Below, one piece after another: positions 1 through 64,000 of a stretch of DNA of 64,000 bases (its first letter is position 1; each line of letters begins with the position of its first letter). The notes below the pieces were generated by a model. That model saw nothing but the letters and a program-made list of their open reading frames with translations, was not told where the DNA came from and did no database searches. The stretch is from Emcibacter sp. (GTDB lineage: Bacteria > Pseudomonadota > Alphaproteobacteria > Sphingomonadales > Emcibacteraceae). The stretch covers positions 1 through 64,000 of the forward strand of contig JAIOYI010000003.1 in assembly GCA_021741205.1 (NCBI GenBank), given 5' to 3'. The position numbers and the translations under genes were made by a program.

Positions 1-95
1 TATATAAAATGTCTTTTGGCAAGTGTTAATTTAAATAAATGTATTTTGGTATTGAAATACCTCTTTAACCATGTTTGATTAGGAAGAACATTATT
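1..95. other. AT-rich leader upstream of the RidA gene
   Basis: This is a non-coding, AT-rich stretch at the window edge. It holds a short inverted repeat, GTATTT at 41-46 and AAATAC at 55-60, that could be a regulator site. An AGGAAG ribosome-binding site at 81-86 sets the ATG start of the next gene. No upstream gene end is visible. Confidence 0.4.
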
Positions 96-485
96 ATGCA
101 ACATATATTGCCGCCAAAATGGCCAAGACCCAAAGGATACTCCAATGGCATAATAGCCGAAGGAAAAATGTTTTTTCTGGCGGGTGTTGTCGGATGGAAT
201 GAGAAAGAGGAATTTGCCTCTGACGATCTTGTGGATCAGTTTCGCCAAGCGCTGATTAATATATGTGCCATTTTAGAAACGGGCAACTGTGGGCCAGAAC
301 ATATTACACGAATGACATGGTATGTGACCGATATGGAAGGATATAGGAATGAGTTGCCCAAATTTGGTGCGATCTATAAGGAAATTATCGGCAAGAATTT
401 TCCCGTTATGGCCTGTATTGGCGTATCGGCACTTGTTGAAAGACGAGCAAAGATTGAAATTGAAGTGACAGCAATGCTGCCTTAA
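96..485 (+). CDS. RidA/YjgF/UK114-family protein
   Basis: This is a small single-domain protein of the RidA (YjgF/YER057c/UK114) superfamily, about 129 residues, the family's usual size. Known members are cytosolic trimers that hydrolyse reactive enamine/imine intermediates of amino-acid metabolism, but many subfamilies have unknown substrates. Family features seen are the GYSNGI start of the fold, the FLAGVVGWN strand and the C-terminal ALVERRAKIEIEVTA segment, with Arg near residue 114. I chose the ATG preceded by AGGAAG at a 9-base gap; an in-frame TTG 21 bases upstream has no such site. It lies 45 bases upstream of glutaryl-CoA dehydrogenase on the same strand, so it may detoxify by-products of that degradation pathway (inference). 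Confidence 0.85.
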   Translation: MQHILPPKWPRPKGYSNGIIAEGKMFFLAGVVGWNEKEEFASDDLVDQFRQALINICAILETGNCGPEHITRMTWYVTDMEGYRNELPKFGAIYKEIIGKNFPVMACIGVSALVERRAKIEIEVTAMLP

Positions 486-530
486 GATGAGGCAATAAAA
501 TAGACGAGCTAACGTCAAGGAGATATAAAA

Positions 531-1712
531 ATGGCAAATCCAAAATGGCCCACATCCCCATGGGATGATATATTACTGTTGGAAGAATTTCTGACCGAAG
601 AAGAACGCATGATCAGGGACGGCGCCCGTACTTTTTGCCAAAATGAGCTTATGCCAGGCATCATTGAGGCCAATCGCCATGAAAAATTTGACCGAAACAT
701 CATGACCAAAATGGGTGAACTTGGACTGCTTGGCCCCACGATCGAGGGCTATGGCTGTGCGGGCGTAGGCTATGTCTCCTATGGTCTGATTGCCCGTGAG
801 GTCGAACGGGTCGATAGCGGTTACCGCAGCGCCATGTCGGTGCAAAGCTCGCTTGTGATGTATCCCATCTATGCCTATGGCTCCGAAGAACAACGGCAAA
901 AATATCTGCCTCGTCTCGCCACGGGTGAATATGTGGGCTGTTTTGGCTTAACCGAACCCAATGCGGGATCTGACCCTTCTGGCATGCAAACCCGCGCGCG
1001 CAAAGTAGCCGGTGGTTACAAAATATCGGGCGCTAAAATGTGGATCACCAACAGCCCCATTGCAGACGTCATGGTTGTTTGGGCAAAATGTGATGATAGT
1101 GTGGTGCGGGGATTTATTCTGGAAAAAGGCTGGAAGGGCTTGAGTGCCCCAAAAATAGAGGGGAAATTCTCGCTCCGTGCCTCTATCACGGGTGAAATCG
1201 TTATGGATGAAGTTTTTGTTCCAGAAGAAAATCTCATGCCCAATGTGGAGGGCATGAAAGGTCCGCTTGGCTGTCTGTCCAATGCCCGTCTTGGCATTGC
1301 GTGGGGCGCATTGGGGGCGGCAGAGTTTTGCTGGCATGCGGCTCGTCAATATACTCTTGATCGCAAGCAATTTGGCAAGCCTCTGGCCGCCAATCAGTTG
1401 ATCCAGAAAAAACTTGCTGATATGCAAACAGAAATTACCCTTGGCCTACATGCCTGCCTTAATGCAACACGACTGAAGGAAAAGGATAAGCTTTCCCCCG
1501 ATGCCATTTCACTATTAAAACGCAACAATTGCGGAAAATCCTTGGATATTGCTCGGCAAGCTCGTGATATGCACGGTGGCAATGGTATCAGTGATGAATT
1601 CCACGTTATTCGCCATGCCATGAATCTGGAGGCTGTCAATACCTACGAAGGCACCCATGATGTTCACGCCTTGATCTTAGGACGTCTGCAAACGGGATTG
1701 AATGCCTTTTAA
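531..1712 (+). CDS. gcdH: glutaryl-CoA dehydrogenase
   Basis: This is an FAD-dependent acyl-CoA dehydrogenase of 393 residues. GcdH oxidises and decarboxylates glutaryl-CoA to crotonyl-CoA, passing electrons to electron-transfer flavoprotein, at the end of lysine and tryptophan degradation. The [13 protein letters not shown] segment, which includes the substrate-carboxylate-binding Arg of the glutaryl type, and the C-terminal YEGTHD motif with the catalytic Glu near residue 373 separate it from generic acyl-CoA dehydrogenases. [13 protein letters not shown] is the flavin-binding stretch. The start has AAGGAG 8 bases upstream. An enoyl-CoA hydratase, the next step for crotonyl-CoA, follows 75 bases later, which supports a joint route to acetoacetyl-CoA. 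Confidence 0.93.
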
Positions 1713-1736
1713 ATTCAAAATAACTAGATTAAAATG

Positions 1737-1767
1737 AAGGCCGTTGTGATATTTTCAGAACGGCCTT
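1737..1767 (+). terminator. hairpin between gcdH and the enoyl-CoA hydratase
   Basis: A perfect 9-bp stem, AAGGCCGTT paired with AACGGCCTT, encloses a 13-base loop. There is no real T tract after it, so it may be a weak terminator or an mRNA-stabilising hairpin that uncouples the two genes rather than a strong stop. Confidence 0.4.
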
Positions 1768-1787
1768 AATAATACAGAGAGAATATA

Positions 1788-2573
1788 ATGTCCGAGATAC
1801 CCAAAGATGAAGTTTTACTTGAATTTCCCGAAAATTATATTGCGATCGTCCGCATCAACAGACCCAAGAATTATAATGCCCTTAACCTGAATGTGCGTAG
1901 CCTAATTGCGGAAAAATTCAACGAATTAAAAAATCGTGAAGATATTCGGGCGGTGATTATTACGGGTAATGAAAAGTCCTTTGCCGCAGGGGCTGACTTA
2001 AAGGAAATGTCTGTCCTCAGTGCGGTTGATTATTATAAAGCCCATGTGGAACGGCTCTATAATGCCTTTGCCGATTACCCCCGCCCCGTTATTGCAGCCG
2101 TGAACGGTTTTGCTCTTGGCGGCGGTATGGAACTTGCCATGATTTCAGATATAATTCTTGCGGGTCAGAACGCAAAATTTGGCCAGCCAGAGGTCAAAGT
2201 CGGCGTTATGCCAGGTGCTGGTGGCTCACAACGATTGGTGCGGGCGGTGGGTAAATATAATGCCATGCGTCTATGCTTAACAGGAATGATGATCGGGGCG
2301 AATGAAGCCAAGGAAATGGGGCTTGTTTGTGAAGTGCTAGAGGACGACAAGGTCATGGAACGTGCCATGGAAATGGCCCGTGAGCTGAGCGCATTGCCGC
2401 CCTTGGGACTTGAACATATCAAATATGCCATTCTGCATGGCCCCGATATGTCATTGGAAAGTGCCCTTGGACTTGAACGAAAAAGCATGCAAGTTTTGCT
2501 CTCAAGCAAAGACCGTACCGAGGCAACGGCGGCCTTCCTTGAAAAACGTACCGCCACCTATAAAGGGGAATAG
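1788..2573 (+). CDS. enoyl-CoA hydratase
   Basis: This is a crotonase-fold protein of 261 residues. It adds water across the double bond of 2-enoyl-CoA, here most likely the crotonyl-CoA produced by the upstream dehydrogenase. The oxyanion-hole motif AAGADLKEM (about residues 66-74) and GGGMELA are present. Both catalytic glutamates of the hydratase subgroup are in place, Glu115 in GGGMELA and Glu135 in GQPEVKVG. The length is typical of PaaF/Ech proteins. The exact chain-length preference cannot be read from sequence. Confidence 0.9.
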   Translation: MSEIPKDEVLLEFPENYIAIVRINRPKNYNALNLNVRSLIAEKFNELKNREDIRAVIITGNEKSFAAGADLKEMSVLSAVDYYKAHVERLYNAFADYPRPVIAAVNGFALGGGMELAMISDIILAGQNAKFGQPEVKVGVMPGAGGSQRLVRAVGKYNAMRLCLTGMMIGANEAKEMGLVCEVLEDDKVMERAMEMARELSALPPLGLEHIKYAILHGPDMSLESALGLERKSMQVLLSSKDRTEATAAFLEKRTATYKGE

Positions 2574-2582
2574 GACGTCAGC

Positions 2583-3629
2583 CTAAAAACCGTATTTTGC
2601 CCCAAGCTCTTGATCTTTGGAGGCGACAATCTTTGCCAAATCAACAATGACCTTGGCCTGTTTCCATGTGGCATCATCCTGCATCTTGCCGTCGATCATA
2701 ACGGCGCCTGTACCATCGGGCATGGCGGCCAGAATTTTTTTGGCAAACAACACCTCATTCACATCTGGACTAAAGACCGCTTTGGCGATCGCAATTTGTT
2801 TTGGATGCAATGACCATGCCCCCATACACCCCATAAGGAAAGCATTGCGGAATTGTGCCTCGCAGGCAGCATCATCGGAAAAATCACCGAAGGGACCATA
2901 AAAGGCCTTAAGACCATAAGACATACAGGCATCCACCATTTTGGCCACCGTAAAATGCCATAAATCCTGCTGATAGAAATTACGCTCCGATCCATCTGCC
3001 TTATCATCTGCAATAATGCCATAAAAAGGATGCCCGCCGCCCACACGGGTTGTTTTCATGCCGCGCGACGCCGCAAGATCCGCAGGTCCCAAGCTCATAC
3101 CATGCATGCGGGGGCTGGCGGCGGCGATTTCTTCTACATTATTTACCCCTTGTGCCGTTTCAAGTATGGCGTGGATCATAATGGGTTTTTTGATATTATG
3201 GCGGGATTCAAGCTGAGCGAGTAATTGATCCAAATAATGGATATCCCATGGACCCTCTACTTTTGGCAACATAACCACATCCAATTTATTACCCACCTTG
3301 GAAACGATCTCTATCACATCATCTAAAAACCATGGACTGTTTAAACAATTCACCCGTGTCCATAACCCCGTATTGCCAAAATCATTCTTTTCAGCGACCG
3401 CAATAAAACCTGCCCTTGCGGCTTCTTTATCGCTTGCGGGGATGGCATCTTCAAGATTACCAAGCAACACATCAACCTTACCGATCATTTCAGGAATTTT
3501 AGCGCGCATTTTTTCCATTTGCGGCGGAAAAAAATGGATCATGCGTTCAAGAGCAACGGGAATTTCCCGAAATGGGGCGGGGGCGCCAATGGATAAGGGT
3601 TTAAAAAAATCCTTTGGGGTTTTTCTCAT
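2583..3629 (-). CDS. HpcH/HpaI-family CoA-ester lyase, malyl-CoA-lyase-like
   Basis: This is a TIM-barrel protein of 348 residues in the citrate-lyase-beta/malyl-CoA-lyase family. Members cleave or form C-C bonds of 3-hydroxyacyl-CoA esters such as L-malyl-CoA or beta-methylmalyl-CoA using a divalent metal. Visible family features are [11 protein letters not shown] (metal-site acid), the [15 protein letters not shown] stretch with the metal-binding Glu, [16 protein letters not shown], and the C-terminal LHPKQIAIA. It resembles Rhodobacter-type Mcl1 more than CitE, with a longer N terminus. It converges on the enoyl-CoA hydratase with a 9-base gap. Activity on malyl-CoA or another hydroxyacyl-CoA is inferred only. 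Confidence 0.8.
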
Positions 3630-3826
3630 GATATTAAATCCTCCGCTTAAATTTTTATAATGACTGAGTTTAATCTACCAAATTAATCTATCTTTTCCAC
3701 AAAAAATTTTGCAGTTGCGAATAAAATATCCTCTATATTTATATTTCAATTCTTTGCAATTCTTATTGTCTGATCCGTCCAATCAGAATAATGTGTCGAA
3801 AATGCGGATTATAGAGTTCATTTAAG

Positions 3827-5011
3827 GTGAATAAAAGCGTGAACAGCAACCAGAAAACAGCAGATTTTATTATTATAGGTGGTGGCATTGCCGGTGCGGC
3901 GGCAGGATATGAACTATCCAAAATCGGTAAGGTCATTATCCTCGAAAAAGAAAATCTGCCTGGTTATCATTCCACCAGCAGATCATCGGCTATTTTCCAA
4001 AAAAGCTATCATCACGGTGATCCTCTTTTGAATATACTGGTTTGTGCCAGTGAGGATTTTCTGATGAACCCCCCAGATGATTTTACCTCATATCCACTTC
4101 TTAGCCCTCGACCTCTTATGTATATTGTCCCAAATGGTAAAAGGTCAAAGCTCGAGGCTCTTCAAAAGGATTTGATAAAAATTAATATTGATAGCCACTA
4201 TATTGATCACGCTGAGGTGAAAAAATTACTGCCCATATTAGACCAAAATTATCAGGATAATGTTCTTTTGGAGCAGGATGCCGCCGACATTGATGTTAAT
4301 GCCTTACATCAGGGATATTTGAACCATATTAAGGCGCATGACGGCGAAATTATAACAAACGCCGAAGTCATGGATTTAAAAAGACTTCGTAATCAGTGGC
4401 ATCTTAAGACCAAGGTTGGTGAATTTATAGCCCCCATCGTCGTCAATGCAGCGGGAGCTTGGGTGGACGAGGTGGCAAGACATGCCAACATTACGCCCAT
4501 TAACATTGAACCCTTGCGGCGCACCGTTATCATGGTCACCCTGCCCAAGACATTATGTCCTGACCACTGGCCATTGGTTATGGATATTGACAAAGGCTAT
4601 TATTTTAAACCCGATAGCGGCAAAATTTTAATGACGCCCGGTGATAGTCACTTGTCGCCTCCCTTGGATGCGCAACCCGAGGAAATCGACATTGCTTACG
4701 GCGCCCATTATTTGGAAAATGCCACAACGCTCACAGTGGATAAAATTAATCACAGCTGGGCGGGACTTAGGAACTATGTCAAGGACGGCTATCCTGTGGT
4801 GGGTTTTGATCCCGAACAGGACGGATTTTTCTGGCTTGCCGGTCAAGGAGGCTTTGGCATCAAAACGGCCCCTGCCATGGGCCGTATTTCCGCCGCCCTC
4901 ATAAAAGATGGAAAGCTTCCCCAAGATATATTGGGTCTTGGGCTAACCGAGGATCAAATCTCTATCAACAGGTTAAAACCCAAAGTCCCCGCTTACAAAA
5001 CCACATCATAG
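3827..5011 (+). CDS. FAD-dependent amino-acid/hydroxy-acid oxidoreductase (DAO family)
   Basis: This is a D-amino-acid-oxidase-type flavoprotein of 394 residues, related to glycine oxidase and L-2-hydroxyglutarate/glycerol-3-phosphate dehydrogenases. The N-terminal Rossmann motif IIGGGIAGAAAGYELS (about residues 16-31) binds FAD, and the acidic end of beta-2 follows (ILEKE). The C-terminal flavin-contact segment AGQGGFGIKTAPAMG is present. Two in-frame GTG codons compete for the start: the one used here, and one 12 bases downstream that is better placed behind TAAGGTGA. The 3' end overlaps the converging transporter gene by 19 bases. The substrate is not evident; the flanking transporter and Lrp regulator suggest an amino acid (inference). 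Confidence 0.8.
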   Translation: MNKSVNSNQKTADFIIIGGGIAGAAAGYELSKIGKVIILEKENLPGYHSTSRSSAIFQKSYHHGDPLLNILVCASEDFLMNPPDDFTSYPLLSPRPLMYIVPNGKRSKLEALQKDLIKINIDSHYIDHAEVKKLLPILDQNYQDNVLLEQDAADIDVNALHQGYLNHIKAHDGEIITNAEVMDLKRLRNQWHLKTKVGEFIAPIVVNAAGAWVDEVARHANITPINIEPLRRTVIMVTLPKTLCPDHWPLVMDIDKGYYFKPDSGKILMTPGDSHLSPPLDAQPEEIDIAYGAHYLENATTLTVDKINHSWAGLRNYVKDGYPVVGFDPEQDGFFWLAGQGGFGIKTAPAMGRISAALIKDGKLPQDILGLGLTEDQISINRLKPKVPAYKTTS

Positions 5012-6363
5012 AAAATAAAGGCAACGCCAATTGGCACAACATAACGCACCAGCATAAACCATATTTTAAAGAGCATGCTATCACCCATGCCCAATTCTTC
5101 CAATGTTATGGAGCGCTTGATTGCCCAGCCTGCAAAGATGGAAACCAACAAACCATTAAGCACCATAAAGACATTTGCCGCCAGAAAATTAATGACCGCT
5201 TCAATATTCATTCCCTCAAACAGGGGCAGAAAATCAAGCGGGTGGACATCCTTTAACACATTATTGGAGAGGGCAACAAAGATCCCAACAAACCAAAACG
5301 CCGCACCAGCATAAATTGCGGCACGGGCACGACTAAATTTTTCACCTTCTGATAATTGCGCCACCATAGGTTCTAGCAAAGAAATTGTGGAGGTGATAGC
5401 TGCAAAGGCCAACAATAAAAAGAATAAAAATCCAAATAGCTGTCCAATCCAGCCCATATCACTAAAGACAATTGGCAATGTCACAAACACAAGCCCTGGT
5501 CCAGACGTTGGTTCAACGCCATAGGCAAAAACAATGGGGAAAATCGCAAAACCAGAAAGAAGCGCCACCAATGTATCCGAAAATGCAACCCCAACAGCCA
5601 TTTTTGGAATGGAAATATCACGGTTCAAATAAGAGCCATAAACCATCATGCTACCTGCCCCGAGGGAGAGGGAGAAAAAGGCTTGCCCAGCCGCCATTAA
5701 AACAAGTTCAGGTGTGATCTTGGAAAAATCAGGATCAAACATAAAGGCAACACTTTTAATAAATTCACCCGTGATGGAGGCATATAGCATAAGCAGAACC
5801 AATATAACAAACAGGGCCGGCATCAATATGGTCACCGTTTTTTCCAACCCAGATTTTAAACCCCGCGCAACGATACCGATCGTAATAACCGCCGACAGTG
5901 TCATCCAGAAAATAAGTTTCAAAGGACTGTCTTGTAATTCCTGAAAAATTTTTGCGGAATCACCTTCTTGTAAATTATTAAGTGAGCCAATACCTATTGC
6001 AATGGCATAATCAAGTGTCCAGCCCGCCACCACGGAATAAAAGGTCAAGACCCCAAGCGGTACAATCACATAGGACCACCCCAGCATATTCCATAACTTA
6101 CTTGCCTTTGATTGATGTGCCATCTGTTGGATAGCAGCCACAGGCGGTTTTTGTGTACCACGCCCGATCATAAGTTCCGACATTAACAGAGGTATGCCAA
6201 AAACAATAACAATGGCCAGATAGATCAGTACAAAGGCACCGCCACCATTTTCAGCCACAACATAAGGAAATCGCCATATATTTCCGAGTCCCACGGCACT
6301 TCCCACCGCCGCCAATAGAAACGTAAATCCCGAAGCCCATTGTTCATGCTTTACTTTTTGCAT
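4993..6363 (-). CDS. sodium-dependent amino-acid transporter (NSS/SNF family)
   Basis: This is an inner-membrane neurotransmitter:sodium symporter homologue of 456 residues with about 11-12 hydrophobic segments, in the range for bacterial members. TM1 carries the signature VGSAVGLGNIWRFPY, where the unwound helix binds Na+ and substrate, followed by the NGGGAFVLIY segment. Bacterial homologues such as LeuT and MhsT import hydrophobic amino acids or tryptophan with Na+. An Lrp/AsnC regulator is transcribed divergently from the next gene, a common arrangement for regulated amino-acid uptake. The substrate cannot be told. Confidence 0.9.
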   Translation of the reverse strand: MQKVKHEQWASGFTFLLAAVGSAVGLGNIWRFPYVVAENGGGAFVLIYLAIVIVFGIPLLMSELMIGRGTQKPPVAAIQQMAHQSKASKLWNMLGWSYVIVPLGVLTFYSVVAGWTLDYAIAIGIGSLNNLQEGDSAKIFQELQDSPLKLIFWMTLSAVITIGIVARGLKSGLEKTVTILMPALFVILVLLMLYASITGEFIKSVAFMFDPDFSKITPELVLMAAGQAFFSLSLGAGSMMVYGSYLNRDISIPKMAVGVAFSDTLVALLSGFAIFPIVFAYGVEPTSGPGLVFVTLPIVFSDMGWIGQLFGFLFFLLLAFAAITSTISLLEPMVAQLSEGEKFSRARAAIYAGAAFWFVGIFVALSNNVLKDVHPLDFLPLFEGMNIEAVINFLAANVFMVLNGLLVSIFAGWAIKRSITLEELGMGDSMLFKIWFMLVRYVVPIGVAFIFYDVVL

Positions 6364-6542
6364 TTGATTATCCCTTTAATTCTTACTGGTCACATAATTT
6401 TATAAATATGAATCTATATTTTAATTTTAAAGACACTAACATATATTAAATTCATTGCCACATGAAATTATTTTGCTCTGGATAAATCGGCTTATTGTGC
6501 GGACAAGTCAACAAGACAATATGACCGTTATCGTCTTGCATT

Positions 6543-6995
6543 ATGACGGATTTTCCGTTATTTAAAATTATGGATGATATTGATCAAAAATTAATCAATC
6601 TTTTGAAGAATAATGGCCGTGCGAGCACGACATCATTAGCAAAAATACTTGGACTATCCCGTTCTACGATTCAGGACAGGATTTCACGTCTTGAGGACAG
6701 GGGTATCATTGCAGGCTACACTATTCTATTAAATGATAATTACAAAAAAAATCAGATTACCGCCCATGTATTAATTCAGTTAAATCCTAAATTCTCCCCT
6801 CAAATATTACAGAATCTAAAAAAATTACCCCTCATCAAATCAGTCTATGCGGTCAGTGGAATTTATGACATGATCGCCTTAGTCAAGGCCGATACCACCG
6901 AAGAAATAGATCGTAATCTTGATGAAATTGGTAAAATGGATGGCATAAAAAAAACCACATCATCCATTGTATTATCCACCAAGTTTGAGCGATAA
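6543..6995 (+). CDS. Lrp/AsnC-family transcriptional regulator
   Basis: The protein has 150 residues, with an N-terminal winged helix-turn-helix (DDIDQKLINLLKNNGR, then TSLAKILGLSRSTIQDRISRLEDRGII) and a C-terminal RAM ligand-binding domain. It has the family's usual size. Lrp-type proteins form octamers that sense amino acids. The start is uncertain: the ATG used has no clear Shine-Dalgarno site, and an internal ATG 27 bases on gives the canonical MDDIDQKL opening. Divergence from the sodium:amino-acid symporter across a 179-base AT-rich gap makes that transporter the likeliest target. It ends 4 bases before the converging phosphatase gene. Confidence 0.9.
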   Translation: MTDFPLFKIMDDIDQKLINLLKNNGRASTTSLAKILGLSRSTIQDRISRLEDRGIIAGYTILLNDNYKKNQITAHVLIQLNPKFSPQILQNLKKLPLIKSVYAVSGIYDMIALVKADTTEEIDRNLDEIGKMDGIKKTTSSIVLSTKFER

Positions 6996-6999
6996 AATC

Positions 7000-8235
7000 T
7001 CAAAATCTTCTGAATGTCACTGCCGTCAGGTCATCTTTTAAGGGGCGCCTTATGAGCATATCAAAAAATTTTAAAAGCCGTGTGAGGAAATTCTGATCCT
7101 TATGGAGGCTCATACTGGCCTGTCTGCAAATTTTTATAAAATTATCCTCGCCTATCATGTGGCCTCTCTGGTCATAGCTTTCCGTAAGAACGTCACTATA
7201 AAGAAATAATAATTCACCTTTTTTAAACGGAACCTCATGGGTTATATAAGTTGCATCCTTTATCATCCCAAGGGGAAAACCCGATGGATCAAGGCTTGTG
7301 ACCTCATCAAAGCCCACCGCAATTTTTAAAGGCGATGTTGACGCCGCTGCCGCATAAGTAAATATATTTTTCTTCACATCAATGATGCCACATAACATTG
7401 TGGCATATTGTTCCACAGGCAATAATTTAAACAAATCATGGTTCAGTTTTTCCAGATATTCCGCTGGTGATCCCATATTGGCTTTTTGATAATTTAAAAT
7501 CAATGAATGAAGTCGGAAGGTATTTAAAGAGGCCGATACACCATGACCAGAAAAATCAGAAATATAAATAAATATCTGATCATCATTCAATACATCAAGT
7601 CCCCAGAAATCCCCCCCCATCTCATTAGACGTTTCATAATTAAAATCAATTTCTATCTTATGGGATTTTGAAATTCCCTGCAACAGCGATGGTCTTGGCA
7701 ACAAGGCATCCTGCATGGAACGTGCGATCTCCAGATCACGAGCAAGACGATTATGATATGACCTAAGTCCTTTTACCACCGAACTATATTTCAAATACAT
7801 ATAGACACGATTATGGACCTCTCTTTCGGATACGGGTTTTGGAAAAATATCTGTGGCACCTGCATCATATATCTCTGCCCTTTCTTCGGGCGAATGTTTG
7901 ATGGTGTGAACAATGATAGGAATATTTCTAAAATTATCTATTTTTCTGAGCGTGCGACAAACATCAAGACCGTTAATGCCTGGCATGAGAATATCCATTA
8001 TAATCATATCAGGGATTATGCTTTTTGACCTTTCCAGAGCCTCGGCACCATTACGGGCAAAAAATAAATTTTTAAAACCATCCTGTGTTAAAATAATGGC
8101 AATCAATTGGCTATGAAGTTCATCATCATCCACAATTAAAATACGGCTACCGAGAATGTCGTTTCCAATGCCATTGACACCAATGTTTTTGTGCCGTGAC
8201 AAAACATCATTTTCATCTATTGATAATTCTAACAC
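7000..8235 (-). CDS. receiver-SpoIIE (RsbU-like) PP2C phosphatase, end of chemotaxis operon
   Basis: This is a 411-residue response regulator. An N-terminal receiver (LIVDDDELH acid pair, phospho-Asp in MDILMPG, Lys in PKPVSE) is joined by a helical linker to a SpoIIE/PP2C phosphatase domain (EMGGDFWG, ISDFSGHGVSASL, and the last metal Asp in LKDDLTA). In RsbU/SpoIIE systems such enzymes dephosphorylate a STAS anti-anti-sigma protein. A STAS gene lies immediately upstream in the operon, so phosphorylation of the receiver probably gates dephosphorylation of that partner (inference). The start is GTG with a weak ribosome-binding site. Confidence 0.88.
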   Translation of the reverse strand: MLELSIDENDVLSRHKNIGVNGIGNDILGSRILIVDDDELHSQLIAIILTQDGFKNLFFARNGAEALERSKSIIPDMIIMDILMPGINGLDVCRTLRKIDNFRNIPIIVHTIKHSPEERAEIYDAGATDIFPKPVSEREVHNRVYMYLKYSSVVKGLRSYHNRLARDLEIARSMQDALLPRPSLLQGISKSHKIEIDFNYETSNEMGGDFWGLDVLNDDQIFIYISDFSGHGVSASLNTFRLHSLILNYQKANMGSPAEYLEKLNHDLFKLLPVEQYATMLCGIIDVKKNIFTYAAAASTSPLKIAVGFDEVTSLDPSGFPLGMIKDATYITHEVPFKKGELLFLYSDVLTESYDQRGHMIGEDNFIKICRQASMSLHKDQNFLTRLLKFFDMLIRRPLKDDLTAVTFRRF

Positions 8236-8247
8236 ATTTCATACTTT

Positions 8248-8315
8248 CATAATAAGCTATTTGGCATAATAAGCTATTTGGCATAATAAGCTACTTGGCA
8301 TTATAAGCTGTTTAG
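8248..8315. repeat. four tandem 17-base repeats
   Basis: Four head-to-tail copies of a 17-base unit (consensus CATAATAAGCTATTTGG) fill the gap between the STAS gene and the phosphatase gene. Copies 1 and 2 are identical, copy 3 has one change and copy 4 several. The spacing between the two genes would change if copies were lost or gained. Confidence 0.9.
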
Positions 8316-8319
8316 AAAT

Positions 8320-8628
8320 TTATGCTTTTTCAATGTTAAACATCTTGTCAAAGCAGGCCACAGAAAACATGCGTTGAACCTGTCCATTGGGCGATTTTAA
8401 GGTTAAATTAGCAGGAGTATGCGAAATTTCATCTCGGGCAAGCAACAACATGCCCAAACCCGCAGAATCAATAAAATGCACGTCGGATAAATCAATAATA
8501 TTTCTTTCCGAATGACTGTCCATCATACGTCTGACTATTTCCCGAAAACCATCAAGATCTGAGAATGTAATTTTCTCACTCAGTTTTACTTCGAATAAAT
8601 TTTCTTGTACTTCAATTTGATATTCCAT
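8320..8628 (-). CDS. STAS-domain anti-anti-sigma-like protein
   Basis: This is a 102-residue single STAS domain of the SpoIIAA/RsbV type. The conserved phosphorylation loop DLSDVHFIDSAGLGMLLLA carries Ser in the usual DSAGL position. Such proteins are phosphorylated by an HATPase kinase and dephosphorylated by an RsbU-type phosphatase; the unphosphorylated form binds the kinase or other targets. The phosphatase is the next gene, and a candidate kinase lies at the other end of the cluster. The ATG is preceded by a good GAGGA site. Confidence 0.88.
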   Translation of the reverse strand: MEYQIEVQENLFEVKLSEKITFSDLDGFREIVRRMMDSHSERNIIDLSDVHFIDSAGLGMLLLARDEISHTPANLTLKSPNGQVQRMFSVACFDKMFNIEKA

Positions 8629-8644
8629 TGTAAAATCCTCTTAA

Positions 8645-9280
8645 TTAAAAAAACTCAATATCATCAGAACCCTTTGCATCAACATTCTCCGTCTCACCTT
8701 TATGTTGGTCATGCCCTAAAAACATTTTCAAAATATAATTCTGGTCAAGTTCCTTATGTTCGCCGTTCTGAATGATCCGGCGTAAAATATTCTTGTTATT
8801 CTCGGAAATTTCGACGGGATCAGAAATACTGTCTGAAAGACAGCCTCGCTCAATCTTTTGCGATAAGGTTAGAAGAATATTCAATGTTGCCGATATGGCG
8901 AGCATCAGTTGTCTCGCACGATCCTGAAACTGCATTGTATAAATCATGCGATTAACATTCTGATGAAAACATGTGGAAATTTCAGCACTCGCCATAAACA
9001 TTTCATTGATAATGTCCTGTGTCGCCTCATCCTTATCTCTCAATTCCCCCTGTACAAAAATACAAGCCGTGGTCAGGTCATCAACCTGTTGTTTTGAATA
9101 TTTTACCAAGGCCTGAAATTCATCGGATAAATCAACAATACTATTTTCCACAAGATCTGAAATTTGCATAATTTCTTCACTGATATTACTCAGAGCAACA
9201 TCTCTGATATCTTGCAAATCATTGCGATTAATCAAATCCGCAAGATTGCTCTCTTTCTCTGGTTTTTTTTGTATATTCAT
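8645..9280 (-). CDS. chemotaxis-operon coiled-coil protein
   Basis: The protein has 211 residues, mostly helical, without membrane segments. The MQFQDRARQLM segment resembles the FQD-type motif of helical chemotaxis proteins that associate with receptors or CheZ-like phosphatases, but I cannot assign it to CheZ. It overlaps the cheB stop by 4 bases (ATGA), so it is translationally coupled within the chemotaxis operon. A CheY-P phosphatase or array-scaffold role is possible but unproven. Confidence 0.7.
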   Translation of the reverse strand: MNIQKKPEKESNLADLINRNDLQDIRDVALSNISEEIMQISDLVENSIVDLSDEFQALVKYSKQQVDDLTTACIFVQGELRDKDEATQDIINEMFMASAEISTCFHQNVNRMIYTMQFQDRARQLMLAISATLNILLTLSQKIERGCLSDSISDPVEISENNKNILRRIIQNGEHKELDQNYILKMFLGHDQHKGETENVDAKGSDDIEFF

Positions 9281-10341
9281 ACGCCACCAACCTTGTTAAG
9301 TGGCATTGTTATGCTGCAGGCATACAATATTTCCTGTGCCATACAAGATAATGACACCTGCTTTTCCACGGCTCCCGCCATCATGGCGGCCTTTGGCATG
9401 CCATAAACGATAGAGCTTGCCTCATCTTGACCAAGGGTTCTGGCCCCATTTTCCCGCATCGCCATAAGACCCAGAGCACCGTCCTTCCCCATACCCGTCA
9501 GAATCACACCAACCGCATCAGATCTAAGGATTCGTGCCACAGAAAAAAGAAGCTTATCAACAGATGGTCTATAGTTTTCCCCTTCAATATCTTCTTCAAT
9601 ATGACAAATAATTTTTCCCCCAGATTTTTTGACCGTTATATGTTTGCCCCCCTGACCGATATAGGCATAACCCGTTTTTAATTCTTCGCCGTCTTCGGCC
9701 TCCTTCACAGTCACAGAGCATAATTTATTGACCCGAAGAGCAAATCGTTCGGAAAATCCTTTTGAAATATGCTGAGCGATAACAACAGGCGGGCAATCAG
9801 CGGGCAATTCCACAAGAATATCAAACAATGATTCAATACCCCCCGTTGATGAACCAATCGCAATAAGTTGTTTGGTATAATGCCCCATGCCGACCAACGG
9901 TTTTTGAACAAAATCATTAGTTCTGGTTCGGCCATTTTGTCTAACACGTGCACCGCTCGCCACCTTGATTTTTGCAATCAATTCATACCCCACAGCTGTC
10001 AGATCGTGGTTGACGGGCTTACCCACATAATCAACCGCACCAATTTCCAGCGCCCGAATAGTAATGTCGGCGCCTTTTTGGGTAAGCGTGGATACCATAA
10101 TGACAGGCATAGGCCGCAAAGACATTATTTTTTCCAGAAAGGAAAGACCGTCCATTCTGGGCATTTCCACATCAAGCGTCACCACATCTGGATTTAGCTG
10201 TTTTATTTTGTCACGGGCTTCAAATGGATCCGCCGCTTCACCAACCACTTCGATAAAGGGGTCGGCTGAAACAATGGATTTAATCATTGTACGAATGAGA
10301 AGTGAGTCATCTATAATCAATAATTTTATTTTCTTCATCAC
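9277..10341 (-). CDS. cheB: chemotaxis response regulator protein-glutamate methylesterase CheB
   Basis: CheB removes methyl groups from, and deamidates, receptor glutamines/glutamates. The protein has 354 residues, the usual length. The N-terminal receiver shows LLIIDDSLL, the phospho-Asp in TLDVEMPRMDG and Lys in VGKPV. The C-terminal methylesterase shows the catalytic Ser in IGSSTGGIES, His in AQHISKGF and Asp in GMGKDGA. It sits between cheD and the coiled-coil gene, with a 4-base overlap with the latter. Confidence 0.96.
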   Translation of the reverse strand: MMKKIKLLIIDDSLLIRTMIKSIVSADPFIEVVGEAADPFEARDKIKQLNPDVVTLDVEMPRMDGLSFLEKIMSLRPMPVIMVSTLTQKGADITIRALEIGAVDYVGKPVNHDLTAVGYELIAKIKVASGARVRQNGRTRTNDFVQKPLVGMGHYTKQLIAIGSSTGGIESLFDILVELPADCPPVVIAQHISKGFSERFALRVNKLCSVTVKEAEDGEELKTGYAYIGQGGKHITVKKSGGKIICHIEEDIEGENYRPSVDKLLFSVARILRSDAVGVILTGMGKDGALGLMAMRENGARTLGQDEASSIVYGMPKAAMMAGAVEKQVSLSCMAQEILYACSITMPLNKVGGV

Positions 10342-10352
10342 ATTCTACTTTC

Positions 10353-10997
10353 TTAAAATAATTCGATATCTACGGCATTATGTTGTTTTTCAATTTTCTT
10401 ACGGAGGACTTCTTCCTGATTAATAATCTTTCGATCTTGAGTTCTTTGCAAAAGCCTGACAAAGGCTTTACCTGTGGAGGGGTAAAAAATTACCCAACGC
10501 GGAAAATCACCCCCTAAGTCACAGGTTTCCAATTTCAAATCTTCGTCTTTAATATATTGCTTTAAAAATATATGATTTTTTCCCCCGATATCGGCCTTCA
10601 TATTTATTACATTTCCTGCGCCAAAGGCCTTTAAGACCAAGCGTTCTTTTTTTCCGCCTCGTTTTAATATCTCATTGACCAAGGTTTCCATGGCATTGTT
10701 GCCATATCGCAAACTGAAATTATTTTTCCCCTCTTCCAAACTGCTTTCGGGTAATAAAAAATGATTCATTCCCCCTACCTTGATAATAGGATCAAATATA
10801 CAAACAGAGATACATGACCCAAGTGTCGTCATAATCAGATGATCAGATTGGCTCAGCACACAAAAGCCACCTTCATTAATTTTATGAACCATCGTTCCAA
10901 ATTTGGCGTCGTAATAATTGGCTCCAGAAGGAATATCAAGAACATCTCTCTGACGTTTATTTCTGTCATCATTCTTCTGGACATTGGACATAATCAT
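10353..10997 (-). CDS. cheD: chemoreceptor glutamine deamidase CheD
   Basis: CheD deamidates specific glutamines of chemoreceptors. The protein has 214 residues and the catalytic Cys/His/Thr family features: TTLGSCISVCIFD with the nucleophilic Cys, and GGMNHFLLPE with the His. The C-terminal extension after FPRWVIFYPSTGKAFVR is of average length. It overlaps cheR by 4 bases, giving a coupled cheR-cheD-cheB adaptation cassette. Confidence 0.95.
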   Translation of the reverse strand: MIMSNVQKNDDRNKRQRDVLDIPSGANYYDAKFGTMVHKINEGGFCVLSQSDHLIMTTLGSCISVCIFDPIIKVGGMNHFLLPESSLEEGKNNFSLRYGNNAMETLVNEILKRGGKKERLVLKAFGAGNVINMKADIGGKNHIFLKQYIKDEDLKLETCDLGGDFPRWVIFYPSTGKAFVRLLQRTQDRKIINQEEVLRKKIEKQHNAVDIELF

Positions 10998-11881
10998 GGC
11001 AACAACCTATAAATCGTTTTACCCAGACATTTAAAAACATCTGGCGTGCTTAATAAACTTTCTGAATGACCAATAAATAATATTCCCTCAGGTTTTAAAT
11101 ATTGTGCGTAACGACGCACCAAATTATCTTGAGTTTCTTTATCAAAATAAATCATGACATTACGGCAAAAAATAACATCAAATTTCCCCTGCATGGGCCA
11201 TTCATGGAGCAGGTTCAACTGTTTGAAACTAATAATATTCTTAAGCTCTTCCGACATTTCCATCATGTCGCCTTCTGAGGATTTCACTCTTTTCATATAA
11301 GAACTTGCGTAAACTTTTGGGATTGTTTCTCGGCATTTCTCGGCATCATATATGCCCTTTTTTCCCGCATTTAACATATTGCTGTCCAGATCCGTGGCCA
11401 GAATTTTGCAATTTGCGACCTTATTGCCCAAACTATGTTTCATGACCATAGCGGCACTATAAGGCTCCTGTCCCGAAGAGCATCCCGCAGACCATATGCG
11501 AAAATGGTAATTTGGACTATGCGCAATCTGTTCCCGAACGGGGGGAATTATCACCTCTCGCAAATAATCAAAATGATGCATCTCCCTAAAAAAATCCGTC
11601 TTATTGGTGGTAATGGCATTTAAAGTAAAGCCAAGTTCGGTTTCGCCCGCAGGACTTTGTAAAAATTGACAATAATCACTAAAGCTCTCAATTTTTAAAG
11701 CTCTTAACCGACGAACCAGACGGCCATACATCATCTCCTTCTTTTTTTCATTTAAGATAATGCCAGTTTTTTCATTGAGCAGACTTGCTAAAAATTTAAA
11801 ATCCTTATCTGTCCACTCAAATTCCCGAACTTTCTCAATATCCAAAGGCTTATAAAGCCTGTGAGATGCATTATTTGACAT
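10994..11881 (-). CDS. cheR: chemotaxis protein methyltransferase CheR
   Basis: CheR methylates receptor glutamates using S-adenosylmethionine. The protein has 295 residues with an N-terminal helical CheR_N domain (about 20-80) and a Rossmann methyltransferase domain: IWSAGCSSGQEPYSAAM is the SAM-binding loop, followed by ILATDLDS and FDVIFCRNVMIYFD. The receptor encoded just upstream ends in the sequence DWSEF, a plausible docking pentapeptide for CheR or CheB. Confidence 0.96.
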   Translation of the reverse strand: MSNNASHRLYKPLDIEKVREFEWTDKDFKFLASLLNEKTGIILNEKKKEMMYGRLVRRLRALKIESFSDYCQFLQSPAGETELGFTLNAITTNKTDFFREMHHFDYLREVIIPPVREQIAHSPNYHFRIWSAGCSSGQEPYSAAMVMKHSLGNKVANCKILATDLDSNMLNAGKKGIYDAEKCRETIPKVYASSYMKRVKSSEGDMMEMSEELKNIISFKQLNLLHEWPMQGKFDVIFCRNVMIYFDKETQDNLVRRYAQYLKPEGILFIGHSESLLSTPDVFKCLGKTIYRLLP

Positions 11882-11893
11882 TGTCCCGCACTC

Positions 11894-14593
11894 CTAAAAT
11901 TCTGACCAATCAGAATGATTTTGCCCAGATCCATTGGAGGCTACTTTCTTTGTCAATTTTGGCTTGACGACAGGTTTATGTTTTTCTGTTGCAAGAGATC
12001 GCTTCAATTGTTCCTGTTGCAAAAGCGCGGGAGACGATAAGCTCGTAGAATGTGATACGCTCCAACCATCCATATTTTCACCCACATTAAAGAAGGCCAT
12101 TAACCGCTGCATTTCAGCGGCCTGACGTTCCAGAACCCTTGCAGAGGCCGAGCTTTCCTCCACAAGAGAGGAATTCTGTTGGGTCATATCATCCATTTCT
12201 GCAATAGCCACATTTACCTCATCAATGCCCTGTGCCTGTTCCGAGCTTGCGCTGGCAATTTCCGACACAATGTCTGCGACCTTTGTAATGGACTGCATAA
12301 TATCGTTTAGGGCTTTACCCGCATTATTAACAAGCTCCACACCATTCTTGACCTGCATATTTGAACTGGTGATAAGGGATTTAATTTCATTAGAGGCTTG
12401 TGCTGATCTTTGTGCCAAGGTACGAACCTCTTCGGCCACAACCGCAAAACCTTTGCCTGCTTCACCTGCCCGAGCAGCCTCAACGGCCGCATTCAAAGCC
12501 AAAAGGTTGGTCTGGAAGGCAAGATCATCTATCACACCGATAATGTCTGAAACTTGCTGTGAAGATTTCTCAATCGTGCTCATCGCCTCCACAGCCTGTT
12601 TTGCGACCACGCCACCATCAACGGCCATTTCACGGGATTTATCGGCAAGCTTATTGGCATCACTGGCATTGTCGGCATTTTGTTTAACCGTCACGGCGAG
12701 TTCTTCCATGGACGCCGCGGTTTCTTCGAGAGCGGATGCTTGCGCCTCGGTGCGACGGCTTAAATCATCGCTTCCCGTGGACAATTCGGCCGATGCGGAG
12801 GCAACTTCTGCGGCAGACTGATTGACCTGCATAACAATTTTCATAAGTTGTCCAGCCGTTTCGTTAGAGCTATTTTTTAAGACATCAAAAGTGCCCTGAT
12901 AATCGGCTACAATTTTTTCTGTTAAATTACCCCTGGCAAGTTCACTTAAAACCCGCGCCAAATCATCGGTCGCCGCCTGAGTATTAGTTCCAATCGTATT
13001 CATATTATTGGCAAGGCTGAGCATAAAGCCTTTTTTGCCTTCAACACTCACCCGTTTTGTAAAGTCCCCTGCGGCCGCCGCATTGACAACGTCTGCGATC
13101 TCGGCCTCAATGGCAAGCTCTTGGGTCATGTCTTTCCATTCAACAACCGTTCCCAAACGTTCACCGTTGACATCATTGACGGGATTTACAATTAAATTAA
13201 AATCAAACACCCCAACCTTAATATTGGAACTAATGGTTTTGGTCAGATTTTGCATCATACCGCGTTGATGGGCTGGATTTTTATGGAAAATATCGATATT
13301 GCTTCCGATAATTTTGCTCGCATTAAAATTCGGCAAAACTTTTCTTAAATCCGATTCAGCACTCTGCATCATCTCACGAAGAATATTATTCATATAGACG
13401 ATATTAAAATCTTTATCGGCCACCATGACATTGGTGCTTGCGTTATCAAGGGCAATTCTAATGCGTTGATTTTCAACTGAAATACGCTTTTCTTCTTTTT
13501 CCTTTGCCAATTCTTTCGTAACATCTTCCCATTCTACAACCGTTCCCGCCCGTTTGCCATTTTCGTCAATGATCGGATTTACCACCAAATTAAAATTTAA
13601 ACTCGCTATCTCAATACTGGTTCGGGTAATGCCCGTAATTTCATTAAGAATTTTCCGCTGATGAGCAGGATTTTTGTGAAAGATATCAATATTGGCCCCT
13701 ATCAGATTATTCACATCTAATCTCGGAAGAGAGGTTTTCAACTGGGCCTCATTTTCCTTCATCATATCCTGCATAGTGCGGTTCATATAGACAATATTAT
13801 AGTCCGTATCGGCCACCATAATATTGGTAGATGCCCTGTCGGTCGCCGCCTTAATATTTTGATTTATGGTATTTTGTAATTTTTCATTTGTGATGTCGGT
13901 CGCATATTTCACCACCTTAAAGGGCTTGCCATCATGGTCAAATATGGGGTTATAAGAAGCCTGTATCCAGACTTTTTTGCCGCCTTTACCAAGACGTTGA
14001 TATGCCTTAACCTCATATTCACCCCGATTAAGTTTGTCCCAGAAACGGCGATATTCTTCGCTTTCTTTAAAGACCTGATCAACAAACATTCCATGATGCT
14101 TGCCTTTAATTTCGTCCAACCGATATCCTAAGACGTCCAGAAAAAGATCATTTGCTGTAATAATCGTACCGTCCATATTAAATTCAATCACGGCCTGAGA
14201 TTTAGCGATGGCCTTAACCTGACCTGAATAGTTCCTCATCAAGAGTTTGTTGTCTTCTTCATTATCACTGATATCTGAAAGCGACTTAAACAGATCACGC
14301 ATACTGTCTTCACTCTCGATTTCAGGCAATTCTATCGCATTGTCACCTGTTGCGATCTTATTTAAAGCATGCTGTAATATGGCCAATTTTTTTGATAAAT
14401 TTCCCTGAGCAAGCCTTAATATGACCAAAGAAGACCCCGCAATGAGACTTCCTATAAGGGGTAAGATAAAATTTTTACTGTCTATGCCGAGCCCTATAAA
14501 AATAGCCACCACGGCAACCAGTAAAATTGATATGATCGTTTTTGCATTATTATTGTTCATTATGTGGGTAAAATTTGAAGTTTTTTTATTCAT
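11894..14593 (-). CDS. PAS-domain methyl-accepting chemotaxis protein
   Basis: This is an 899-residue chemoreceptor. Two hydrophobic helices near residues 15-60 anchor it, with almost no periplasmic loop, so it senses inside the cell. Three PAS domains follow at about residues 110-240, 250-370 and 380-500. PAS2 and PAS3 are near-duplicates sharing the segment [17 protein letters not shown]-like linkers (AGDFTKRV and RGNLTEKI) and a canonical signalling tip ([20 protein letters not shown]) come next. The C-terminal tail ends in DWSEF, resembling the tethered CheR/CheB-binding pentapeptide. AGGAG precedes the ATG. As the only receptor in the operon it probably monitors redox state, oxygen or energy (inference from the PAS domains). 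Confidence 0.93.
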
Positions 14594-14640
14594 TTTATTT
14601 CTCCTATAATTCTGTATTAATTCCTAGCCGATCAGATAAC

Positions 14641-15153
14641 CTATGCGGCGTTAACATCTGTTTCTGGCACATCATCCATATTGAAAAGTAATCTGGGCTT
14701 GAGGATAGCGACCATTTTTTTATCCACAGATACTAGCCCCTCCATAAAGACATATTCAGGATTCACATCCTTATCTGGAACGCTCAAAATCTCATCTTCC
14801 GCTATTGTTAAAATATCGGATACGGCGTCCACCAAAATACCTATGGTCCTTTCATCCAAACTTACAATTATCACTACATGGGTTTTCCCTGGTGTGGTTT
14901 TGCCATGTCGAAACCGTGTTCTAAGGTCAAACACAGGAACAATTACGCCACGCAAATTAATCACACCACGCATGTAGTCGGGGGAGTTTGGTAAGCTTGT
15001 CGTAGGAATCCATCCCTTGATTTCCCGAACCATTGTGATCTCGACAGCGTAAATTTCTTTATCAATATTAAAAGAAATATATTGTTTAAAACTATCATCA
15101 TCCTTTGACTCATTATTATTTAGGATTTGATTATTTGCCGTAAGTGATGCCAT
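14641..15153 (-). CDS. cheW: chemotaxis coupling protein CheW
   Basis: CheW links receptors to the CheA kinase. The protein has 170 residues, one SH3-like CheW domain with an N-terminal extension of about 20 residues. Family stretches seen are YISFNIDKEIYAVEI, PNSPDYMRGVINLRGVIVPVFDLR and GILVDAVSDIL. The start overlaps the cheA stop by one base, so the two are translated together in a near-fixed ratio. Confidence 0.96.
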   Translation of the reverse strand: MASLTANNQILNNNESKDDDSFKQYISFNIDKEIYAVEITMVREIKGWIPTTSLPNSPDYMRGVINLRGVIVPVFDLRTRFRHGKTTPGKTHVVIIVSLDERTIGILVDAVSDILTIAEDEILSVPDKDVNPEYVFMEGLVSVDKKMVAILKPRLLFNMDDVPETDVNAA

Positions 15154-17297
15154 TAATGAATCTCCATGCTAAGTTGGGCTTGAGGTAAGGATTTATCTGA
15201 ATTTTTGCTTAAATTTTGGCCATTATTTTCTGAGACGAAATGCTTATTTGTCATCATTGTCTGCACAGTCGCAATATCAACAATCAGTGATACACGACCG
15301 TTTCCAAGTATGGTGGCACCTGATATGCCCTCAACCAATTCATAATTTGATTCAAGGCTTTTAATGACGACCTGTTGTTGATTAACAAGATCATCAACGA
15401 TGAAACCCATCAACACCCCACCGTCTCCCTCAACCACGACCACCAGTCCCTCGCAAGGATTATGAACCGCATCCTTAACACCAAAAATTTCATAAAGTGG
15501 AACCAGAGAAATATATTGATCCCGAAACATCATGACGCTTCTGCCGTCTGGCAACATGTTAACGTCCCTATTGGCGGGTCTTAATGTTTGAATAATATTG
15601 GCCAAGGGCAGAACAAATTTTTCTTGTCCTATATCCACAACCATGCCATCCATAACCGCCAAGGTTAGCGGTAGGGACATGCTAAATTTGCTGCCTTTTC
15701 CTTGTGTGGAACTAATAGATATACGTCCGCCAAGGCTTTGAATATTTTTGCGAACAACATCCATTCCCACCCCACGGCCGGAAACATTGGTCACTTCTTT
15801 TGCCGTTGAAAATCCAGGCATAAATATCAGATTATTGATTTCGTCATCACTAAGGTTAGCCTCTGCAGTAACAACGCCATTCTCAATGGCTTTTTGCAAC
15901 ACGACATCCCGATTAATGCCCGCACCATCATCCTCTATTTCAATAAAAATGCGGCCGCCCCGATGAAAAGCGGAAAGATGAATAATACCTTCCTCTGTCT
16001 TACCATTTGCCTTGCGCACATCTGGCATTTCTAGGCCATGATCAACACTATTACGGATCATATGCATCAACGGATCACCAATTCTTTCGGTAACGGTCTT
16101 ATCCACTTCGGTTTCTTCGCCCGTCATAACCAAACGAGCCTTCTTACCAAGCGATGAGGTCAGTTCTCTGACCAGACGGGGCATTCTGGAGAATACGGAC
16201 TTAACCGGTTGCGCCCGAATAGCCATAACGCTTTCTTGCAGCTCACGAATATGACGGGAAAGCTCTTCTATTCCTTGAACAAGATTTGGATATTGTTCCA
16301 CGAGAAGTTGGCCGCCCTGCTCGCGCAGCATGGCCTGCGTAATCACAAGTTCTCCAACCATATTGACCAACTTGTCCACTTTATCCAATTCAACACGGAT
16401 GGACTGACTCACAACGGTTTCTTCCGCTTTGGGTTTTTTCTGAGGCGTTGAAGGTATTTTCTCTTTTTCTACGGTTTTTGTAGCTTTTACATCAGAAGCC
16501 GAATTGTCTTGCACGTCGAACAAACCAGCCTGATCATCCTCAACAAAGTCATCTGGTGACAGATAGACCCCAAGATCAATAATATTAAGGTCACAGTCGT
16601 CTTCAACGAATTCGAATACTTCCTGAATTTCATTTTCTCCAACATCCGATATGAGCCATAAATCCCAATTAAAATAGGCATGTTCAGCGTCCATAACCTC
16701 GATATCAGGTAAGGCAGAAGTATCAATCTCGACTGTTAATTCACCTAAATTTTGAAGTTCTCTCATCAATAATATGGGTTCATTGGCTCTTTGATAGAGT
16801 TCAACGTAGGGCTTAAAAGATATTTTGAAAATATGGGTGGTTTTGCCCGAGGCCACTTTCTTGACTTTTTTCTCGGATTTTGTTTCTATTTCACTGGTTG
16901 GTTGATCGGATTCATTCATAATGTCTTTCATGGCCCGTGCCACGTCTGCACCATAATCAGGATCAACATCTTCACCCCGCTGTGCCATACCCACAAGCTC
17001 GACAAGAATGTCATAGGCTTTTAATAAAACATCAATATATTTTGTTTCAATGGCAAGGGTTCCTGACCGCATTTCATCGAGCATGGTTTCCTGAATATGG
17101 GCAAAAGATACCAGATCATCAAAACCAAAGGCCCCCGCACCACCCTTAATAGAATGAACGGAACGAAAAACCGCATGCATCGTTTCCTCATCATTATCGC
17201 CAGACTGCAATAACATCAGCCCCTCTTCTAGGCTCACAAGAAGTTCCGAGCACTCTTCAAAGAAAATGACTTTAAATTGCTCCATTGAATCGGACAT
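15153..17297 (-). CDS. cheA: chemotaxis histidine kinase CheA
   Basis: This is a 714-residue cytosolic kinase. An N-terminal Hpt domain carries the phospho-accepting His48 in SVHSIKGGAGAFGF. A middle P2-like domain (about 150-265) probably docks CheY/CheB. A dimerisation region begins after the proline/lysine-rich linker (VELDKVDKLVNMVGELVITQAM). The HATPase domain shows MIRNSVDHGLE, IEIEDDGAGI and GRGVGMDVV, and a C-terminal CheW-like domain (AVMDGMVVDIGQEKFVLPL) closes the protein. All P1-P5 modules are present, so it should be active. Confidence 0.97.
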   Translation of the reverse strand: MSDSMEQFKVIFFEECSELLVSLEEGLMLLQSGDNDEETMHAVFRSVHSIKGGAGAFGFDDLVSFAHIQETMLDEMRSGTLAIETKYIDVLLKAYDILVELVGMAQRGEDVDPDYGADVARAMKDIMNESDQPTSEIETKSEKKVKKVASGKTTHIFKISFKPYVELYQRANEPILLMRELQNLGELTVEIDTSALPDIEVMDAEHAYFNWDLWLISDVGENEIQEVFEFVEDDCDLNIIDLGVYLSPDDFVEDDQAGLFDVQDNSASDVKATKTVEKEKIPSTPQKKPKAEETVVSQSIRVELDKVDKLVNMVGELVITQAMLREQGGQLLVEQYPNLVQGIEELSRHIRELQESVMAIRAQPVKSVFSRMPRLVRELTSSLGKKARLVMTGEETEVDKTVTERIGDPLMHMIRNSVDHGLEMPDVRKANGKTEEGIIHLSAFHRGGRIFIEIEDDGAGINRDVVLQKAIENGVVTAEANLSDDEINNLIFMPGFSTAKEVTNVSGRGVGMDVVRKNIQSLGGRISISSTQGKGSKFSMSLPLTLAVMDGMVVDIGQEKFVLPLANIIQTLRPANRDVNMLPDGRSVMMFRDQYISLVPLYEIFGVKDAVHNPCEGLVVVVEGDGGVLMGFIVDDLVNQQQVVIKSLESNYELVEGISGATILGNGRVSLIVDIATVQTMMTNKHFVSENNGQNLSKNSDKSLPQAQLSMEIH

Positions 17298-17338
17298 TGA
17301 ATTTCCTCATTGTAATGTTGAAATCACTTTTTCTGGTT

Positions 17339-17704
17339 TTATCCGCAAACTTTTTCCACAACTTGCAATAATTTTTCCGGATTAAAGGGCTTTACAATCC
17401 AGCCTGTAGCGCCTGCGTTACGGCCCTCATTTTTAATATCTGCACCACTTTCCGTGGTCAGTATCAGGATCGGCGTTGTTTTCGCCTCAGATCGCTTGCG
17501 GGCCTCTCTGGTAAAGGTAATGCCGTCCATAACAGGCATATTAACGTCCGTAATAATAACATCAAAAGAAGACCCATTGATTTTGTCCAAACCCAATTGT
17601 CCATTTTCCGCCTCGGTCACCATAAAGCCTGCATTCTTTAGGGTAAAAGAAACCATGTCTCTCATGGTTTTTGAATCATCTATTGTCAGTGCGGTTTTAC
17701 TCAT
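17339..17704 (-). CDS. cheY: chemotaxis response regulator CheY
   Basis: This is a stand-alone 121-residue receiver. All catalytic positions are seen: the acid pair in TIDDSKTMR, phospho-Asp in TDVNMPVMDG, Thr in LTTESG and Lys in VKPFNPEK. It is phosphorylated by CheA and acts on the flagellar switch or as a phosphate sink; no flagellar genes lie in the window. It overlaps the STAS gene upstream by 4 bases. Confidence 0.94.
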   Translation of the reverse strand: MSKTALTIDDSKTMRDMVSFTLKNAGFMVTEAENGQLGLDKINGSSFDVIITDVNMPVMDGITFTREARKRSEAKTTPILILTTESGADIKNEGRNAGATGWIVKPFNPEKLLQVVEKVCG

Positions 17705-18015
17705 GCTTTTTGCTCCGGATATGAGAACTGATCTAAGAGGCCAACATTCTTCAAAATCTTTTGAAAGGGCTCAGATATTTCGGTAAGTAAAAATTCAATA
17801 TTGTAGTCCATTGTCTTTTTCTTCATGGCATAAAGAACCTGAAGACAGGGCGTGGTAATACGCTCCACATCAGACCCGATAATTTTTATGGTTTTGTTGG
17901 CCGTTAAGCAGTCAATCAGACTTAACCGCAATTCAACGGCCATGGCTAAGTCCATAACGGGCGTCAAGGTCAGACAAATTTCATGATCAGAATTAGTCAT
18001 CATTAATGAACTCAC
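17701..18015 (-). CDS. STAS-domain protein heading the chemotaxis operon
   Basis: This is a single STAS domain of about 104 residues. I chose GTG as start because GGAG lies 6 bases upstream; an upstream ATG-initiated frame would add 13 residues with no ribosome-binding site. Unlike the second STAS protein of the operon, the usual DSAG phospho-loop reads ERITTPCLQVL, with Thr residues at the phospho-site region. STAS genes at the head of chemotaxis operons are common in Alphaproteobacteria, but their partner is seldom known. It is coupled to cheY by a 4-base overlap. Confidence 0.8.
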   Translation of the reverse strand: MSSLMMTNSDHEICLTLTPVMDLAMAVELRLSLIDCLTANKTIKIIGSDVERITTPCLQVLYAMKKKTMDYNIEFLLTEISEPFQKILKNVGLLDQFSYPEQKA

Positions 18016-18222
18016 AATATTCTCCATTATTGGTAATAAATAATATTTATACAACTATGTGTTGATTGATTTATATTTAACAAAACTTAAAATAAGCTTA
18101 ACATTATCATTAAATAATATATCTATGATTGTATTAATATATTTTAAAGTATTATTTGTATATTCTTCGTTCTTCTAAAGTAAATTGTATAAATACGGAA
18201 TAATTTAAGGACATTACTTTTC

Positions 18223-19110
18223 ATGGCATTACTGGTTATACATAATCAGGACGGAAAAATTCTGGATTGTAACCGAAATTTAAAACGTCATAACTATCCC
18301 TTTACTGACGTTAATAATGTTCAGGATTCAATGACATTCCTTGCTAATAATCACCCAGAAACCCATGCCATCATCATCGACTTTAACCATATTCTAAAGG
18401 AGCCTGATTTTCTCAAAACGCTGGCCACAAAGGATCATCTTCAGGATATCCCTTTGATCCTTATCCTTGATGATATAAGATCAAAAGAAATCAAAAGATT
18501 TAAGCATATATCCCCATACCAATGGTTGCAAAGACCATTTACGCCCCATACCCTCCATGCTATGATCCATGGAGCACAAAGCGAGTCACGTCAACGTCGC
18601 CAATTACGTAATCAGATTCACTCTCGTGAATCTGTTATTGGAACTATAACCAGCGGTACATTTTGCATAAAAACTTTTGAGGAAGCTGAAGCGCTCACCA
18701 CAATGCTATCCCTTGCCTGCCCCGAACCAGATCGCATAGCATTCGGGTTATTTGAGTTGCTCGCCAATGCCATTGAGCATGGCAACCTTGAAATCAGTCA
18801 TAAAAAGAAATGGTGTCTTATGAAAAAAGATACCCACCGACAAGAAATAGAGCGACGGCTTTCTATGCCAAAATACAAAAACAGATATGTCACCATCAAA
18901 TTTGAACAGGAAGGTAATCTTGTTTCTTTCAAGATAGAGGATCAAGGAAGAGGATTTAACTTTAACGATTATCTCCATATTGACTTATCCGCTAATCAAA
19001 CCCATCATGGCCGTGGAATTGCCCTTGCACGGGCGACAAGCTTTGACTATCTTGAATATATTGGCAACGGCAATAAAGTTCTGGCTATCACCAAATTCGA
19101 AACGGCCTAA
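18223..19110 (+). CDS. degenerate receiver-HATPase (anti-sigma-factor-type kinase)
   Basis: The protein has 295 residues in two modules. The first 120 residues look like a receiver that has lost its acid pair (LLVIHNQDG) and carries Arg where Lys is expected (LQRPFTP), so it is probably not phosphorylated in the usual way. Residues about 150-293 form an HATPase_c_2 domain like SpoIIAB/RsbW, with the N box ELLANAIEHGN, G1 box IEDQGRGF and G2 box HHGRGIALARA. No dimerisation/His domain is present, so it is more likely a Ser/Thr kinase of STAS proteins than a histidine kinase. It is divergent from the chemotaxis operon, which supplies two STAS proteins and an RsbU-type phosphatase. Confidence 0.8.
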   Translation: MALLVIHNQDGKILDCNRNLKRHNYPFTDVNNVQDSMTFLANNHPETHAIIIDFNHILKEPDFLKTLATKDHLQDIPLILILDDIRSKEIKRFKHISPYQWLQRPFTPHTLHAMIHGAQSESRQRRQLRNQIHSRESVIGTITSGTFCIKTFEEAEALTTMLSLACPEPDRIAFGLFELLANAIEHGNLEISHKKKWCLMKKDTHRQEIERRLSMPKYKNRYVTIKFEQEGNLVSFKIEDQGRGFNFNDYLHIDLSANQTHHGRGIALARATSFDYLEYIGNGNKVLAITKFETA

Positions 19111-19143
19111 TGCTTTACGATAAATATTACTCAAGGATTGGCC

Positions 19144-19926
19144 ATGACCTCATCGATGACGAACGATCTCATCTATCTTGAAAAAGAACAGCATATCGCC
19201 TGGCTTACACTCAATCGGCCAGACAGAAAGAATGCCCTGAACATCACAATGTGGCAAACCATACCAAGCCTTGTGCAAGAGGCTGAAAATGACCCCAATA
19301 TTCATATTCTTATTCTGCGATCTGCGGTAGAAAATATATTTTGCGCTGGTGCCGACATCAGTGAATTCAACCGCTTTATTAATGATAGAGAGGCCCGTGA
19401 CCAAAATCGTCTTGCCATTCGTAATGCGTGCCTTGCCCTTGAAAAATTTTCCAAACCAAGCCTTGCGATGATTGCGGGTGCCTGTGTGGGAGGGGGTTGC
19501 ATTCTTGCCCTATGTTGTGACATACGCTTTGGGGACACCGCATCTCGTTACGGTATTACCCCCTCTAAACTTGGCCTCGTCTATGGCCTATCAGATACGA
19601 GGCGACTTATGGATCAGGTGGGCCCTGCGGCGACCAAAGACATTCTGTTTTCTGGCCGCATTATTGATGCCGACAAAGCGCTTCGGGTCGGCCTTATCAA
19701 CGACATTTTTCCGCCCCAGAAGCTGAAGCAGGAAACACTGCGTTATGCGGAAATTCTGTTGAATAATAGTGCCTTTAGCCTGCGGGAAATAAAAAAAATC
19801 ATTGCCCGTGTCCAGACGGGCGTACGTGATGATGATAACCTGTCCGAAGATATTTTTATGGATGCCTTTGATGGTCAAGATCACAAAAAGGGCGTTGATC
19901 TCTTTTTAAATAAAGATAAAAATTAA
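19144..19926 (+). CDS. divergent enoyl-CoA hydratase/isomerase-family protein
   Basis: This is a crotonase-fold protein of 260 residues. The oxyanion-hole motif CAGADISEF (about 67-75) and the GGG turn are conserved, but both hydratase glutamates are replaced: Ile120 in GGGCILA and Ser141 in ITPSKLGLVYG. It therefore probably does not act as a standard hydratase and may be an isomerase, hydrolase or other crotonase-type enzyme. The ATG was chosen because AAGGA lies 6 bases upstream; a TTG codon 6 bases earlier abuts that site. It converges on holA. Confidence 0.8.
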   Translation: MTSSMTNDLIYLEKEQHIAWLTLNRPDRKNALNITMWQTIPSLVQEAENDPNIHILILRSAVENIFCAGADISEFNRFINDREARDQNRLAIRNACLALEKFSKPSLAMIAGACVGGGCILALCCDIRFGDTASRYGITPSKLGLVYGLSDTRRLMDQVGPAATKDILFSGRIIDADKALRVGLINDIFPPQKLKQETLRYAEILLNNSAFSLREIKKIIARVQTGVRDDDNLSEDIFMDAFDGQDHKKGVDLFLNKDKN

Positions 19927-19932
19927 ATAAAA

Positions 19933-19959
19933 ACGTTAAGGATATTATTGTCTTAACGT
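19933..19959 (-). terminator. rho-independent terminator of the leuS-lptE-holA unit
   Basis: An 8-bp perfect stem (ACGTTAAG with CTTAACGT) and 11-base loop overlap the holA stop codon. Reading leftward, the stem is followed by TTTTATTT, a proper T tract. The rightward side has no T run. Confidence 0.75.
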
Positions 19960-21002
19960 CTTCCCGTCCCAATACGTGCTGCATTGGCAATACGCAGGCA
20001 GGCTCGAGCGCAAATAGCTTCTGCAGGAAGTCCTGTAACCTTGCAATCGGCCTCAGCCTGCATAACAACCTCCAGGGCATCGGATAATTTAGCCGTTGAC
20101 CATCTGGACAGCTGGGTCATAAGCATTTTTTTCTCGGGCGAATAGGGGCTATAAACCACAGATATTAAAGCCTTTTCAGCGGGAATTCCTTTATCCATAC
20201 TACCCCGGACAAAATGCAATTTTTGCAATCGTCGTGCGACACTACGTAAAATAGGAATGGCATTTTCGCCCCGATTAAAGGCCTTAAACAATGTTTCATC
20301 AAGTTCCTTTAAATCACCGCCCGTCGTTGCAACGGCAATCATATCCAATGTCAGCGTACCACTATCACCAACACAGGCCCTCGCATCGGCCAGTTTTACC
20401 AATTGGTGTCTTTCTTCAGTATGAGATCCCATGTAAAGGGAAAGTTTTTCAAGCTCATTACGGGAAATCATTCGATCTCCCCCTAAATTAGCGTGCAAGT
20501 AAGCCACCGCATCGGGGTCTATGCCTAAATTATGCTCTTTCATGACTTCAAAAATCAAATCTTGCAAACCACCATAATCATCCTCATAACAGGCAATAAC
20601 AGCAGCATTCTTTGCAGCGCCAAATAATTTAACCAACGAAGACGTTCCTTTAAGACCGCCTGCCGTAATAATCACCAAACCATCCCCCACAGGATTATCG
20701 AGAAAGGATTTTACAGCATCTGTAACAGCATCAGTTGCGCCGTCAATCCGAACAACCCGCCGTCCACCCATCATGGAAATAGCCGCCGCCTCATCGGCCA
20801 ACAGATAGGGTTCGGATTTCAACTGGTCTAGTCCGATATTGGCCACAAGAAAAGCATCCCGAAGATCTTTTACAATCTGATGCGCTATCTTATCCGCCCT
20901 TTCCCTGACCGATCCCTCGTCATGACCATAAATCAACACAGCCCGAAAGACAGGATTTAATTTTTTAATCTGTATTGCAATATCGTTTTTATTTAATTTC
21001 AT
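19953..21002 (-). CDS. holA: DNA polymerase III subunit delta
   Basis: The delta subunit of the clamp loader opens the beta sliding clamp during replication. The protein has 349 residues, the family length, with the N-terminal opening FRAVLIYGHDEGSVRERADKIA, the MMGGRRVVRIDG segment typical of HolA, and a C-terminal helical region. It lacks a Walker A motif, as expected for delta. It follows lptE and leuS in the conserved alphaproteobacterial order. Confidence 0.93.
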   Translation of the reverse strand: MKLNKNDIAIQIKKLNPVFRAVLIYGHDEGSVRERADKIAHQIVKDLRDAFLVANIGLDQLKSEPYLLADEAAAISMMGGRRVVRIDGATDAVTDAVKSFLDNPVGDGLVIITAGGLKGTSSLVKLFGAAKNAAVIACYEDDYGGLQDLIFEVMKEHNLGIDPDAVAYLHANLGGDRMISRNELEKLSLYMGSHTEERHQLVKLADARACVGDSGTLTLDMIAVATTGGDLKELDETLFKAFNRGENAIPILRSVARRLQKLHFVRGSMDKGIPAEKALISVVYSPYSPEKKMLMTQLSRWSTAKLSDALEVVMQAEADCKVTGLPAEAICARACLRIANAARIGTGRR

Positions 21003-21014
21003 AACCGTGAAATA

Positions 21015-21566
21015 TTATTCCTTAGGAACAGATTTGCTGAAATAAGCGCCGATTTTTGTCGCCATCTGATTGGCAATCTCTTCGGATAGACGTTTCATAG
21101 AGGCCTGCCTTGCGATCATATTAGAATAATCCGATTGGGCCAAATCATAAGTCACGAGCGCCCTTGCCGCAGAGTCCAATACAATTTTTGCTGTGGCTAC
21201 CTCCTCTAATTGATAGGCCGCCACCAGTTTCAAATTCTGCAGAGTAACAGATTCATCTTCCCTAATTCCGTAACCATGTTCTTCAATCAAAAAGGTGACT
21301 TTAAGAATATATTCTGCCTGAGCGGTTTCCCCGTAAGGCGTCAAACGGTCCAAAAGATTATTGCGAATGACCTGACCTATGCGGGATGAGCGCCCTTCTT
21401 CTGTTATGCTCGCTATGCGGATATTAGCCATGACATTCCGAAGGTCGCCCTTGCCATCAGAAAATTGACCATACATAGGTTTATAGCCGCATCCCGATAT
21501 AAAAAGAGTAAGAATAATACCCTTAACAAAAATCAGAAAGAAATTCGGACGCATGGAATGCTGCAT
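21015..21566 (-). CDS. lptE: LPS-assembly lipoprotein LptE
   Basis: LptE plugs the LptD barrel that places lipopolysaccharide in the outer leaflet. The protein has 183 residues with a lipoprotein signal peptide and lipobox FISGC (Cys26), followed by GYKPMYG, typical of alphaproteobacterial LptE. The rest is a small alpha/beta domain with VTYDLAQSDYSN near the C terminus. AGGATAAGCT precedes the ATG, which lies 8 bases after the leuS stop. It is essential in most Gram-negative bacteria. Confidence 0.9.
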   Translation of the reverse strand: MQHSMRPNFFLIFVKGIILTLFISGCGYKPMYGQFSDGKGDLRNVMANIRIASITEEGRSSRIGQVIRNNLLDRLTPYGETAQAEYILKVTFLIEEHGYGIREDESVTLQNLKLVAAYQLEEVATAKIVLDSAARALVTYDLAQSDYSNMIARQASMKRLSEEIANQMATKIGAYFSKSVPKE

Positions 21567-21574
21567 AGCTTATC

Positions 21575-24130
21575 CTAAATCACAATATTAACAATCCGGT
21601 TTGGCACCACAATAATTTTACGAATAGGGCTGTCACCTATGGCTTTTTGGATTTTTTCACGCTTGAGGGCATGACTTTCCACATCGATCTTATCCATATC
21701 CTTTGGCAGACTGATGGTATCCCGAAGTTTACCTTGAATTTGTATGGCTATGGTCACCGTATTTTCCTGCATCAATTCAGGTCTTGCAACAGGCCATAGG
21801 GCATCGGTCACAAGCCCCTCATGCCCCATAATTTGCCACATTTCTTCGGATAAATGAGGCATCATAGGTGCCGATAGCTGGATTAAGCTGGTCAAGGCCT
21901 CCCTAAGCGCAAAAATATCCCCGTCAGATCCATCAGATTTAAAGGCGCCGATGGCATTGGTGAATTTATAGATCTGAGCCACCGCATTGTTAAAATGAAA
22001 ATCTTCAATATCATGCTCGATGGCGTGAATGCTTACATGGGTCATGCGCCGCAATTCTTGCGCCTTGTCACTAAAATCATGGGGTTCATGGTCAATATTT
22101 GGCAAATCTTCCAATCCAGTCAGAATGGTGCGCCATAAGCGGCCCGTAAATCGCCAGGCGCCCTCAACCCCCTCTTCCGTCCATTCAAGATCCCGTTCGG
22201 GGGGGCTGTCAGACAACATGAACCAACGCGCCGTATCGGCACCGTACAAATCAATGATTTCGGTGGGGTCAACCACATTTTTCTTTGATTTTGACATTTT
22301 GATAGAGCGGCCAACCTTAACTGGATTGCCGCTTTTCTTTTCGATAAACGTGCCGTTCTCTGTCTTATTCAAATCCGCGGGAAAAACCCATTCACCCTGT
22401 TTATTTTGATAAGTCTCATGACAAACCATGCCTTGGGTAAAAAGGCCATCAAAGGGTTCGTCAACCGATAACAGACCAATTTTTTTCATGGCACGGGTAT
22501 AAAAGCGGGAATAAAGCAAATGCAAAATAGCATGCTCTACCCCACCGACATATTGATCCACTGGAAGCCAATAATTCGCAGCATCACTCTCGACGGGATT
22601 GTCTGACTTGGGTGAACAAAAACGGGCAAAATACCATGACGAATCAATAAAGGTATCAAAGGTATCTGTTTCCCGTTTTGCGGCCTTACCACATTTCGGA
22701 CAATCGACATTTTTCCATGTGGGGTGATGTTCCAAGGGATTGCCCGGCTTATCAAAGCTAATGTCTTCAGGCAGAATGATCGGCAAATCTGCCTTCGGTA
22801 CACCTACAACGCCACAATCCTCGCAATGGATCACAGGAATAGGACAACCCCAATAGCGTTGACGGGAAATACCCCAGTCCCGCAAGCGAAAATTAACGGT
22901 TTTTTTGCCAAATCCACCCTCTTCGGCACGACGAGCAACCTCCGCCTTGGCCTCATCAATGGTCATGCCATTCAGAAATTCGGACTTAAATAAGGTGCCA
23001 GTTCCCGTATAGGCTTCGCGCCCTATAGTGAAATTTTCATCCGCATCATCGGGCATAATCACAGGACGCACATCAAGGCCGTATTTATGGGCAAAGTCCA
23101 GATCCCGCTGATCATGAGCTGCCGACATAAAAATCGCCCCCGTGCCGTAATCCATCAAGACAAAATTTGCCACAAAAATCGGTAACACTCTATCTTCAAA
23201 AGGTGCCTTTGCCACAATACCCGTATCAAACCCCTTTTTTTCCATTTTTTCCATGGCTTCTTCAGTGGTCGCCCCTTTGCGGCAATCAAGGATAAAATCT
23301 CTTAAATCAGGATTGGTTTTCGCTAATTTTTCGGCCAAGGGGTGATCGGCCGCAATGGCCATGCCGCAAGCCCCAAAGATTGTGTCAGGTCTTGTGGTAT
23401 AAACCTCTAAATCTTCTTGACCTTCAATGGCAAAAAACAGGCGCAACCCCTCGGACCTTCCAATCCAATTTTTCTGCATGGTGCGGACTTTTTCAGGCCA
23501 GCGGGGTAAATTATCCAAGGCTGTGTTTAATTCTTCGGCATAGTCGGTGATTTTAAGAAACCACTGGCTAAGTCTGCGGCGCTCTACTGGTGCGCCAGAA
23601 CGCCAGCCGCAACCATCCACCACCTGTTCATTGGCAAGAACCGTATTATCCACAGGATCCCAATTGACCCATGATTCTTTTCGGTAAACCAAATCCTCAA
23701 CCATAAAATCCAAAAACATTTTCTGCTCTTGGGCATAATATTCTGGATCACAGGTGGCAAATTCTCTCGACCAATCGATACTAAGACCCATTTGTTGCAA
23801 CTGACCCCGCATATGATCAATGTTTTCATACGTCCATTTGGCCGGATGAACATTATGCTGCATGGCGGCATTCTCCGCAGGCATACCAAAGGCATCCCAA
23901 CCCATGGGGTGTAAAACATTATACCCCTTTGCCCGACGATATCGTGCCACCACGTCGCCTTGGGTATAGTTTCGCACATGCCCCATATGAATTTTACCCG
24001 AAGGATAAGGAAACATTTCCAGCACATAATATTTTGGTCTGGATTTATCCTCAATCGCCTTGAAGGTTTCTTTGTCCGTCCAAATTTTTTGCCATTTTGC
24101 CTCGGTCAGAGCGGCGTTATAGCGTGTCAT
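21575..24130 (-). CDS. leuS: leucyl-tRNA synthetase
   Basis: This class I aminoacyl-tRNA synthetase of 851 residues charges tRNA-Leu. It shows the HIGH-type motif HMGH (in [12 protein letters not shown]), the connective editing domain (TTRPDTIFG), a zinc-like Cys pair region (VDCPKCGKA), the KMSKS loop [12 protein letters not shown] and a C-terminal anticodon/tRNA-binding domain. No frameshift is seen. It is first in the leuS-lptE-holA run. Confidence 0.98.
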
Positions 24131-24184
24131 CTTTTTTCCTGATCTTGATTAGACATAATTTGAAAAATATTTTTAAACGATACA

Positions 24185-24670
24185 TTACCGAATAGGGGCG
24201 TTATTGCGTCGAAGTAATTTAGCCTGCATCAAAATGGCATTACTGATCGTGATATCGGCGCCAGGGCGTGGCTCGATATCCTGCCATCCATTTTCCGTGC
24301 TGATTTGACGATGAACCGTAACTTTCAAAGAATCAGTGGTCAATTTTTTACCCAATATCACCAAATCAACCTTTGTGCGTTCCTTGTCATTGGTTGGATT
24401 GACTTTCCATTCCGTCAAAATAACCCCCCCATTATGTTCCGCCGATTTCAAGGGCATAAAGGACAATGTATCCAGAGAAGCCCGCCACAGATAGGCATTC
24501 ACTCCAATTTGATAGACCTCCTCAGCCGCCTCAACCTTGGCAACCTTATCATCACCACCGCCAAAAATACTGCACCCTGTCAAACTCACGACAAAGCCCG
24601 CAATCAAACCCATAGCCACTAATTTTGTAAAATTATTTGTCGGCTTTTCCATTACTTTATTCACGGTCAT
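24185..24670 (-). CDS. DUF3576 lipoprotein
   Basis: The lipoprotein has about 161 residues. After a hydrophobic signal segment, the lipobox SLTGC leads into SIFGGG and then the DUF3576 domain (VNAYLWRASLDTLSFMPL and the C-terminal AILMQAKLLRR). The family sits upstream of leuS in many Alphaproteobacteria and is of unknown function, presumably periplasmic or outer-membrane. I chose the internal ATG with a nearby GGA over an upstream ATG that would put 13 charged/aromatic residues before the signal peptide. Confidence 0.85.
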   Translation of the reverse strand: MTVNKVMEKPTNNFTKLVAMGLIAGFVVSLTGCSIFGGGDDKVAKVEAAEEVYQIGVNAYLWRASLDTLSFMPLKSAEHNGGVILTEWKVNPTNDKERTKVDLVILGKKLTTDSLKVTVHRQISTENGWQDIEPRPGADITISNAILMQAKLLRRNNAPIR

Positions 24671-25004
24671 GCATTTTCCATTCTTAAAATTAAAATAAGG
24701 CCATATCATAGCCTTTGATTTATCACCTTTAAAGCTGTTTATCTCTTATGGCTCTGTCAAACAAGAATTTCTTCTATAAATTTGTTCATTTGCAGGCACA
24801 GCCACCATAAAATATCCTTGACATATGGATTAATTTTTATCCGGAAGATAGGAATCAATATTGATCTTTGTCGTTAAATAATGTACGGTTACTCATATGT
24901 ACGTGATTCTTTTTTATCACAGAATATAAAAATATAGGGTTGAGATTTTTTTAATCTTTTGAATTTATACTCACTCCATAATTAAGTCAGTTTGAGGATA
25001 CGCC
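24671..25004. promoter_or_regulatory. divergent 330-base AT-rich control region
   Basis: This long AT-rich gap lies between the DUF3576 gene and the outer-membrane protein gene. I see no gene in it. Toward the right, TTGAGA at 24940-24945 and TTTATA at 24964-24969 (18-base spacer) are a possible sigma-70-type pair, and GAGGA at 24994-24998 is the ribosome-binding site for the following GTG. The long untranslated region leaves space for regulator sites. Confidence 0.35.
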
Positions 25005-25925
25005 GTGAAAAACCTAAAAGGCAGCATAATATTGATATGCGCCCTTGGCATTTATGCCATGGGATCTGTTGCCTATGCTGCGGCGGAGCCAGATAATAAT
25101 AAAAGCAAAAATTTGACATCGTCTATTTTATCTTTTTTCAGCAAAAGTGATGAAAAAAAGAACGTGGCAAAAGAAGTTATCCTTCTTAAAAAGCCCACCA
25201 AGGAAAATGCCGATCAATATATTACCCTGTCTGAAACGAAATCGGATTATAAATCTGTCAATAGTTTCGGCCTGGAAAGCACCCCAAAGAAATTATCCGT
25301 CAGACAATCCTATATGATCAAACCAACACTTTTATTCAATATGGGTGGCATGGGTCTTTCTGATAAAACACCTTCGGGCTTTACGAATACTCGGGCAAAT
25401 ACGATCGGCAATCATGTGACCTTTTCTTATGGTGATGATAGTTCATTATCAGAATCCAATGCACTGGATATTTCCTTTGGCTCACAATTCCTTATTGAAC
25501 CTTCCTTGATCTTATCCCCTTTATTTGATGGGTCTGAATTTGATCAAACCAACAATCGTCAGGCTTATAACTTTTCCGTTGATATGGGTTATGCTGGCTT
25601 TAAAATTGGTGCTTCCTATGGTCAGGAAAAAATGTTGTATGCCTCTGCTCTCAAGGGTTTTGATGTAGGGCTTGGTTATAATAGCCATAAATGGGGTGCA
25701 GACGTAAGGTTTGGCGAATATAAGCGGGAACATGATCGTCTTTTTGCCTCCTCGGAAGAATTTTACAATACCGTATATGCCTTTGAGGTTGGAGCCGCCT
25801 ATCAGATTTATTCCAACATCCGCTTTACAGGGCGTTTTACCTATTATTCCTATGGTCAAGAAAATGACATGAATAAAATTAGAAACAGTCAGGTATTTTT
25901 CTTAGGCACTAATGTTAATTTCTAA
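25005..25925 (+). CDS. outer-membrane beta-barrel protein, porin-like
   Basis: The protein has 306 residues. It has a Sec signal peptide (hydrophobic IILICALGIYAMG, cleavage likely after AYA), a charged Lys/Asp-rich stretch to about residue 95, then alternating aromatic/polar strands (YAGFKIGASYGQEK, YAFEVGAAYQIYSN, FTGRFTYYSYGQ). It ends in Phe (LGTNVNF), the BAM recognition signal. Glycine/tyrosine patterning resembles the porin_4 or generic OMP barrel families, but I cannot name the family. The start is GTG with GAGGA 6 bases upstream. It is monocistronic and converges on the thiE-like gene. Confidence 0.75.
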   Translation: MKNLKGSIILICALGIYAMGSVAYAAAEPDNNKSKNLTSSILSFFSKSDEKKNVAKEVILLKKPTKENADQYITLSETKSDYKSVNSFGLESTPKKLSVRQSYMIKPTLLFNMGGMGLSDKTPSGFTNTRANTIGNHVTFSYGDDSSLSESNALDISFGSQFLIEPSLILSPLFDGSEFDQTNNRQAYNFSVDMGYAGFKIGASYGQEKMLYASALKGFDVGLGYNSHKWGADVRFGEYKREHDRLFASSEEFYNTVYAFEVGAAYQIYSNIRFTGRFTYYSYGQENDMNKIRNSQVFFLGTNVNF

Positions 25926-26550
25926 CATCAAATCCTCTAATGGCCGCAAATCCCATCAATCCTGAACCGAGAAGTTCATCTGCATTCGCGCATGTTATCC
26001 CCCCCAAAGCATAAAGCGGTAAGCTTGTTTGTGATACCATATCCAAAACGCCAGATAAGCCCAGAACCTTATGCTTACCCGAAATCGTCTCTGGATGGCT
26101 TTGGGTCGGAAAGACGGGTGCAATAAGCCCCGCATCAATGGGCAGATACTCTGCCGCCCGAAGGGCTGTCCCATCATGACAGGCGGCCGTGATGAACCAT
26201 TTGGGGTGCCTTGCCCGAATGATATTACTTTTCCTCATTAATTTTTCAGGTAAGTGCATGCCATCGGCGTCCAGTTTTTCGGCCAAAACCAAATCTCCAG
26301 CCACCAAAAACATCATACCTTTTTCTTGACAAAGCATCCGCAAATGACGCCCTATATCTTCTCGCTCCGGATGATTATAATCCCGAAATATGACCGCAAA
26401 ATTTTTTGGAAGTGTGGCAATAATTTTTTCTGGACGAGCGACCGCCTCATGATCAGTCATAAAAAAGGCAGGTGGAAATTGATCCCCCGTTTCATGAAGC
26501 TGATTGAGGGTTATGGCTATGTCTGTTATGGTCGCTTTCTGAACTGTCAT
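25915..26550 (-). CDS. thiamine phosphate synthase/TenI-family protein
   Basis: This is a TIM-barrel protein of about 211 residues in the ThiE/TenI superfamily. Seen are DGMHLPEKLM (the phosphate/pyrophosphate-site HL motif), APVFPTQSHP and the C-terminal LYALGGIT with the phosphate-binding Gly loop. ThiE joins HMP-PP and thiazole phosphate; TenI only isomerises the thiazole, and stand-alone copies such as this cannot be told apart by eye. I chose the ATG just inside the divergent gap to yggS. No TPP riboswitch fits in the 28-base gap. The 3' end overlaps the porin gene by 11 bases. Confidence 0.78.
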   Translation of the reverse strand: MTVQKATITDIAITLNQLHETGDQFPPAFFMTDHEAVARPEKIIATLPKNFAVIFRDYNHPEREDIGRHLRMLCQEKGMMFLVAGDLVLAEKLDADGMHLPEKLMRKSNIIRARHPKWFITAACHDGTALRAAEYLPIDAGLIAPVFPTQSHPETISGKHKVLGLSGVLDMVSQTSLPLYALGGITCANADELLGSGLMGFAAIRGFDVRN

Positions 26551-26578
26551 AGACCAACAATAATACAGGAAATATATA

Positions 26579-27232
26579 TTGACCAGCAAACTTGATGCGA
26601 TCCTTCAAAATATTGAGGCGATGGCCCGCAGAGCAAAAAGAAATACCGAAGATATCACCTTGATTGCCGTCTCAAAAACCAAATCTATTCAAGATATTAT
26701 TCCCCTATTGAATCAGGGGCATCGTGTTTTCGGTGAAAATAAAATACAGGAAGCACAGGATAAATGGCCGTTGCTCCGTCAAGATTACACCGCTATAGAA
26801 TTGCACCTGATCGGCCCCTTACAAAGCAACAAGGTGAGGCAGGCCATTCAGACATTTGATGTTATAGAAACCGTAGACAGACCAAAAATAGCCCGAGCTA
26901 TCGCCCGCATCAGTCAGGAAGAGCAAAAAATTTGCCCTTGTTATATCCAAATAAATGTGGGATGCGAGGATCAAAAAGCGGGCATTGATCCCAATCAGGC
27001 CGATGCCTTTATTAAACTATGCCGAGATGAATTAAAGCTTCCCATCGTGGGATTAATGTGCATTCCTCCCGCAGACCAAGATCCCAAAGAATATTTTTTA
27101 TTACTGAAAGAAATTGCGGATCGCAATCAGCTCGCAAAATTATCTATGGGTATGAGCGGCGACTATGCGCTTGCCATTGAATGCGGCGCAACAAGCGTTC
27201 GCATTGGAACAGCTCTTTTTGGTGAACGATAA
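26579..27232 (+). CDS. PLP homeostasis protein, YggS family
   Basis: This is a 217-residue TIM-barrel protein of the YggS/PROSC family, which binds pyridoxal phosphate and maintains PLP and amino-acid balance. The PLP lysine is in IAVSKTKS. Further family motifs are FGENKIQEAQDKW, LHLIGPLQSNKV and the C-terminal MGMSGDYALAIECGATSVRIGTALFGER. Initiation is at TTG, supported by AGGA 8 bases upstream and by the divergent thiE-like start. Confidence 0.93.
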   Translation: MTSKLDAILQNIEAMARRAKRNTEDITLIAVSKTKSIQDIIPLLNQGHRVFGENKIQEAQDKWPLLRQDYTAIELHLIGPLQSNKVRQAIQTFDVIETVDRPKIARAIARISQEEQKICPCYIQINVGCEDQKAGIDPNQADAFIKLCRDELKLPIVGLMCIPPADQDPKEYFLLLKEIADRNQLAKLSMGMSGDYALAIECGATSVRIGTALFGER

Positions 27233-27237
27233 AAAAA

Positions 27238-27266
27238 TCGGTGTCCTTAATAAATAAGAACACCGA
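27238..27266 (-). terminator. rho-independent terminator of the psp operon
   Basis: The stem TCGGTGT/ACACCGA plus inner CTTA/TAAG pairing is followed, leftward, by seven T residues (27231-27237). It lies at the 3' end of the L,D-transpeptidase gene and its T tract touches the yggS stop codon. Confidence 0.8.
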
Positions 27267-27297
27267 AGGCGGAAGATATCAACAGGGTTGATAGGGT

Positions 27298-27846
27298 TTA
27301 AGGAGCCGTCACCTTTAATATTGTCATAGGCGATAATTGAGGAAGAATTTCTAGAATATCCTGTTTCTTTAAGGCAATACAGCCCGCCGTTCCTTCGAAT
27401 GTATCGTTACTCGCCTCTCGGGCAACATGAAGGAATATGGCACTGCCCCCGCCTTTTTTAATCGGATTATCATTATGACCAAGCACCACAATTACGTCAT
27501 AAGCATCATCATCACGCCATAAATTTTCCGCACTGGTATGATAGGGCAACATGACGGACTGATTATAGGCCAAATCATCAGGATCATCGCACCAGCCATC
27601 TTCTTTCAAAAGCGCCATCATAGGAACCTGAGTATAAATAGGTCTGGATAATTTATCATAGCGATAATAAACCGTGCGCAGCGGAAAACTCCCCGCAGGT
27701 GTTTTCAAATCTCCCTCAGTCTTTAAAAGACCAATGCCCTTTTTGCCCAAAGCACAAGGATAGCTTTTATCCCCTAATGTCAAGATGCCCTGTGTCGGAT
27801 TATCATTCACGGGCCTCACAATAATATCGGTTATTTCTTGTCCCAT
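27298..27846 (-). CDS. L,D-transpeptidase (YkuD) family protein, last gene of the psp operon
   Basis: This is a 182-residue YkuD-fold protein. Catalytic features are the His in VLGHNDNP and in IFLHVARE, and the nucleophilic Cys in FEGTAGCIAL. L,D-transpeptidases make 3-3 crosslinks in peptidoglycan or attach envelope proteins. There is no clear signal peptide, as in a subset of stand-alone catalytic domains. It lies 21 bases after the second pspC and before a shared terminator, so it is likely co-induced by envelope stress (inference). Confidence 0.85.
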   Translation of the reverse strand: MGQEITDIIVRPVNDNPTQGILTLGDKSYPCALGKKGIGLLKTEGDLKTPAGSFPLRTVYYRYDKLSRPIYTQVPMMALLKEDGWCDDPDDLAYNQSVMLPYHTSAENLWRDDDAYDVIVVLGHNDNPIKKGGGSAIFLHVAREASNDTFEGTAGCIALKKQDILEILPQLSPMTILKVTAP

Positions 27847-27867
27847 AATTCTATCTCATTTTTTGTT

Positions 27868-28092
27868 TTAACGATAAAAATCATATGGCCTGTCATCCAA
27901 AAGCAGACTGACTAACAAATAACCGACGATAACAATGGGGCCTGTGATAAATAATGCCCCAATGCCAAGGACACGTAAAATAAGAGGATTGATACCCATA
28001 TATTCCCCAAGACCAGAGAATATGCCACATATCTTTCCACGACGGCTATTTTTGTATAATTTCCGAGGGCTATAGTCTTCATATTTACCCAT
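27868..28092 (-). CDS. PspC-domain membrane protein (short paralogue)
   Basis: This is a 74-residue PspC-domain protein. The basic RKLYKNSRRGKICGIFSGLGEYMGIN segment precedes a hydrophobic helix (ALFITGPIVIVGYLLVSLLL). It is a second, minimal PspC lacking the C-terminal tail of the upstream paralogue. PspC proteins sense envelope damage and free PspF from PspA. Two pspC genes in tandem could form mixed membrane complexes. Confidence 0.85.
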   Translation of the reverse strand: MGKYEDYSPRKLYKNSRRGKICGIFSGLGEYMGINPLILRVLGIGALFITGPIVIVGYLLVSLLLDDRPYDFYR

Positions 28093-28148
28093 ATCAATAT
28101 TCCTTATTTTATGTTAAAAGTCGTCTGTGATGTAAAAACCGCCTAAAA

Positions 28149-28556
28149 CTAGTCTTTCTTTAAATCTTCAAATTCTTTATGAAGTTTATATTCCTGTGAT
28201 GTCACATAGGCCTCTGTGGCCCGTAAGCGACGTTCAATTTCCCGAAATTTATGACGCACGTCACGAATGGTATTCTTCGGCTCAACTCTGACCCCTTTCC
28301 AGAAATCATCCTCTGCCTTTGTTTCAAATAAATCCGCAGGTTTTTCTTCCAGTAGCCATCCCATAACAATATAGGATATTGCAACAATAGCCGCTGCCGG
28401 TGATAAAAGGCCAAGCACAGAAACAATGCGAATAACGGTTTTGTTGATACCAGTATAGTCCGCTATGCCCGCACAAACGCCAAAGATTTTTGCATTTCTC
28501 TTATCCAGATATAATTTATTATATCTTGGAGGTTGTCCATGATGATGTACGGTCAT
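28149..28556 (-). CDS. pspC: phage shock protein C
   Basis: The protein has 135 residues with the PspC fold: LDKRNAKIFGVCAGIADYTGINKTVIR, a membrane helix (AAAIVAISYIVMGWLL) and a charged helical C-terminal tail (KFREIERRLRATEAYV). It signals membrane stress to PspA/PspF. The start is the ATG behind a strong GGAGGA, overlapping the pspB stop by four bases (ATGA). Confidence 0.93.
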   Translation of the reverse strand: MTVHHHGQPPRYNKLYLDKRNAKIFGVCAGIADYTGINKTVIRIVSVLGLLSPAAAIVAISYIVMGWLLEEKPADLFETKAEDDFWKGVRVEPKNTIRDVRHKFREIERRLRATEAYVTSQEYKLHKEFEDLKKD

Positions 28557-28768
28557 TTTTTTGTCCTCCAATCTGGGGAGTCCGTATCCAAAATCCGTTC
28601 AATATTTTGAATGCGCGATTCTATTCTTTCGGCACTATCCCATAATTCAGCCAGTATTTTTTCATCTTCCGATGTGAGGGTTTTGGACTGCTTCCATTTG
28701 GTGACATAATGAAAAATAATCATTAAAGGGGCGACCACCACCATAAATAAAACGCCAAGAGTTTCCAT
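28553..28768 (-). CDS. pspB: phage shock protein B
   Basis: PspB is a 71-residue inner-membrane protein with an N-terminal transmembrane helix (GVLFMVVVAPLMIIFHYV) and a cytosolic coiled coil (DEKILAELWDSAERIESRIQ), exactly the PspB layout. With PspC it transmits envelope stress. It is translationally coupled to pspC. Confidence 0.93.
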   Translation of the reverse strand: METLGVLFMVVVAPLMIIFHYVTKWKQSKTLTSEDEKILAELWDSAERIESRIQNIERILDTDSPDWRTKK

Positions 28769-28835
28769 GTTTTGATCCTTTTTTGATCTTATCCCCCCAA
28801 ATATGGGGATGATTGTTATAATAGAGGCTGGTACA

Positions 28836-28914
28836 AGCCTATATTTTTATTGGCCTATATTTTTGTTGGCCTATATTTTTATTGGCCTATATTTTTATTG
28901 GCCTATTTTTTATT
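28836..28914. repeat. five tandem 16-base repeats at the 3' end of pspA
   Basis: Five head-to-tail copies of a 16-base unit (plus-strand consensus GGCCTATATTTTTATT), the last one base short, start inside the final codons and stop of pspA and fill much of the pspA-pspB gap. The unit length is not a multiple of three, but only the last copy touches coding sequence, so copy changes would alter the intergenic distance rather than PspA. Confidence 0.92.
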
Positions 28915-29583
28915 GGCTGTTGTTGCTTTAGCCATTTTTGCCTTCAAGACTTCTAAATCATCGGCCACCTTTTGTCTTGATTCAAGATCGGAAAATTCCT
29001 CAAAAAGAGACTTTTCCCGTCCAAGGTCAGCAGCCTCAACCAGGCTTTCCGTATCATCAACCCGGCTTTCCATTTGGGAAAAGCGAACCATAACATCATC
29101 AATTTTATTATTATAAAGTTTTTGACGCACTTTAAGTTGGCTTGTTGCACTTTGCTGTCTTTCAACAAGGGAACGTTGCTTTTGTTTGGCTTCCTTAATT
29201 TTAGCTTCAAGGCTTATTATATCTGTTTGATATTTCTTCAAAGCCTCCTCTAGAGGTTCCCGATCATGTTCAAGAGATGCCGCCATTTCAGCAAGCTTTG
29301 CCCGCTCGGTCAGGGCTCCGCTCGCCAAATCTTCACGACCCTTATTCAAAGCCAGTTCCGCCTTGCTGTACCATTGGTCTTGTGCTTCTGTAAGCCTGAT
29401 CATATTACGTTCTAATTCCTTGCGGTCTGCAATAACCCGTGCGGCAGAGGAACGGACTTCAACCAATGTATCTTCCATTTCCTGAACCATCATTCGGATC
29501 ATTTTAGCAGGATCTTCGGCCTTGTCCAAAATATGTGTGATATTTGAATTAACAATGTCTGTGAGGCGGGTAAAAATGCCCAT
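28903..29583 (-). CDS. pspA: phage shock protein A
   Basis: This is a 226-residue IM30/PspA coiled-coil protein that forms ESCRT-III-like polymers on damaged inner membrane and binds and inhibits the activator PspF. The family opening MGIFTRLTDIVNSNI (amphipathic helix) and MIRMMVQEMEDTLVEVRSSAARVIADRK are clear. GGAG precedes the start. It is first gene of the operon, with a sigma-54 promoter about 55 bases upstream. Its final ANKK codons are formed by a tandem repeat unit. Confidence 0.96.
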   Translation of the reverse strand: MGIFTRLTDIVNSNITHILDKAEDPAKMIRMMVQEMEDTLVEVRSSAARVIADRKELERNMIRLTEAQDQWYSKAELALNKGREDLASGALTERAKLAEMAASLEHDREPLEEALKKYQTDIISLEAKIKEAKQKQRSLVERQQSATSQLKVRQKLYNNKIDDVMVRFSQMESRVDDTESLVEAADLGREKSLFEEFSDLESRQKVADDLEVLKAKMAKATTANKK

Positions 29584-29635
29584 AATATTTCTCCATAATT
29601 AAGTTGCACCCCTCTCCGGTACGTATTTTATCTAT

Positions 29636-29651
29636 TGCATTACCCGTGCCA
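29636..29651 (-). promoter_or_regulatory. sigma-54 promoter of the psp operon
   Basis: Read leftward, the site is TGGCACGGGTAATGCA, a near-perfect match to the -24/-12 consensus TGGCAC-N5-TTGCA (one change, A for T), with the invariant GG and GC kept. It lies between the divergent pspF and pspA genes, giving an untranslated leader of about 40 bases before pspA. PspF, encoded next door, is the expected activator. Confidence 0.92.
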
Positions 29652-29776
29652 ATTTTGATATTTTTTCATAACCAATTGATATTACATAATTATTATAGTT
29701 TTAATCTATTTTTCTTGTGAATTACTACTTAGTGAATTACACTATATATTAGTGAAAATTATTAAAGTTTAATAAA

Positions 29777-30796
29777 ATGCGCTTAATTGCCCCCCAAGAT
29801 CAAACCCTCATAGGGGAAAGCCCCGCTTTTTTAGAAATTATTGACCAATGTTCCCGCGCGGCAAGACATGACAGACCCGTATTGGTTATTGGTGAGCGGG
29901 GGACGGGAAAAGAGCTGATTGCGGCACGTCTGCATTTCTTATCCCCTCGGTGGGAAAGAGGTTTTGTGCAGGTCAACTGTGCGGCCTTACCTGAAAATCT
30001 TTTGGAATCTGAATTATTTGGCCACGAGGCCGGTGCCTTTACAGGAGCGAGCGGCAAACGGATCGGACGCTTTGAGGAAGCCAATAATGGCACCTTATTT
30101 TTGGATGAGATTGCCACAACCTCTCAATCCGCACAGGAAAAACTGTTGCGGGTCACGGAATATGGCACCTTTCAGCGCCTTGGCAGCAATAAAACCATTC
30201 AGGTCGATGTGCGAATCATTGGCGCAACCAATATTGATCTGCCCACTGCCGCGGGTAACGGGAATTTTCGCCATGATCTACTCGACAGGCTCGCCCTTGA
30301 TGTGATTACCCTGCCACCCCTGCGCCATAGACAAGAAGATATTATGTTGCTTGCCACCCAATTTGGCCAACGGGTAGCTCAGGAAAGAGAATGGCTAAGC
30401 TTCCCAGGATTTTCAAGTCATATGACTGATGCTTTGATGCAATATCATTGGCCCGGCAATGTTCGGGAATTGAAAAATGTTGTTGAGCGAGCCGTCTATC
30501 ATGCAGAAGATGAATTCGATCCCATATCCATCATTGAAATTGATCCTTTTCAATCCCCCTTTCGTCCCGCACCTCAATCCTCTGATGCGGCCCTAAGCAC
30601 CGTCGTAAGAGAAAAATCCAATGCCGTTCATGCTGCCAAACCGACCGACTATCATCAAGCCGTCACCATTCTGGAAAGAGAGATGCTGAAAAATGCCCTT
30701 ATGCACCATAAACATAATCAACGTGAGGCCGCAAAATCTTTAAAGCTGAACTATCATCAATTTCGTCATCAACTTAAAAAACATGATCTGTTGTGA
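29777..30796 (+). CDS. pspF: sigma-54-dependent activator PspF
   Basis: This is a 339-residue bacterial enhancer-binding protein. The AAA+ domain begins at once, with no N-terminal sensor domain, as in PspF: Walker A GERGTGKELIA, the sigma-54-contacting loop GAFTGA, Walker B GTLFLDEI and the R-finger region. A C-terminal Fis-type helix-turn-helix (REAAKSLKLNYHQFRHQLKKH) follows a linker. It drives the divergent pspABC operon and is restrained by PspA. The ribosome-binding site is weak, consistent with low expression. Confidence 0.95.
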   Translation: MRLIAPQDQTLIGESPAFLEIIDQCSRAARHDRPVLVIGERGTGKELIAARLHFLSPRWERGFVQVNCAALPENLLESELFGHEAGAFTGASGKRIGRFEEANNGTLFLDEIATTSQSAQEKLLRVTEYGTFQRLGSNKTIQVDVRIIGATNIDLPTAAGNGNFRHDLLDRLALDVITLPPLRHRQEDIMLLATQFGQRVAQEREWLSFPGFSSHMTDALMQYHWPGNVRELKNVVERAVYHAEDEFDPISIIEIDPFQSPFRPAPQSSDAALSTVVREKSNAVHAAKPTDYHQAVTILEREMLKNALMHHKHNQREAAKSLKLNYHQFRHQLKKHDLL

Positions 30797-30799
30797 TAA

Positions 30800-31978
30800 T
30801 TATCGACGGGTCAAGAAATAATAACTGGTGAGAGAAATCGTACTGGACATCAACATTAAGCTTGCCATAGGGAAGATTGTGTCACTATGAAGCAACCCTA
30901 GGCAAATACCAAGCACGGCACCCATTAAGAACTGACAGGTTCCGATCAAAGCCGTTGCAGAGCCACTATTATCCTTAAAATTCTCCAGAAAACACGCAAA
31001 ACTGTTGGGGGTAATAATAGCCGATGATCCAATCGCTATCATCATCATTGGCACCACCATATAGATATTTTTTGGATCAATAAATTGTCCAATCATGAAA
31101 GCTACAAGAGCCAAAAATTGAACAGCAATCCCAATACCAATCAATTTATCAGGGGTAAACAGGTTGAGCAAAAAGGGATTAAGCCGATTAAACAACATCA
31201 TGGTGATAATATTGGCTCCAAACAAGAGGGGAAATACATCTGTGGACATCCCTAGATAGGTAATATAGGCAAAAGCAGCCCCTGTGATAAACAGAAACAT
31301 CACGCCTGCGCTAAAGGTCTGAGTAATCATAAACCCCACGGCGGAACGGTTGGATAAAACGCTTAAATAACCCCGCTTTACCTTTTTAAAATTTAATTTT
31401 TCTCTGATAACATTTGGTCTTTCTGGCAGATAAAAAAAGATGATGATAAATGAAGTCAGGGCATATCCTCCCAAGAACACAAATATCATCCTCCAATCTG
31501 AGAATTTGAGAAAAATAGCGCCGACGGCTGGTGCAATTAAGGGAGCAAGCATCATCACAATACTAATCAAGGCAAACATTTTTGCCGCCTCCCTGCCCTG
31601 AAATCTGTCCCGCACAATGGACGGCGCAATTACGGTGACAAAACCACCGCCAAAGGCCTGAATGAAGCGGCCCAATATGACCATTTCAATCGTGGAAGAA
31701 AAAATAATCAAGATTGTTGCCATAAAGAAAATGACAACACCCACTCCCCCCACGCGCCGTCGTCCATAATGATCAGACAAAGGCCCGCCGACAAGCTGCC
31801 CCATAGAAAATCCAACAAAAAAAGATCCCACAGTCATTTCCACCATGCCCATATCTGTTCCAAAATAGACCATCATAGCGGGCATAGCGGGAAGATAGGT
31901 GTCAACAGAAAAAGGCGTAAGCGCCACAAGGGCCGCGAGCAATATGGCCAAAATTCTTGGAGAATGGTCAGGTTTCAT
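30800..31978 (-). CDS. Bcr/CflA-family multidrug efflux MFS transporter
   Basis: This is a 392-residue major-facilitator protein with 12 predicted membrane helices. The opening TPFSVDTYLPAMPAM, the loop GQLVGGPLSDHYGRRRV (MFS motif A) and GRFIQAFGGGFVTVIAPSIVRD (drug:H+ antiporter motif) identify the 12-TM DHA1 Bcr/CflA group, which exports drugs such as bicyclomycin or chloramphenicol, or metabolites. The actual substrate is unknown. It converges on pspF with a 3-base gap. Confidence 0.88.
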   Translation of the reverse strand: MKPDHSPRILAILLAALVALTPFSVDTYLPAMPAMMVYFGTDMGMVEMTVGSFFVGFSMGQLVGGPLSDHYGRRRVGGVGVVIFFMATILIIFSSTIEMVILGRFIQAFGGGFVTVIAPSIVRDRFQGREAAKMFALISIVMMLAPLIAPAVGAIFLKFSDWRMIFVFLGGYALTSFIIIFFYLPERPNVIREKLNFKKVKRGYLSVLSNRSAVGFMITQTFSAGVMFLFITGAAFAYITYLGMSTDVFPLLFGANIITMMLFNRLNPFLLNLFTPDKLIGIGIAVQFLALVAFMIGQFIDPKNIYMVVPMMMIAIGSSAIITPNSFACFLENFKDNSGSATALIGTCQFLMGAVLGICLGLLHSDTIFPMASLMLMSSTISLTSYYFLTRR

Positions 31979-31998
31979 AAAAAAATCTTTAATTTATA

Positions 31999-33135
31999 TC
32001 AGGACAATAAATGACCCGATCGCTTTTTCTTAGTTTTCAGATAATGATCATTATGGCTATTTGCAGGAAAAGAATGGGGGACTCTTTCTATAACCTCAAT
32101 TCCGCAAGATTTGAGACCTTCCACTTTGAGGGGATTATTGGTCAATAATCGTACAGCCGAAAAGCCCATAATTTTTAACATCTGGGCGGCGGGTTCAAAA
32201 ATACGTTCATCGGATTGAAAACCAAGCCGTTCATTGGCATCAACCGTATCAAATCCCTGATCTTGCAACTGGTATGCTCGAAGCTTATTGATCAAACCAA
32301 TACCACGGCCTTCTTGGGCAAGGTACAAAAGCACTCCCCCACCTGACTGTTGCATTTGCGTTATGGCACCGTTCAACTGCTGCCCACAATCACATTTCAG
32401 TGACCCAAGCAAATCCCCCGTAAAACATTCCGAATGAATACGGGTAAGCACTGGATCATGGCGGTTTGGATCACCAATAATCAGTGCCAAATGTTCTGTC
32501 CCTCCATCGTCTGGACGAAAAGCCACAATGGTCGTCTTTTCAGCCCCCGCAAGGGGAACCTTAGCCGAGGTGATTTTTTTCAAGGCCGTCGCATCATTCA
32601 GGTCATAGGCCAGAATATCCTGAGCCCGCACATAAAGTAATTCTCTATCCTTGGCCCATGTCTCTGCGTCATCCATATTAAATGGTGCGGAAAATAAAGC
32701 CGCTGGTAATAATCGGCCAATCTTACATAATTTCAAACCCGCCTCATGGAGAATAGTTGGCTTTTGGTCGGAAACTTTAAAAGGACCTTTCATGGGGTTC
32801 CTCAGATCATCTGAGGGATCGGCCATAGATTGGATCACGGCACTGTCCATATGCTCTGATAATTGTATCAGAGCAACACCCCCAGCCCTTGGTGAGATAT
32901 GCAATATATTCGCCCGATTATAGGTAAGACCCACAACCGAACCCTGCCCAAAATCAGAGATGCGGGAAAGCCACAGATCGCTTAAAAGCTCCGCAGAATG
33001 CACCAAGATAGCCTTTTTCTCGTCGCCAATAACCACAGGAATAGCCCGCCTCAGATCAGATGCTACCCGATCAACGCTTATAATACTTTTGTTAAGAATA
33101 TTCTTATATATTATATCATCTGGCGCCGTAGCCAT
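31999..33135 (-). CDS. ribA: GTP cyclohydrolase II
   Basis: RibA opens the GTP ring in the first step of riboflavin synthesis. The C-terminal catalytic half shows HSECFTGDLLGSLKCDCGQQ (three zinc Cys), YLAQEGRGIGL (catalytic Arg/Tyr region) and LLTNNPLKVEGL. The first about 170 residues are an extra domain without the DHBP-synthase signature, as in the long alphaproteobacterial RibA form (378 residues). It lies divergent to a receiver gene and a pterin gene pair, whose substrates also derive from GTP. Confidence 0.9.
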   Translation of the reverse strand: MATAPDDIIYKNILNKSIISVDRVASDLRRAIPVVIGDEKKAILVHSAELLSDLWLSRISDFGQGSVVGLTYNRANILHISPRAGGVALIQLSEHMDSAVIQSMADPSDDLRNPMKGPFKVSDQKPTILHEAGLKLCKIGRLLPAALFSAPFNMDDAETWAKDRELLYVRAQDILAYDLNDATALKKITSAKVPLAGAEKTTIVAFRPDDGGTEHLALIIGDPNRHDPVLTRIHSECFTGDLLGSLKCDCGQQLNGAITQMQQSGGGVLLYLAQEGRGIGLINKLRAYQLQDQGFDTVDANERLGFQSDERIFEPAAQMLKIMGFSAVRLLTNNPLKVEGLKSCGIEVIERVPHSFPANSHNDHYLKTKKKRSGHLLS

Positions 33136-33224
33136 ATTTATTCCATTAGATAAAGGTTATATTATCATGTTATACTCACCATTATTATATAAAGCGATAG
33201 CACAAGAAAATACAGGATTATGTC

Positions 33225-33602
33225 ATGAATCAACGTAATAATATTCTCCTGATAGATGATGATGATATCTCAAGAGCCGCTTTAGCAGAACAGCTCACCT
33301 TTCATGAAAATTTTATCATCACAGAGGCAGGCACTGGCGTGAACGGTCTTAACGCCGCAAAAAAACATAAATTTGATCTGATACTCCTTAATGCGGATTT
33401 GCCCGATGGTGATGGACTGGACATTCTCCGCATGATACGGGATGCAAAGATCAAGACCCCCATCATTTTGTTAACAACCGAAGAAAATGGCCATACAGGT
33501 GCAGATGATTATGTCACAAAGCCCATTCAACTGGGTATTCTTTTGGCTGCTATCAGGGCTCAGTTGCGAAAATATGGCCGCAAAAATGGCGCATCATCTT
33601 AA
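33225..33602 (+). CDS. stand-alone receiver protein with Asn at the phosphorylation site
   Basis: This is a 125-residue CheY-like receiver. The acid pair (LLIDDDDIS, residues 11-13), Thr in LLTTEE and Lys99 in VTKPIQ are present, but the phospho-accepting Asp is Asn56 in ILLNADLPDGDG. It is therefore probably not phosphorylated and may be locked in one state or work by protein binding. The C terminus (IRAQLRKYGRK) stops where an OmpR-type output domain would begin, so it may derive from such a regulator. An AGGA site precedes the ATG. The partner is unknown. Confidence 0.82.
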   Translation: MNQRNNILLIDDDDISRAALAEQLTFHENFIITEAGTGVNGLNAAKKHKFDLILLNADLPDGDGLDILRMIRDAKIKTPIILLTTEENGHTGADDYVTKPIQLGILLAAIRAQLRKYGRKNGASS

Positions 33603-33666
33603 ATAACCGAGAGACGAGAAAACAATATTTCTGGACAGAGGCCAAGGACTAAGCTATCAAACCCAA

Positions 33667-34209
33667 ATGAGCTTTGAAATTTCTTTTACCCGCCGATATT
33701 GCATGAGCCATCGTCTGTTTAATATTAAAAACAGCCGGTGTTTCATCCCCCATGGCCATAATGAATATGTTAAGGTCCATCTGATCTCAACTGGCAATGA
33801 CCAGCTGGACGGCGCCGTCAACATGATGGCACCTTTTGCAATTTTAAAGAAAGTTTGGCATCAATGGATTGACGACCATGTGGACCACAGTCTGCAATTG
33901 TCCAGCCAAGACCAAATGCTGGATTATTTCAAGGAAAGAGAACCAGAGAATCTGTCTCATATCATGATAACTCCGGGCGACCCGACCACAGAAGTACTTG
34001 CCGCCTGTTTCATGTCAAAAATCAATGCAATTTTATTGGAACAAGGCCTTTCGGTTCGTTGCCATAAGATTGAGATTATTGAAACCCCAACCAATAGCGT
34101 AAGTTTTAGCGGTGATCCTGCTCATGTTATTTCAACGGATCATTATGATGGCCCCGATATTCCGTGGTGGTGTCGACCTGATATGTCTATTAATGATCTC
34201 GAGGTTTAA
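33667..34209 (+). CDS. 6-pyruvoyl-tetrahydropterin/6-carboxy-tetrahydropterin synthase family protein
   Basis: This is a T-fold protein of 180 residues in the PTPS/QueD family, which acts on dihydroneopterin triphosphate. The zinc histidines H15 (SHRL) and H29/H31 (PHGHN), the catalytic Cys25 (RCFIPHGH), the Asp73-His74 pair and Glu139 (IETPTN, pterin anchor) are all present. It is longer than QueD (about 120 residues) because of inserts and a C-terminal extension. A pteridine-reductase-like gene follows 3 bases downstream, which favours a tetrahydropterin product over queuosine; no queC/queE is in the window. Confidence 0.82.
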   Translation: MSFEISFTRRYCMSHRLFNIKNSRCFIPHGHNEYVKVHLISTGNDQLDGAVNMMAPFAILKKVWHQWIDDHVDHSLQLSSQDQMLDYFKEREPENLSHIMITPGDPTTEVLAACFMSKINAILLEQGLSVRCHKIEIIETPTNSVSFSGDPAHVISTDHYDGPDIPWWCRPDMSINDLEV

Positions 34210-34212
34210 ATC

Positions 34213-34989
34213 ATGGCTGAAGGAGTTTTCATAACGGCGGCCTGTAAACGTATTGGAAGATATCTTGCCACACGAATTGCCGCCGAGGGATATTATATCT
34301 ATCTGCATTATCATAATATTCAGAAGGATGCGGAGGAAACCTTAAAATCCATAAAGGATAAAGGCGGTGACGGTTGTTTGGTTCAATGTGACTTAAGCCA
34401 ATATGACGCCGTGGAAGGACTTTTAAACCGCATCAATAATCCCGATCATCCCATAAGGCACGTCATCAATAATGCCTCACAATTTAAAGATGACAGTTTT
34501 CTTAATTTTACCGCCGAGAGCTTTTCGTCCCACCAAAATGTCAATCTTCGCGCGCCCATACAATTAGCCCGCAGCCTCTATAACTTAATCCCCCATGGAC
34601 AAAATGGCAGCGTGATCAATATCTTAGATAGCAAAGTATTTTCCCTTAATGCAGACTTTATGTCCTATAGCTTAAGCAAATATGCCCTTTTTGGCGCCAC
34701 GGAAATGATGGCGCAGGCCTTAAGCCCAAAAATTCGCACAAACGGTATCGCTCCCGGTCTTACCCTGATCAGCAGCACCCAAAGCCAAGAAAACTTTGCC
34801 CTTGCCAGTCATTTAAATTTCACAGGGGAACCCATAAAACCAGAAGATATTGCTGAAACGGCTTTGTTACTCCTGAAAACAACCAGTATTAACGGCGTAA
34901 CCATTCCCGTTGACGGTGGCCAGAAAATGATGAATTTTACCGCCGATATCGTTAATGTAGCCAAGGGCATATTAAACGAAAAAGACTAA
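34213..34989 (+). CDS. SDR-family reductase, pteridine-reductase/FolM-like
   Basis: This is a 258-residue short-chain dehydrogenase. The NADPH-binding start FITAACKRIGRYLA is the TxxxRxG variant typical of pteridine reductases rather than TGxxxGxG. NNASQF matches the NNAS motif of PTR1/FolM, and the catalytic Tyr/Lys pair lies in SYSLSKYAL. FolM-type enzymes reduce dihydromonapterin or dihydrobiopterin. Coupling to the PTPS-like gene (3-base gap) strongly suggests a joint pterin role. It converges with xthA, overlapping by 4 bases. Confidence 0.8.
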   Translation: MAEGVFITAACKRIGRYLATRIAAEGYYIYLHYHNIQKDAEETLKSIKDKGGDGCLVQCDLSQYDAVEGLLNRINNPDHPIRHVINNASQFKDDSFLNFTAESFSSHQNVNLRAPIQLARSLYNLIPHGQNGSVINILDSKVFSLNADFMSYSLSKYALFGATEMMAQALSPKIRTNGIAPGLTLISSTQSQENFALASHLNFTGEPIKPEDIAETALLLLKTTSINGVTIPVDGGQKMMNFTADIVNVAKGILNEKD

Positions 34990-35783
34990 AGCAAAAACTC
35001 CACCATAACGGGGGCATGATCCGACGGTTTTTGCCAACCACGGACCTCTTCCAGTACCGCCATATTTTCCATATTGGATTTTAAAGCGGGGCTCGCCCAG
35101 ATATGATCAAGACGCCGTCCCCTGTCATTTATCCGCCAGTCTTTGGCCCGATAAGACCACCAGCTATAAAGCCGCGCGGGTTCTGGCACAAAATGCCGCA
35201 TCACATCAAACCAATCATGGGTCTCCATCAAATTTACCATCATATCACATTCAAGGGGCGTGTGGCTTACGACCTTGAGCAGGCTTTTATGGGACCAAAC
35301 ATCACTCTCGTAAGGCGCAATATTCAAATCCCCCACCAAAATATGTTTAGCATCCTTTGGTAAGGCTCCCGACCATTCGGTCATTTCATTCAAAAAATCA
35401 AGTTTATGGGCAAATTTATCATTAATAGCCGCATCTGGCTCGTCCCCCCCTGCTGGCACATAAAAATTATGAATTCTTATCCCGCCCAAAATACCCGCCT
35501 CAATATGACGGGCATCGCCTTTGCCGCACCAATCTTTGCGGTCAATATCTTCAAGGGGAATACGGGACATGATCGCAACCCCATTATAGGATTTTTGTCC
35601 TGTAATAGCGTGATAGCCATACCCCCGCTCCACAAAAAAATCTGTGGGAAATATATGGTCCTCTACTTTTGTTTCCTGAAAACAAATGATATCAGGATTA
35701 TAGTCCTTCATCAGCTGATCCACCAGATCAAGCCTCGCCCTGATGGAATTAATATTCCACGTGATAAGTTTAATTTTTTCCAT
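34986..35783 (-). CDS. xthA: exodeoxyribonuclease III
   Basis: This is a 265-residue AP endonuclease/3'-5' exonuclease of the Xth family that repairs abasic sites. Seen are ITWNINSIRARL (metal Asn), CFQETKVED (catalytic Glu), the GDLNIAPYESD Asp/Asn pair, and the C-terminal SDHAPVMVEF His/Asp. The start at MEKIKLITWN gives the normal length; a longer frame exists upstream without support. It lies 13 bases after the unknown 195-residue gene in the lolA-xthA neighbourhood. Confidence 0.95.
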   Translation of the reverse strand: MEKIKLITWNINSIRARLDLVDQLMKDYNPDIICFQETKVEDHIFPTDFFVERGYGYHAITGQKSYNGVAIMSRIPLEDIDRKDWCGKGDARHIEAGILGGIRIHNFYVPAGGDEPDAAINDKFAHKLDFLNEMTEWSGALPKDAKHILVGDLNIAPYESDVWSHKSLLKVVSHTPLECDMMVNLMETHDWFDVMRHFVPEPARLYSWWSYRAKDWRINDRGRRLDHIWASPALKSNMENMAVLEEVRGWQKPSDHAPVMVEFLL

Positions 35784-35796
35784 AAATGACCTTTGT

Positions 35797-36384
35797 TTAA
35801 AAAATATTGAGGCTGTTCCCCATGACCCCAAGCGGCCAATAACCCGTTTCAAATAACTGAAATTTCAAGGCAAAGGGATGATCATCCCCTACCCCTGCAG
35901 CAATAACAAGGGCAGCCTGATAGCAGGCCTGCACTCCTTCACCGATGGCGGCCTTTAACAGTTCATCATCCTGTACACCAAATCGGTCAGCGGCCGCAAG
36001 AACGCCCTCACCCACATATTCCGATGCCACACTCGTCACATGGGTCAACACCATTTCTAAAAGCTCAGGATCAATGCTTTGCATCACTTCCACACTGAGA
36101 GCCGCCATGAGTTGCTGCTCGGTTTCCCAATAAGGGCTGTTCCAATCATTGGTTTCCAAGGAATAGGCCGCCTCCTGCCAATCTTCTACTTGAGCGGGGG
36201 TTGCTTCTGGAAATCCAAGAGCATCAAGATAATTTTGAGCTTTTAACAGCACGTCATCTTTTAGAGGTTCACCCAAATACCGAAACCAATCCGTATGGGG
36301 AATAAGCTTTGCAAAACGTGCCACAAGAACCAAATTGGGATATTCTTCAAGCGCATCAATCTCTAAATCATCTTCTTCGTTCAT
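35797..36384 (-). CDS. conserved-looking hypothetical protein of unknown family
   Basis: I do not recognise this 195-residue protein. It is acidic at the N terminus (EEDDLEIDALEEYPN), soluble, mostly helical, with tryptophan/tyrosine-rich patches (HTDWFRYLG, DWNSPYWETEQQ) and a hydrophobic Ala-rich helix (CYQAALVIAAGVG). It has no signal peptide or membrane segment. It may share an mRNA with xthA (13-base gap). Upstream on the same strand lies the predicted small RNA, whose terminator is 97 bases before this start, so some read-through regulation is conceivable. Confidence 0.7.
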   Translation of the reverse strand: MNEEDDLEIDALEEYPNLVLVARFAKLIPHTDWFRYLGEPLKDDVLLKAQNYLDALGFPEATPAQVEDWQEAAYSLETNDWNSPYWETEQQLMAALSVEVMQSIDPELLEMVLTHVTSVASEYVGEGVLAAADRFGVQDDELLKAAIGEGVQACYQAALVIAAGVGDDHPFALKFQLFETGYWPLGVMGNSLNIF

Positions 36385-36438
36385 GTATGATCCTTATGAT
36401 AACAGAATAGACTGATAGTTAACTCTTTTGTGGGGTAT

Positions 36439-36472
36439 TCTCAAGCCTTTATCCATCTCAGGCCTTTATCCA
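36439..36472. repeat. two tandem 17-base repeats
   Basis: Two head-to-tail copies of TCTCARGCCTTTATCCA differ at one base. They lie directly beside the small-RNA terminator and upstream of the unknown gene. This is the third short tandem repeat of 16-17 base period in the window. Confidence 0.85.
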
Positions 36473-36618
36473 TAAAGAAAGCCCGACCAGTTTCCTGATC
36501 GGGCAGTTTATGTGCTCTATGCACTACAAGAGGAAGGGGAGGAAAAACCTCTTGTCATGTAACCTAAGCCAATAGGAAACCTAGGGAAGGGATGGTTTCG
36601 TATCGTTATGCTTGAAAG
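36472..36618 (-). ncRNA. predicted trans-acting small RNA with anti-Shine-Dalgarno hairpin loops
   Basis: This is a predicted transcript of about 145 bases in the lolA/unknown-gene gap. Reading leftward it can fold into stem GAAACC/GGTTTC (36576-36599) with loop ATCCCTTCCCTA, stem ACAAGAGG/CCTCTTGT (36526-36555) with loop TTTTTCCTCCCCTT, a small GTGC/GCAC hairpin (36512-36524), then a terminator hairpin. CCTCCCC in an open loop is complementary to Shine-Dalgarno sequences. C-rich loops plus a heat-shock-type promoter are the design of CcsR/cuckoo and alpha-r14/15-type RNAs of Alphaproteobacteria. The 5' end is inferred from the promoter. It contains no convincing short reading frame. It could instead be a lolA 3'-UTR element or a leader of the next gene. 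Confidence 0.65.
36481..36504 (-). terminator. rho-independent terminator of the predicted small RNA
   Basis: The stem GCCCGA-x-CAG paired with CTG-x-TCGGGC, with one internal mismatch and a 4-base loop, is followed leftward by TTTCTTTAT. It would end the small RNA and any read-through from lolA. Confidence 0.8.
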
Positions 36619-36626
36619 CTACATAT

Positions 36627-36664
36627 TAGATGTAGGTAATGTTTGTTGATATTCAAGAGGGAAA
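36627..36664 (-). promoter_or_regulatory. RpoH (heat-shock sigma-32)-like promoter
   Basis: Read leftward, TTTCCCTCTTGAA (36664-36652) fits the extended -35 consensus TNTCNCNCTTGAA at every fixed base. After a 16-base spacer comes CTACATCTA (36635-36627), 7 of 9 against CCCCATNTA with CATNTA intact. It lies about 40 bases after the lolA stop and points into the predicted small RNA. Confidence 0.65.
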
Positions 36665-36702
36665 TAACACCGCCAAAATAATTTTCCAGAAAGGATGTTA
36701 TA

Positions 36703-37383
36703 TTAACGCGCTCTTGGGCCCTTTTTACTGGGTCTTGGGTCTCTATAAGTGAAATATTTATTATCAATTTCAACATTATATTCTGGATTGACCAGTGCAA
36801 CACGGGTGGTATAGCCCTGCGCATCAACGCTTTCCCATGCCCGAAGCTCCATAGTGCTTTCCTCAAATATCAGGATAATATAACCATATTCCTGCCGTTT
36901 GGGATCAATAACAGGAACCTTCACAAGTCCCGCAAAATAGATGATGTCGGGAATCTCTATAGCAGAATCAAATTTAATCTCATCGTCAACCAAAATACCA
37001 AGTGGTGTTTTCTTGATGGGCCAACGATTAACCTGTTTCACCTCATAATCAACAAAGGTCAGCAGGCTACCGTTGCTCACCACCAAAAAAGGTGCATCAT
37101 CCCCAAAATCAAACCGAAGTTTTCCTGGTCTTTCGAGATACAACTTGCCACCCGCCACGGAACCATCGGGGGCACGCTGAATAAAGTCCGATGTCATGGA
37201 ATGGATGGCATTTAAGCTATGCTCTATCTTGCGTAATGTGGCCTCGTCCCGTGCCTTTTTATTTATTTCAACAACCCCCTCTTCTATGGGTTTAATGGCA
37301 GGATCCGCCACAATAGCCTCATCCGCCACAGCGGATGACAAGGTCAATAAAAGTATAAAAAAACTGGTTATAAATTGCTTCAT
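36703..37383 (-). CDS. lolA: outer-membrane lipoprotein carrier protein, LolA family
   Basis: LolA carries lipoproteins across the periplasm to the outer membrane. The protein has 226 residues with a signal peptide (QFITSFFILLLTLSSAVADEA) and the LolA barrel: HSMTSDFIQRAPDGSVAGGKLYLERPGKLRFDF, then the DGSLLTFVDYEVKQV-like turn (here NGSLLTFVDYEVKQV). A longer in-frame start upstream would spoil the signal peptide. The gene order ftsK-lolA-xthA is typical of Alphaproteobacteria. Confidence 0.9.
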   Translation of the reverse strand: MKQFITSFFILLLTLSSAVADEAIVADPAIKPIEEGVVEINKKARDEATLRKIEHSLNAIHSMTSDFIQRAPDGSVAGGKLYLERPGKLRFDFGDDAPFLVVSNGSLLTFVDYEVKQVNRWPIKKTPLGILVDDEIKFDSAIEIPDIIYFAGLVKVPVIDPKRQEYGYIILIFEESTMELRAWESVDAQGYTTRVALVNPEYNVEIDNKYFTYRDPRPSKKGPRAR

Positions 37384-37470
37384 TTTATTTTCTTTATGAT
37401 TGGTGCTGCAATGATGAAGCCTAATTGCCAATTAGGGCATAAGTTTGACGGGATGAAAAAGCGCACATCC

Positions 37471-39897
37471 CTAATAATCATAATCACCACTATGATCACC
37501 GATCAAAACCTCTCTTTTGCCCACATGATTGGCCTGACTGACAACGCCTTCTTTTTCCATGCGTTCCATAATATTGGCGGCTCTGTTATAGCCGATGGAT
37601 AATTGCCTTTGGATATAGCTGGTGGAGGCTTTCTTATCCCGTGCCACGATCATAACCGCCTGATCATAAAGATCATCCCCAGATGATTTTGACCCGCCAA
37701 GAGACATTTGAGAATTTTGTAAGAAGCTACTGTCAAAGCCATCTTCTGGCTCTTCTGTAATATTTTCAAGATAGTCAGGCTTACCTTGTTTCTTTAATTC
37801 CTTAACCACGCGCTCTACTTCACTATCGCTGACAAAGGGGCCATGCACCCGCCTAATACGACCACCTCCCGCCATATAAAGCATATCCCCCATACCAAGC
37901 AATTGCTCGGCGCCCTGTTCACCAAGGATGGTACGGCTGTCAATTTTTGATGTCACCTGAAAACTGACCCTTGTGGGAAAGTTGGCTTTAATCGTACCCG
38001 TAATCACATCAACAGATGGTCTTTGGGTTGCCATAATAAGATGGATACCCGCCGCACGAGCCATTTGCGCCAATCGTTGGATAAGCGCCTCAATATCTTT
38101 GCCCGCTACAAGCATAAGATCAGCCATTTCATCCACAATCACAACAATCATCGGCAATGGGGTAAGATCAATTTCTTCTTCCTCGTAAATAGGATTTCCC
38201 GTTTCATGGTCAAATCCCACCTGAACCTTGTGGACGATCACCTCGCCCTTGGCATGGGCTTCTTTCAATCGCTTGTTATAGGCCTCTATGTTTCTCACCT
38301 GTAATTTGGATAAAGCCTTATAACGTTGCTCCATTTCACGCACCGCCCATTTCAAGGCGATCACAGCCCGTTGCGGGTCGGTTACCACAGGGGTAAGCAG
38401 ATGGGGAATATCATCATAAACCGACAATTCCAACATCTTTGGATCAATCATAATCATCCGACATTCCGCAGGCGTTAGCTTATAAAGCAACGACAAAATC
38501 ATCACATTAATGGCAACCGATTTCCCAGAACCCGTCGTCCCCGCCACAAGCAAGTGGGGCATGCTGGTTAAATCCACCACAACGGGTGCGCCGCCAATAT
38601 CTTTACCGAGACAGATGGGAAGCTTCAACTTGCTTTCCTCATAAGCGCTTGAGGCGAACTGTTCCCGCAGTGCCACAATTTCACGGATACGATTTGGCAA
38701 TTCAATGCCGATGGCATTTTTCCCCGGCACCACCGCCACACGGGCACTGTCGGCGCACATGGATCTTGCAATATCATCGGCCAGATTAATCACCCTTGTG
38801 GATTTGGTTCCAGGTGCTGGTTCAAGTTCATATAATGTGACAACGGGACCTGGACGTACCTTAACAATTTCACCCTTCACCCCAAAATCATCAAGCACAG
38901 ATTCAAGCATTCTTGCATTTTGTTCCAAGGCATCTTTGCTCAATCGGTCTTCTTTAGATAAGGGTTTTGCGGTACTGAGCAAGCTCAAAGGCGGCAAAAT
39001 AAACTCACCATCTCGGCCAAGATTAAACATGGGTTGGCGTTCTTTATCCTCCCGACCATGTTTTGGGGGAGCGGGTGGCTTGCTGTCAATGATCGGAATT
39101 GACTTCTGAAGCGTGGGCATATCTTCTTTTTGCATTTTGGGTTCTGTGCGTTTACTATTATTATTTTGGCGCACATCAATCGCCGCACTATCTTCTGAAT
39201 TTCCCTGAAATTTTCCTTTTATATAGGAATAGGCTACAATAGCGCCGCGCACCACCTTTAGACAGCACCAAATAATAGCTTTAGCCATGGCGCGCCATTC
39301 CGCACGGTCCAGACCCAAAAATGCTGGTATAGTCATCAAAAACAGGCCAAGCACGATCCCGCCGTATAAATATGGATAAAAACCAACCCCCGTATTAGAC
39401 AGAATTTGGACAAGGAGATCAAAGGCCTTATCGCCGATAAGACCGCCCATCTTGATATTTTGCACCCCAAATTTTTCCGTCCAGAATTCCGCAAGGGGAA
39501 GAAAGGCTGAAAAAAGTGATGCCAAAAGGATCGCTATAACCCAAATGATAAGATTTTGCCACAATCTGGGAAGCCCTTTAAGGCTTGCGATACGCCATCC
39601 CCATGTCATAAAAGGAAATGCCAAAACCACAGCCCCAAGCCCTAATGACTGGATCAGAAAATCAGAAACATTAGCCCCAATAAGCCCCAACCAATTTCTG
39701 ACGTCCTCTTGTCCTGCAACCCGCCAGCTTGGATCATTACTGTGATAGCCAGCCATTGCCACAAAGGCCAAGAGACCTAAAATCATCAGAACCATACCCC
39801 AAAATCGCATACTGCCATTTATCATAAACAGATAAACCGCCTCAGGAAGAAGGGTGCGTTTCTTTTGTTTCGTTATTTCTTTACGTCTGCTTGCCAA
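37471..39897 (-). CDS. ftsK: DNA translocase FtsK
   Basis: This is an 808-residue septal DNA pump that clears and resolves chromosome dimers at division. Four to five N-terminal membrane helices (from FWGMVLMILGLLAFVAMAGY) are followed by a short charged linker (about 240-290). The motor domain has Walker A VAGTTGSGKSVAINVMI and Walker B MIVVIVDEMADLM. A C-terminal gamma winged helix (LYDQAVMIVARDKKASTSYIQRQL) reads KOPS-type sequences. It is complete and of family length. Confidence 0.97.
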   Translation of the reverse strand: MASRRKEITKQKKRTLLPEAVYLFMINGSMRFWGMVLMILGLLAFVAMAGYHSNDPSWRVAGQEDVRNWLGLIGANVSDFLIQSLGLGAVVLAFPFMTWGWRIASLKGLPRLWQNLIIWVIAILLASLFSAFLPLAEFWTEKFGVQNIKMGGLIGDKAFDLLVQILSNTGVGFYPYLYGGIVLGLFLMTIPAFLGLDRAEWRAMAKAIIWCCLKVVRGAIVAYSYIKGKFQGNSEDSAAIDVRQNNNSKRTEPKMQKEDMPTLQKSIPIIDSKPPAPPKHGREDKERQPMFNLGRDGEFILPPLSLLSTAKPLSKEDRLSKDALEQNARMLESVLDDFGVKGEIVKVRPGPVVTLYELEPAPGTKSTRVINLADDIARSMCADSARVAVVPGKNAIGIELPNRIREIVALREQFASSAYEESKLKLPICLGKDIGGAPVVVDLTSMPHLLVAGTTGSGKSVAINVMILSLLYKLTPAECRMIMIDPKMLELSVYDDIPHLLTPVVTDPQRAVIALKWAVREMEQRYKALSKLQVRNIEAYNKRLKEAHAKGEVIVHKVQVGFDHETGNPIYEEEEIDLTPLPMIVVIVDEMADLMLVAGKDIEALIQRLAQMARAAGIHLIMATQRPSVDVITGTIKANFPTRVSFQVTSKIDSRTILGEQGAEQLLGMGDMLYMAGGGRIRRVHGPFVSDSEVERVVKELKKQGKPDYLENITEEPEDGFDSSFLQNSQMSLGGSKSSGDDLYDQAVMIVARDKKASTSYIQRQLSIGYNRAANIMERMEKEGVVSQANHVGKREVLIGDHSGDYDY

Positions 39898-39925
39898 TAT
39901 GTTTTTCCTGTATTTTGACTAAACG

Positions 39926-39944
39926 GTTGGGCATAATGCCCAAC
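39926..39944. terminator. palindromic hairpin between the aminotransferase gene and ftsK
   Basis: The near-perfect palindrome GTTGGGCAT-A-ATGCCCAAC lies 28 bases from the ftsK start. There is no T tract in either direction, so it may be an RNA-processing or weak termination element rather than a classic terminator. Confidence 0.35.
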
Positions 39945-39976
39945 AATAATATCATAATATTACTATAGCATTACTT

Positions 39977-41185
39977 TTACAGTGAATTTGATATCTTCTC
40001 AAGTGCCGCTTCAAGAAGTCTTTCGTCATGCACAAGAACAAGCCGAATATAGGGCGCACCACTATTGCTGCCGTCCTGATTAGGGCGGGCAAGATAAGCC
40101 CCTGGCAACACCCTTATTCCAGCCTCCTGCCATAATTTTTTACAGGCCATTTCGCCGTTCCCCACATTAAGCCATAAACAAAATCCACCTGCGGGCCGGC
40201 TAAATTCAAATCGCCCGCCGAGATAATGTTCGGCAAGGTCAAATTTCTTATGATATAATGCCCTGTTTTCAATCACATGACTTTCATCATTCCATACCGC
40301 AGCCGAGGCTGACTGCACGGGTAAAGGCATCGGCGCACCACCATAAGCCCGCATTTTTATAACCTCAGCCACTATAGCGGGGTCGCCCGCCATAAAGCCA
40401 GACCTCAGACCCGCAAGATTAGATCTCTTTGACAATGAATTAAATATCACCACATTGGCAAAAGGATTTTGACCATCTCCCTTGCCCTCCTTGACCAAAT
40501 CATAACAAGCATCCAACATACCAACAGGCGGGGTTTTATCATAGATTTCCGAATAACATTCATCGCCAACAAGAACAAAATTATATTGTCTTGCAAGCAG
40601 GATCATCTGTTTTAAATATTCCCGTGGGGCAAGATTCCCTTCTGGATTTGACGGATTACAAATAAAGGCAAGAGCGGTTCTTTTTAACGTATGATCTGGC
40701 AATGCGCCGTAATCTGGCATACCCCCCAAGGCGGAATTGCCAGTCACATAGCATGTCTCAGCCCCCGCACTGATTGCCGCACCCGCATAGGGCTGATAAA
40801 AAGGATTGGGGCTTAGTACAAGGGGAATTTTTCCTCCTTGCTGACGATCAATGACCGCCATACCAATGGAAAACAAACCTTCTCGGCTGCCAGACAGGGG
40901 AACAACATGCCTCTGATCCACCATGGCGGCATCAAGATTATGGCGACGTGCAATCCATTTTGAAACAGATTCTATCCAAGCGTCCGTCCCTTGAACGGGC
41001 GGATATTTATTGTAAAGCGCCCGATCCCGATGTAAAATATCTGTGACAAATTTAGGCACCTTATGCTGTGGTTCACCCACCGACAAATTAAGCGCAGCAC
41101 CCGTATTATGCGGTGTAATTCCTTCGAGCAAAGCCCGCATGCGAGCAAAGGGATAGGGCGGTAAATTATGAAATCTGGTCAACAT
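39977..41185 (-). CDS. PLP-dependent aminotransferase, DapC-like
   Basis: This is a fold-type I aminotransferase of 402 residues. The PLP lysine is in SLSKRSNLAGLRSGF, the Asn of the cofactor site in CNPSNPEG, and the substrate Arg near GGRFEFSRPAGGFCLW. The opening YPFARMRALLEGITP matches the succinyldiaminopimelate aminotransferase (DapC) subgroup of lysine/peptidoglycan synthesis; aspartate aminotransferase-type activity is the alternative. The start codon is taken as the second of two adjacent options (GTG, ATG) because a GGA site is 9 bases before the ATG. Confidence 0.82.
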   Translation of the reverse strand: MLTRFHNLPPYPFARMRALLEGITPHNTGAALNLSVGEPQHKVPKFVTDILHRDRALYNKYPPVQGTDAWIESVSKWIARRHNLDAAMVDQRHVVPLSGSREGLFSIGMAVIDRQQGGKIPLVLSPNPFYQPYAGAAISAGAETCYVTGNSALGGMPDYGALPDHTLKRTALAFICNPSNPEGNLAPREYLKQMILLARQYNFVLVGDECYSEIYDKTPPVGMLDACYDLVKEGKGDGQNPFANVVIFNSLSKRSNLAGLRSGFMAGDPAIVAEVIKMRAYGGAPMPLPVQSASAAVWNDESHVIENRALYHKKFDLAEHYLGGRFEFSRPAGGFCLWLNVGNGEMACKKLWQEAGIRVLPGAYLARPNQDGSNSGAPYIRLVLVHDERLLEAALEKISNSL

Positions 41186-41273
41186 CACAAATTTTCCATT
41201 CCTGAAATGGTGATTTTAGCCCATATGACCCAAAAGAACGGCTTTTGTAAAGGGGAAGCTGATGAGCAAAGAA

Positions 41274-42497
41274 TTATTGACGGCCGTAATCATCTTCTGG
41301 ATAGGCAGATATTTTATGGATTGCAAGATCCGCACCCAAAAACTCATCTTCTGCATTGAGGCGAATACCAACAATTTTCTTTAAAACACCATACACCACA
41401 AAACCGAACACGCCCCCAATAGATGCGCCAAAAACAGATCCCACCACTTGAGAAAGAAAGGATACACCGCCTATACCCCACAGGCTTTCAAGGCCAAAAA
41501 TGCCCGCCGCAATACCGCCCCACAAACCACACAACCCATGCAACGGCCAAACCCCAAGAACATCATCAATGCGAAGTCTATTTTGAACAAACAGAAAGGC
41601 TTTGACAAAAATTGCGCCCGCTATGATACCTGTCACCATAGCACCGATGGGATGCATGATATCTGATCCGGCACAGACCGCCACAAGACCCGCCAGGGCA
41701 CCGTTATGAACAAAGCCCGGATCATTGCGCCCAACCACAGAGGCCGATAACAATCCGCCCACCATGGCAAGCAAACTGTTCACCGCCACAAGACCGCTCG
41801 CACTTGAGACCGCCTGGGCACTCATGACGTTAAACCCGAACCAGCCAATACATAATATCCAAGAGCCCAGCGCAAGAAAGGGAATATTAGACGGCGGAAT
41901 ACCAACCACCGCCCCATTAGGACGGTAATGACCTTTTCTGGCACCAAGCATAACAACAGCCCCAAGCGCAAGCCAGCCCCCCATAGCATGGACCACAATA
42001 GAACCTGCAAAATCATGAAAGGGCGCCCCGAATATATCGGTCATCATATCCTGAAAGCCAAGACGACTTCCCCAAACCATACCTTCAAAAGAGGGATAGA
42101 TAAGACCAACAAAAATAGCCGAAGCGATAAGTTGAGGATTAAATTTTGCCCGCTCAGCAATACCACCCGAAATAATGGCGGGAACAGCCGCAGCAAAGGT
42201 CAACAGAAAAAAGAATTTAACCAACGTAAAACCATTGGCCTCAAAGCCCAGACCTGCACCGCTAATGTCCTTGGCACTAGACAAAAAGCTCACCCCATAA
42301 GCCACCGTATAGCCGATAAAGAAATAAACCATAGTGGATACTGCAAAATCCGTGATGATTTTAACCAAGGCATTAACCTGATTTTTCTTGCGTACCGTAC
42401 CCACTTCCAAAAAGGCAAAGCCCGCATGCATGGCAAAAACCAATATGGCTCCAATCAATACAAAAAAAACATCTGATCCGCTCTGCAGGGTGTTCAT
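41274..42497 (-). CDS. ammonium transporter (second Amt copy)
   Basis: This is a 407-residue Amt/Rh-family channel with about 11 membrane helices and no signal peptide. Family signatures are AMHAGFAFLEVGTVRKKN, DFAGSIVVHAMGGWLALGAVV (pore His) and HNGALAGLVAVCAGSD; GLCGLWGGIAAGIF covers the second pore region. It diverges from the neighbouring amtB, which carries a signal peptide. AGGA lies 7 bases before the ATG. A sigma-54-like site upstream suggests its own nitrogen-controlled promoter. Confidence 0.92.
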   Translation of the reverse strand: MNTLQSGSDVFFVLIGAILVFAMHAGFAFLEVGTVRKKNQVNALVKIITDFAVSTMVYFFIGYTVAYGVSFLSSAKDISGAGLGFEANGFTLVKFFFLLTFAAAVPAIISGGIAERAKFNPQLIASAIFVGLIYPSFEGMVWGSRLGFQDMMTDIFGAPFHDFAGSIVVHAMGGWLALGAVVMLGARKGHYRPNGAVVGIPPSNIPFLALGSWILCIGWFGFNVMSAQAVSSASGLVAVNSLLAMVGGLLSASVVGRNDPGFVHNGALAGLVAVCAGSDIMHPIGAMVTGIIAGAIFVKAFLFVQNRLRIDDVLGVWPLHGLCGLWGGIAAGIFGLESLWGIGGVSFLSQVVGSVFGASIGGVFGFVVYGVLKKIVGIRLNAEDEFLGADLAIHKISAYPEDDYGRQ

Positions 42498-42544
42498 CAC
42501 TTTTTCCTAAAACATTTATTGAGGTTAAACATCTCCCCTTACCA

Positions 42545-42560
42545 ATCAAGAAACATGCCA
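42545..42560 (-). promoter_or_regulatory. sigma-54-like promoter before the second amt gene
   Basis: Leftward TGGCATGTTTCTTGAT keeps TGGCA at -24 and TTG at -12 but not the GC. It lies 45 bases before the start, the same geometry as the similar site before glnK. The match alone is weak; the pair makes it notable. Confidence 0.4.
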
Positions 42561-42675
42561 ATATAAAAATTGACCAAAAATAATGATTTTCGAACAATGC
42601 AAAAGGGGGGAATGCCTAATATTTAGACATTTAGCTTTTATTGTGCAGGCAGTAGTATAATTTTTAAGCATTTTT

Positions 42676-42702
42676 CCCTCGCCCATTCTTAACAGGCGAG
42701 GG
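42676..42702 (-). terminator. hairpin after amtB
   Basis: An 8-bp GC-rich perfect stem (CCCTCGCC/GGCGAGGG) lies 17 bases beyond the amtB stop. A run of A, not T, follows it leftward, so it is a stabilising or weakly terminating hairpin. Confidence 0.5.
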
Positions 42703-42718
42703 ATATCAGATTTATAGT

Positions 42719-44041
42719 TTATAACTTTTGAGAACCATATCCAAATTCTGGATAGGCTTCCATGCCAAGTTCGGACAAATCACCACCTTTGGCTTCTTCT
42801 TCTTCGCTAACCCGAATACCAACCGTATATTTCAAGGCAAGCCAAATGATTACACTGAGAGCCGATACAAAGGCTCCAATGGCTAATATACCAGTAAGCT
42901 GTGTCATAAAGGAGGTACCCTCATTGGTCAGTGGTACCGCAAGTGTTCCCCAAATTCCGCAACATAAATGCACAGGAATAGCGCCAACCACATCATCAAT
43001 TTGGAATTTATCTAGAAGCGGCACCACAAAGACCACCAAAGCACCCCCCGCAGCCCCAATCAGGATCGCCTGACCAATGGTCGGAGTTAAGGGTTCCGCC
43101 GTAATAGAGACAAGACCCGCCAAGGCACCGTTTAAGACCATGGTAAGATCAACTTTTTTATAAAGGAATTTTGTCAACAACAAGACCATCACCACACCAC
43201 CCGCGGCCGCCATATTGGTATTGGCAAAAATCTGGGACACTGCAACCGCATCAATCGCACTGCCGAGCGCAAGTTGTGAGGCACCGTTAAAACCAAACCA
43301 GCCAAGCCATAATATAAATGTGCCGAGTGTGGCAAGGGTTAAGGATGAACCAGGGATGGGACGCACTTGACCTGTTGGGCTATATTTGCCTTTACGGGCA
43401 CCCAAAATGATCGCTCCCATAAGAGCCGCCCAGCCGCCAACGGAATGAACAATGGTTGATCCAGCAAAATCTGAAAAACCAAGTTCCTTGAGCCAGCCAC
43501 CGCCCCACGTCCATGATCCCTGTATGGGATAAATAAATCCAGTAAGCACAATCACAAAAGCAAAGAAGGGAAACAACTTTATGCGTTCCGCCACTGTACC
43601 AGAAACGATAGAAGCGGCTGTTGCCACAAAAACCATTTGAAAAAACCAATCTGATGCGGATGAATAACCTGTTTCCATGTTAATCACTTCATTGGCGGCC
43701 GTTTCACTGGCACTCCATAAAGAAAAAGAACCCATAAAACCGCCATCAACACCCGAATACATCAAATTATAGCCAACGATAAAATATAAAATGCCTGCAA
43801 AAGCATATATACCGATATTTTTAAGGCACATGGTTGCAACATTCTTGGTACGAACAAGACCCGCTTCCAACATACAAAAACCTGCAGCCATCCACATCAC
43901 CAGAAAGCCACCCACCAAAAACAGAAAACTGTTCAAAATAAAGGCCACTTCCTGATCCACAGCCGCCTGAGCGGGAATGGACAACCCCATACATAAAATT
44001 GCAGCCATAAGGCCCGTTGTTAAAAATTTATTTTTCATCAT
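42719..44041 (-). CDS. amtB: ammonium transporter AmtB
   Basis: This is a roughly 440-residue Amt channel with a cleavable signal peptide (TTGLMAAILCMGLSIPAQA) and 11 helices. Signatures are WMAAGFCMLEAGLVRTKNV, DFAGSTIVHSVGGWAALMGA with a pore His, and NGALAGLVSITAEP. AGGAG sits before a double ATG just after the glnK stop, so glnK-amtB is one operon; GlnK normally blocks AmtB when nitrogen is plentiful. Confidence 0.95.
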   Translation of the reverse strand: MMKNKFLTTGLMAAILCMGLSIPAQAAVDQEVAFILNSFLFLVGGFLVMWMAAGFCMLEAGLVRTKNVATMCLKNIGIYAFAGILYFIVGYNLMYSGVDGGFMGSFSLWSASETAANEVINMETGYSSASDWFFQMVFVATAASIVSGTVAERIKLFPFFAFVIVLTGFIYPIQGSWTWGGGWLKELGFSDFAGSTIVHSVGGWAALMGAIILGARKGKYSPTGQVRPIPGSSLTLATLGTFILWLGWFGFNGASQLALGSAIDAVAVSQIFANTNMAAAGGVVMVLLLTKFLYKKVDLTMVLNGALAGLVSITAEPLTPTIGQAILIGAAGGALVVFVVPLLDKFQIDDVVGAIPVHLCCGIWGTLAVPLTNEGTSFMTQLTGILAIGAFVSALSVIIWLALKYTVGIRVSEEEEAKGGDLSELGMEAYPEFGYGSQKL

Positions 44042-44048
44042 ATTACTC

Positions 44049-44387
44049 CTAAAGGGCCTCATCACCCATTTCGCCTGTTCTTATTCTCATGGCTTGTTCC
44101 AGATTACATTCAAATATCTTGCCGTCGCCAAATTCACCCGTATAGGCGGACTGTCGCAAAGCTTCCCGAACCGCCTCCAAAATATCGTCAGAAATGGCGA
44201 GCTCGAGCCTTAACTTAGGCACAAAGGACACCTCATATTCCGCTCCACGATAAATTTCGGAATGGCCCTTTTGTCGTCCATATCCTTTGACCTCACTTAC
44301 CGTAAGACCATTCACACCAACCTCGTTTAAAGCCTCTCTCACCTCATCAAGTTTGAAAGGCTTAATAATTGCCGTAATCATTTTCAT
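44049..44387 (-). CDS. glnK: nitrogen regulatory protein P-II
   Basis: This is a 112-residue trimeric P-II signal protein that senses 2-oxoglutarate and ATP/ADP. The T-loop has Tyr51 in YRGAEY, the uridylylation site; GDGKIFECNLEQAMRIRTGE is the B/C-loop region. It is first in an operon with amtB, hence the GlnK assignment. A sigma-54-like site lies about 40 bases upstream. Confidence 0.95.
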   Translation of the reverse strand: MKMITAIIKPFKLDEVREALNEVGVNGLTVSEVKGYGRQKGHSEIYRGAEYEVSFVPKLRLELAISDDILEAVREALRQSAYTGEFGDGKIFECNLEQAMRIRTGEMGDEAL

Positions 44388-44427
44388 AAATTTTTCCTCA
44401 TATTTCCTCTACCAATGAACATTGAAT

Positions 44428-44443
44428 TACAAGAGTCATGCCA
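44428..44443 (-). promoter_or_regulatory. sigma-54-like promoter of glnK-amtB
   Basis: Leftward TGGCATGACTCTTGTA matches TGGCAN-N5-TTGCA except GT for GC at -12. A T precedes it, as in YTGGCA. It would start transcription about 30 bases before glnK. No clear NtrC palindrome was found upstream. Confidence 0.55.
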
Positions 44444-44642
44444 ATATTGAAAAAAACTTTATCCCATTGAAAAATAATCATATTTTTAAAATTTTATTTA
44501 AATGCCCCTTTCAGATCCCTCTTAAATATGTCTATATTTTAATCATTTATATTTAATGGCTAAAAATTAGGCATATTTTTTTAATTGCCGTCAGGCCTGA
44601 AGAGGCGTAAAAAAAGAACCTGAGAAAGACCTCAAAAGTGAT

Positions 44643-45893
44643 ATGACAGAAAAAGCTTTGAATATGACCCATGAACAAAATTATGACGTTGTGATTTCCG
44701 GCGGTGGCGTGGTGGGTATGACGCTTGCTTATGCCTTGGCAAAGCACAACATCACGGTGGCGATCATTGAATATACCGACATGGCACAAAATAGTGACAA
44801 GAATAAAGTTGCAGATTTTGACGGTCGGGCTTACGCCATATCCTATGCCCCCTATAACATGTTAAGAACACTCGGATTATGGGATAGGATAGAACAAAAT
44901 GCCCAGCCCATTAATGACATCCATATTACAGACGGTATGGCACCTGTTTTCCTCCATTTTGACAAGACGGAGCTTGGCGATGATCCACTGGGCTTTATTG
45001 TGGAGGTAAGACATCTGACCGTTGGATTATATGACGCCATTTCTGACCATAAAAATATTACGATCATTAGCCCAGACCATATTGTTGACCTGAAAAACAC
45101 CCCCAGCAAAAGCGAGATCACCTTAAACAGTGGCAAGACCATATCTTGTACGCTTCTCGTCTGTGCCGAGGGCAGGCGTTCTCCTTTGCGGGAAAGAATG
45201 GGTATTAAAATTCAAAGCATTGATTATAACCAAACCGCCATTGTAACAACCGTCAAGCATGCGCTTGATCACGATGGCACGGCCTATGAAAGATTTTATC
45301 CGAGCGGGCCCTTTGCTATGCTACCGCTCTTGCACAAACGATCATCCATTATATGGTGCGAGCCACCTGAACTTGCTGAAACCATTATGACCCTCTCAGA
45401 TGAGGCCTTTGATGCGGAACTGACCAAAAAATTTGGCACCTTTCTCGGGGATGTTCATCATTTGGGACAACGTTGGTCTTATCCTCTGACGTCTCAATTG
45501 GCGAATGATTATTTGGCAGATCGTTTCTGCCTAATCGGGGATGCGGCCCACGGCATTCACCCTATTGCGGGTCAAGGCTTTAATCTTGGGCTTCGGGACA
45601 TCGCCGCCCTCACCGAGGTTTTGGTGGATGCCAAGCGTTTGGGTGGTGATTTAGGGTCTGAATTCACCCTTGAGCGTTATGTGCGTTGGCGCCGAACCGA
45701 CAATAATCTCTTGGCGCTCGGCATGGACGGTCTGACCCGTCTATTTTCCAACGACATCACGCCTGTTCGCATAGCACGGCAAGTGGGGCTAGAGATTGTC
45801 GGGCAAATTCTTCCTTTGAAAAAATTTTTCATGCGTCATGCACGGGGGTCTGTAGGGAAACTTCCAAAGCTGCTTAAAGGTGAAAAAATTTAA
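44643..45893 (+). CDS. UbiH/COQ6-family FAD-dependent ubiquinone-biosynthesis hydroxylase
   Basis: This is a 416-residue flavin monooxygenase. The N-terminal FAD motif [20 protein letters not shown], the [13 protein letters not shown] region and the C-terminal [21 protein letters not shown] (second FAD motif with the UbiH-family HPIAGQGxN) identify the UbiH/UbiF/UbiL group that hydroxylates the ubiquinone ring. Which ring position cannot be told. It sits divergent from glnK and converges on the Trm112 gene with a 3-base gap. Confidence 0.9.
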
Positions 45894-45896
45894 TGG

Positions 45897-46103
45897 CTAA
45901 TCTAGCTCGCGGGCTTCTTCGACGAGCATGATGGGAATGCCGTCCCGAACCGGAAAGGCAAGCCCCGCTTTATCACTGATTAATTCATGAGCCGCAGCAT
46001 CATAACGCAACGGTGATTTGGTCAACGGACAGGCCAAAATTTCCAATAATTTAGGGTCTATTTTATTATAATTAATTTTTGTCTGTGAATGTGAATCTGT
46101 CAT
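45897..46103 (-). CDS. Trm112-like/YcaR zinc-ribbon-type protein
   Basis: This is a 68-residue Trm112-family protein, with [16 protein letters not shown] and the C-terminal [20 protein letters not shown]. Eukaryotic Trm112 activates methyltransferases; the bacterial role is unsettled. Only one Cys remains of the usual zinc set, as in many bacterial members. It is linked to the Lon-N gene upstream (23-base gap), a common alphaproteobacterial pair. Confidence 0.9.
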
Positions 46104-46126
46104 TAGTCATCCTTGCATTTCTGCTA

Positions 46127-46810
46127 TCATTGTAAAATTTTATCTCTAGTTGCCGCCTGTCCACTAAAAAGATCAAAGGCCATGATCTTTAGCATAAGCT
46201 CCACCCGATCCTTAAGACTCATCGCCTCTAGCAAAGCCTGTTTTTCTGCGGCATCAAAGGGGCATATCATGGCAAGCGCATTGACCAATTCTTCATCGCA
46301 CGCCTTTTCCAAGGCTTCCCATCTTGGCGTAATCTTATTAAGTTTCAAATATTTTTCTACGGCCAAAACCAATTTTTGTCGAGGGATATCTTCTGATCGG
46401 AGCGGTGCAGCACAATCTTCTTTATAATGGTCATAAATCACCCGCACCATACGGAAAGTTTGCGTAAAGGGAAGCTCTTCTTCGATATCAAATCGGCTTA
46501 GTCCTGTGAGCAGGATGCGAAGGCTGCCGTCTTTATTTTCTCTGAGGTCAGAAATCATACCCATGCAACCCGTTTTATAAAGCGGCCTGTTACGGGGAGC
46601 CGTTCCTAACTGGTCGTTACCTTGCTGATGCAAAGGGTCTGTGGCGGGCTGAACCATACCAAAAAGACCATTTCGCTCACGGGCATAATATACCATATCC
46701 AAATAACGGGGTTCAAAAATATTCAGAGGCAGGTGTCCTTTAGGCAATAGTAAGGCTCCCGTTAAGGGAAAAACCGGTATTGTTTCTGGCAATCTTTCTA
46801 ATCCGAACAC
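46127..46810 (-). CDS. Lon N-terminal substrate-binding-domain protein
   Basis: This is a 227-residue stand-alone LON substrate-binding domain: IPVFPLTGALLLPKGHLPLNIFEPRYLDM opens the PUA-like fold, and GCMGMISDLRENKDGSLRILLTGLSRF continues it. It lacks ATPase and protease domains. The function of these single-domain proteins is unknown; an adaptor in protein quality control is plausible given the thioredoxin-chaperone gene next to it. Confidence 0.9.
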   Translation of the reverse strand: MFGLERLPETIPVFPLTGALLLPKGHLPLNIFEPRYLDMVYYARERNGLFGMVQPATDPLHQQGNDQLGTAPRNRPLYKTGCMGMISDLRENKDGSLRILLTGLSRFDIEEELPFTQTFRMVRVIYDHYKEDCAAPLRSEDIPRQKLVLAVEKYLKLNKITPRWEALEKACDEELVNALAMICPFDAAEKQALLEAMSLKDRVELMLKIMAFDLFSGQAATRDKILQ

Positions 46811-46840
46811 ATTAAATCCTCAATAGCGCCTTAATAAATT

Positions 46841-47749
46841 TTAGGAAAATAGGATACTCGACAATTTTCGACGGGTCTTTATGGTAAAGGGGTCGGCAGG
46901 TCCTGCAATTTCAAAAAATTTTACCAATTGTTTACGCGCCCCATCCTCATGCCAACCTCGATCACGGGCAACAATATCAAGCAAATAGTCCGATGCCTTA
47001 TCCTGCTCACCCTTCGCCCATGCAATAAGCGATAAATCAAAGCGTGCCTGATGATTATTCTGATCTTTCTCTATGGCTTTCTCCAAAACACTGGCGTCTT
47101 CAAGTTCCGAAATTTGGCGTGCCACATCAAGGGCTGCCCGTGCCCCAAGAATTATGGCATGATTTTGTTCAGTCTTTGGTGTGCTGCCAAGGACAGCCTC
47201 GGCATTATCCAGATCATTAAGCTTAATAAGACATTGACTAAGCCCCGCAATCGCCAAAATATTATCGGCTTCATGCTGTAAAATCTGAGAATATAGTCCC
47301 GCTGCTTCTTGGTAATTTTTCTCATCAAGTAATAGGATGGCATGTTCAATCATTTCCTCCAAGGGCGATAATTGCATGTCAGGGGCAAAGCGACTGATGA
47401 ATTCTTTCACCTCCGCCTCGCTTTTCACGCCCGCAAAGGCATCAACAGGACGTTGATTTGCAAAAACAACCACTGTTGGCACCGATTGAATTTTCATCTG
47501 CGCAGCCAGCTGCTGATTCTTTTCAAAATCAATGCGCACCATATGTACAGCGCCCGCGGCCTGATGAATAAATTTTTCTATAATGGGTGTTAATTTTTTA
47601 CAATTTTCAGACCATTGAGAATAAAAACTCACCAATACAGGAACGGCCACAGATTTTTCGATCACATCTGCCATAAATGTGCTCATATCGGTATCTTTAA
47701 TTATTGATTCAGCTGTACCTGCATTATTGGCACCGTCAAAATTTTGCAT
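46841..47749 (-). CDS. thioredoxin-fold co-chaperone, CnoX/YbbN-like
   Basis: The protein has about 302 residues: an N-terminal thioredoxin domain (VPVLVSFYSQWSENCKKLTPIIEKF) followed by TPR-like helical repeats (EEMIEHAILLLDEKNYQEAAGLYSQIL, then NHQARFDLSLIAWAKGEQDKAS). The active site is SENC, with the first Cys lost, like SQHC in E. coli CnoX, so it is a holdase rather than a disulfide reductase (inference). The start ATG behind GAGGA is preferred to one 12 bases upstream. Confidence 0.88.
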   Translation of the reverse strand: MQNFDGANNAGTAESIIKDTDMSTFMADVIEKSVAVPVLVSFYSQWSENCKKLTPIIEKFIHQAAGAVHMVRIDFEKNQQLAAQMKIQSVPTVVVFANQRPVDAFAGVKSEAEVKEFISRFAPDMQLSPLEEMIEHAILLLDEKNYQEAAGLYSQILQHEADNILAIAGLSQCLIKLNDLDNAEAVLGSTPKTEQNHAIILGARAALDVARQISELEDASVLEKAIEKDQNNHQARFDLSLIAWAKGEQDKASDYLLDIVARDRGWHEDGARKQLVKFFEIAGPADPFTIKTRRKLSSILFS

Positions 47750-47792
47750 AAAATTCCTCATAATAAAAATAGATTATTATTATAGACCAATA

Positions 47793-48296
47793 TTATAAAT
47801 TATCAAAATCCATAACAATGGGGTCAATATTGAAATGGCGGATAAACTTAATGAGATCGGCATTACTTATTGTTGTTGTCGCCTCATTATGAAGCGGATG
47901 AAAATTTAAATAATTATTTTCCATCATTTTGTTATCCAAAAGCACTTTCAAACTCTCATTCTTCAAATTAATCAAAGAAAAAGGCGTAACAGACCCCGCC
48001 TTTACCCCCAAAACATCCATCAACCGCTCTTCACTTGCAAAACTCAACCGATTAACACCAAGTCTGTCCGATTTGGATAAGGCTTTGATATCCAGCGTTC
48101 GATTTTCATCTATTATAGCCAGCAAATATTGGCTTTTCTTGTCTTTAAGAAACAGACTTTTACAATGCCCACCTGAAATATTCCCTCTCAATGCCTGACT
48201 TTCCGCCACGGAATAAAGCGGTAAATGTCGATATGTTGTTGTTTTGATTCCCAATTTCTCAAAACAATTAAACAAATCTCTCTCGCTCGCATACAT
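47793..48296 (-). CDS. YbaK/ProX-type aminoacyl-tRNA deacylase
   Basis: This is a 167-residue YbaK/PrdX editing domain. Family stretches seen are TTTYRHLPLYSVAESQALRG, GGHCKSLFLKDKK with the catalytic Lys, and GVKAGSVTPFSLIN. Such trans-editing proteins clear mischarged Ala-tRNA-Pro or Cys-tRNA-Pro. Length and motifs fit the ProXp-ala/PrdX side of the family; substrate is not certain. Confidence 0.88.
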   Translation of the reverse strand: MYASERDLFNCFEKLGIKTTTYRHLPLYSVAESQALRGNISGGHCKSLFLKDKKSQYLLAIIDENRTLDIKALSKSDRLGVNRLSFASEERLMDVLGVKAGSVTPFSLINLKNESLKVLLDNKMMENNYLNFHPLHNEATTTISNADLIKFIRHFNIDPIVMDFDNL

Positions 48297-48471
48297 AAAA
48301 CCCCGATCCTTTCACTTTTTTAGTCTTTTAACATGGCTTTATTGCTTGTATTTTTAGCGAAAAAATAATCATAATCAACCAAATGATGTTTTTTTGAAAT
48401 TGCCCTTGATTTTACTTATGTAATAGCTATTATCCGCCGCACGATCATAAACGTGATCAAATTTTTGGAGT

Positions 48472-48546
48472 GCGGGCGTAGCTCAGGGGTAGAGCATAAC
48501 CTTGCCAAGGTTAGGGTCGTGAGTTCGAATCTCATCGCCCGCTCCA
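48472..48546 (+). tRNA. tRNA-Gly(GCC)
   Basis: This is a full cloverleaf: acceptor stem GCGGGCG/CGCCCGC, D arm with AGCTCAGGGGTAGAGC, anticodon loop CTTGCCAAG with anticodon GCC, T arm with GTTCGAATC, discriminator T and an encoded CCA. A short A/T run follows. No duplicated 3' end, integrase or att site is visible around it. Confidence 0.97.
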
Positions 48547-48680
48547 AAAAATCCTAAGGTCTAACTAGACACTCACCCGCAACGGATATTATTCCATTAA
48601 GTCTTTGTCGGACGATAATTCAACATTGGTCATAGGCGACAATCCTTCACAATCTGTGAGTAAAATATATTTATTCTGCT

Positions 48681-49787
48681 CTAATCGACAATATCCGCAA
48701 TATCACGACGTGTTACGGGATAGCCCAGAAATTGCCAGCCAAAAATTCCTTCATATAATACGGCGGTTTTACGGTAGCCCAGCTTTCGAAGTTTCTCCAC
48801 TGTATATTCTGCGGCAGCACGGGGACAGGAACAGTAAGCCACGATCTGTACATCCTTGGGCAGGTCTTTTGTGATTTTGTTAAAATCCGAATAATAGGGC
48901 AAGGGAAATGACCCTTCAATATGAGCCACTTGCCACACGGATGTCACCCGTGTATCAAAAATGATCATTTTTTTCCGTGCTTGCAAAGCCGCTAACAAAT
49001 CCTCTGATGAGACAAATATACCGTCTTTCAAGGCAAAGTCAGGGTCTTCTCCTGCTGGATTGATGACATATTGATCCCGTGTGGGCAATTGTTGCAATAC
49101 GGGCTTATCGTCCACCCACCCACTGGCACGGCTTCTTATAAAGGCTGTTACATTATCAATATCTTCAGCGGATAGTTTTTCTTTCCAGCCGATCATAGGA
49201 GTGTTTTCGCGGCCATTCACAATGGCATATCGGATAAATTCATCACTATTATGGGCAAGCGCCGAGGGATTACCAAGAGCAGGTGCCGTCACGCCTTCGC
49301 CGCTCACGCCGTGGCAACTGGCACATTCTTTTTCATATACAACCTTGCCATGGTCAATATCGCCGTGCACGGGATTGGTGGTAAGGGCTACCCGCTCCAC
49401 CCCTGACTTTTCATAGAGCCAATAGGTTAAGTCCCAAACCTCATCAAGGGTCATGGGGCCGCCAACCTCATCCAGATACCCCCCCATTGCCGTACCCTTT
49501 CGCCCATAGGACAGAGGTCTCAAAATGGCATGCGGCATACCAGATTCAAACAAGCTTTTACTGCGCAAAGACGGCGCATGATCATTCACATGACCTTGGC
49601 GGTCTTCACCATGACATAAAACACAATATTTTTTATAATTTGCGGCGGCGACCTTAGTTTGTTCTTGTGTTAATTTTCGCAGTGGTGGTAATTTATCATT
49701 TTCATTGTTTTCTGCTGCCAAGGATATTTGTCCTACCAGCATGATCAGACCCATTATTATACTCATTATACGGATAATATTTATCAT
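48681..49787 (-). CDS. di-haem cytochrome c fused to a rhodanese domain
   Basis: This is a 368-residue exported protein: signal peptide (IIRIMSIIMGLIMLVGQISLA), two class I cytochrome c domains with CVLCH (55-59) and CASCH (155-159) and candidate Met ligands near 101 and 197, then a C-terminal rhodanese domain (about 255-368) with Cys318/Cys320 in VAYCSCPRAAAEYTV. Rhodaneses transfer sulfane sulfur, so periplasmic sulfur oxidation feeding electrons to the haems is possible (inference). The VWQVAHIEGSFPLPY stretch is the rhodanese core. AGGGAA supports the chosen ATG over an upstream one. Confidence 0.85.
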   Translation of the reverse strand: MINIIRIMSIIMGLIMLVGQISLAAENNENDKLPPLRKLTQEQTKVAAANYKKYCVLCHGEDRQGHVNDHAPSLRSKSLFESGMPHAILRPLSYGRKGTAMGGYLDEVGGPMTLDEVWDLTYWLYEKSGVERVALTTNPVHGDIDHGKVVYEKECASCHGVSGEGVTAPALGNPSALAHNSDEFIRYAIVNGRENTPMIGWKEKLSAEDIDNVTAFIRSRASGWVDDKPVLQQLPTRDQYVINPAGEDPDFALKDGIFVSSEDLLAALQARKKMIIFDTRVTSVWQVAHIEGSFPLPYYSDFNKITKDLPKDVQIVAYCSCPRAAAEYTVEKLRKLGYRKTAVLYEGIFGWQFLGYPVTRRDIADIVD

Positions 49788-49953
49788 TAAGATTTCCCTT
49801 GTAGGTCTGAAAAAAACGTCAAGTACAAGATAACCAATAGTTGATTGATTTTCCACATTAAAATTTTAGCTGTTAAGGAAAAAAATGGGTAAGTATTTAT
49901 TTATAAATTAAGTGTATATAATAATAAAACTTCACCGATAAGTTGATATCGCT

Positions 49954-50544
49954 ATGACTAAGATTTATAAATACCGCAAGAAAATGAGCTGGTCTAAACA
50001 AGTGGCTATTGTTACAACTATAGCCGTTATTTTCGGCATTTTTTTGGGGATATATTTCCCCACGGAACTTATTGATAAGATAGAAAAGTCTGTTATTTCA
50101 TCAGAAAATAACCTTCATAAGGAATATTACGACATCAAAGGACGCGCCATCGTTATTGATGGGGATACCATAAAAATAGGCAAAAGATATATCCGTTTTC
50201 ACGGCATTGACGCCCCTGAAATAGATCAGCCCTGTTGGAATGATAGAAATATAGAATATCTGTGTGGCAAAGAGGCCAAGTACTATTTGCAATATCTCAT
50301 CAATAACAGTCCCGTGTCCTGCAATGTGATAGATAAAGATCAATATGAGCGGGATGTGGCAAAATGCTATAATTATGAAAATATTGACCTCAATGCTCAG
50401 ATGGTTGCAAGCGGCAATGCCCTGGCATATTTCAATTACTCCCTTGATTATGCCCTGCTTCATAAAAAGGCACAATATGACAATATAGGAATCTGGCAAG
50501 GTCATTTCATGGAACCATCCCGCTATCGCCATAGGAAAAGATAG
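49954..50544 (+). CDS. membrane-anchored thermonuclease-family nuclease
   Basis: This is a 196-residue SNase-fold protein. An N-terminal hydrophobic helix (VAIVTTIAVIFGIFLGIYF) anchors or exports it. The staphylococcal-nuclease core follows: AIVIDGDTIKIGKRYIRFHGIDAPEIDQPC, with the Ca2+ Asp, catalytic Arg and Glu, then a second Arg in DQYERDVAKCY. It would degrade DNA/RNA outside the cytoplasm. It is monocistronic, in an AT-rich setting. Confidence 0.88.
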   Translation: MTKIYKYRKKMSWSKQVAIVTTIAVIFGIFLGIYFPTELIDKIEKSVISSENNLHKEYYDIKGRAIVIDGDTIKIGKRYIRFHGIDAPEIDQPCWNDRNIEYLCGKEAKYYLQYLINNSPVSCNVIDKDQYERDVAKCYNYENIDLNAQMVASGNALAYFNYSLDYALLHKKAQYDNIGIWQGHFMEPSRYRHRKR

Positions 50545-50618
50545 AACCTTTTAAAAAAAGATATTTAATATAATAACCTCAAATGAAGTAAAGCAATATC
50601 AGAAGTGATATAGTAGCA

Positions 50619-52535
50619 TCATGCTAAATATTGCGCCTCAATTTTAGCCACCACCGCATCGGCGGCCTCTTCTGCTGACATGTTGGCCGTAAAGAGGTGA
50701 ATATCAGCCTGCTCAGGTGCCTCATAGGGACTGTCAAAGCCTGTGAAGTTTTTAATTTCACCGCTTCTCGCCTTTTTATAGAGACCTTTTGGATCACGTT
50801 GTTCACATAACTCAAGCGGCGTATCCACAAAAATCTCAATAAATTCATGGTCCCCCATCATGTCACGCACCATACGTCGTTCCGCTCGAAAGGGCGAAAT
50901 AAAGGCCGTCATAACAATCAGCCCCGCATCAACCATTAATTTAGCAACTTCCCCCACCCGACGGATATTTTCAACACGATCCACATCCACAAAGCCCAAA
51001 TCCTTGTTAAGGCCGTGACGCACATTATCACCGTCCAATAGATAGGTGTGGTTGCCCCGCAAAAATAATTTCTTTTCCACCAAATTCGCAATGGTGGACT
51101 TTCCCGAAGCACTAAGACCTGTAAACCAAAGCACAACGGGCTTTTGATGTTTCTGTGTGGCTCGGGCGGATTTATCCACATCCACCGCCTGCCAATGAAT
51201 ATTGGTGGCACGGCGCAGTCCAAAATCGATCATGCCTGCGGCAACAGTTCTGTTGCTGATTTTATCGATCATTACAAAGGCACCAAGGGCAGAATTTTTC
51301 ACGTAAGCCTCAAAAACGATATCATCATCAAGGCTGAAATTACAGACCCCCACTTCGTTCAGCTCTAATGTTTTTCCAGCCTCATGCTCCAGTGAATTCA
51401 CATTAACCTTATATTTCAGCTCATTGACTTTGCCCGATATGGTTTTATTGGCCGTTTTAATAAGATAAGGACGTCCGGGAAGGAGAGGACTGTTATCCAT
51501 CCAGATAACATGAGCCTGAAATTGATCCGTCACCTCGGGCCGATGGCCGATTTCTGAAATAACGTCACCACGGGAAATATCAATTTCATCTTCTAGGGTC
51601 AAAGTGACCGCTTGATCGGCTGAAGCAAAATCCAAATTTCCGTCATAGGTCGCAATCGACTTTACCTTACTGGTTTTAGCGCTCGGCAGGGCAATAATTT
51701 CATCGCCCGCCCTAATGGTACCAGACGCCACAGTGCCTGAAAATCCCCGAAAATCCAAATCAGGTCGATTGACCCACTGAACTGGCATGGAAAAAGGCTG
51801 TTCGGCCTTATTTTCGGCAACATCCATTTCTTCTAAGAGGCTCATTAACGAGGGACCATGGTACCAATTCATAGACGTGCTACTTTCCATGATATTATCC
51901 CCCTTAAGAGCGGACATGGGTACACAGGTAATGCTGGAAAAATTTAGATTTTCGGCAAATTTACGGTAATCTTTTTCAATACTGTTGAAAATATCTTCGG
52001 AATAGTCCACCAAATCCATTTTATTAATCGCCACCACAGCATGACGAATGCCCAACAGATCAACGATATAGCTATGACGTCTTGTTTGGGTCAAAATGCC
52101 TTTGCGGGCATCAATCAAAATCACCGCCACATCCGCATAAGATGCCCCCGTTGCCATATTGCGGGTATATTGTTCATGGCCCGGCGTATCGGCCACGATG
52201 AATTTACGTTTATCGGTTGAGAAAAAACGGTATGCCACGTCAATGGTAATTCCCTGTTCCCGTTCCGCCGCCAAACCATCAACCAGCAGGGCAAAATCAA
52301 TATCTCCGCCTTGGGTGCCAACTTTTTTACTGTCATTTTCAAGGGCGGCAAGCTGATCTTCAAAAATCAATTTTGAATCATAAAGCAGACGACCAATAAG
52401 AGTTGATTTGCCGTCATCCACACTACCGCAGGTGATAAAGCGCAAAAAGCTTTTATGTTCCTGCTCCTTTAAGTAACCCTCAATATCATGGGAAATTTTT
52501 TCAGATTGGCGAACTTCATAGGATTTTTTGGTCAT
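50619..52535 (-). CDS. cysNC: bifunctional sulfate adenylyltransferase subunit 1/APS kinase
   Basis: This is a 638-residue fusion. The N-terminal GTPase CysN ([19 protein letters not shown]-loop, [19 protein letters not shown]) drives ATP sulfurylase with CysD. The C-terminal CysC APS kinase ([33 protein letters not shown]) makes PAPS. The start overlaps the cysD stop by one base (TAATG) behind AGGAGG, so the subunits are coupled. Genes for PAPS reduction are not in the window. Confidence 0.97.
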
Positions 52536-53437
52536 TAGAAATAGCCCTCCTGCTTTTTTTGCTCCATAGAGGCATGGGCATCCTTATCAATGGCACGCCC
52601 CTGTCTTTCAGATGTTTTGGTGAGCAGCATTTCCTGAATAATATCCGTAAGAGTCAAAGCCGTTGATTCGACCGCCCCCGTCAGCGGATAGCAACCAAGG
52701 GTACGAAACCGCACCATTTTCATTTCAGGCACCTCTCCATCCAAAAGCGGCATCCGGTCATCATCCACCATAATCAGCATGCCGTCTCGTTCGACGACAG
52801 GGCGTTTCTTGGCAAAATACAGGGGCACAATGGGAATATTCTCCAGATGAATATATTGCCAGATATCAAGTTCCGTCCAATTTGACAACGGGAAGACCCG
52901 CATACTTTCCCCCTTTTGAATTCGGTTATTATATATATTCCATAATTCAGGCCGTTGATTCTTCGGATCCCAACGATGCTGTGCAGATCGGAATGAAAAA
53001 ATGCGTTCCTTGGCACGGGATTTTTCCTCGTCCCGTCGTGCACCACCAAAGGCCGCATCAAAGCCATATTTATCAAGCGCCTGTTTTAGACCTTGGGTCT
53101 TCATCACATCCGTATGAACCGCTGACCCATGACTAAAAGGCCCCATCCCCATATCAATGCCGTCCTGATTAATATGAACGATTAAATCAAGATTATTTTC
53201 CGCAACAAATTTTTCTCGAAAGGCAATCATCTCCCGAAATTTCCATGTGGTATCCACATGCATCACGGGAAAGGGCAATTTTGACGGATAGAAAGCCTTC
53301 ATGGCCAAATGCAGCATCACACTACTATCCTTGCCAATAGAATACAGCATAACAGGGTTATCACAGGTGGCCGCAACCTCACGGATTATATGAATAGATT
53401 CTGCTTCAAGTCTTTGGAGATGGGTTAATGTGGTCAT
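52535..53437 (-). CDS. cysD: sulfate adenylyltransferase subunit 2
   Basis: CysD is the catalytic N-type ATP-pyrophosphatase of sulfate activation. The 300 residues include the PP-loop [16 protein letters not shown], the [14 protein letters not shown] segment, and the [17 protein letters not shown] loop. The C terminus [10 protein letters not shown] is standard. It is first in the cysD-cysNC pair; the 161-base divergent gap to the phosphatase gene would hold the promoter. Confidence 0.97.
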
Positions 53438-53598
53438 GGGGTAAAATCCAACTGTATTTCTTTATGATTCATGTTATTTATATGGCATCCTATATCTATA
53501 GACAAATATATAAAATTCAAGCTTTAACATTAATAATAAGTTATTTATTTTATATAACATAAATTTAGTGTTAAATATCCGTCAAAGGAACATAATTC

Positions 53599-54138
53599 AT
53601 GCAAAAAATATTCATAAGCTTTTTTATTCTCCTCTCAATGACTTTGCCGACCCTCTCTCAGGAGCATCATATTGATCTAAAGACTGTGGGCAGCATAGAA
53701 AATATGAACAATGTCATATCGCTTCATGACTCCATTTTTATGGCAGGCCAACCTGATGAGGCGGCTTTAAAAAAGCTAAAAGCGCTCGGTTTCGAGATCG
53801 TTATCAATATTCGGGCAAAAGACGAAATGACCATTGATGAAGACAATATTGTTAAAGAGGCAGGGCTCATTTATTATAATATTCCCCTCATGAAAGAGGA
53901 CAAAATCATAGATGCCGCTGTCGATGAAATCCATACCGCCCTAAAAGATAATAAGGGCAAGAAAATTCTGCTTCATTGTTCAAGCGGAAACCGGGTGGCG
54001 GCATGGTTTGGTGCCCACCTCGGTCGTGATATGGATTATGACACCGAAGCCGCTGTTACCCTTGCCAAACAGGCGGGCATGACAAAAGATAGTATGGAAA
54101 CAATATTGCGGGATTATTTAACGACACGCCCCCAATAA
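53599..54138 (+). CDS. exported DSP-like phosphatase (Blh/DUF442 family)
   Basis: This is a 179-residue protein with a signal peptide (IFISFFILLSMTLPTLS) and a dual-specificity-phosphatase fold. The P-loop HCSSGNRVAAW holds the catalytic Cys and Arg of CX5R. FMAGQPDEAALKKLKALGFEIVINIRAKDE is the typical DUF442/BLH N-terminal stretch, found elsewhere next to sulfur-oxidation genes. Divergent from cysD, but a functional link is not proven. AAGGA precedes the ATG. It converges on fdsA with no gap. Confidence 0.82.
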   Translation: MQKIFISFFILLSMTLPTLSQEHHIDLKTVGSIENMNNVISLHDSIFMAGQPDEAALKKLKALGFEIVINIRAKDEMTIDEDNIVKEAGLIYYNIPLMKEDKIIDAAVDEIHTALKDNKGKKILLHCSSGNRVAAWFGAHLGRDMDYDTEAAVTLAKQAGMTKDSMETILRDYLTTRPQ

Positions 54139-56946
54139 TCATTTTGCAATATGGCGGGTATCCTCAGAAAAGGGAATAAACTCTTCCTGCCAGTCGGACG
54201 GATGGTTGGTCAGCCGCACGTCAACAGCCGTGACCTTATATTCAGGACAATCCGTAGCCCAGTCTGCATTATCGGTTGTCACCACATTGGCCCCTGAAAT
54301 GGGCATGTGAAAGGTGGTGTAAACCACCCCAGGCTGCATGCGGTCCGATATCTTGGCTCTAAGGGCCGTATCCCCCATGCGGCTTTTGATGCTCACCCAG
54401 TCGCCGTCCCTCACATTGCGGTCTTCGGCATCTCTTGCGTGGATTTCGAGCACATCTTGATCATGCCAGATATTATTATCCGTCCGTCTTGTCTGCGCCC
54501 CCACATTATATTGGCTAAGAATTCGCCCCGTGGTCAGAATAAGCGGAAAGCGGGCGGTAATTTTTTCGCTTGTTGGCACAAATTCGGTCACAACAAAATT
54601 ACCCTTTCCCCGCACAAAGCCGTCCACATGCATGATCGGTGTACCGCTTGGTGCCATATCATTGCACGGCCATTGCAGACTTCCCATCGTGCGGATTTTA
54701 TCAAAGCTCACCCCTGAAAAGGTTGGGGTCAGGCGAGCAATCTCATCCATAATGTCTGATGAATTTTCATAAGCCATTTCATATCCCATGGCGCGGGAAA
54801 GACGACACGTAATGTCCCATTCATCAAGACCCGCCAAGGGCTCCACCGCTTTATTGACCATGCTGATGCGTCTTTCCGCATTGGTAAATGTGCCGTCCTT
54901 TTCCAAAAAACTTGTCCCAGGTAAAAAAACATGAGCAAAGCGCGCTGTTTCATTGAGAAATAAATCCTGCACGATCAGGCAATCAAGATTCCTGAGCGCC
55001 GCCTCCACATGGTGGGTGTTAGGATCGCTTTGCGCCACATCCTCACCTTGAATATACATACCCCGATAATGCCCCAAAACTGCCTCATCAAACATAGCAG
55101 GGATACGAAGCCCCGCCTCAGAATCTAGGGTGACACCCCAGTCCTGTTCAAAACTTGCCCTAACTGTATCATCCCCCACGGGGCGATAGCCTGGAAATTC
55201 ATGGGGAAATGATCCCATGTCACAGGAACCCTGAACATTGTTCTGCCCCCGTAACGGATTTACACCAACGCCAGAAAAACCAATATTGCCTGTAAGCATA
55301 GCAAGATTAGCAAGTCCCATCACCGCCGTTGATCCTTGGGAATGTTCTGTTACGCCAAGACCATAAAAAATGGCCGCCTTATTGCCTGTGGCATATAATC
55401 TTGCTGCTGCCCTGATATGGTCTGCCTTAACACCACAAAATTTTTCGATCGCTTCTGGAGCATTCTTAGCATCAAGAATAAAGTTTCGCCATTCATCATA
55501 AGCCTTATCATCACAGCGTTCTGCAATATAGGCTTTATCCTCAAGCCCCTCATCCACAATCACATGGGCAAGCGCATTGATAATCGCCACATTGTTGCCA
55601 GGCAAAAGCGGCAAATGATAATTGGCCTTAATATGGGGCGACTTCACCAGATCAATGGTGCGGGGGTCAATCACAATGAGGTGCGCCCCTTGCCGTAATC
55701 TGCTTTTGATTTGGCTGCCGAAAACAGGGTGGGCATCGGTTGGATTTGCCCCGATCACAAGGATGACATCTGCATCCATAACACTATCAAAGGTTTGGGT
55801 ACCCGCAGACGTGCCTAAGGTTTGATTAAGCCCGTATCCTGTGGGGCTGTGGCATACCCGTGCGCAGGTATCCACATTATTATTTTGAAATGCGGCTCTG
55901 ATCATTTTCTGCACCACGTAAACCTCTTCATTGGTGCATCGGGATGAGGTGATGCCACCAATGGATTTCCGACCCCATTTTTTCTGAATCGCTTTAAGTT
56001 CTGTGGCCGCAAAGGCAATGGCTTCGTCCCAACTGACCGTAACCCATGGGTCAGTAATATTCTTACGGATCATGGGTTCTGTGATGCGGTCCTGATGAAA
56101 GGCATATTCCCAAGCAAATCGTCCCTTGACGCAAGCGTGACCATGATTGGCCTTACCTTCTTTCCAAGGGGTCATGCGAATAACGTCCCCATCCTTCAAT
56201 TCTGCCTTAAAACCACAACCAACCCCGCAATAGGCACATGTGGTCAACACGCTATGATCGGGATTACCTTTTGCAATGATATTCTTTTCAAGCAGGCTAT
56301 CTGTTGGACAGGCCGAAACACAGGCGCCGCAAGACACACAGTCACTTGTTAAAAAATCCTCTGCCACACCTGCGGTAATTTGGCTGTCAAAGCCCCGTCC
56401 CTCAAGGGTCAAGGCAAAGGTTCCCTGCACCTCTTCACAGGCTCTGACACAGCGGGAACATAAAATACATTTGGCCGGATCAAAGCTAAAGTAAGGGTTG
56501 CTGTCATCGATAATGGCCTTTAAATGATTATGGCCTTCTGTGCCGTAACGGCTTTCATGCATCCCAAGCAGCCGTGCCAAATCATGCAGGGGTAAGTCCT
56601 CCCCGCTTGGATGATCGGACAGGTAAAGATCCATCACCCCCCGACGGAGCCATTTTAGGCGGTCTGATTGGGTGGTCACTTTCATACCCTCTTCAACGGG
56701 CGTGGTACAGGAGGCGGGTGCGCCGCGTCTGCCCTCAATTTCAACAAGACACAAACGACAAGAGCCGAAACTTTCCAAACAATCCGTCGCACAAAGACTT
56801 GGGATCGGGGTATCCAGAAACGCCGCCGCCCGCATGATACTTGTCCCCTTGGGCACAGAAATGGTCTTGCCATCAATATCCAAGCGAACCGATATATCAG
56901 AGGCAACCTCTGGTGTGCCAAAGTCTTTTTCAGTAATCAACGTCAT
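54139..56946 (-). CDS. fdsA: NAD-dependent formate dehydrogenase, molybdopterin alpha subunit
   Basis: This is a 935-residue cytosolic subunit that oxidises formate to CO2. The N terminus has a NuoG-like [2Fe-2S] domain (CATDCLESFGSCRLCLVEI) and ferredoxin-type 4Fe-4S clusters (CILCSRCVRAC, CVSCGACVSACPTD). The molybdopterin core starts at CAYCGVGC, and the catalytic residue is Cys365 (ARVCHSPTG), not selenocysteine. It is coupled to fdsB by a 4-base overlap. The usual fdhD/fdsC and fdsD genes do not follow; the next gene is on the other strand. Confidence 0.95.
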   Translation of the reverse strand: MTLITEKDFGTPEVASDISVRLDIDGKTISVPKGTSIMRAAAFLDTPIPSLCATDCLESFGSCRLCLVEIEGRRGAPASCTTPVEEGMKVTTQSDRLKWLRRGVMDLYLSDHPSGEDLPLHDLARLLGMHESRYGTEGHNHLKAIIDDSNPYFSFDPAKCILCSRCVRACEEVQGTFALTLEGRGFDSQITAGVAEDFLTSDCVSCGACVSACPTDSLLEKNIIAKGNPDHSVLTTCAYCGVGCGFKAELKDGDVIRMTPWKEGKANHGHACVKGRFAWEYAFHQDRITEPMIRKNITDPWVTVSWDEAIAFAATELKAIQKKWGRKSIGGITSSRCTNEEVYVVQKMIRAAFQNNNVDTCARVCHSPTGYGLNQTLGTSAGTQTFDSVMDADVILVIGANPTDAHPVFGSQIKSRLRQGAHLIVIDPRTIDLVKSPHIKANYHLPLLPGNNVAIINALAHVIVDEGLEDKAYIAERCDDKAYDEWRNFILDAKNAPEAIEKFCGVKADHIRAAARLYATGNKAAIFYGLGVTEHSQGSTAVMGLANLAMLTGNIGFSGVGVNPLRGQNNVQGSCDMGSFPHEFPGYRPVGDDTVRASFEQDWGVTLDSEAGLRIPAMFDEAVLGHYRGMYIQGEDVAQSDPNTHHVEAALRNLDCLIVQDLFLNETARFAHVFLPGTSFLEKDGTFTNAERRISMVNKAVEPLAGLDEWDITCRLSRAMGYEMAYENSSDIMDEIARLTPTFSGVSFDKIRTMGSLQWPCNDMAPSGTPIMHVDGFVRGKGNFVVTEFVPTSEKITARFPLILTTGRILSQYNVGAQTRRTDNNIWHDQDVLEIHARDAEDRNVRDGDWVSIKSRMGDTALRAKISDRMQPGVVYTTFHMPISGANVVTTDNADWATDCPEYKVTAVDVRLTNHPSDWQEEFIPFSEDTRHIAK

Positions 56947-58493
56947 TTTCTGCTCCTGCCTGTAAAATCATCAGGCCAATATTTTAAGGCACTTAAGACC
57001 GGAATTGACGTCATGCCGCCCATTGCACAGAGCGACCCCGTTTCCATAACATCACAAAGCTCCCTCACCATATCCAGATTTTCTGCCACATTATCCCCCG
57101 CCTGAATATGTGCCATAAGTTCCGACCCCCGCACCGATCCAATACGGCAAGGGGTGCATTTGCCGCAACTTTCAACGGCACAAAAATCAAAGGCAAATTT
57201 TGCTTGTTCTGCCATATCCACCCCATCATCAAAGACCACAATGCCGCCATGACCAAGCACAGCTCCCTTTTCTGAAAAGGCCTCATAATCCATGGGCAAG
57301 TCCAGATCGCTGTTCGGTAAGTAGGCACCCAAAGGCCCTCCCACCTGCACCGCCTTAATTGGCGCACCCGTAAAGGTTCCGCCGCCGTAAGTCATAATCA
57401 GTTCCCGCAAACTCACCCCAAACGCCTTTTCCACCAAACCGCCCTGCTTGATATTGCCCGCAAGCTGAAAGGCGATGGTTCCCCGAGAACGTCCCATGCC
57501 AAAATTCTGATAATAATCCGACCCCTGTGCCATGATGATCGGCACACTGGCCAAGGATAACACATTATTGACCACCGTCGGCTTGCCAAAAAGTCCCTCT
57601 ATGGCGGGGAGCGGCGGCTTTGCCCTGACCATGCCCCGCTTGCCTTCTAAGCTGTTCAGCATGGCAGTTTCTTCACCGCAGACATAGGACCCCGCCCCCA
57701 TCCGCACTTCGATATCAAAATTTTTATCCGACCCGTAAATATTTTTCCCAAGAAAACCCTGATCCCGCAAATTAAGAAGCGCTTCAGACAAAATTTCTCG
57801 GCATAGGGGATATTCCGAGCGCAAATAGATAAAGCCCTTCGTCGCCCCCACCGCAAGTCCCGCAATGATCATGCCTTCTATCAAAGAATAGGGGTCCCCT
57901 TCCATCAATATACGGTCGGCAAAGGTTCCGCTGTCGCCCTCATCCGCATTGGCGCAAATATATTTCTGATCAGACGGGGCATGAAGCACCGTATTCCATT
58001 TAATGCCCGTGGGAAAGGCGGCGCCACCTCGCCCCCTAAGGCCACTTTTGGTCACCTGATCCACAATATCTTGCGGTGGCATTTCAAGAGCATTTTTAAG
58101 CCCCAAAAATCCCCCGTTCGCCTGATAATCATTCAAAGATAAGGCATCAATGAGACCGCACCGTGCAAAGGTCAAACGGTCTTGAGTTTTTAAATAGGGA
58201 ATTTCTCTGGTCAAACCCTGACATAACTCATGGGCGCCGCCCTTTAAAAAATCCGCCCTAAACAGGCCTTCCACATCGCTCGCCGTAACATTGCCATAAG
58301 CCACACGACCCTGTTCTGTTTCCACTTCTATCATGGGTTCAAGCCAACTCATGCCCCATGAACCATTACGAATAATTTCAATATCCTGACCTTGTTTTTG
58401 CGCCTCATTCAACAAGGCGAGCACAAGTTCATCTGCGCCCATGGATAATGCCGTGGTTTCAAGAGGTACATAAATCTTCACCAAGGCCGTCAT
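56943..58493 (-). CDS. fdsB: formate dehydrogenase beta subunit (NuoF-like)
   Basis: This is a 516-residue NADH/FMN subunit. The N-terminal about 120 residues are thioredoxin-like; then comes the NuoF core with the FMN/NAD-binding GLRGRGGAAFPTGIKW, GAYVCGEETAM-like GSYVCGEETAMLNSLEG, and the 4Fe-4S motif ESCGKCTPCRIG. It passes electrons from formate to NAD+. Overlaps of 4 bases link it to fdsG and fdsA. Confidence 0.95.
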   Translation of the reverse strand: MTALVKIYVPLETTALSMGADELVLALLNEAQKQGQDIEIIRNGSWGMSWLEPMIEVETEQGRVAYGNVTASDVEGLFRADFLKGGAHELCQGLTREIPYLKTQDRLTFARCGLIDALSLNDYQANGGFLGLKNALEMPPQDIVDQVTKSGLRGRGGAAFPTGIKWNTVLHAPSDQKYICANADEGDSGTFADRILMEGDPYSLIEGMIIAGLAVGATKGFIYLRSEYPLCREILSEALLNLRDQGFLGKNIYGSDKNFDIEVRMGAGSYVCGEETAMLNSLEGKRGMVRAKPPLPAIEGLFGKPTVVNNVLSLASVPIIMAQGSDYYQNFGMGRSRGTIAFQLAGNIKQGGLVEKAFGVSLRELIMTYGGGTFTGAPIKAVQVGGPLGAYLPNSDLDLPMDYEAFSEKGAVLGHGGIVVFDDGVDMAEQAKFAFDFCAVESCGKCTPCRIGSVRGSELMAHIQAGDNVAENLDMVRELCDVMETGSLCAMGGMTSIPVLSALKYWPDDFTGRSRK

Positions 58494-58996
58494 GATTGCA
58501 CCTCTGTGCGTTTAACAAGATCACTAAACTTGGCCTCTGTCATGCGCCCTTGGGTGCGTCCATCCAATGATATATTAGGCGACACTGCACAATTGCCGAG
58601 ACAATAAATAGCCTCCAAGCTGATATGCCCGTCCATCGTCGTTTGACCTAGACGGATACCAAGCATTTCTTCGGCATGTTTGGTTAAAGAACGGCTGCCC
58701 ATGGCCTGACAGGATTCTGCCTGACAGATTTTAATCACGTGACGACCAGCAGGCTGTGAGCGAAAATCATGATAAAAGCTTTTAACGCCATAGACTTCTG
58801 CTTTTGACAGATTAAAAGCCTCGGCCAAAAGAGGGTAACTTTCAGGCGGAATATAGCCAAAAGCCGCCTGCAGGCCATGCAAGGCCTCCATCAGTCCACC
58901 CGCCATGTCCGCATATTGGGAAATCACTTCCTGAGCCTCGATTCCATCCCATTGTGCATGTTCAATCGGTATGTTATCACTTGATTTTTGTGACAC
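58490..58996 (-). CDS. fdsG: formate dehydrogenase gamma subunit (NuoE-like)
   Basis: This is a 168-residue [2Fe-2S] thioredoxin-fold subunit. The cluster cysteines lie in CQAESCQAMG and YCLGNCAVSPNI. The N-terminal helices (LMEALHGLQAAFGYIPPES) match NuoE/FdsG. It is first in the fdsGBA order; 100 bases separate it from the acetate permease gene upstream. Confidence 0.94.
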   Translation of the reverse strand: MSQKSSDNIPIEHAQWDGIEAQEVISQYADMAGGLMEALHGLQAAFGYIPPESYPLLAEAFNLSKAEVYGVKSFYHDFRSQPAGRHVIKICQAESCQAMGSRSLTKHAEEMLGIRLGQTTMDGHISLEAIYCLGNCAVSPNISLDGRTQGRMTEAKFSDLVKRTEVQS

Positions 58997-59096
58997 AGAC
59001 TATCCTTTACCTTAAAAATTCAATAAAGATAATTGTAACCCTGTATCACAGATCAGACAATTTAATTTTTCCGTCTATTTTAATCGATGAAGTTTA

Positions 59097-60773
59097 TTAA
59101 TGTTTTTTCGCCGTTGAAATGCCAAGACCCGTTTCGGAACGGACATATTGTTCAACGAACAAAAGCCTTTCTTTCTCTGCTCTTGGGCTTTTATCAAAAT
59201 AAGAAAAAACCCAGATGGCAAGAAAAGCGAGCGGCATGGAATAAAAGGTCGGGTAAATATGAGGATAAATAGGCGTTTCATAACCCAAAACATCAACCCA
59301 AACGCTTGGCCCCAATATAATTAATCCAATGGAGAAAACCAGACCCACAACACCGCCTCCTATGGCGCCCGTTGTGGTCATTTTAGACCAATAGATTGAC
59401 ACGATCAAAATGGGGAAATTCACACTTGCCGCAATAGCAAGGGCAAGGGAGGCCACAAAGGCCACATTCTGAAATTCAAAAGCAATACCCAGAATGATGG
59501 AAATACCCCCCAAGACAAAGGTTGCTATGCGTGATACCTTGATTTCCTCGGCATTGGTGACAAATGTGGTTTTAAAAGTTTTGGCATAAAGATCATGGGC
59601 AATGGTTGCCGCCCCCGCAAGGGTTAGGCCCGCCACCACCGCAAGAATAGTAGCAAAAGCCACCGCCGACATAAAGCCTAGCATAATATCACCCCCCATA
59701 TAATGGGTCAGATGGAGCGCCACCATATTGCCCCCACCAAGTATTTTTCCCGCCCCGTCATAATAATCGGGATTGCCCATAATAAATATTATGGCACCGT
59801 AACCAATAACAATAATCAGCAGATAAAAATATCCCATCAAACTTGTGGCCACAAAAACCGACTTTCTAGCATCCTTAGAATTTTTAACCGTAAAAAATCG
59901 CATGAGGATATGAGGCAGTCCCATAATCCCAAACATCATGGTCAGGCCAATGGAAATAATCGCCACGGGGTTCTGCATCCAAAGTCCCGGACCAAGGATG
60001 TCCTTACCCTTTGGATGGTGTTCTGCGGCACGGGAAAATAAAGTCTCAAAATTAAAATCAAGATTTTTCATCACCATAAAGGCAATGAAGCTGCCGCCGA
60101 TCAAAAGCAAAATAGCCTTAATCAATTGCACCCATGTTGTAGCCAACATACCCCCAAAGCTCACATAACAAATCATCAGAAAACTGACCAAAATGATGGC
60201 ATACACATAATCCAAACCGAAAAGCAGCTGGATAAGTTTACCCGCCCCCACCATTTGGGCAATCAGATAAAAAATGATAACCGACAAAGACCCAATCGCC
60301 GAAATAATCCGAATGGGCTTTTTCTCAAAACGGTAAGAAACCACGTCAATAAAGGTATAGCTTCCCAGATTGCGTAATTTTTCCGCCATCAGAAATAAAA
60401 TCACGGGCCATGCCGCCATAACCCCCACCGCCAATATCAACGCATCAAAGCCAAAACCAAAGGTTGCCGCCGTTATCCCAAGAAATGTGGCCGCCGACAT
60501 AAAATCCCCCGCAATGGCCGTTCCATTTTGCCACGGTTTAATACCGCCCCCTGCGGCGTAAAAATCATCCTTGGTTTTTGTATGACGTGCCGCCCACCAT
60601 GTAATACCAAGCGTCGCCAGAACAAAGATCAAAAACATAACTATAGCCGTCATATTAACTGGCTGCTTTTCTACGTCACCTATATCGCCACCGCCAGAGG
60701 CCATGACCGTATCTGATAAAAGAATTGAACCCCATAATCCCCCATAAATTGCCGTCCAAACCCTCTTACTCAT
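59097..60773 (-). CDS. actP: cation/acetate symporter ActP
   Basis: This is a 558-residue sodium:solute symporter with a signal-like N terminus and about 13 membrane helices. Seen are WWAARHTKTKDDFYAAGGGIKPWQNGTAIAGDFMSAATFLGI, the ActP signature, and AVVAGLTLAGAATIAHDLYA. It imports acetate or other short carboxylates with Na+. It overlaps the DUF485 gene by 8 bases, the normal yjcH-actP pairing. Confidence 0.95.
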   Translation of the reverse strand: MSKRVWTAIYGGLWGSILLSDTVMASGGGDIGDVEKQPVNMTAIVMFLIFVLATLGITWWAARHTKTKDDFYAAGGGIKPWQNGTAIAGDFMSAATFLGITAATFGFGFDALILAVGVMAAWPVILFLMAEKLRNLGSYTFIDVVSYRFEKKPIRIISAIGSLSVIIFYLIAQMVGAGKLIQLLFGLDYVYAIILVSFLMICYVSFGGMLATTWVQLIKAILLLIGGSFIAFMVMKNLDFNFETLFSRAAEHHPKGKDILGPGLWMQNPVAIISIGLTMMFGIMGLPHILMRFFTVKNSKDARKSVFVATSLMGYFYLLIIVIGYGAIIFIMGNPDYYDGAGKILGGGNMVALHLTHYMGGDIMLGFMSAVAFATILAVVAGLTLAGAATIAHDLYAKTFKTTFVTNAEEIKVSRIATFVLGGISIILGIAFEFQNVAFVASLALAIAASVNFPILIVSIYWSKMTTTGAIGGGVVGLVFSIGLIILGPSVWVDVLGYETPIYPHIYPTFYSMPLAFLAIWVFSYFDKSPRAEKERLLFVEQYVRSETGLGISTAKKH

Positions 60774-61080
60774 GACCCAAATCTTTCATTAATTCATCTC
60801 TTAAAACATCAAATTTTCGATTGGCCCACCATGTATAAAGACCTGCGGAAAGCATACCACTCACGATCAGAAAAACCGCAAAAACTATACCATATGTTAC
60901 AGAACTCTTCTCGCTCCATGATCTCGCCATAAAATTTGGCAAAAATGACATTGCAAGCACATATAAACCATAATTCAGAGTGACAATCAGACCAAACAAC
61001 ATACTTAAGCGTCCTCTGGTCTTTGCAAGCTGCTTAAATTTTGGATGGTCAAGACATTTTTGTATGTCAGGTTGTAACAT
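60766..61080 (-). CDS. DUF485 (YjcH-like) membrane protein
   Basis: This is a 104-residue protein with two membrane helices (LSMLFGLIVTLNYGLYVLAMSFL and YGIVFAVFLIVSGMLSAGLYTW) and the opening HPKFKQLAKTRGRLS of DUF485/YjcH. It is co-transcribed with actP in many bacteria, with unknown function. It has an 8-base overlap with the actP start. Confidence 0.93.
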   Translation of the reverse strand: MLQPDIQKCLDHPKFKQLAKTRGRLSMLFGLIVTLNYGLYVLAMSFLPNFMARSWSEKSSVTYGIVFAVFLIVSGMLSAGLYTWWANRKFDVLRDELMKDLGHE

Positions 61081-61145
61081 CGTATAATCCCTATATTTTG
61101 ATTATTTTTTATACTTTATTATCTTCACAGATGCTAATCCAAAAA

Positions 61146-61169
61146 TTAAGGGGCCATGCAGCCCCTTAA
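61146..61169 (-). terminator. rho-independent terminator of the TonB receptor gene
   Basis: A 9-bp perfect stem TTAAGGGGC/GCCCCTTAA with 6-base loop is followed leftward by TTTTT. The rightward side also ends in a T run, so it may work both ways. It separates the receptor from the DUF485-actP unit. Confidence 0.9.
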
Positions 61170-61194
61170 AGATTTTTTTAAATCTATTGATTTA

Positions 61195-63474
61195 TTAGAA
61201 ATTTGCCGTACCAGTTACACCGAATGTACGTGGTGCACCCCAAGTCCCAATTGTACCTGGGCCTATGAAGTAGGCATGAGCCACATAAGCTTTATTGGTG
61301 AGATTCTGACCCCACAAAGAAATCTTATAGGCCTCGTTCGACGATGTCCATGTTATACTTCCACTTAACAATGTCTTGGATTGGTTCAATGTTTGTGCGG
61401 CTGTTGCAAAATCATTATGAGATTTGTCCGTATGGGTCAACTGGGTATTAAAATTCAAACCACCCATATCATCCTCTAAGGCCACATCATAATCAGCAAT
61501 GATGTTAAAGGAATGCTTCGGTGCCTGACGCAATGTTGATCCAGAAAAATCCGTAATACCCGAAGCCAATTCAATCAGCAAACCTTTTGCTTCTGTATCA
61601 AGATAGGCATAACCGCCGCTCAAGGTAAAGTCTTCGGTAACTTCCCAACTCAATTCAACTTCTGCACCCTTAATATCCGCAGAACCAATATTTGTGGTTT
61701 GGAAAGACCCAAAGGCAGACCCCGCCACAGGTCCAAAGCGCACGACTTGCAGATCCTTATAATCCATATAGAAGGCCGCACCATTAAAGCGAACCGTGCC
61801 ATCGGCGAGATCACTTTTAAAACCGATTTCATAGTTGGTCACAGATTCTTTGTTCACAGGTTTTCCCGCCGCAAGGGCAACACCCTGTGATCCTGCAAAG
61901 CCACCACTTTTATAGCCTGTGGACAATGTGGCAAAAACCATTAAACCTTCATTGGGACGGTATTGCAAAGACGCCATCGGGGAAAAGTCATTCCAACTTT
62001 TCTTTGAAGGTACTCTGAAGGTTTCCGCAATGATACGCAGCGATCCGCCAACACCATCACAGGCGGCAAAATTAGCAAAACCTGCTGCTGCGCGGGCTAC
62101 TTCAGTCATACCGCAGTTAACGGCTGTGGCCACATAGTCTTTTTTATCATGGGAATAACGACCGCCTGCAAGTAAAGACCATTTGGGGGCAAAATCCCAC
62201 TGAGCCTGTCCATAAAGCGCATAAGATGTGGATTTATTTTCTGTGCGGGTATATTCATTACCAACAACGACTTGTCCTGTTGCTTCCGTATTTCGTTCAA
62301 TTTTGAATTGTTCTATACGGTCGGTTTTTTCCGTGAAGAAATAAGCCCCTGCCACAAAACCAAAATCACCATCAAGTTCCGATGTCCAACGCAATTCCTG
62401 TGAGAAGGTATCAACACTTTCATCAATAACATCATTCACGTCCATACCGTAAACGCCCGCGGCAAGATTATAACCACCGCCAAGGGGTGCGCCAACGGAC
62501 GGCATTGCCCATGCGGTATCAACGGTCCGGTAAGCGGTAATCGTTGTGAATTTACCATTGTCAAAATTAATATTTCCCTGCAAACTGGTTCCGATAACTT
62601 CACGTTTTGAAAAGCCTTCGATGGGAGATGCAGATGTTTGTGGGCGATTTGCACCAAGAGCTTCAGCCACACCAACATAATTAAAGTTACCGCTCACAAC
62701 GGGGAAACGTCCCTGACTGTCACGGTCATCATTCAAATAATCTGCGGAAAGAACCCATTCACTCTTGTCCACGTCTAATTTTAATTGGCCACGCACAGAA
62801 ACCTGATTTTCATCATTCAGATCCTTGTTCAGCAGCGTATTACGAACATAACCATCATGTCTGCGGTAATTCACAACCACTTTACCTGCAAGATTTTCGG
62901 AAATCGGTCCCGTGACAAGCCCTTGAGCGCGAAAGATGCCTTCGTTACCACCTGTAACCGCAATTTTTGCCGCAAATTCATCACTAGGTTTTTGGGTCAC
63001 AACGGAAATGGCACCCCCAATGGTATTACGCCCGAAAAGCGCTCCCTGTGGGCCTTTTAAAACTTCGACACGTTCAAGATCAAACATATCAAAATTTACG
63101 CCTGCACCACGGCCAACATAGACGCCGTCAAAAAAGAGGGCAACGGAATTATCCAAACCCGCCCCATCATCAAAGGAGCCAACACCGCGCATAGAATATT
63201 GAGCCTGCCCAGGTGCAAATTCAGCATATTGCATACCAGGCACATTATTGGCAATGCCGTCCGCATCATGGATATCTGCCTTGTCAATCTGATCCATGCC
63301 CAATACGGCGACGGTAATCGGCACATCCTGCACATTGGCTGCCCGCAAGGTCGATGTCACAATAATTTCATCTATCTTTGCGTCTTTTTCGGATTCTGTT
63401 TGGGCATATGCTGGTGTGACAAACGTCAACAGAGCAACGCCAGACATCATATAACTTTTCAAACTTGCTTTCAC
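61195..63474 (-). CDS. TonB-dependent outer-membrane receptor
   Basis: This is a 759-residue receptor: signal peptide (MMSGVALLTFVTPAYAQ), TonB-box-like DEIIVTSTLR, plug domain with SMRGVG, DGVYVGR and VEVLKGPQGALFGRNTIGGAI, and a 22-strand barrel ending in Phe (FGVTGTANF). It imports a large substrate, unknown, using the proton-motive force. The plug type matches receptors common in Sphingomonadales/Kordiimonadales-like bacteria. GTG is the start, behind AAGGAG. A second receptor lies upstream. Confidence 0.92.
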   Translation of the reverse strand: MKASLKSYMMSGVALLTFVTPAYAQTESEKDAKIDEIIVTSTLRAANVQDVPITVAVLGMDQIDKADIHDADGIANNVPGMQYAEFAPGQAQYSMRGVGSFDDGAGLDNSVALFFDGVYVGRGAGVNFDMFDLERVEVLKGPQGALFGRNTIGGAISVVTQKPSDEFAAKIAVTGGNEGIFRAQGLVTGPISENLAGKVVVNYRRHDGYVRNTLLNKDLNDENQVSVRGQLKLDVDKSEWVLSADYLNDDRDSQGRFPVVSGNFNYVGVAEALGANRPQTSASPIEGFSKREVIGTSLQGNINFDNGKFTTITAYRTVDTAWAMPSVGAPLGGGYNLAAGVYGMDVNDVIDESVDTFSQELRWTSELDGDFGFVAGAYFFTEKTDRIEQFKIERNTEATGQVVVGNEYTRTENKSTSYALYGQAQWDFAPKWSLLAGGRYSHDKKDYVATAVNCGMTEVARAAAGFANFAACDGVGGSLRIIAETFRVPSKKSWNDFSPMASLQYRPNEGLMVFATLSTGYKSGGFAGSQGVALAAGKPVNKESVTNYEIGFKSDLADGTVRFNGAAFYMDYKDLQVVRFGPVAGSAFGSFQTTNIGSADIKGAEVELSWEVTEDFTLSGGYAYLDTEAKGLLIELASGITDFSGSTLRQAPKHSFNIIADYDVALEDDMGGLNFNTQLTHTDKSHNDFATAAQTLNQSKTLLSGSITWTSSNEAYKISLWGQNLTNKAYVAHAYFIGPGTIGTWGAPRTFGVTGTANF

Positions 63475-63621
63475 AGTCGTCTCCTTTTCTATATTTTGTT
63501 TATAATGTTGTTATTGTATGGCGGCCTTTCTTTAATTTTGGCCGTAATACTCTATTCAACGAAGGAGATGAAAAACCCCTCAATTATTTTTTAATATTTT
63601 ATTTAAAATTTAAATAAGACA

Positions 63622-64000
63622 TTAGAAATTGAAAGTTACTGTAAGACCATAGGTGCGGGGTGTGCCAAACAGGGCATAGTCATTGCCACCTAAAACATAA
63701 AGGTGGGAAATATATTCCTTATTGAATAAGTTTTTGGCCCAGAATGCCGCCTCCCAACGATTATCAGAAGATTCATAAGCCAGTGACGCATCCACCAAAT
63801 CAAAGGCTGGTTGGATGGTGACGTCATTATCCGGCTCCCGAAAGCTTTTACCCTGATAGCGATAATCCGCCCGAAAACGAAGTCGTCCCGCATAAAAAGG
63901 TCTTTCGTAATAAAGGGCAAAATACAAGGAATGGCGGGGGGCTTGGCGCAAAATATTACCCGTAAAATCCCGCCCTGATAAATCATTGAATTTGTCATAG
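63622..64000 (-). CDS. TonB-dependent receptor, C-terminal end only (runs off the window)
   Basis: These are the last about 126 residues of a second TonB-dependent receptor; the frame stays open to the window edge. Features are LSGRDFTGNILRQAPRHSLYF (the 'AP' turn of late barrel strands), LFNKEYISHL and the terminal Phe of TYGLTVTFNF. It resembles the neighbouring complete receptor's C terminus (NLTNKAYVAH, RTFGVTGTANF) in pattern, so the two may be tandem paralogues. Confidence 0.88.
   Translation of the reverse strand, partial: YDKFNDLSGRDFTGNILRQAPRHSLYFALYYERPFYAGRLRFRADYRYQGKSFREPDNDVTIQPAFDLVDASLAYESSDNRWEAAFWAKNLFNKEYISHLYVLGGNDYALFGTPRTYGLTVTFNF

Follow-up and report, generated by a model that had tools for sequence, protein, structure and literature searches.

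A conserved small RNA gene between lolA and xth in Emcibacter with a heat-shock-type promoter and a probable relationship to RusT of Caulobacter

The window considered here, i.e., the whole stretch of 64,000 nucleotides that was analysed (Emcibacter sp., assembly GCA_021741205.1, contig JAIOYI010000003.1, positions 1 to 64,000), carries on its minus strand the series ftsK, lolA, a small RNA, d195 and xth, d195 being a gene for a protein of 195 residues. The features of this region are the following:

36703-37383, minus strand: lolA, upstream neighbour (Pfam LolA, 2.2e-22)
36651-36657, minus strand: CTTGAAT, the -35 element in the RpoH-like promoter (10.9 bits at the window site; p 0.04 against shuffles)
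36630-36637, minus strand: -10 element ACCTACAT after a 13-nt spacer (trained-motif site)
36473-36623, minus strand: sRNA of about 150 nt (folds, model matches, relatives; 5' end inferred from the promoter)
36559-36622, minus strand: hairpin 1, a long interrupted stem (folds and covariation of helices 1-2)
36582-36593, minus strand: loop 1, ATCCCTTCCCTA = AUCCCUUCCCUA (sequence and alignment)
36526-36555, minus strand: hairpin 2 (folds and covariation)
36534-36547, minus strand: loop 2, TTTTTCCTCCCCTT = UUUUUCCUCCCCUU, proposed target-pairing loop (conservation; RusT analogy)
36512-36524, minus strand: small hairpin 3, GTGCATAGAGCAC, i.e., GUGC-AUAGA-GCAC (predicted fold)
36481-36504, minus strand: stem of the intrinsic terminator, with its T-rich tail at 36473-36480 (scan and covariation of helix 5)
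35797-36384, minus strand: d195, 195-residue protein, downstream neighbour (conserved next to the RNA)
34986-35852, minus strand: xth, exodeoxyribonuclease III (TIGR00195, 197.5 bits, above cut-off)

The RpoH-like -35/-10 pair, two hairpins and the terminator had been named on this strand by the original prediction for this DNA and are present, with coordinates and loops correctly given; the small hairpin 3 is an additional element. In relatives, the -10 element frequently reads CCTATAT or CCCATAT. Judged by the promoter spacing, the 5' end of the RNA likely lies near 36623, which is in the same region as the previously proposed 36615-36620 and a few bases upstream of it. Folding of 169 nt yielded -56.1 kcal/mol vs. 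-33.2 (sd 3.5) in 200 shuffles, none of which was equally stable (z -6.49). A terminator scan of 36350-36800 returned one terminator, the one listed above, with 0.3 expected in shuffles, and a scan of the same range for sigma-70-type consensus promoters returned none, with 1.2 expected. The RNA occurs as a single copy in its own genome (G000), where BLAST gave one full match besides seven pieces of 14-30 nt (E 0.7-4.6) and the covariance model R1 described below gave one match; the later model R2 adds a weak second one at the same place on the opposite strand. Plasmid copies of the RNA were not found. At its cut-offs, Rfam 15 recognised only a tRNA in the window; a permissive search gave weak matches below them, and the one to Spot 42 (19.3 bits, E 0.18) was in our judgement due to the terminator.

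The protein d195 has no match in Pfam or NCBIfam. A profile of it (A6) found the gene in 79 of 385 genomes of the class, frequently beside xth and at times elsewhere, with none in viral contigs and no plasmid copies. It is a conserved protein family lacking a name. Between terminator and d195, a CTTG-type element occupies 36416-36445 and reads, by eye, e.g., CTTGAGC-N16-TATAAC in relatives; it is probably the own promoter of d195. On the plus strand at 33667-34989, a 6-pyruvoyl-tetrahydropterin-synthase-like gene is followed by a short-chain dehydrogenase gene; the two may form a pair of a pterin pathway.

Searching named genomes for lolA yielded 21 loci. Twenty of these are full lolA relatives, with titles that read Emcibacter, Emcibacteraceae or Kordiimonadaceae in 11 cases and Alphaproteobacteria only in nine; a Saprospiraceae locus (L039) was left out of the relatives. 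The RNA lies downstream of lolA in 18 of these 20. None was found in L023, where transposon-like DNA is inserted after lolA, or in the about 0.7 kb of DNA covered for L038. Two sub-types can be distinguished by loop 2 (UUUUUCCCUCCCCCUU or UUUUUCCUUUUUCCCCUC), and loop 1 features CCUUCCUC or a near form in most members of the family. R1, the covariance model built from ten second-type sequences, recovered each of the 12 first-type members on which it was run (E <= 1e-6), including the window with 49 bits (E 6.6e-9). Over 296 genomes of the order it produced matches in 29; 26 were full-length and all of these belong to the window's family, and the matches in G101, G003 and G047 were dropped, being judged terminator-only by eye. 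Full-length RNA was recovered by R1 in 26 of the 32 family genomes, or in 27 if a divergent copy in G018 (L137, complement of 1277-1424) is counted. The second loop of L137 is UUACCCCCCCUUA, and its C-rich loops are devoid of CCUCC, which suggests that the C-rich character may be kept rather than the exact anti-Shine-Dalgarno word. In the nearly complete family genome G042 (L136), the RNA is absent and the lolA-d195 gap measures little over 100 bases, representing a natural deletion or an absence of the RNA. G003 features another gene after lolA and G014 a partial lolA; from G001 and G047 no lolA was obtained. Hairpin 3 is not part of the predicted fold of some members, e.g., L033, L027 and L020. 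A far longer terminator hairpin was observed in L020-L022 (3780-3946), again with the third hairpin missing from the predicted fold.

Compensatory changes in the stems, whose lack among relatives had been named beforehand as speaking against the RNA, are abundant. In the alignment of 26 family sequences, which was fitted to the model, 93.3% of the cells are paired and 25 of 33 pairs have changed on both sides. The covariation score of 0.475 vs. 0.226 in shuffles was reached by none of 500 shuffles and was lost when partners were slid. Hairpin 1 contributes with both-side changes in 11 of the 12 pairs of helices 1-2, and in helix 5, the terminator, 98.8% of the cells are paired. A MAFFT alignment of ten second-type sequences likewise revealed both-side changes in 12 of 33 pairs (0/500 shuffles as high), further pair types not being in excess (119/500 shuffles as high). 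The window RNA is almost certainly a real, conserved sRNA. An element of the lolA mRNA 3' UTR, i.e., processed hairpins plus a terminator that serve no function of their own, would agree with the position directly after lolA in most of the 18 loci and with a terminator that would end lolA transcripts too; nevertheless, a promoter-like site is conserved in all 26 loci at an almost constant distance, the conserved loops sit on covarying stems, and the RNA is intact in L024 and L037, where extra DNA splits it from lolA, which renders such an element very unlikely.

The promoter was compared with a two-block motif trained on 54 clpB and groES upstream regions of the same family (50 used), which reads CTTG[AT][CG]T, 13 bases, CACTAT[AC]TG. 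When an 85-base stretch surrounding each of 26 RNA starts was scanned in model coordinates, L137 not included, the best motif site coincided with the conserved site in all 26 and ended 1-13 bases before the model start. The mean of 10.4 bits compares with -2.6 in shuffles, the highest of 100 shuffled set means being -0.8, and 24 of the 26 promoters individually reached p <= 0.05. Upstream regions of 52 window ORFs (putative genes, first ATG) had a mean of -2.5 bits with two at >= 8, and those of d195 a mean of 1.2 bits (27 extracted, two of them from the wrong place). In a separate extraction of 27 loci, L112 and L137 had their best motif site elsewhere than at the conserved one. The housekeeping comparison is a thin one, comprising the d195 upstream regions and one rrn locus, as the 16S upstream region was obtained in 1 of 32 genomes. 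A strict RpoH consensus occurs at two sites of the own genome, neither of them being the promoter of the RNA, and a published warning holds that RpoH promoters are not callable from sequence alone (PMC3441632). As the motif trained on heat-shock genes of the family fits the promoter and the sigma-70 scan came up empty, RpoH likely controls the RNA in the clade of the window, in line with the promoter type initially claimed. Outside the family the motif is weak, with a mean of -0.1 bits over 30 loci (shuffles -2.5, sd of the set mean 0.66) and 4 of 30 loci at p < 0.05. Taken together, the other families thus match it weakly, so that the promoter appears to have changed across families while the RNA stayed.

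A second model (R2), which comprised all 26 family sequences, was searched against 385 genomes of the class and returned, after the own genome, the different-family genome G632 as best match (E 1.3e-5), whose locus (L139) has ftsK, lolA, RNA, d195 and xth in the order of the window. Among the matches listed, the other 18 loci (L140-L157) lacked lolA, d195, ftsK and xth nearby and were dropped. From the 79 d195-bearing genomes of the class, the DNA upstream of d195 was examined in 69 besides the own one (29 loci and 40 stretches; nine were left out), and 19 of these 69 contain RNAs of the same plan (L179, L180, L182, L183, L192-L194, L197, L204-L206, L209-L211, L214, L221-L223, L225). Many d195 loci have no lolA within the fetched DNA, and in others, e.g., L181 and L184-L186, the gap of about 90-140 bases between lolA and d195 is too short for the RNA. 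Nine sequences from other families (A9), with a loop 1 close to GUUGCCCCCCCGCU (poly-C in several of these families) and the loop 2 UCCCCUCCC, show both-side changes in 29 of 44 pairs (0/500 shuffles as high). A third model (R3) was built from these nine, which had been chosen beside d195, with the window's family left out entirely; its match to the window RNA (22.8 bits, E 6e-4) falls exactly on the correct position. Out of eight own-family loci given, R3 found five, i.e., the window, L019 (E 1.5e-5), L128, L114 and L137 (E 5.5e-9), and missed L033, L037 and L115. Conversely, R2 hit 7 of 20 loci in the correct position, including the own-family L137; L206 was reached only at E 0.06.

Over the 385 genomes, 34 matched R3 at E <= 0.001, the own genome being missed under the stricter filters. 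Three RNAs (L260, L258, L257) were added by R3 in the genomes of L190, L196 and L201. Among the 30 R3 loci listed, 25 lie no further than 1.5 kb from lolA, d195 or xth. The other five, L261-L264 and L270, lack all three genes in this range; L261 adjoins an aminotransferase gene and an M1-type peptidase gene, and L262 a MOSC gene. Weaker R3 matches near lolA (L272, L274-L276) are 110-nt variants, and L276 has the order lolA-RNA-xth with neighbours confirmed by Pfam. Places with a neighbour gene are distributed over nine families besides that of the window (f11, f12, f17, f46, f98, f123, f128, f130, f133), and weak matches indicate a further three (f23, f60, f135). In 29 related loci with 25 distinct RNA places, Rfam had no match at cut-offs; for L206, a hit to Thr_leader with 28.2 bits (E 0.0012, cut-off 55) was put down to composition. 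By model matches and gene order, other alphaproteobacterial families carry predicted distant relatives of the RNA in the corresponding position. One could object that the lolA-xth RNAs of the different families, including RusT of Caulobacter, are unrelated C-rich sRNAs that happen to share an address, as the similarity between distant groups lies largely in loops and terminators and several members score weakly or not at all across models. However, hairpin order, place and strand are the same, models match in both directions via L137 and the f46 loci L179, L180, L182 and L183, and 10 of the 15 R3 loci not examined earlier fall within 1.5 kb of at least one of the three neighbour genes lolA, d195 and xth, with a model that is blind to genes and whose seeds were chosen beside d195. 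Unrelated origins are therefore unlikely.

The same loci bear on the question of whether the RNA acts in cis. A leader of d195, whose hairpins and terminator attenuate read-through into d195-xth, would be in accordance with RNA, d195 and xth on one strand and with d195 following the RNA in all 26 family loci (lolA is upstream, within the fetched DNA, in 22 of 26). Against this, a separate promoter-like element (CTTG...TATAAC or TAATTTG) recurs by eye between terminator and d195 in many relatives, the consensus folds that were viewed, without a systematic search, show no competing antiterminator, and the RNA exists in the absence of d195 at L276 as well as at L261 and L262 with their other neighbours; a cis-acting leader is decidedly unlikely. 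Trans action is favoured because the RNA persists apart from lolA (L024, L037) and without lolA, d195 or xth within 1.5 kb (L261, L262). The best explanation, in which moderate confidence is placed, is a trans-acting sRNA of ~150 nt with its own promoter and terminator, which would belong to a RusT-like lolA-xth family, be controlled by RpoH in this clade and pair through its loops with G-rich starts. According to this model, RpoH would cause the RNA to be made under heat or envelope stress, Hfq would bind around hairpin 3, and loop 2, perhaps also loop 1, would pair with G-rich sequence at or near ribosome-binding sites, by which the translation of a limited set of mRNAs would be lowered. By analogy, repression through pairing near translation starts would on balance be expected; outer-membrane receptors and porins as targets, conceivable from the example of RusT, are rather doubtful.

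The pairing was tested on 864 kb of the own genome (about a third) with 731 called genes. Loop 2 paired on average with -7.5 kcal/mol at gene starts vs. -6.8 in coding windows, and the fraction at <= -12 was 0.082 at gene starts vs. 0.055 in coding windows; the reversed loop 2 did equally (-7.5 and 0.083). For loop 1, this control is void, because the loop reads the same backwards. Complements of the loop 2 core (AGGAA, GAGGA, GGAGG, GGGAG) show an enrichment of about 5-10-fold between -17 and -5 of 646 genes with first-ATG starts, and the commonest Shine-Dalgarno words in the same set, AAGGA and AGGAG, one of about 19-fold. A long complement of the B-type loop 2 was found in 11 genomes at 11 own loci with 0-2 mismatches and at nine others with three, the reversed pattern giving 10, so that no targets emerged from it. 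Anti-Shine-Dalgarno action is plausible by analogy, ribosome-binding-site binding having been proposed for the cuckoo RNAs (PMC3927594). Since the most enriched words AAGGA and AGGAG match the loops less well, a limited G-rich target set appears more likely, with loops that can meet a Shine-Dalgarno sequence and are not built for the average one.

A broader reading is that a single sRNA gene has resided at the lolA-xth junction since early alphaproteobacterial history, keeping its two C-rich pairing loops while the stems changed freely and its promoter was rewired (RpoH here, NtrYX/iron in Caulobacter), and represents a class-wide envelope-stress riboregulator; this is offered tentatively, as an attractive possibility. 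In enterobacteria, sigma-E-dependent sRNAs silence outer-membrane proteins, and they are the counterpart proposed for it. Should RusT and the window RNA be of one family, this family would reach beyond the Caulobacteraceae into a number of alphaproteobacterial families, with a fixed address at which the RNA is readily located and deleted. Moreover, this would allow a direct test of how an sRNA keeps its pairing loops while the promoter moves between stress responses, and of whether envelope mRNAs of these bacteria are silenced through RNA upon heat shock. Covariance models are now available for a family that Rfam 15 does not recognise in the window and at 25 related places. Most sRNAs have been traced among close relatives only (PMC4414408).

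Three known groups of alphaproteobacterial RNAs resemble the window RNA in part. The CcsR1-4/cuckoo stress RNAs (RFMSmelA075, RFMSmelA099) feature loops with CCUCCUCCC, several hairpin modules and several copies per genome, and CcsR is driven by RpoHI/HII and cotranscribed with a DUF1127 gene (PMC3927594, PMC10253847). C-rich loops on short hairpins and, for CcsR, the RpoH-type promoter are shared, and a kinship with CcsR/cuckoo or ar14 had been suggested. In contrast to them, the window RNA is single copy with other loops and other neighbours: CCUCCUCCC is not present in the loops AUCCCUUCCCUA and UUUUUCCUCCCCUU, a scan of six proteins encoded nearby (LolA, FtsK, Xth-type, SDR, PTPS and d195) detected no DUF1127, the covariance search recommended for these families gave no Rfam match at cut-offs, and ar14 scored 11.3 bits on the relative L206 vs. 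a cut-off of 58.8. The suggestion fails on the features compared, an anti-Shine-Dalgarno RNA of the cuckoo/CcsR or ar14 type being highly improbable. In GsrN of Caulobacter, a stress RNA stabilised by Hfq, an exposed poly-C loop pairs with a G-rich leader and KatG is raised; it has a SigT/EcfG promoter and is found beside general-stress regulators outside C. crescentus (PMC5869019), whereas the neighbours of the window RNA are not ecfG-nepR-phyR. EcpR1 (SmelC291) of Sinorhizobium is broadly conserved, stress-induced and pairs by a loop at ribosome-binding sites, and differs by its position downstream of divK-pleD, its two stem-loop domains and its loop UCCGCCGCAUCU (PMC4414408).

The closest known counterpart is RusT (CCNA_R0199) of C. 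crescentus, a 118-nt Hfq-bound RNA between lolA and xth with four stem-loops, of which the third is the Hfq site and the last an intrinsic terminator (PMC11005374). Accordingly, the locus is not a new one for such an RNA, which had been considered possible; it is already known via RusT, and new within the literature searched are its wider range, an apparent RpoH promoter and a set of covariance models. Homologues of RusT were named in close Caulobacteraceae (PMC11005374), later papers cite it without extending it in the text available (PMC12559287, PMC11475020), and a literature search, with most subscription papers outside it, found no paper extending its range. Unlike RusT, the window RNA measures about 150 nt, and its promoter fits heat-shock genes, whereas NtrYX controls RusT and iron starvation induces it, RpoH control not being reported in the accessible parts of that study (PMC11005374). 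In addition, the window has d195 as an extra gene, whereas lolA and xth of Caulobacter bear the consecutive locus numbers CCNA_03820 and CCNA_03821 and thus have no d195 between them; L276 is likewise lolA-RNA-xth. The likenesses comprise the place between lolA and xth on the same strand and the predicted fold with four stem-loops, the last being a terminator. By its order in the RNA, the small hairpin 3 would be the counterpart of the stem-loop at which RusT binds Hfq. Loop 2 is rich in C and ranks with the best-conserved parts, and it is the second loop of RusT that carries cytosine 53, which pairs with some of the targets, these including mRNAs of TonB-dependent receptors and ompW (PMC11005374). 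Compared by place, strand order and architecture, and not by the sequence of RusT, the window RNA and RusT are very probably members of the same family.
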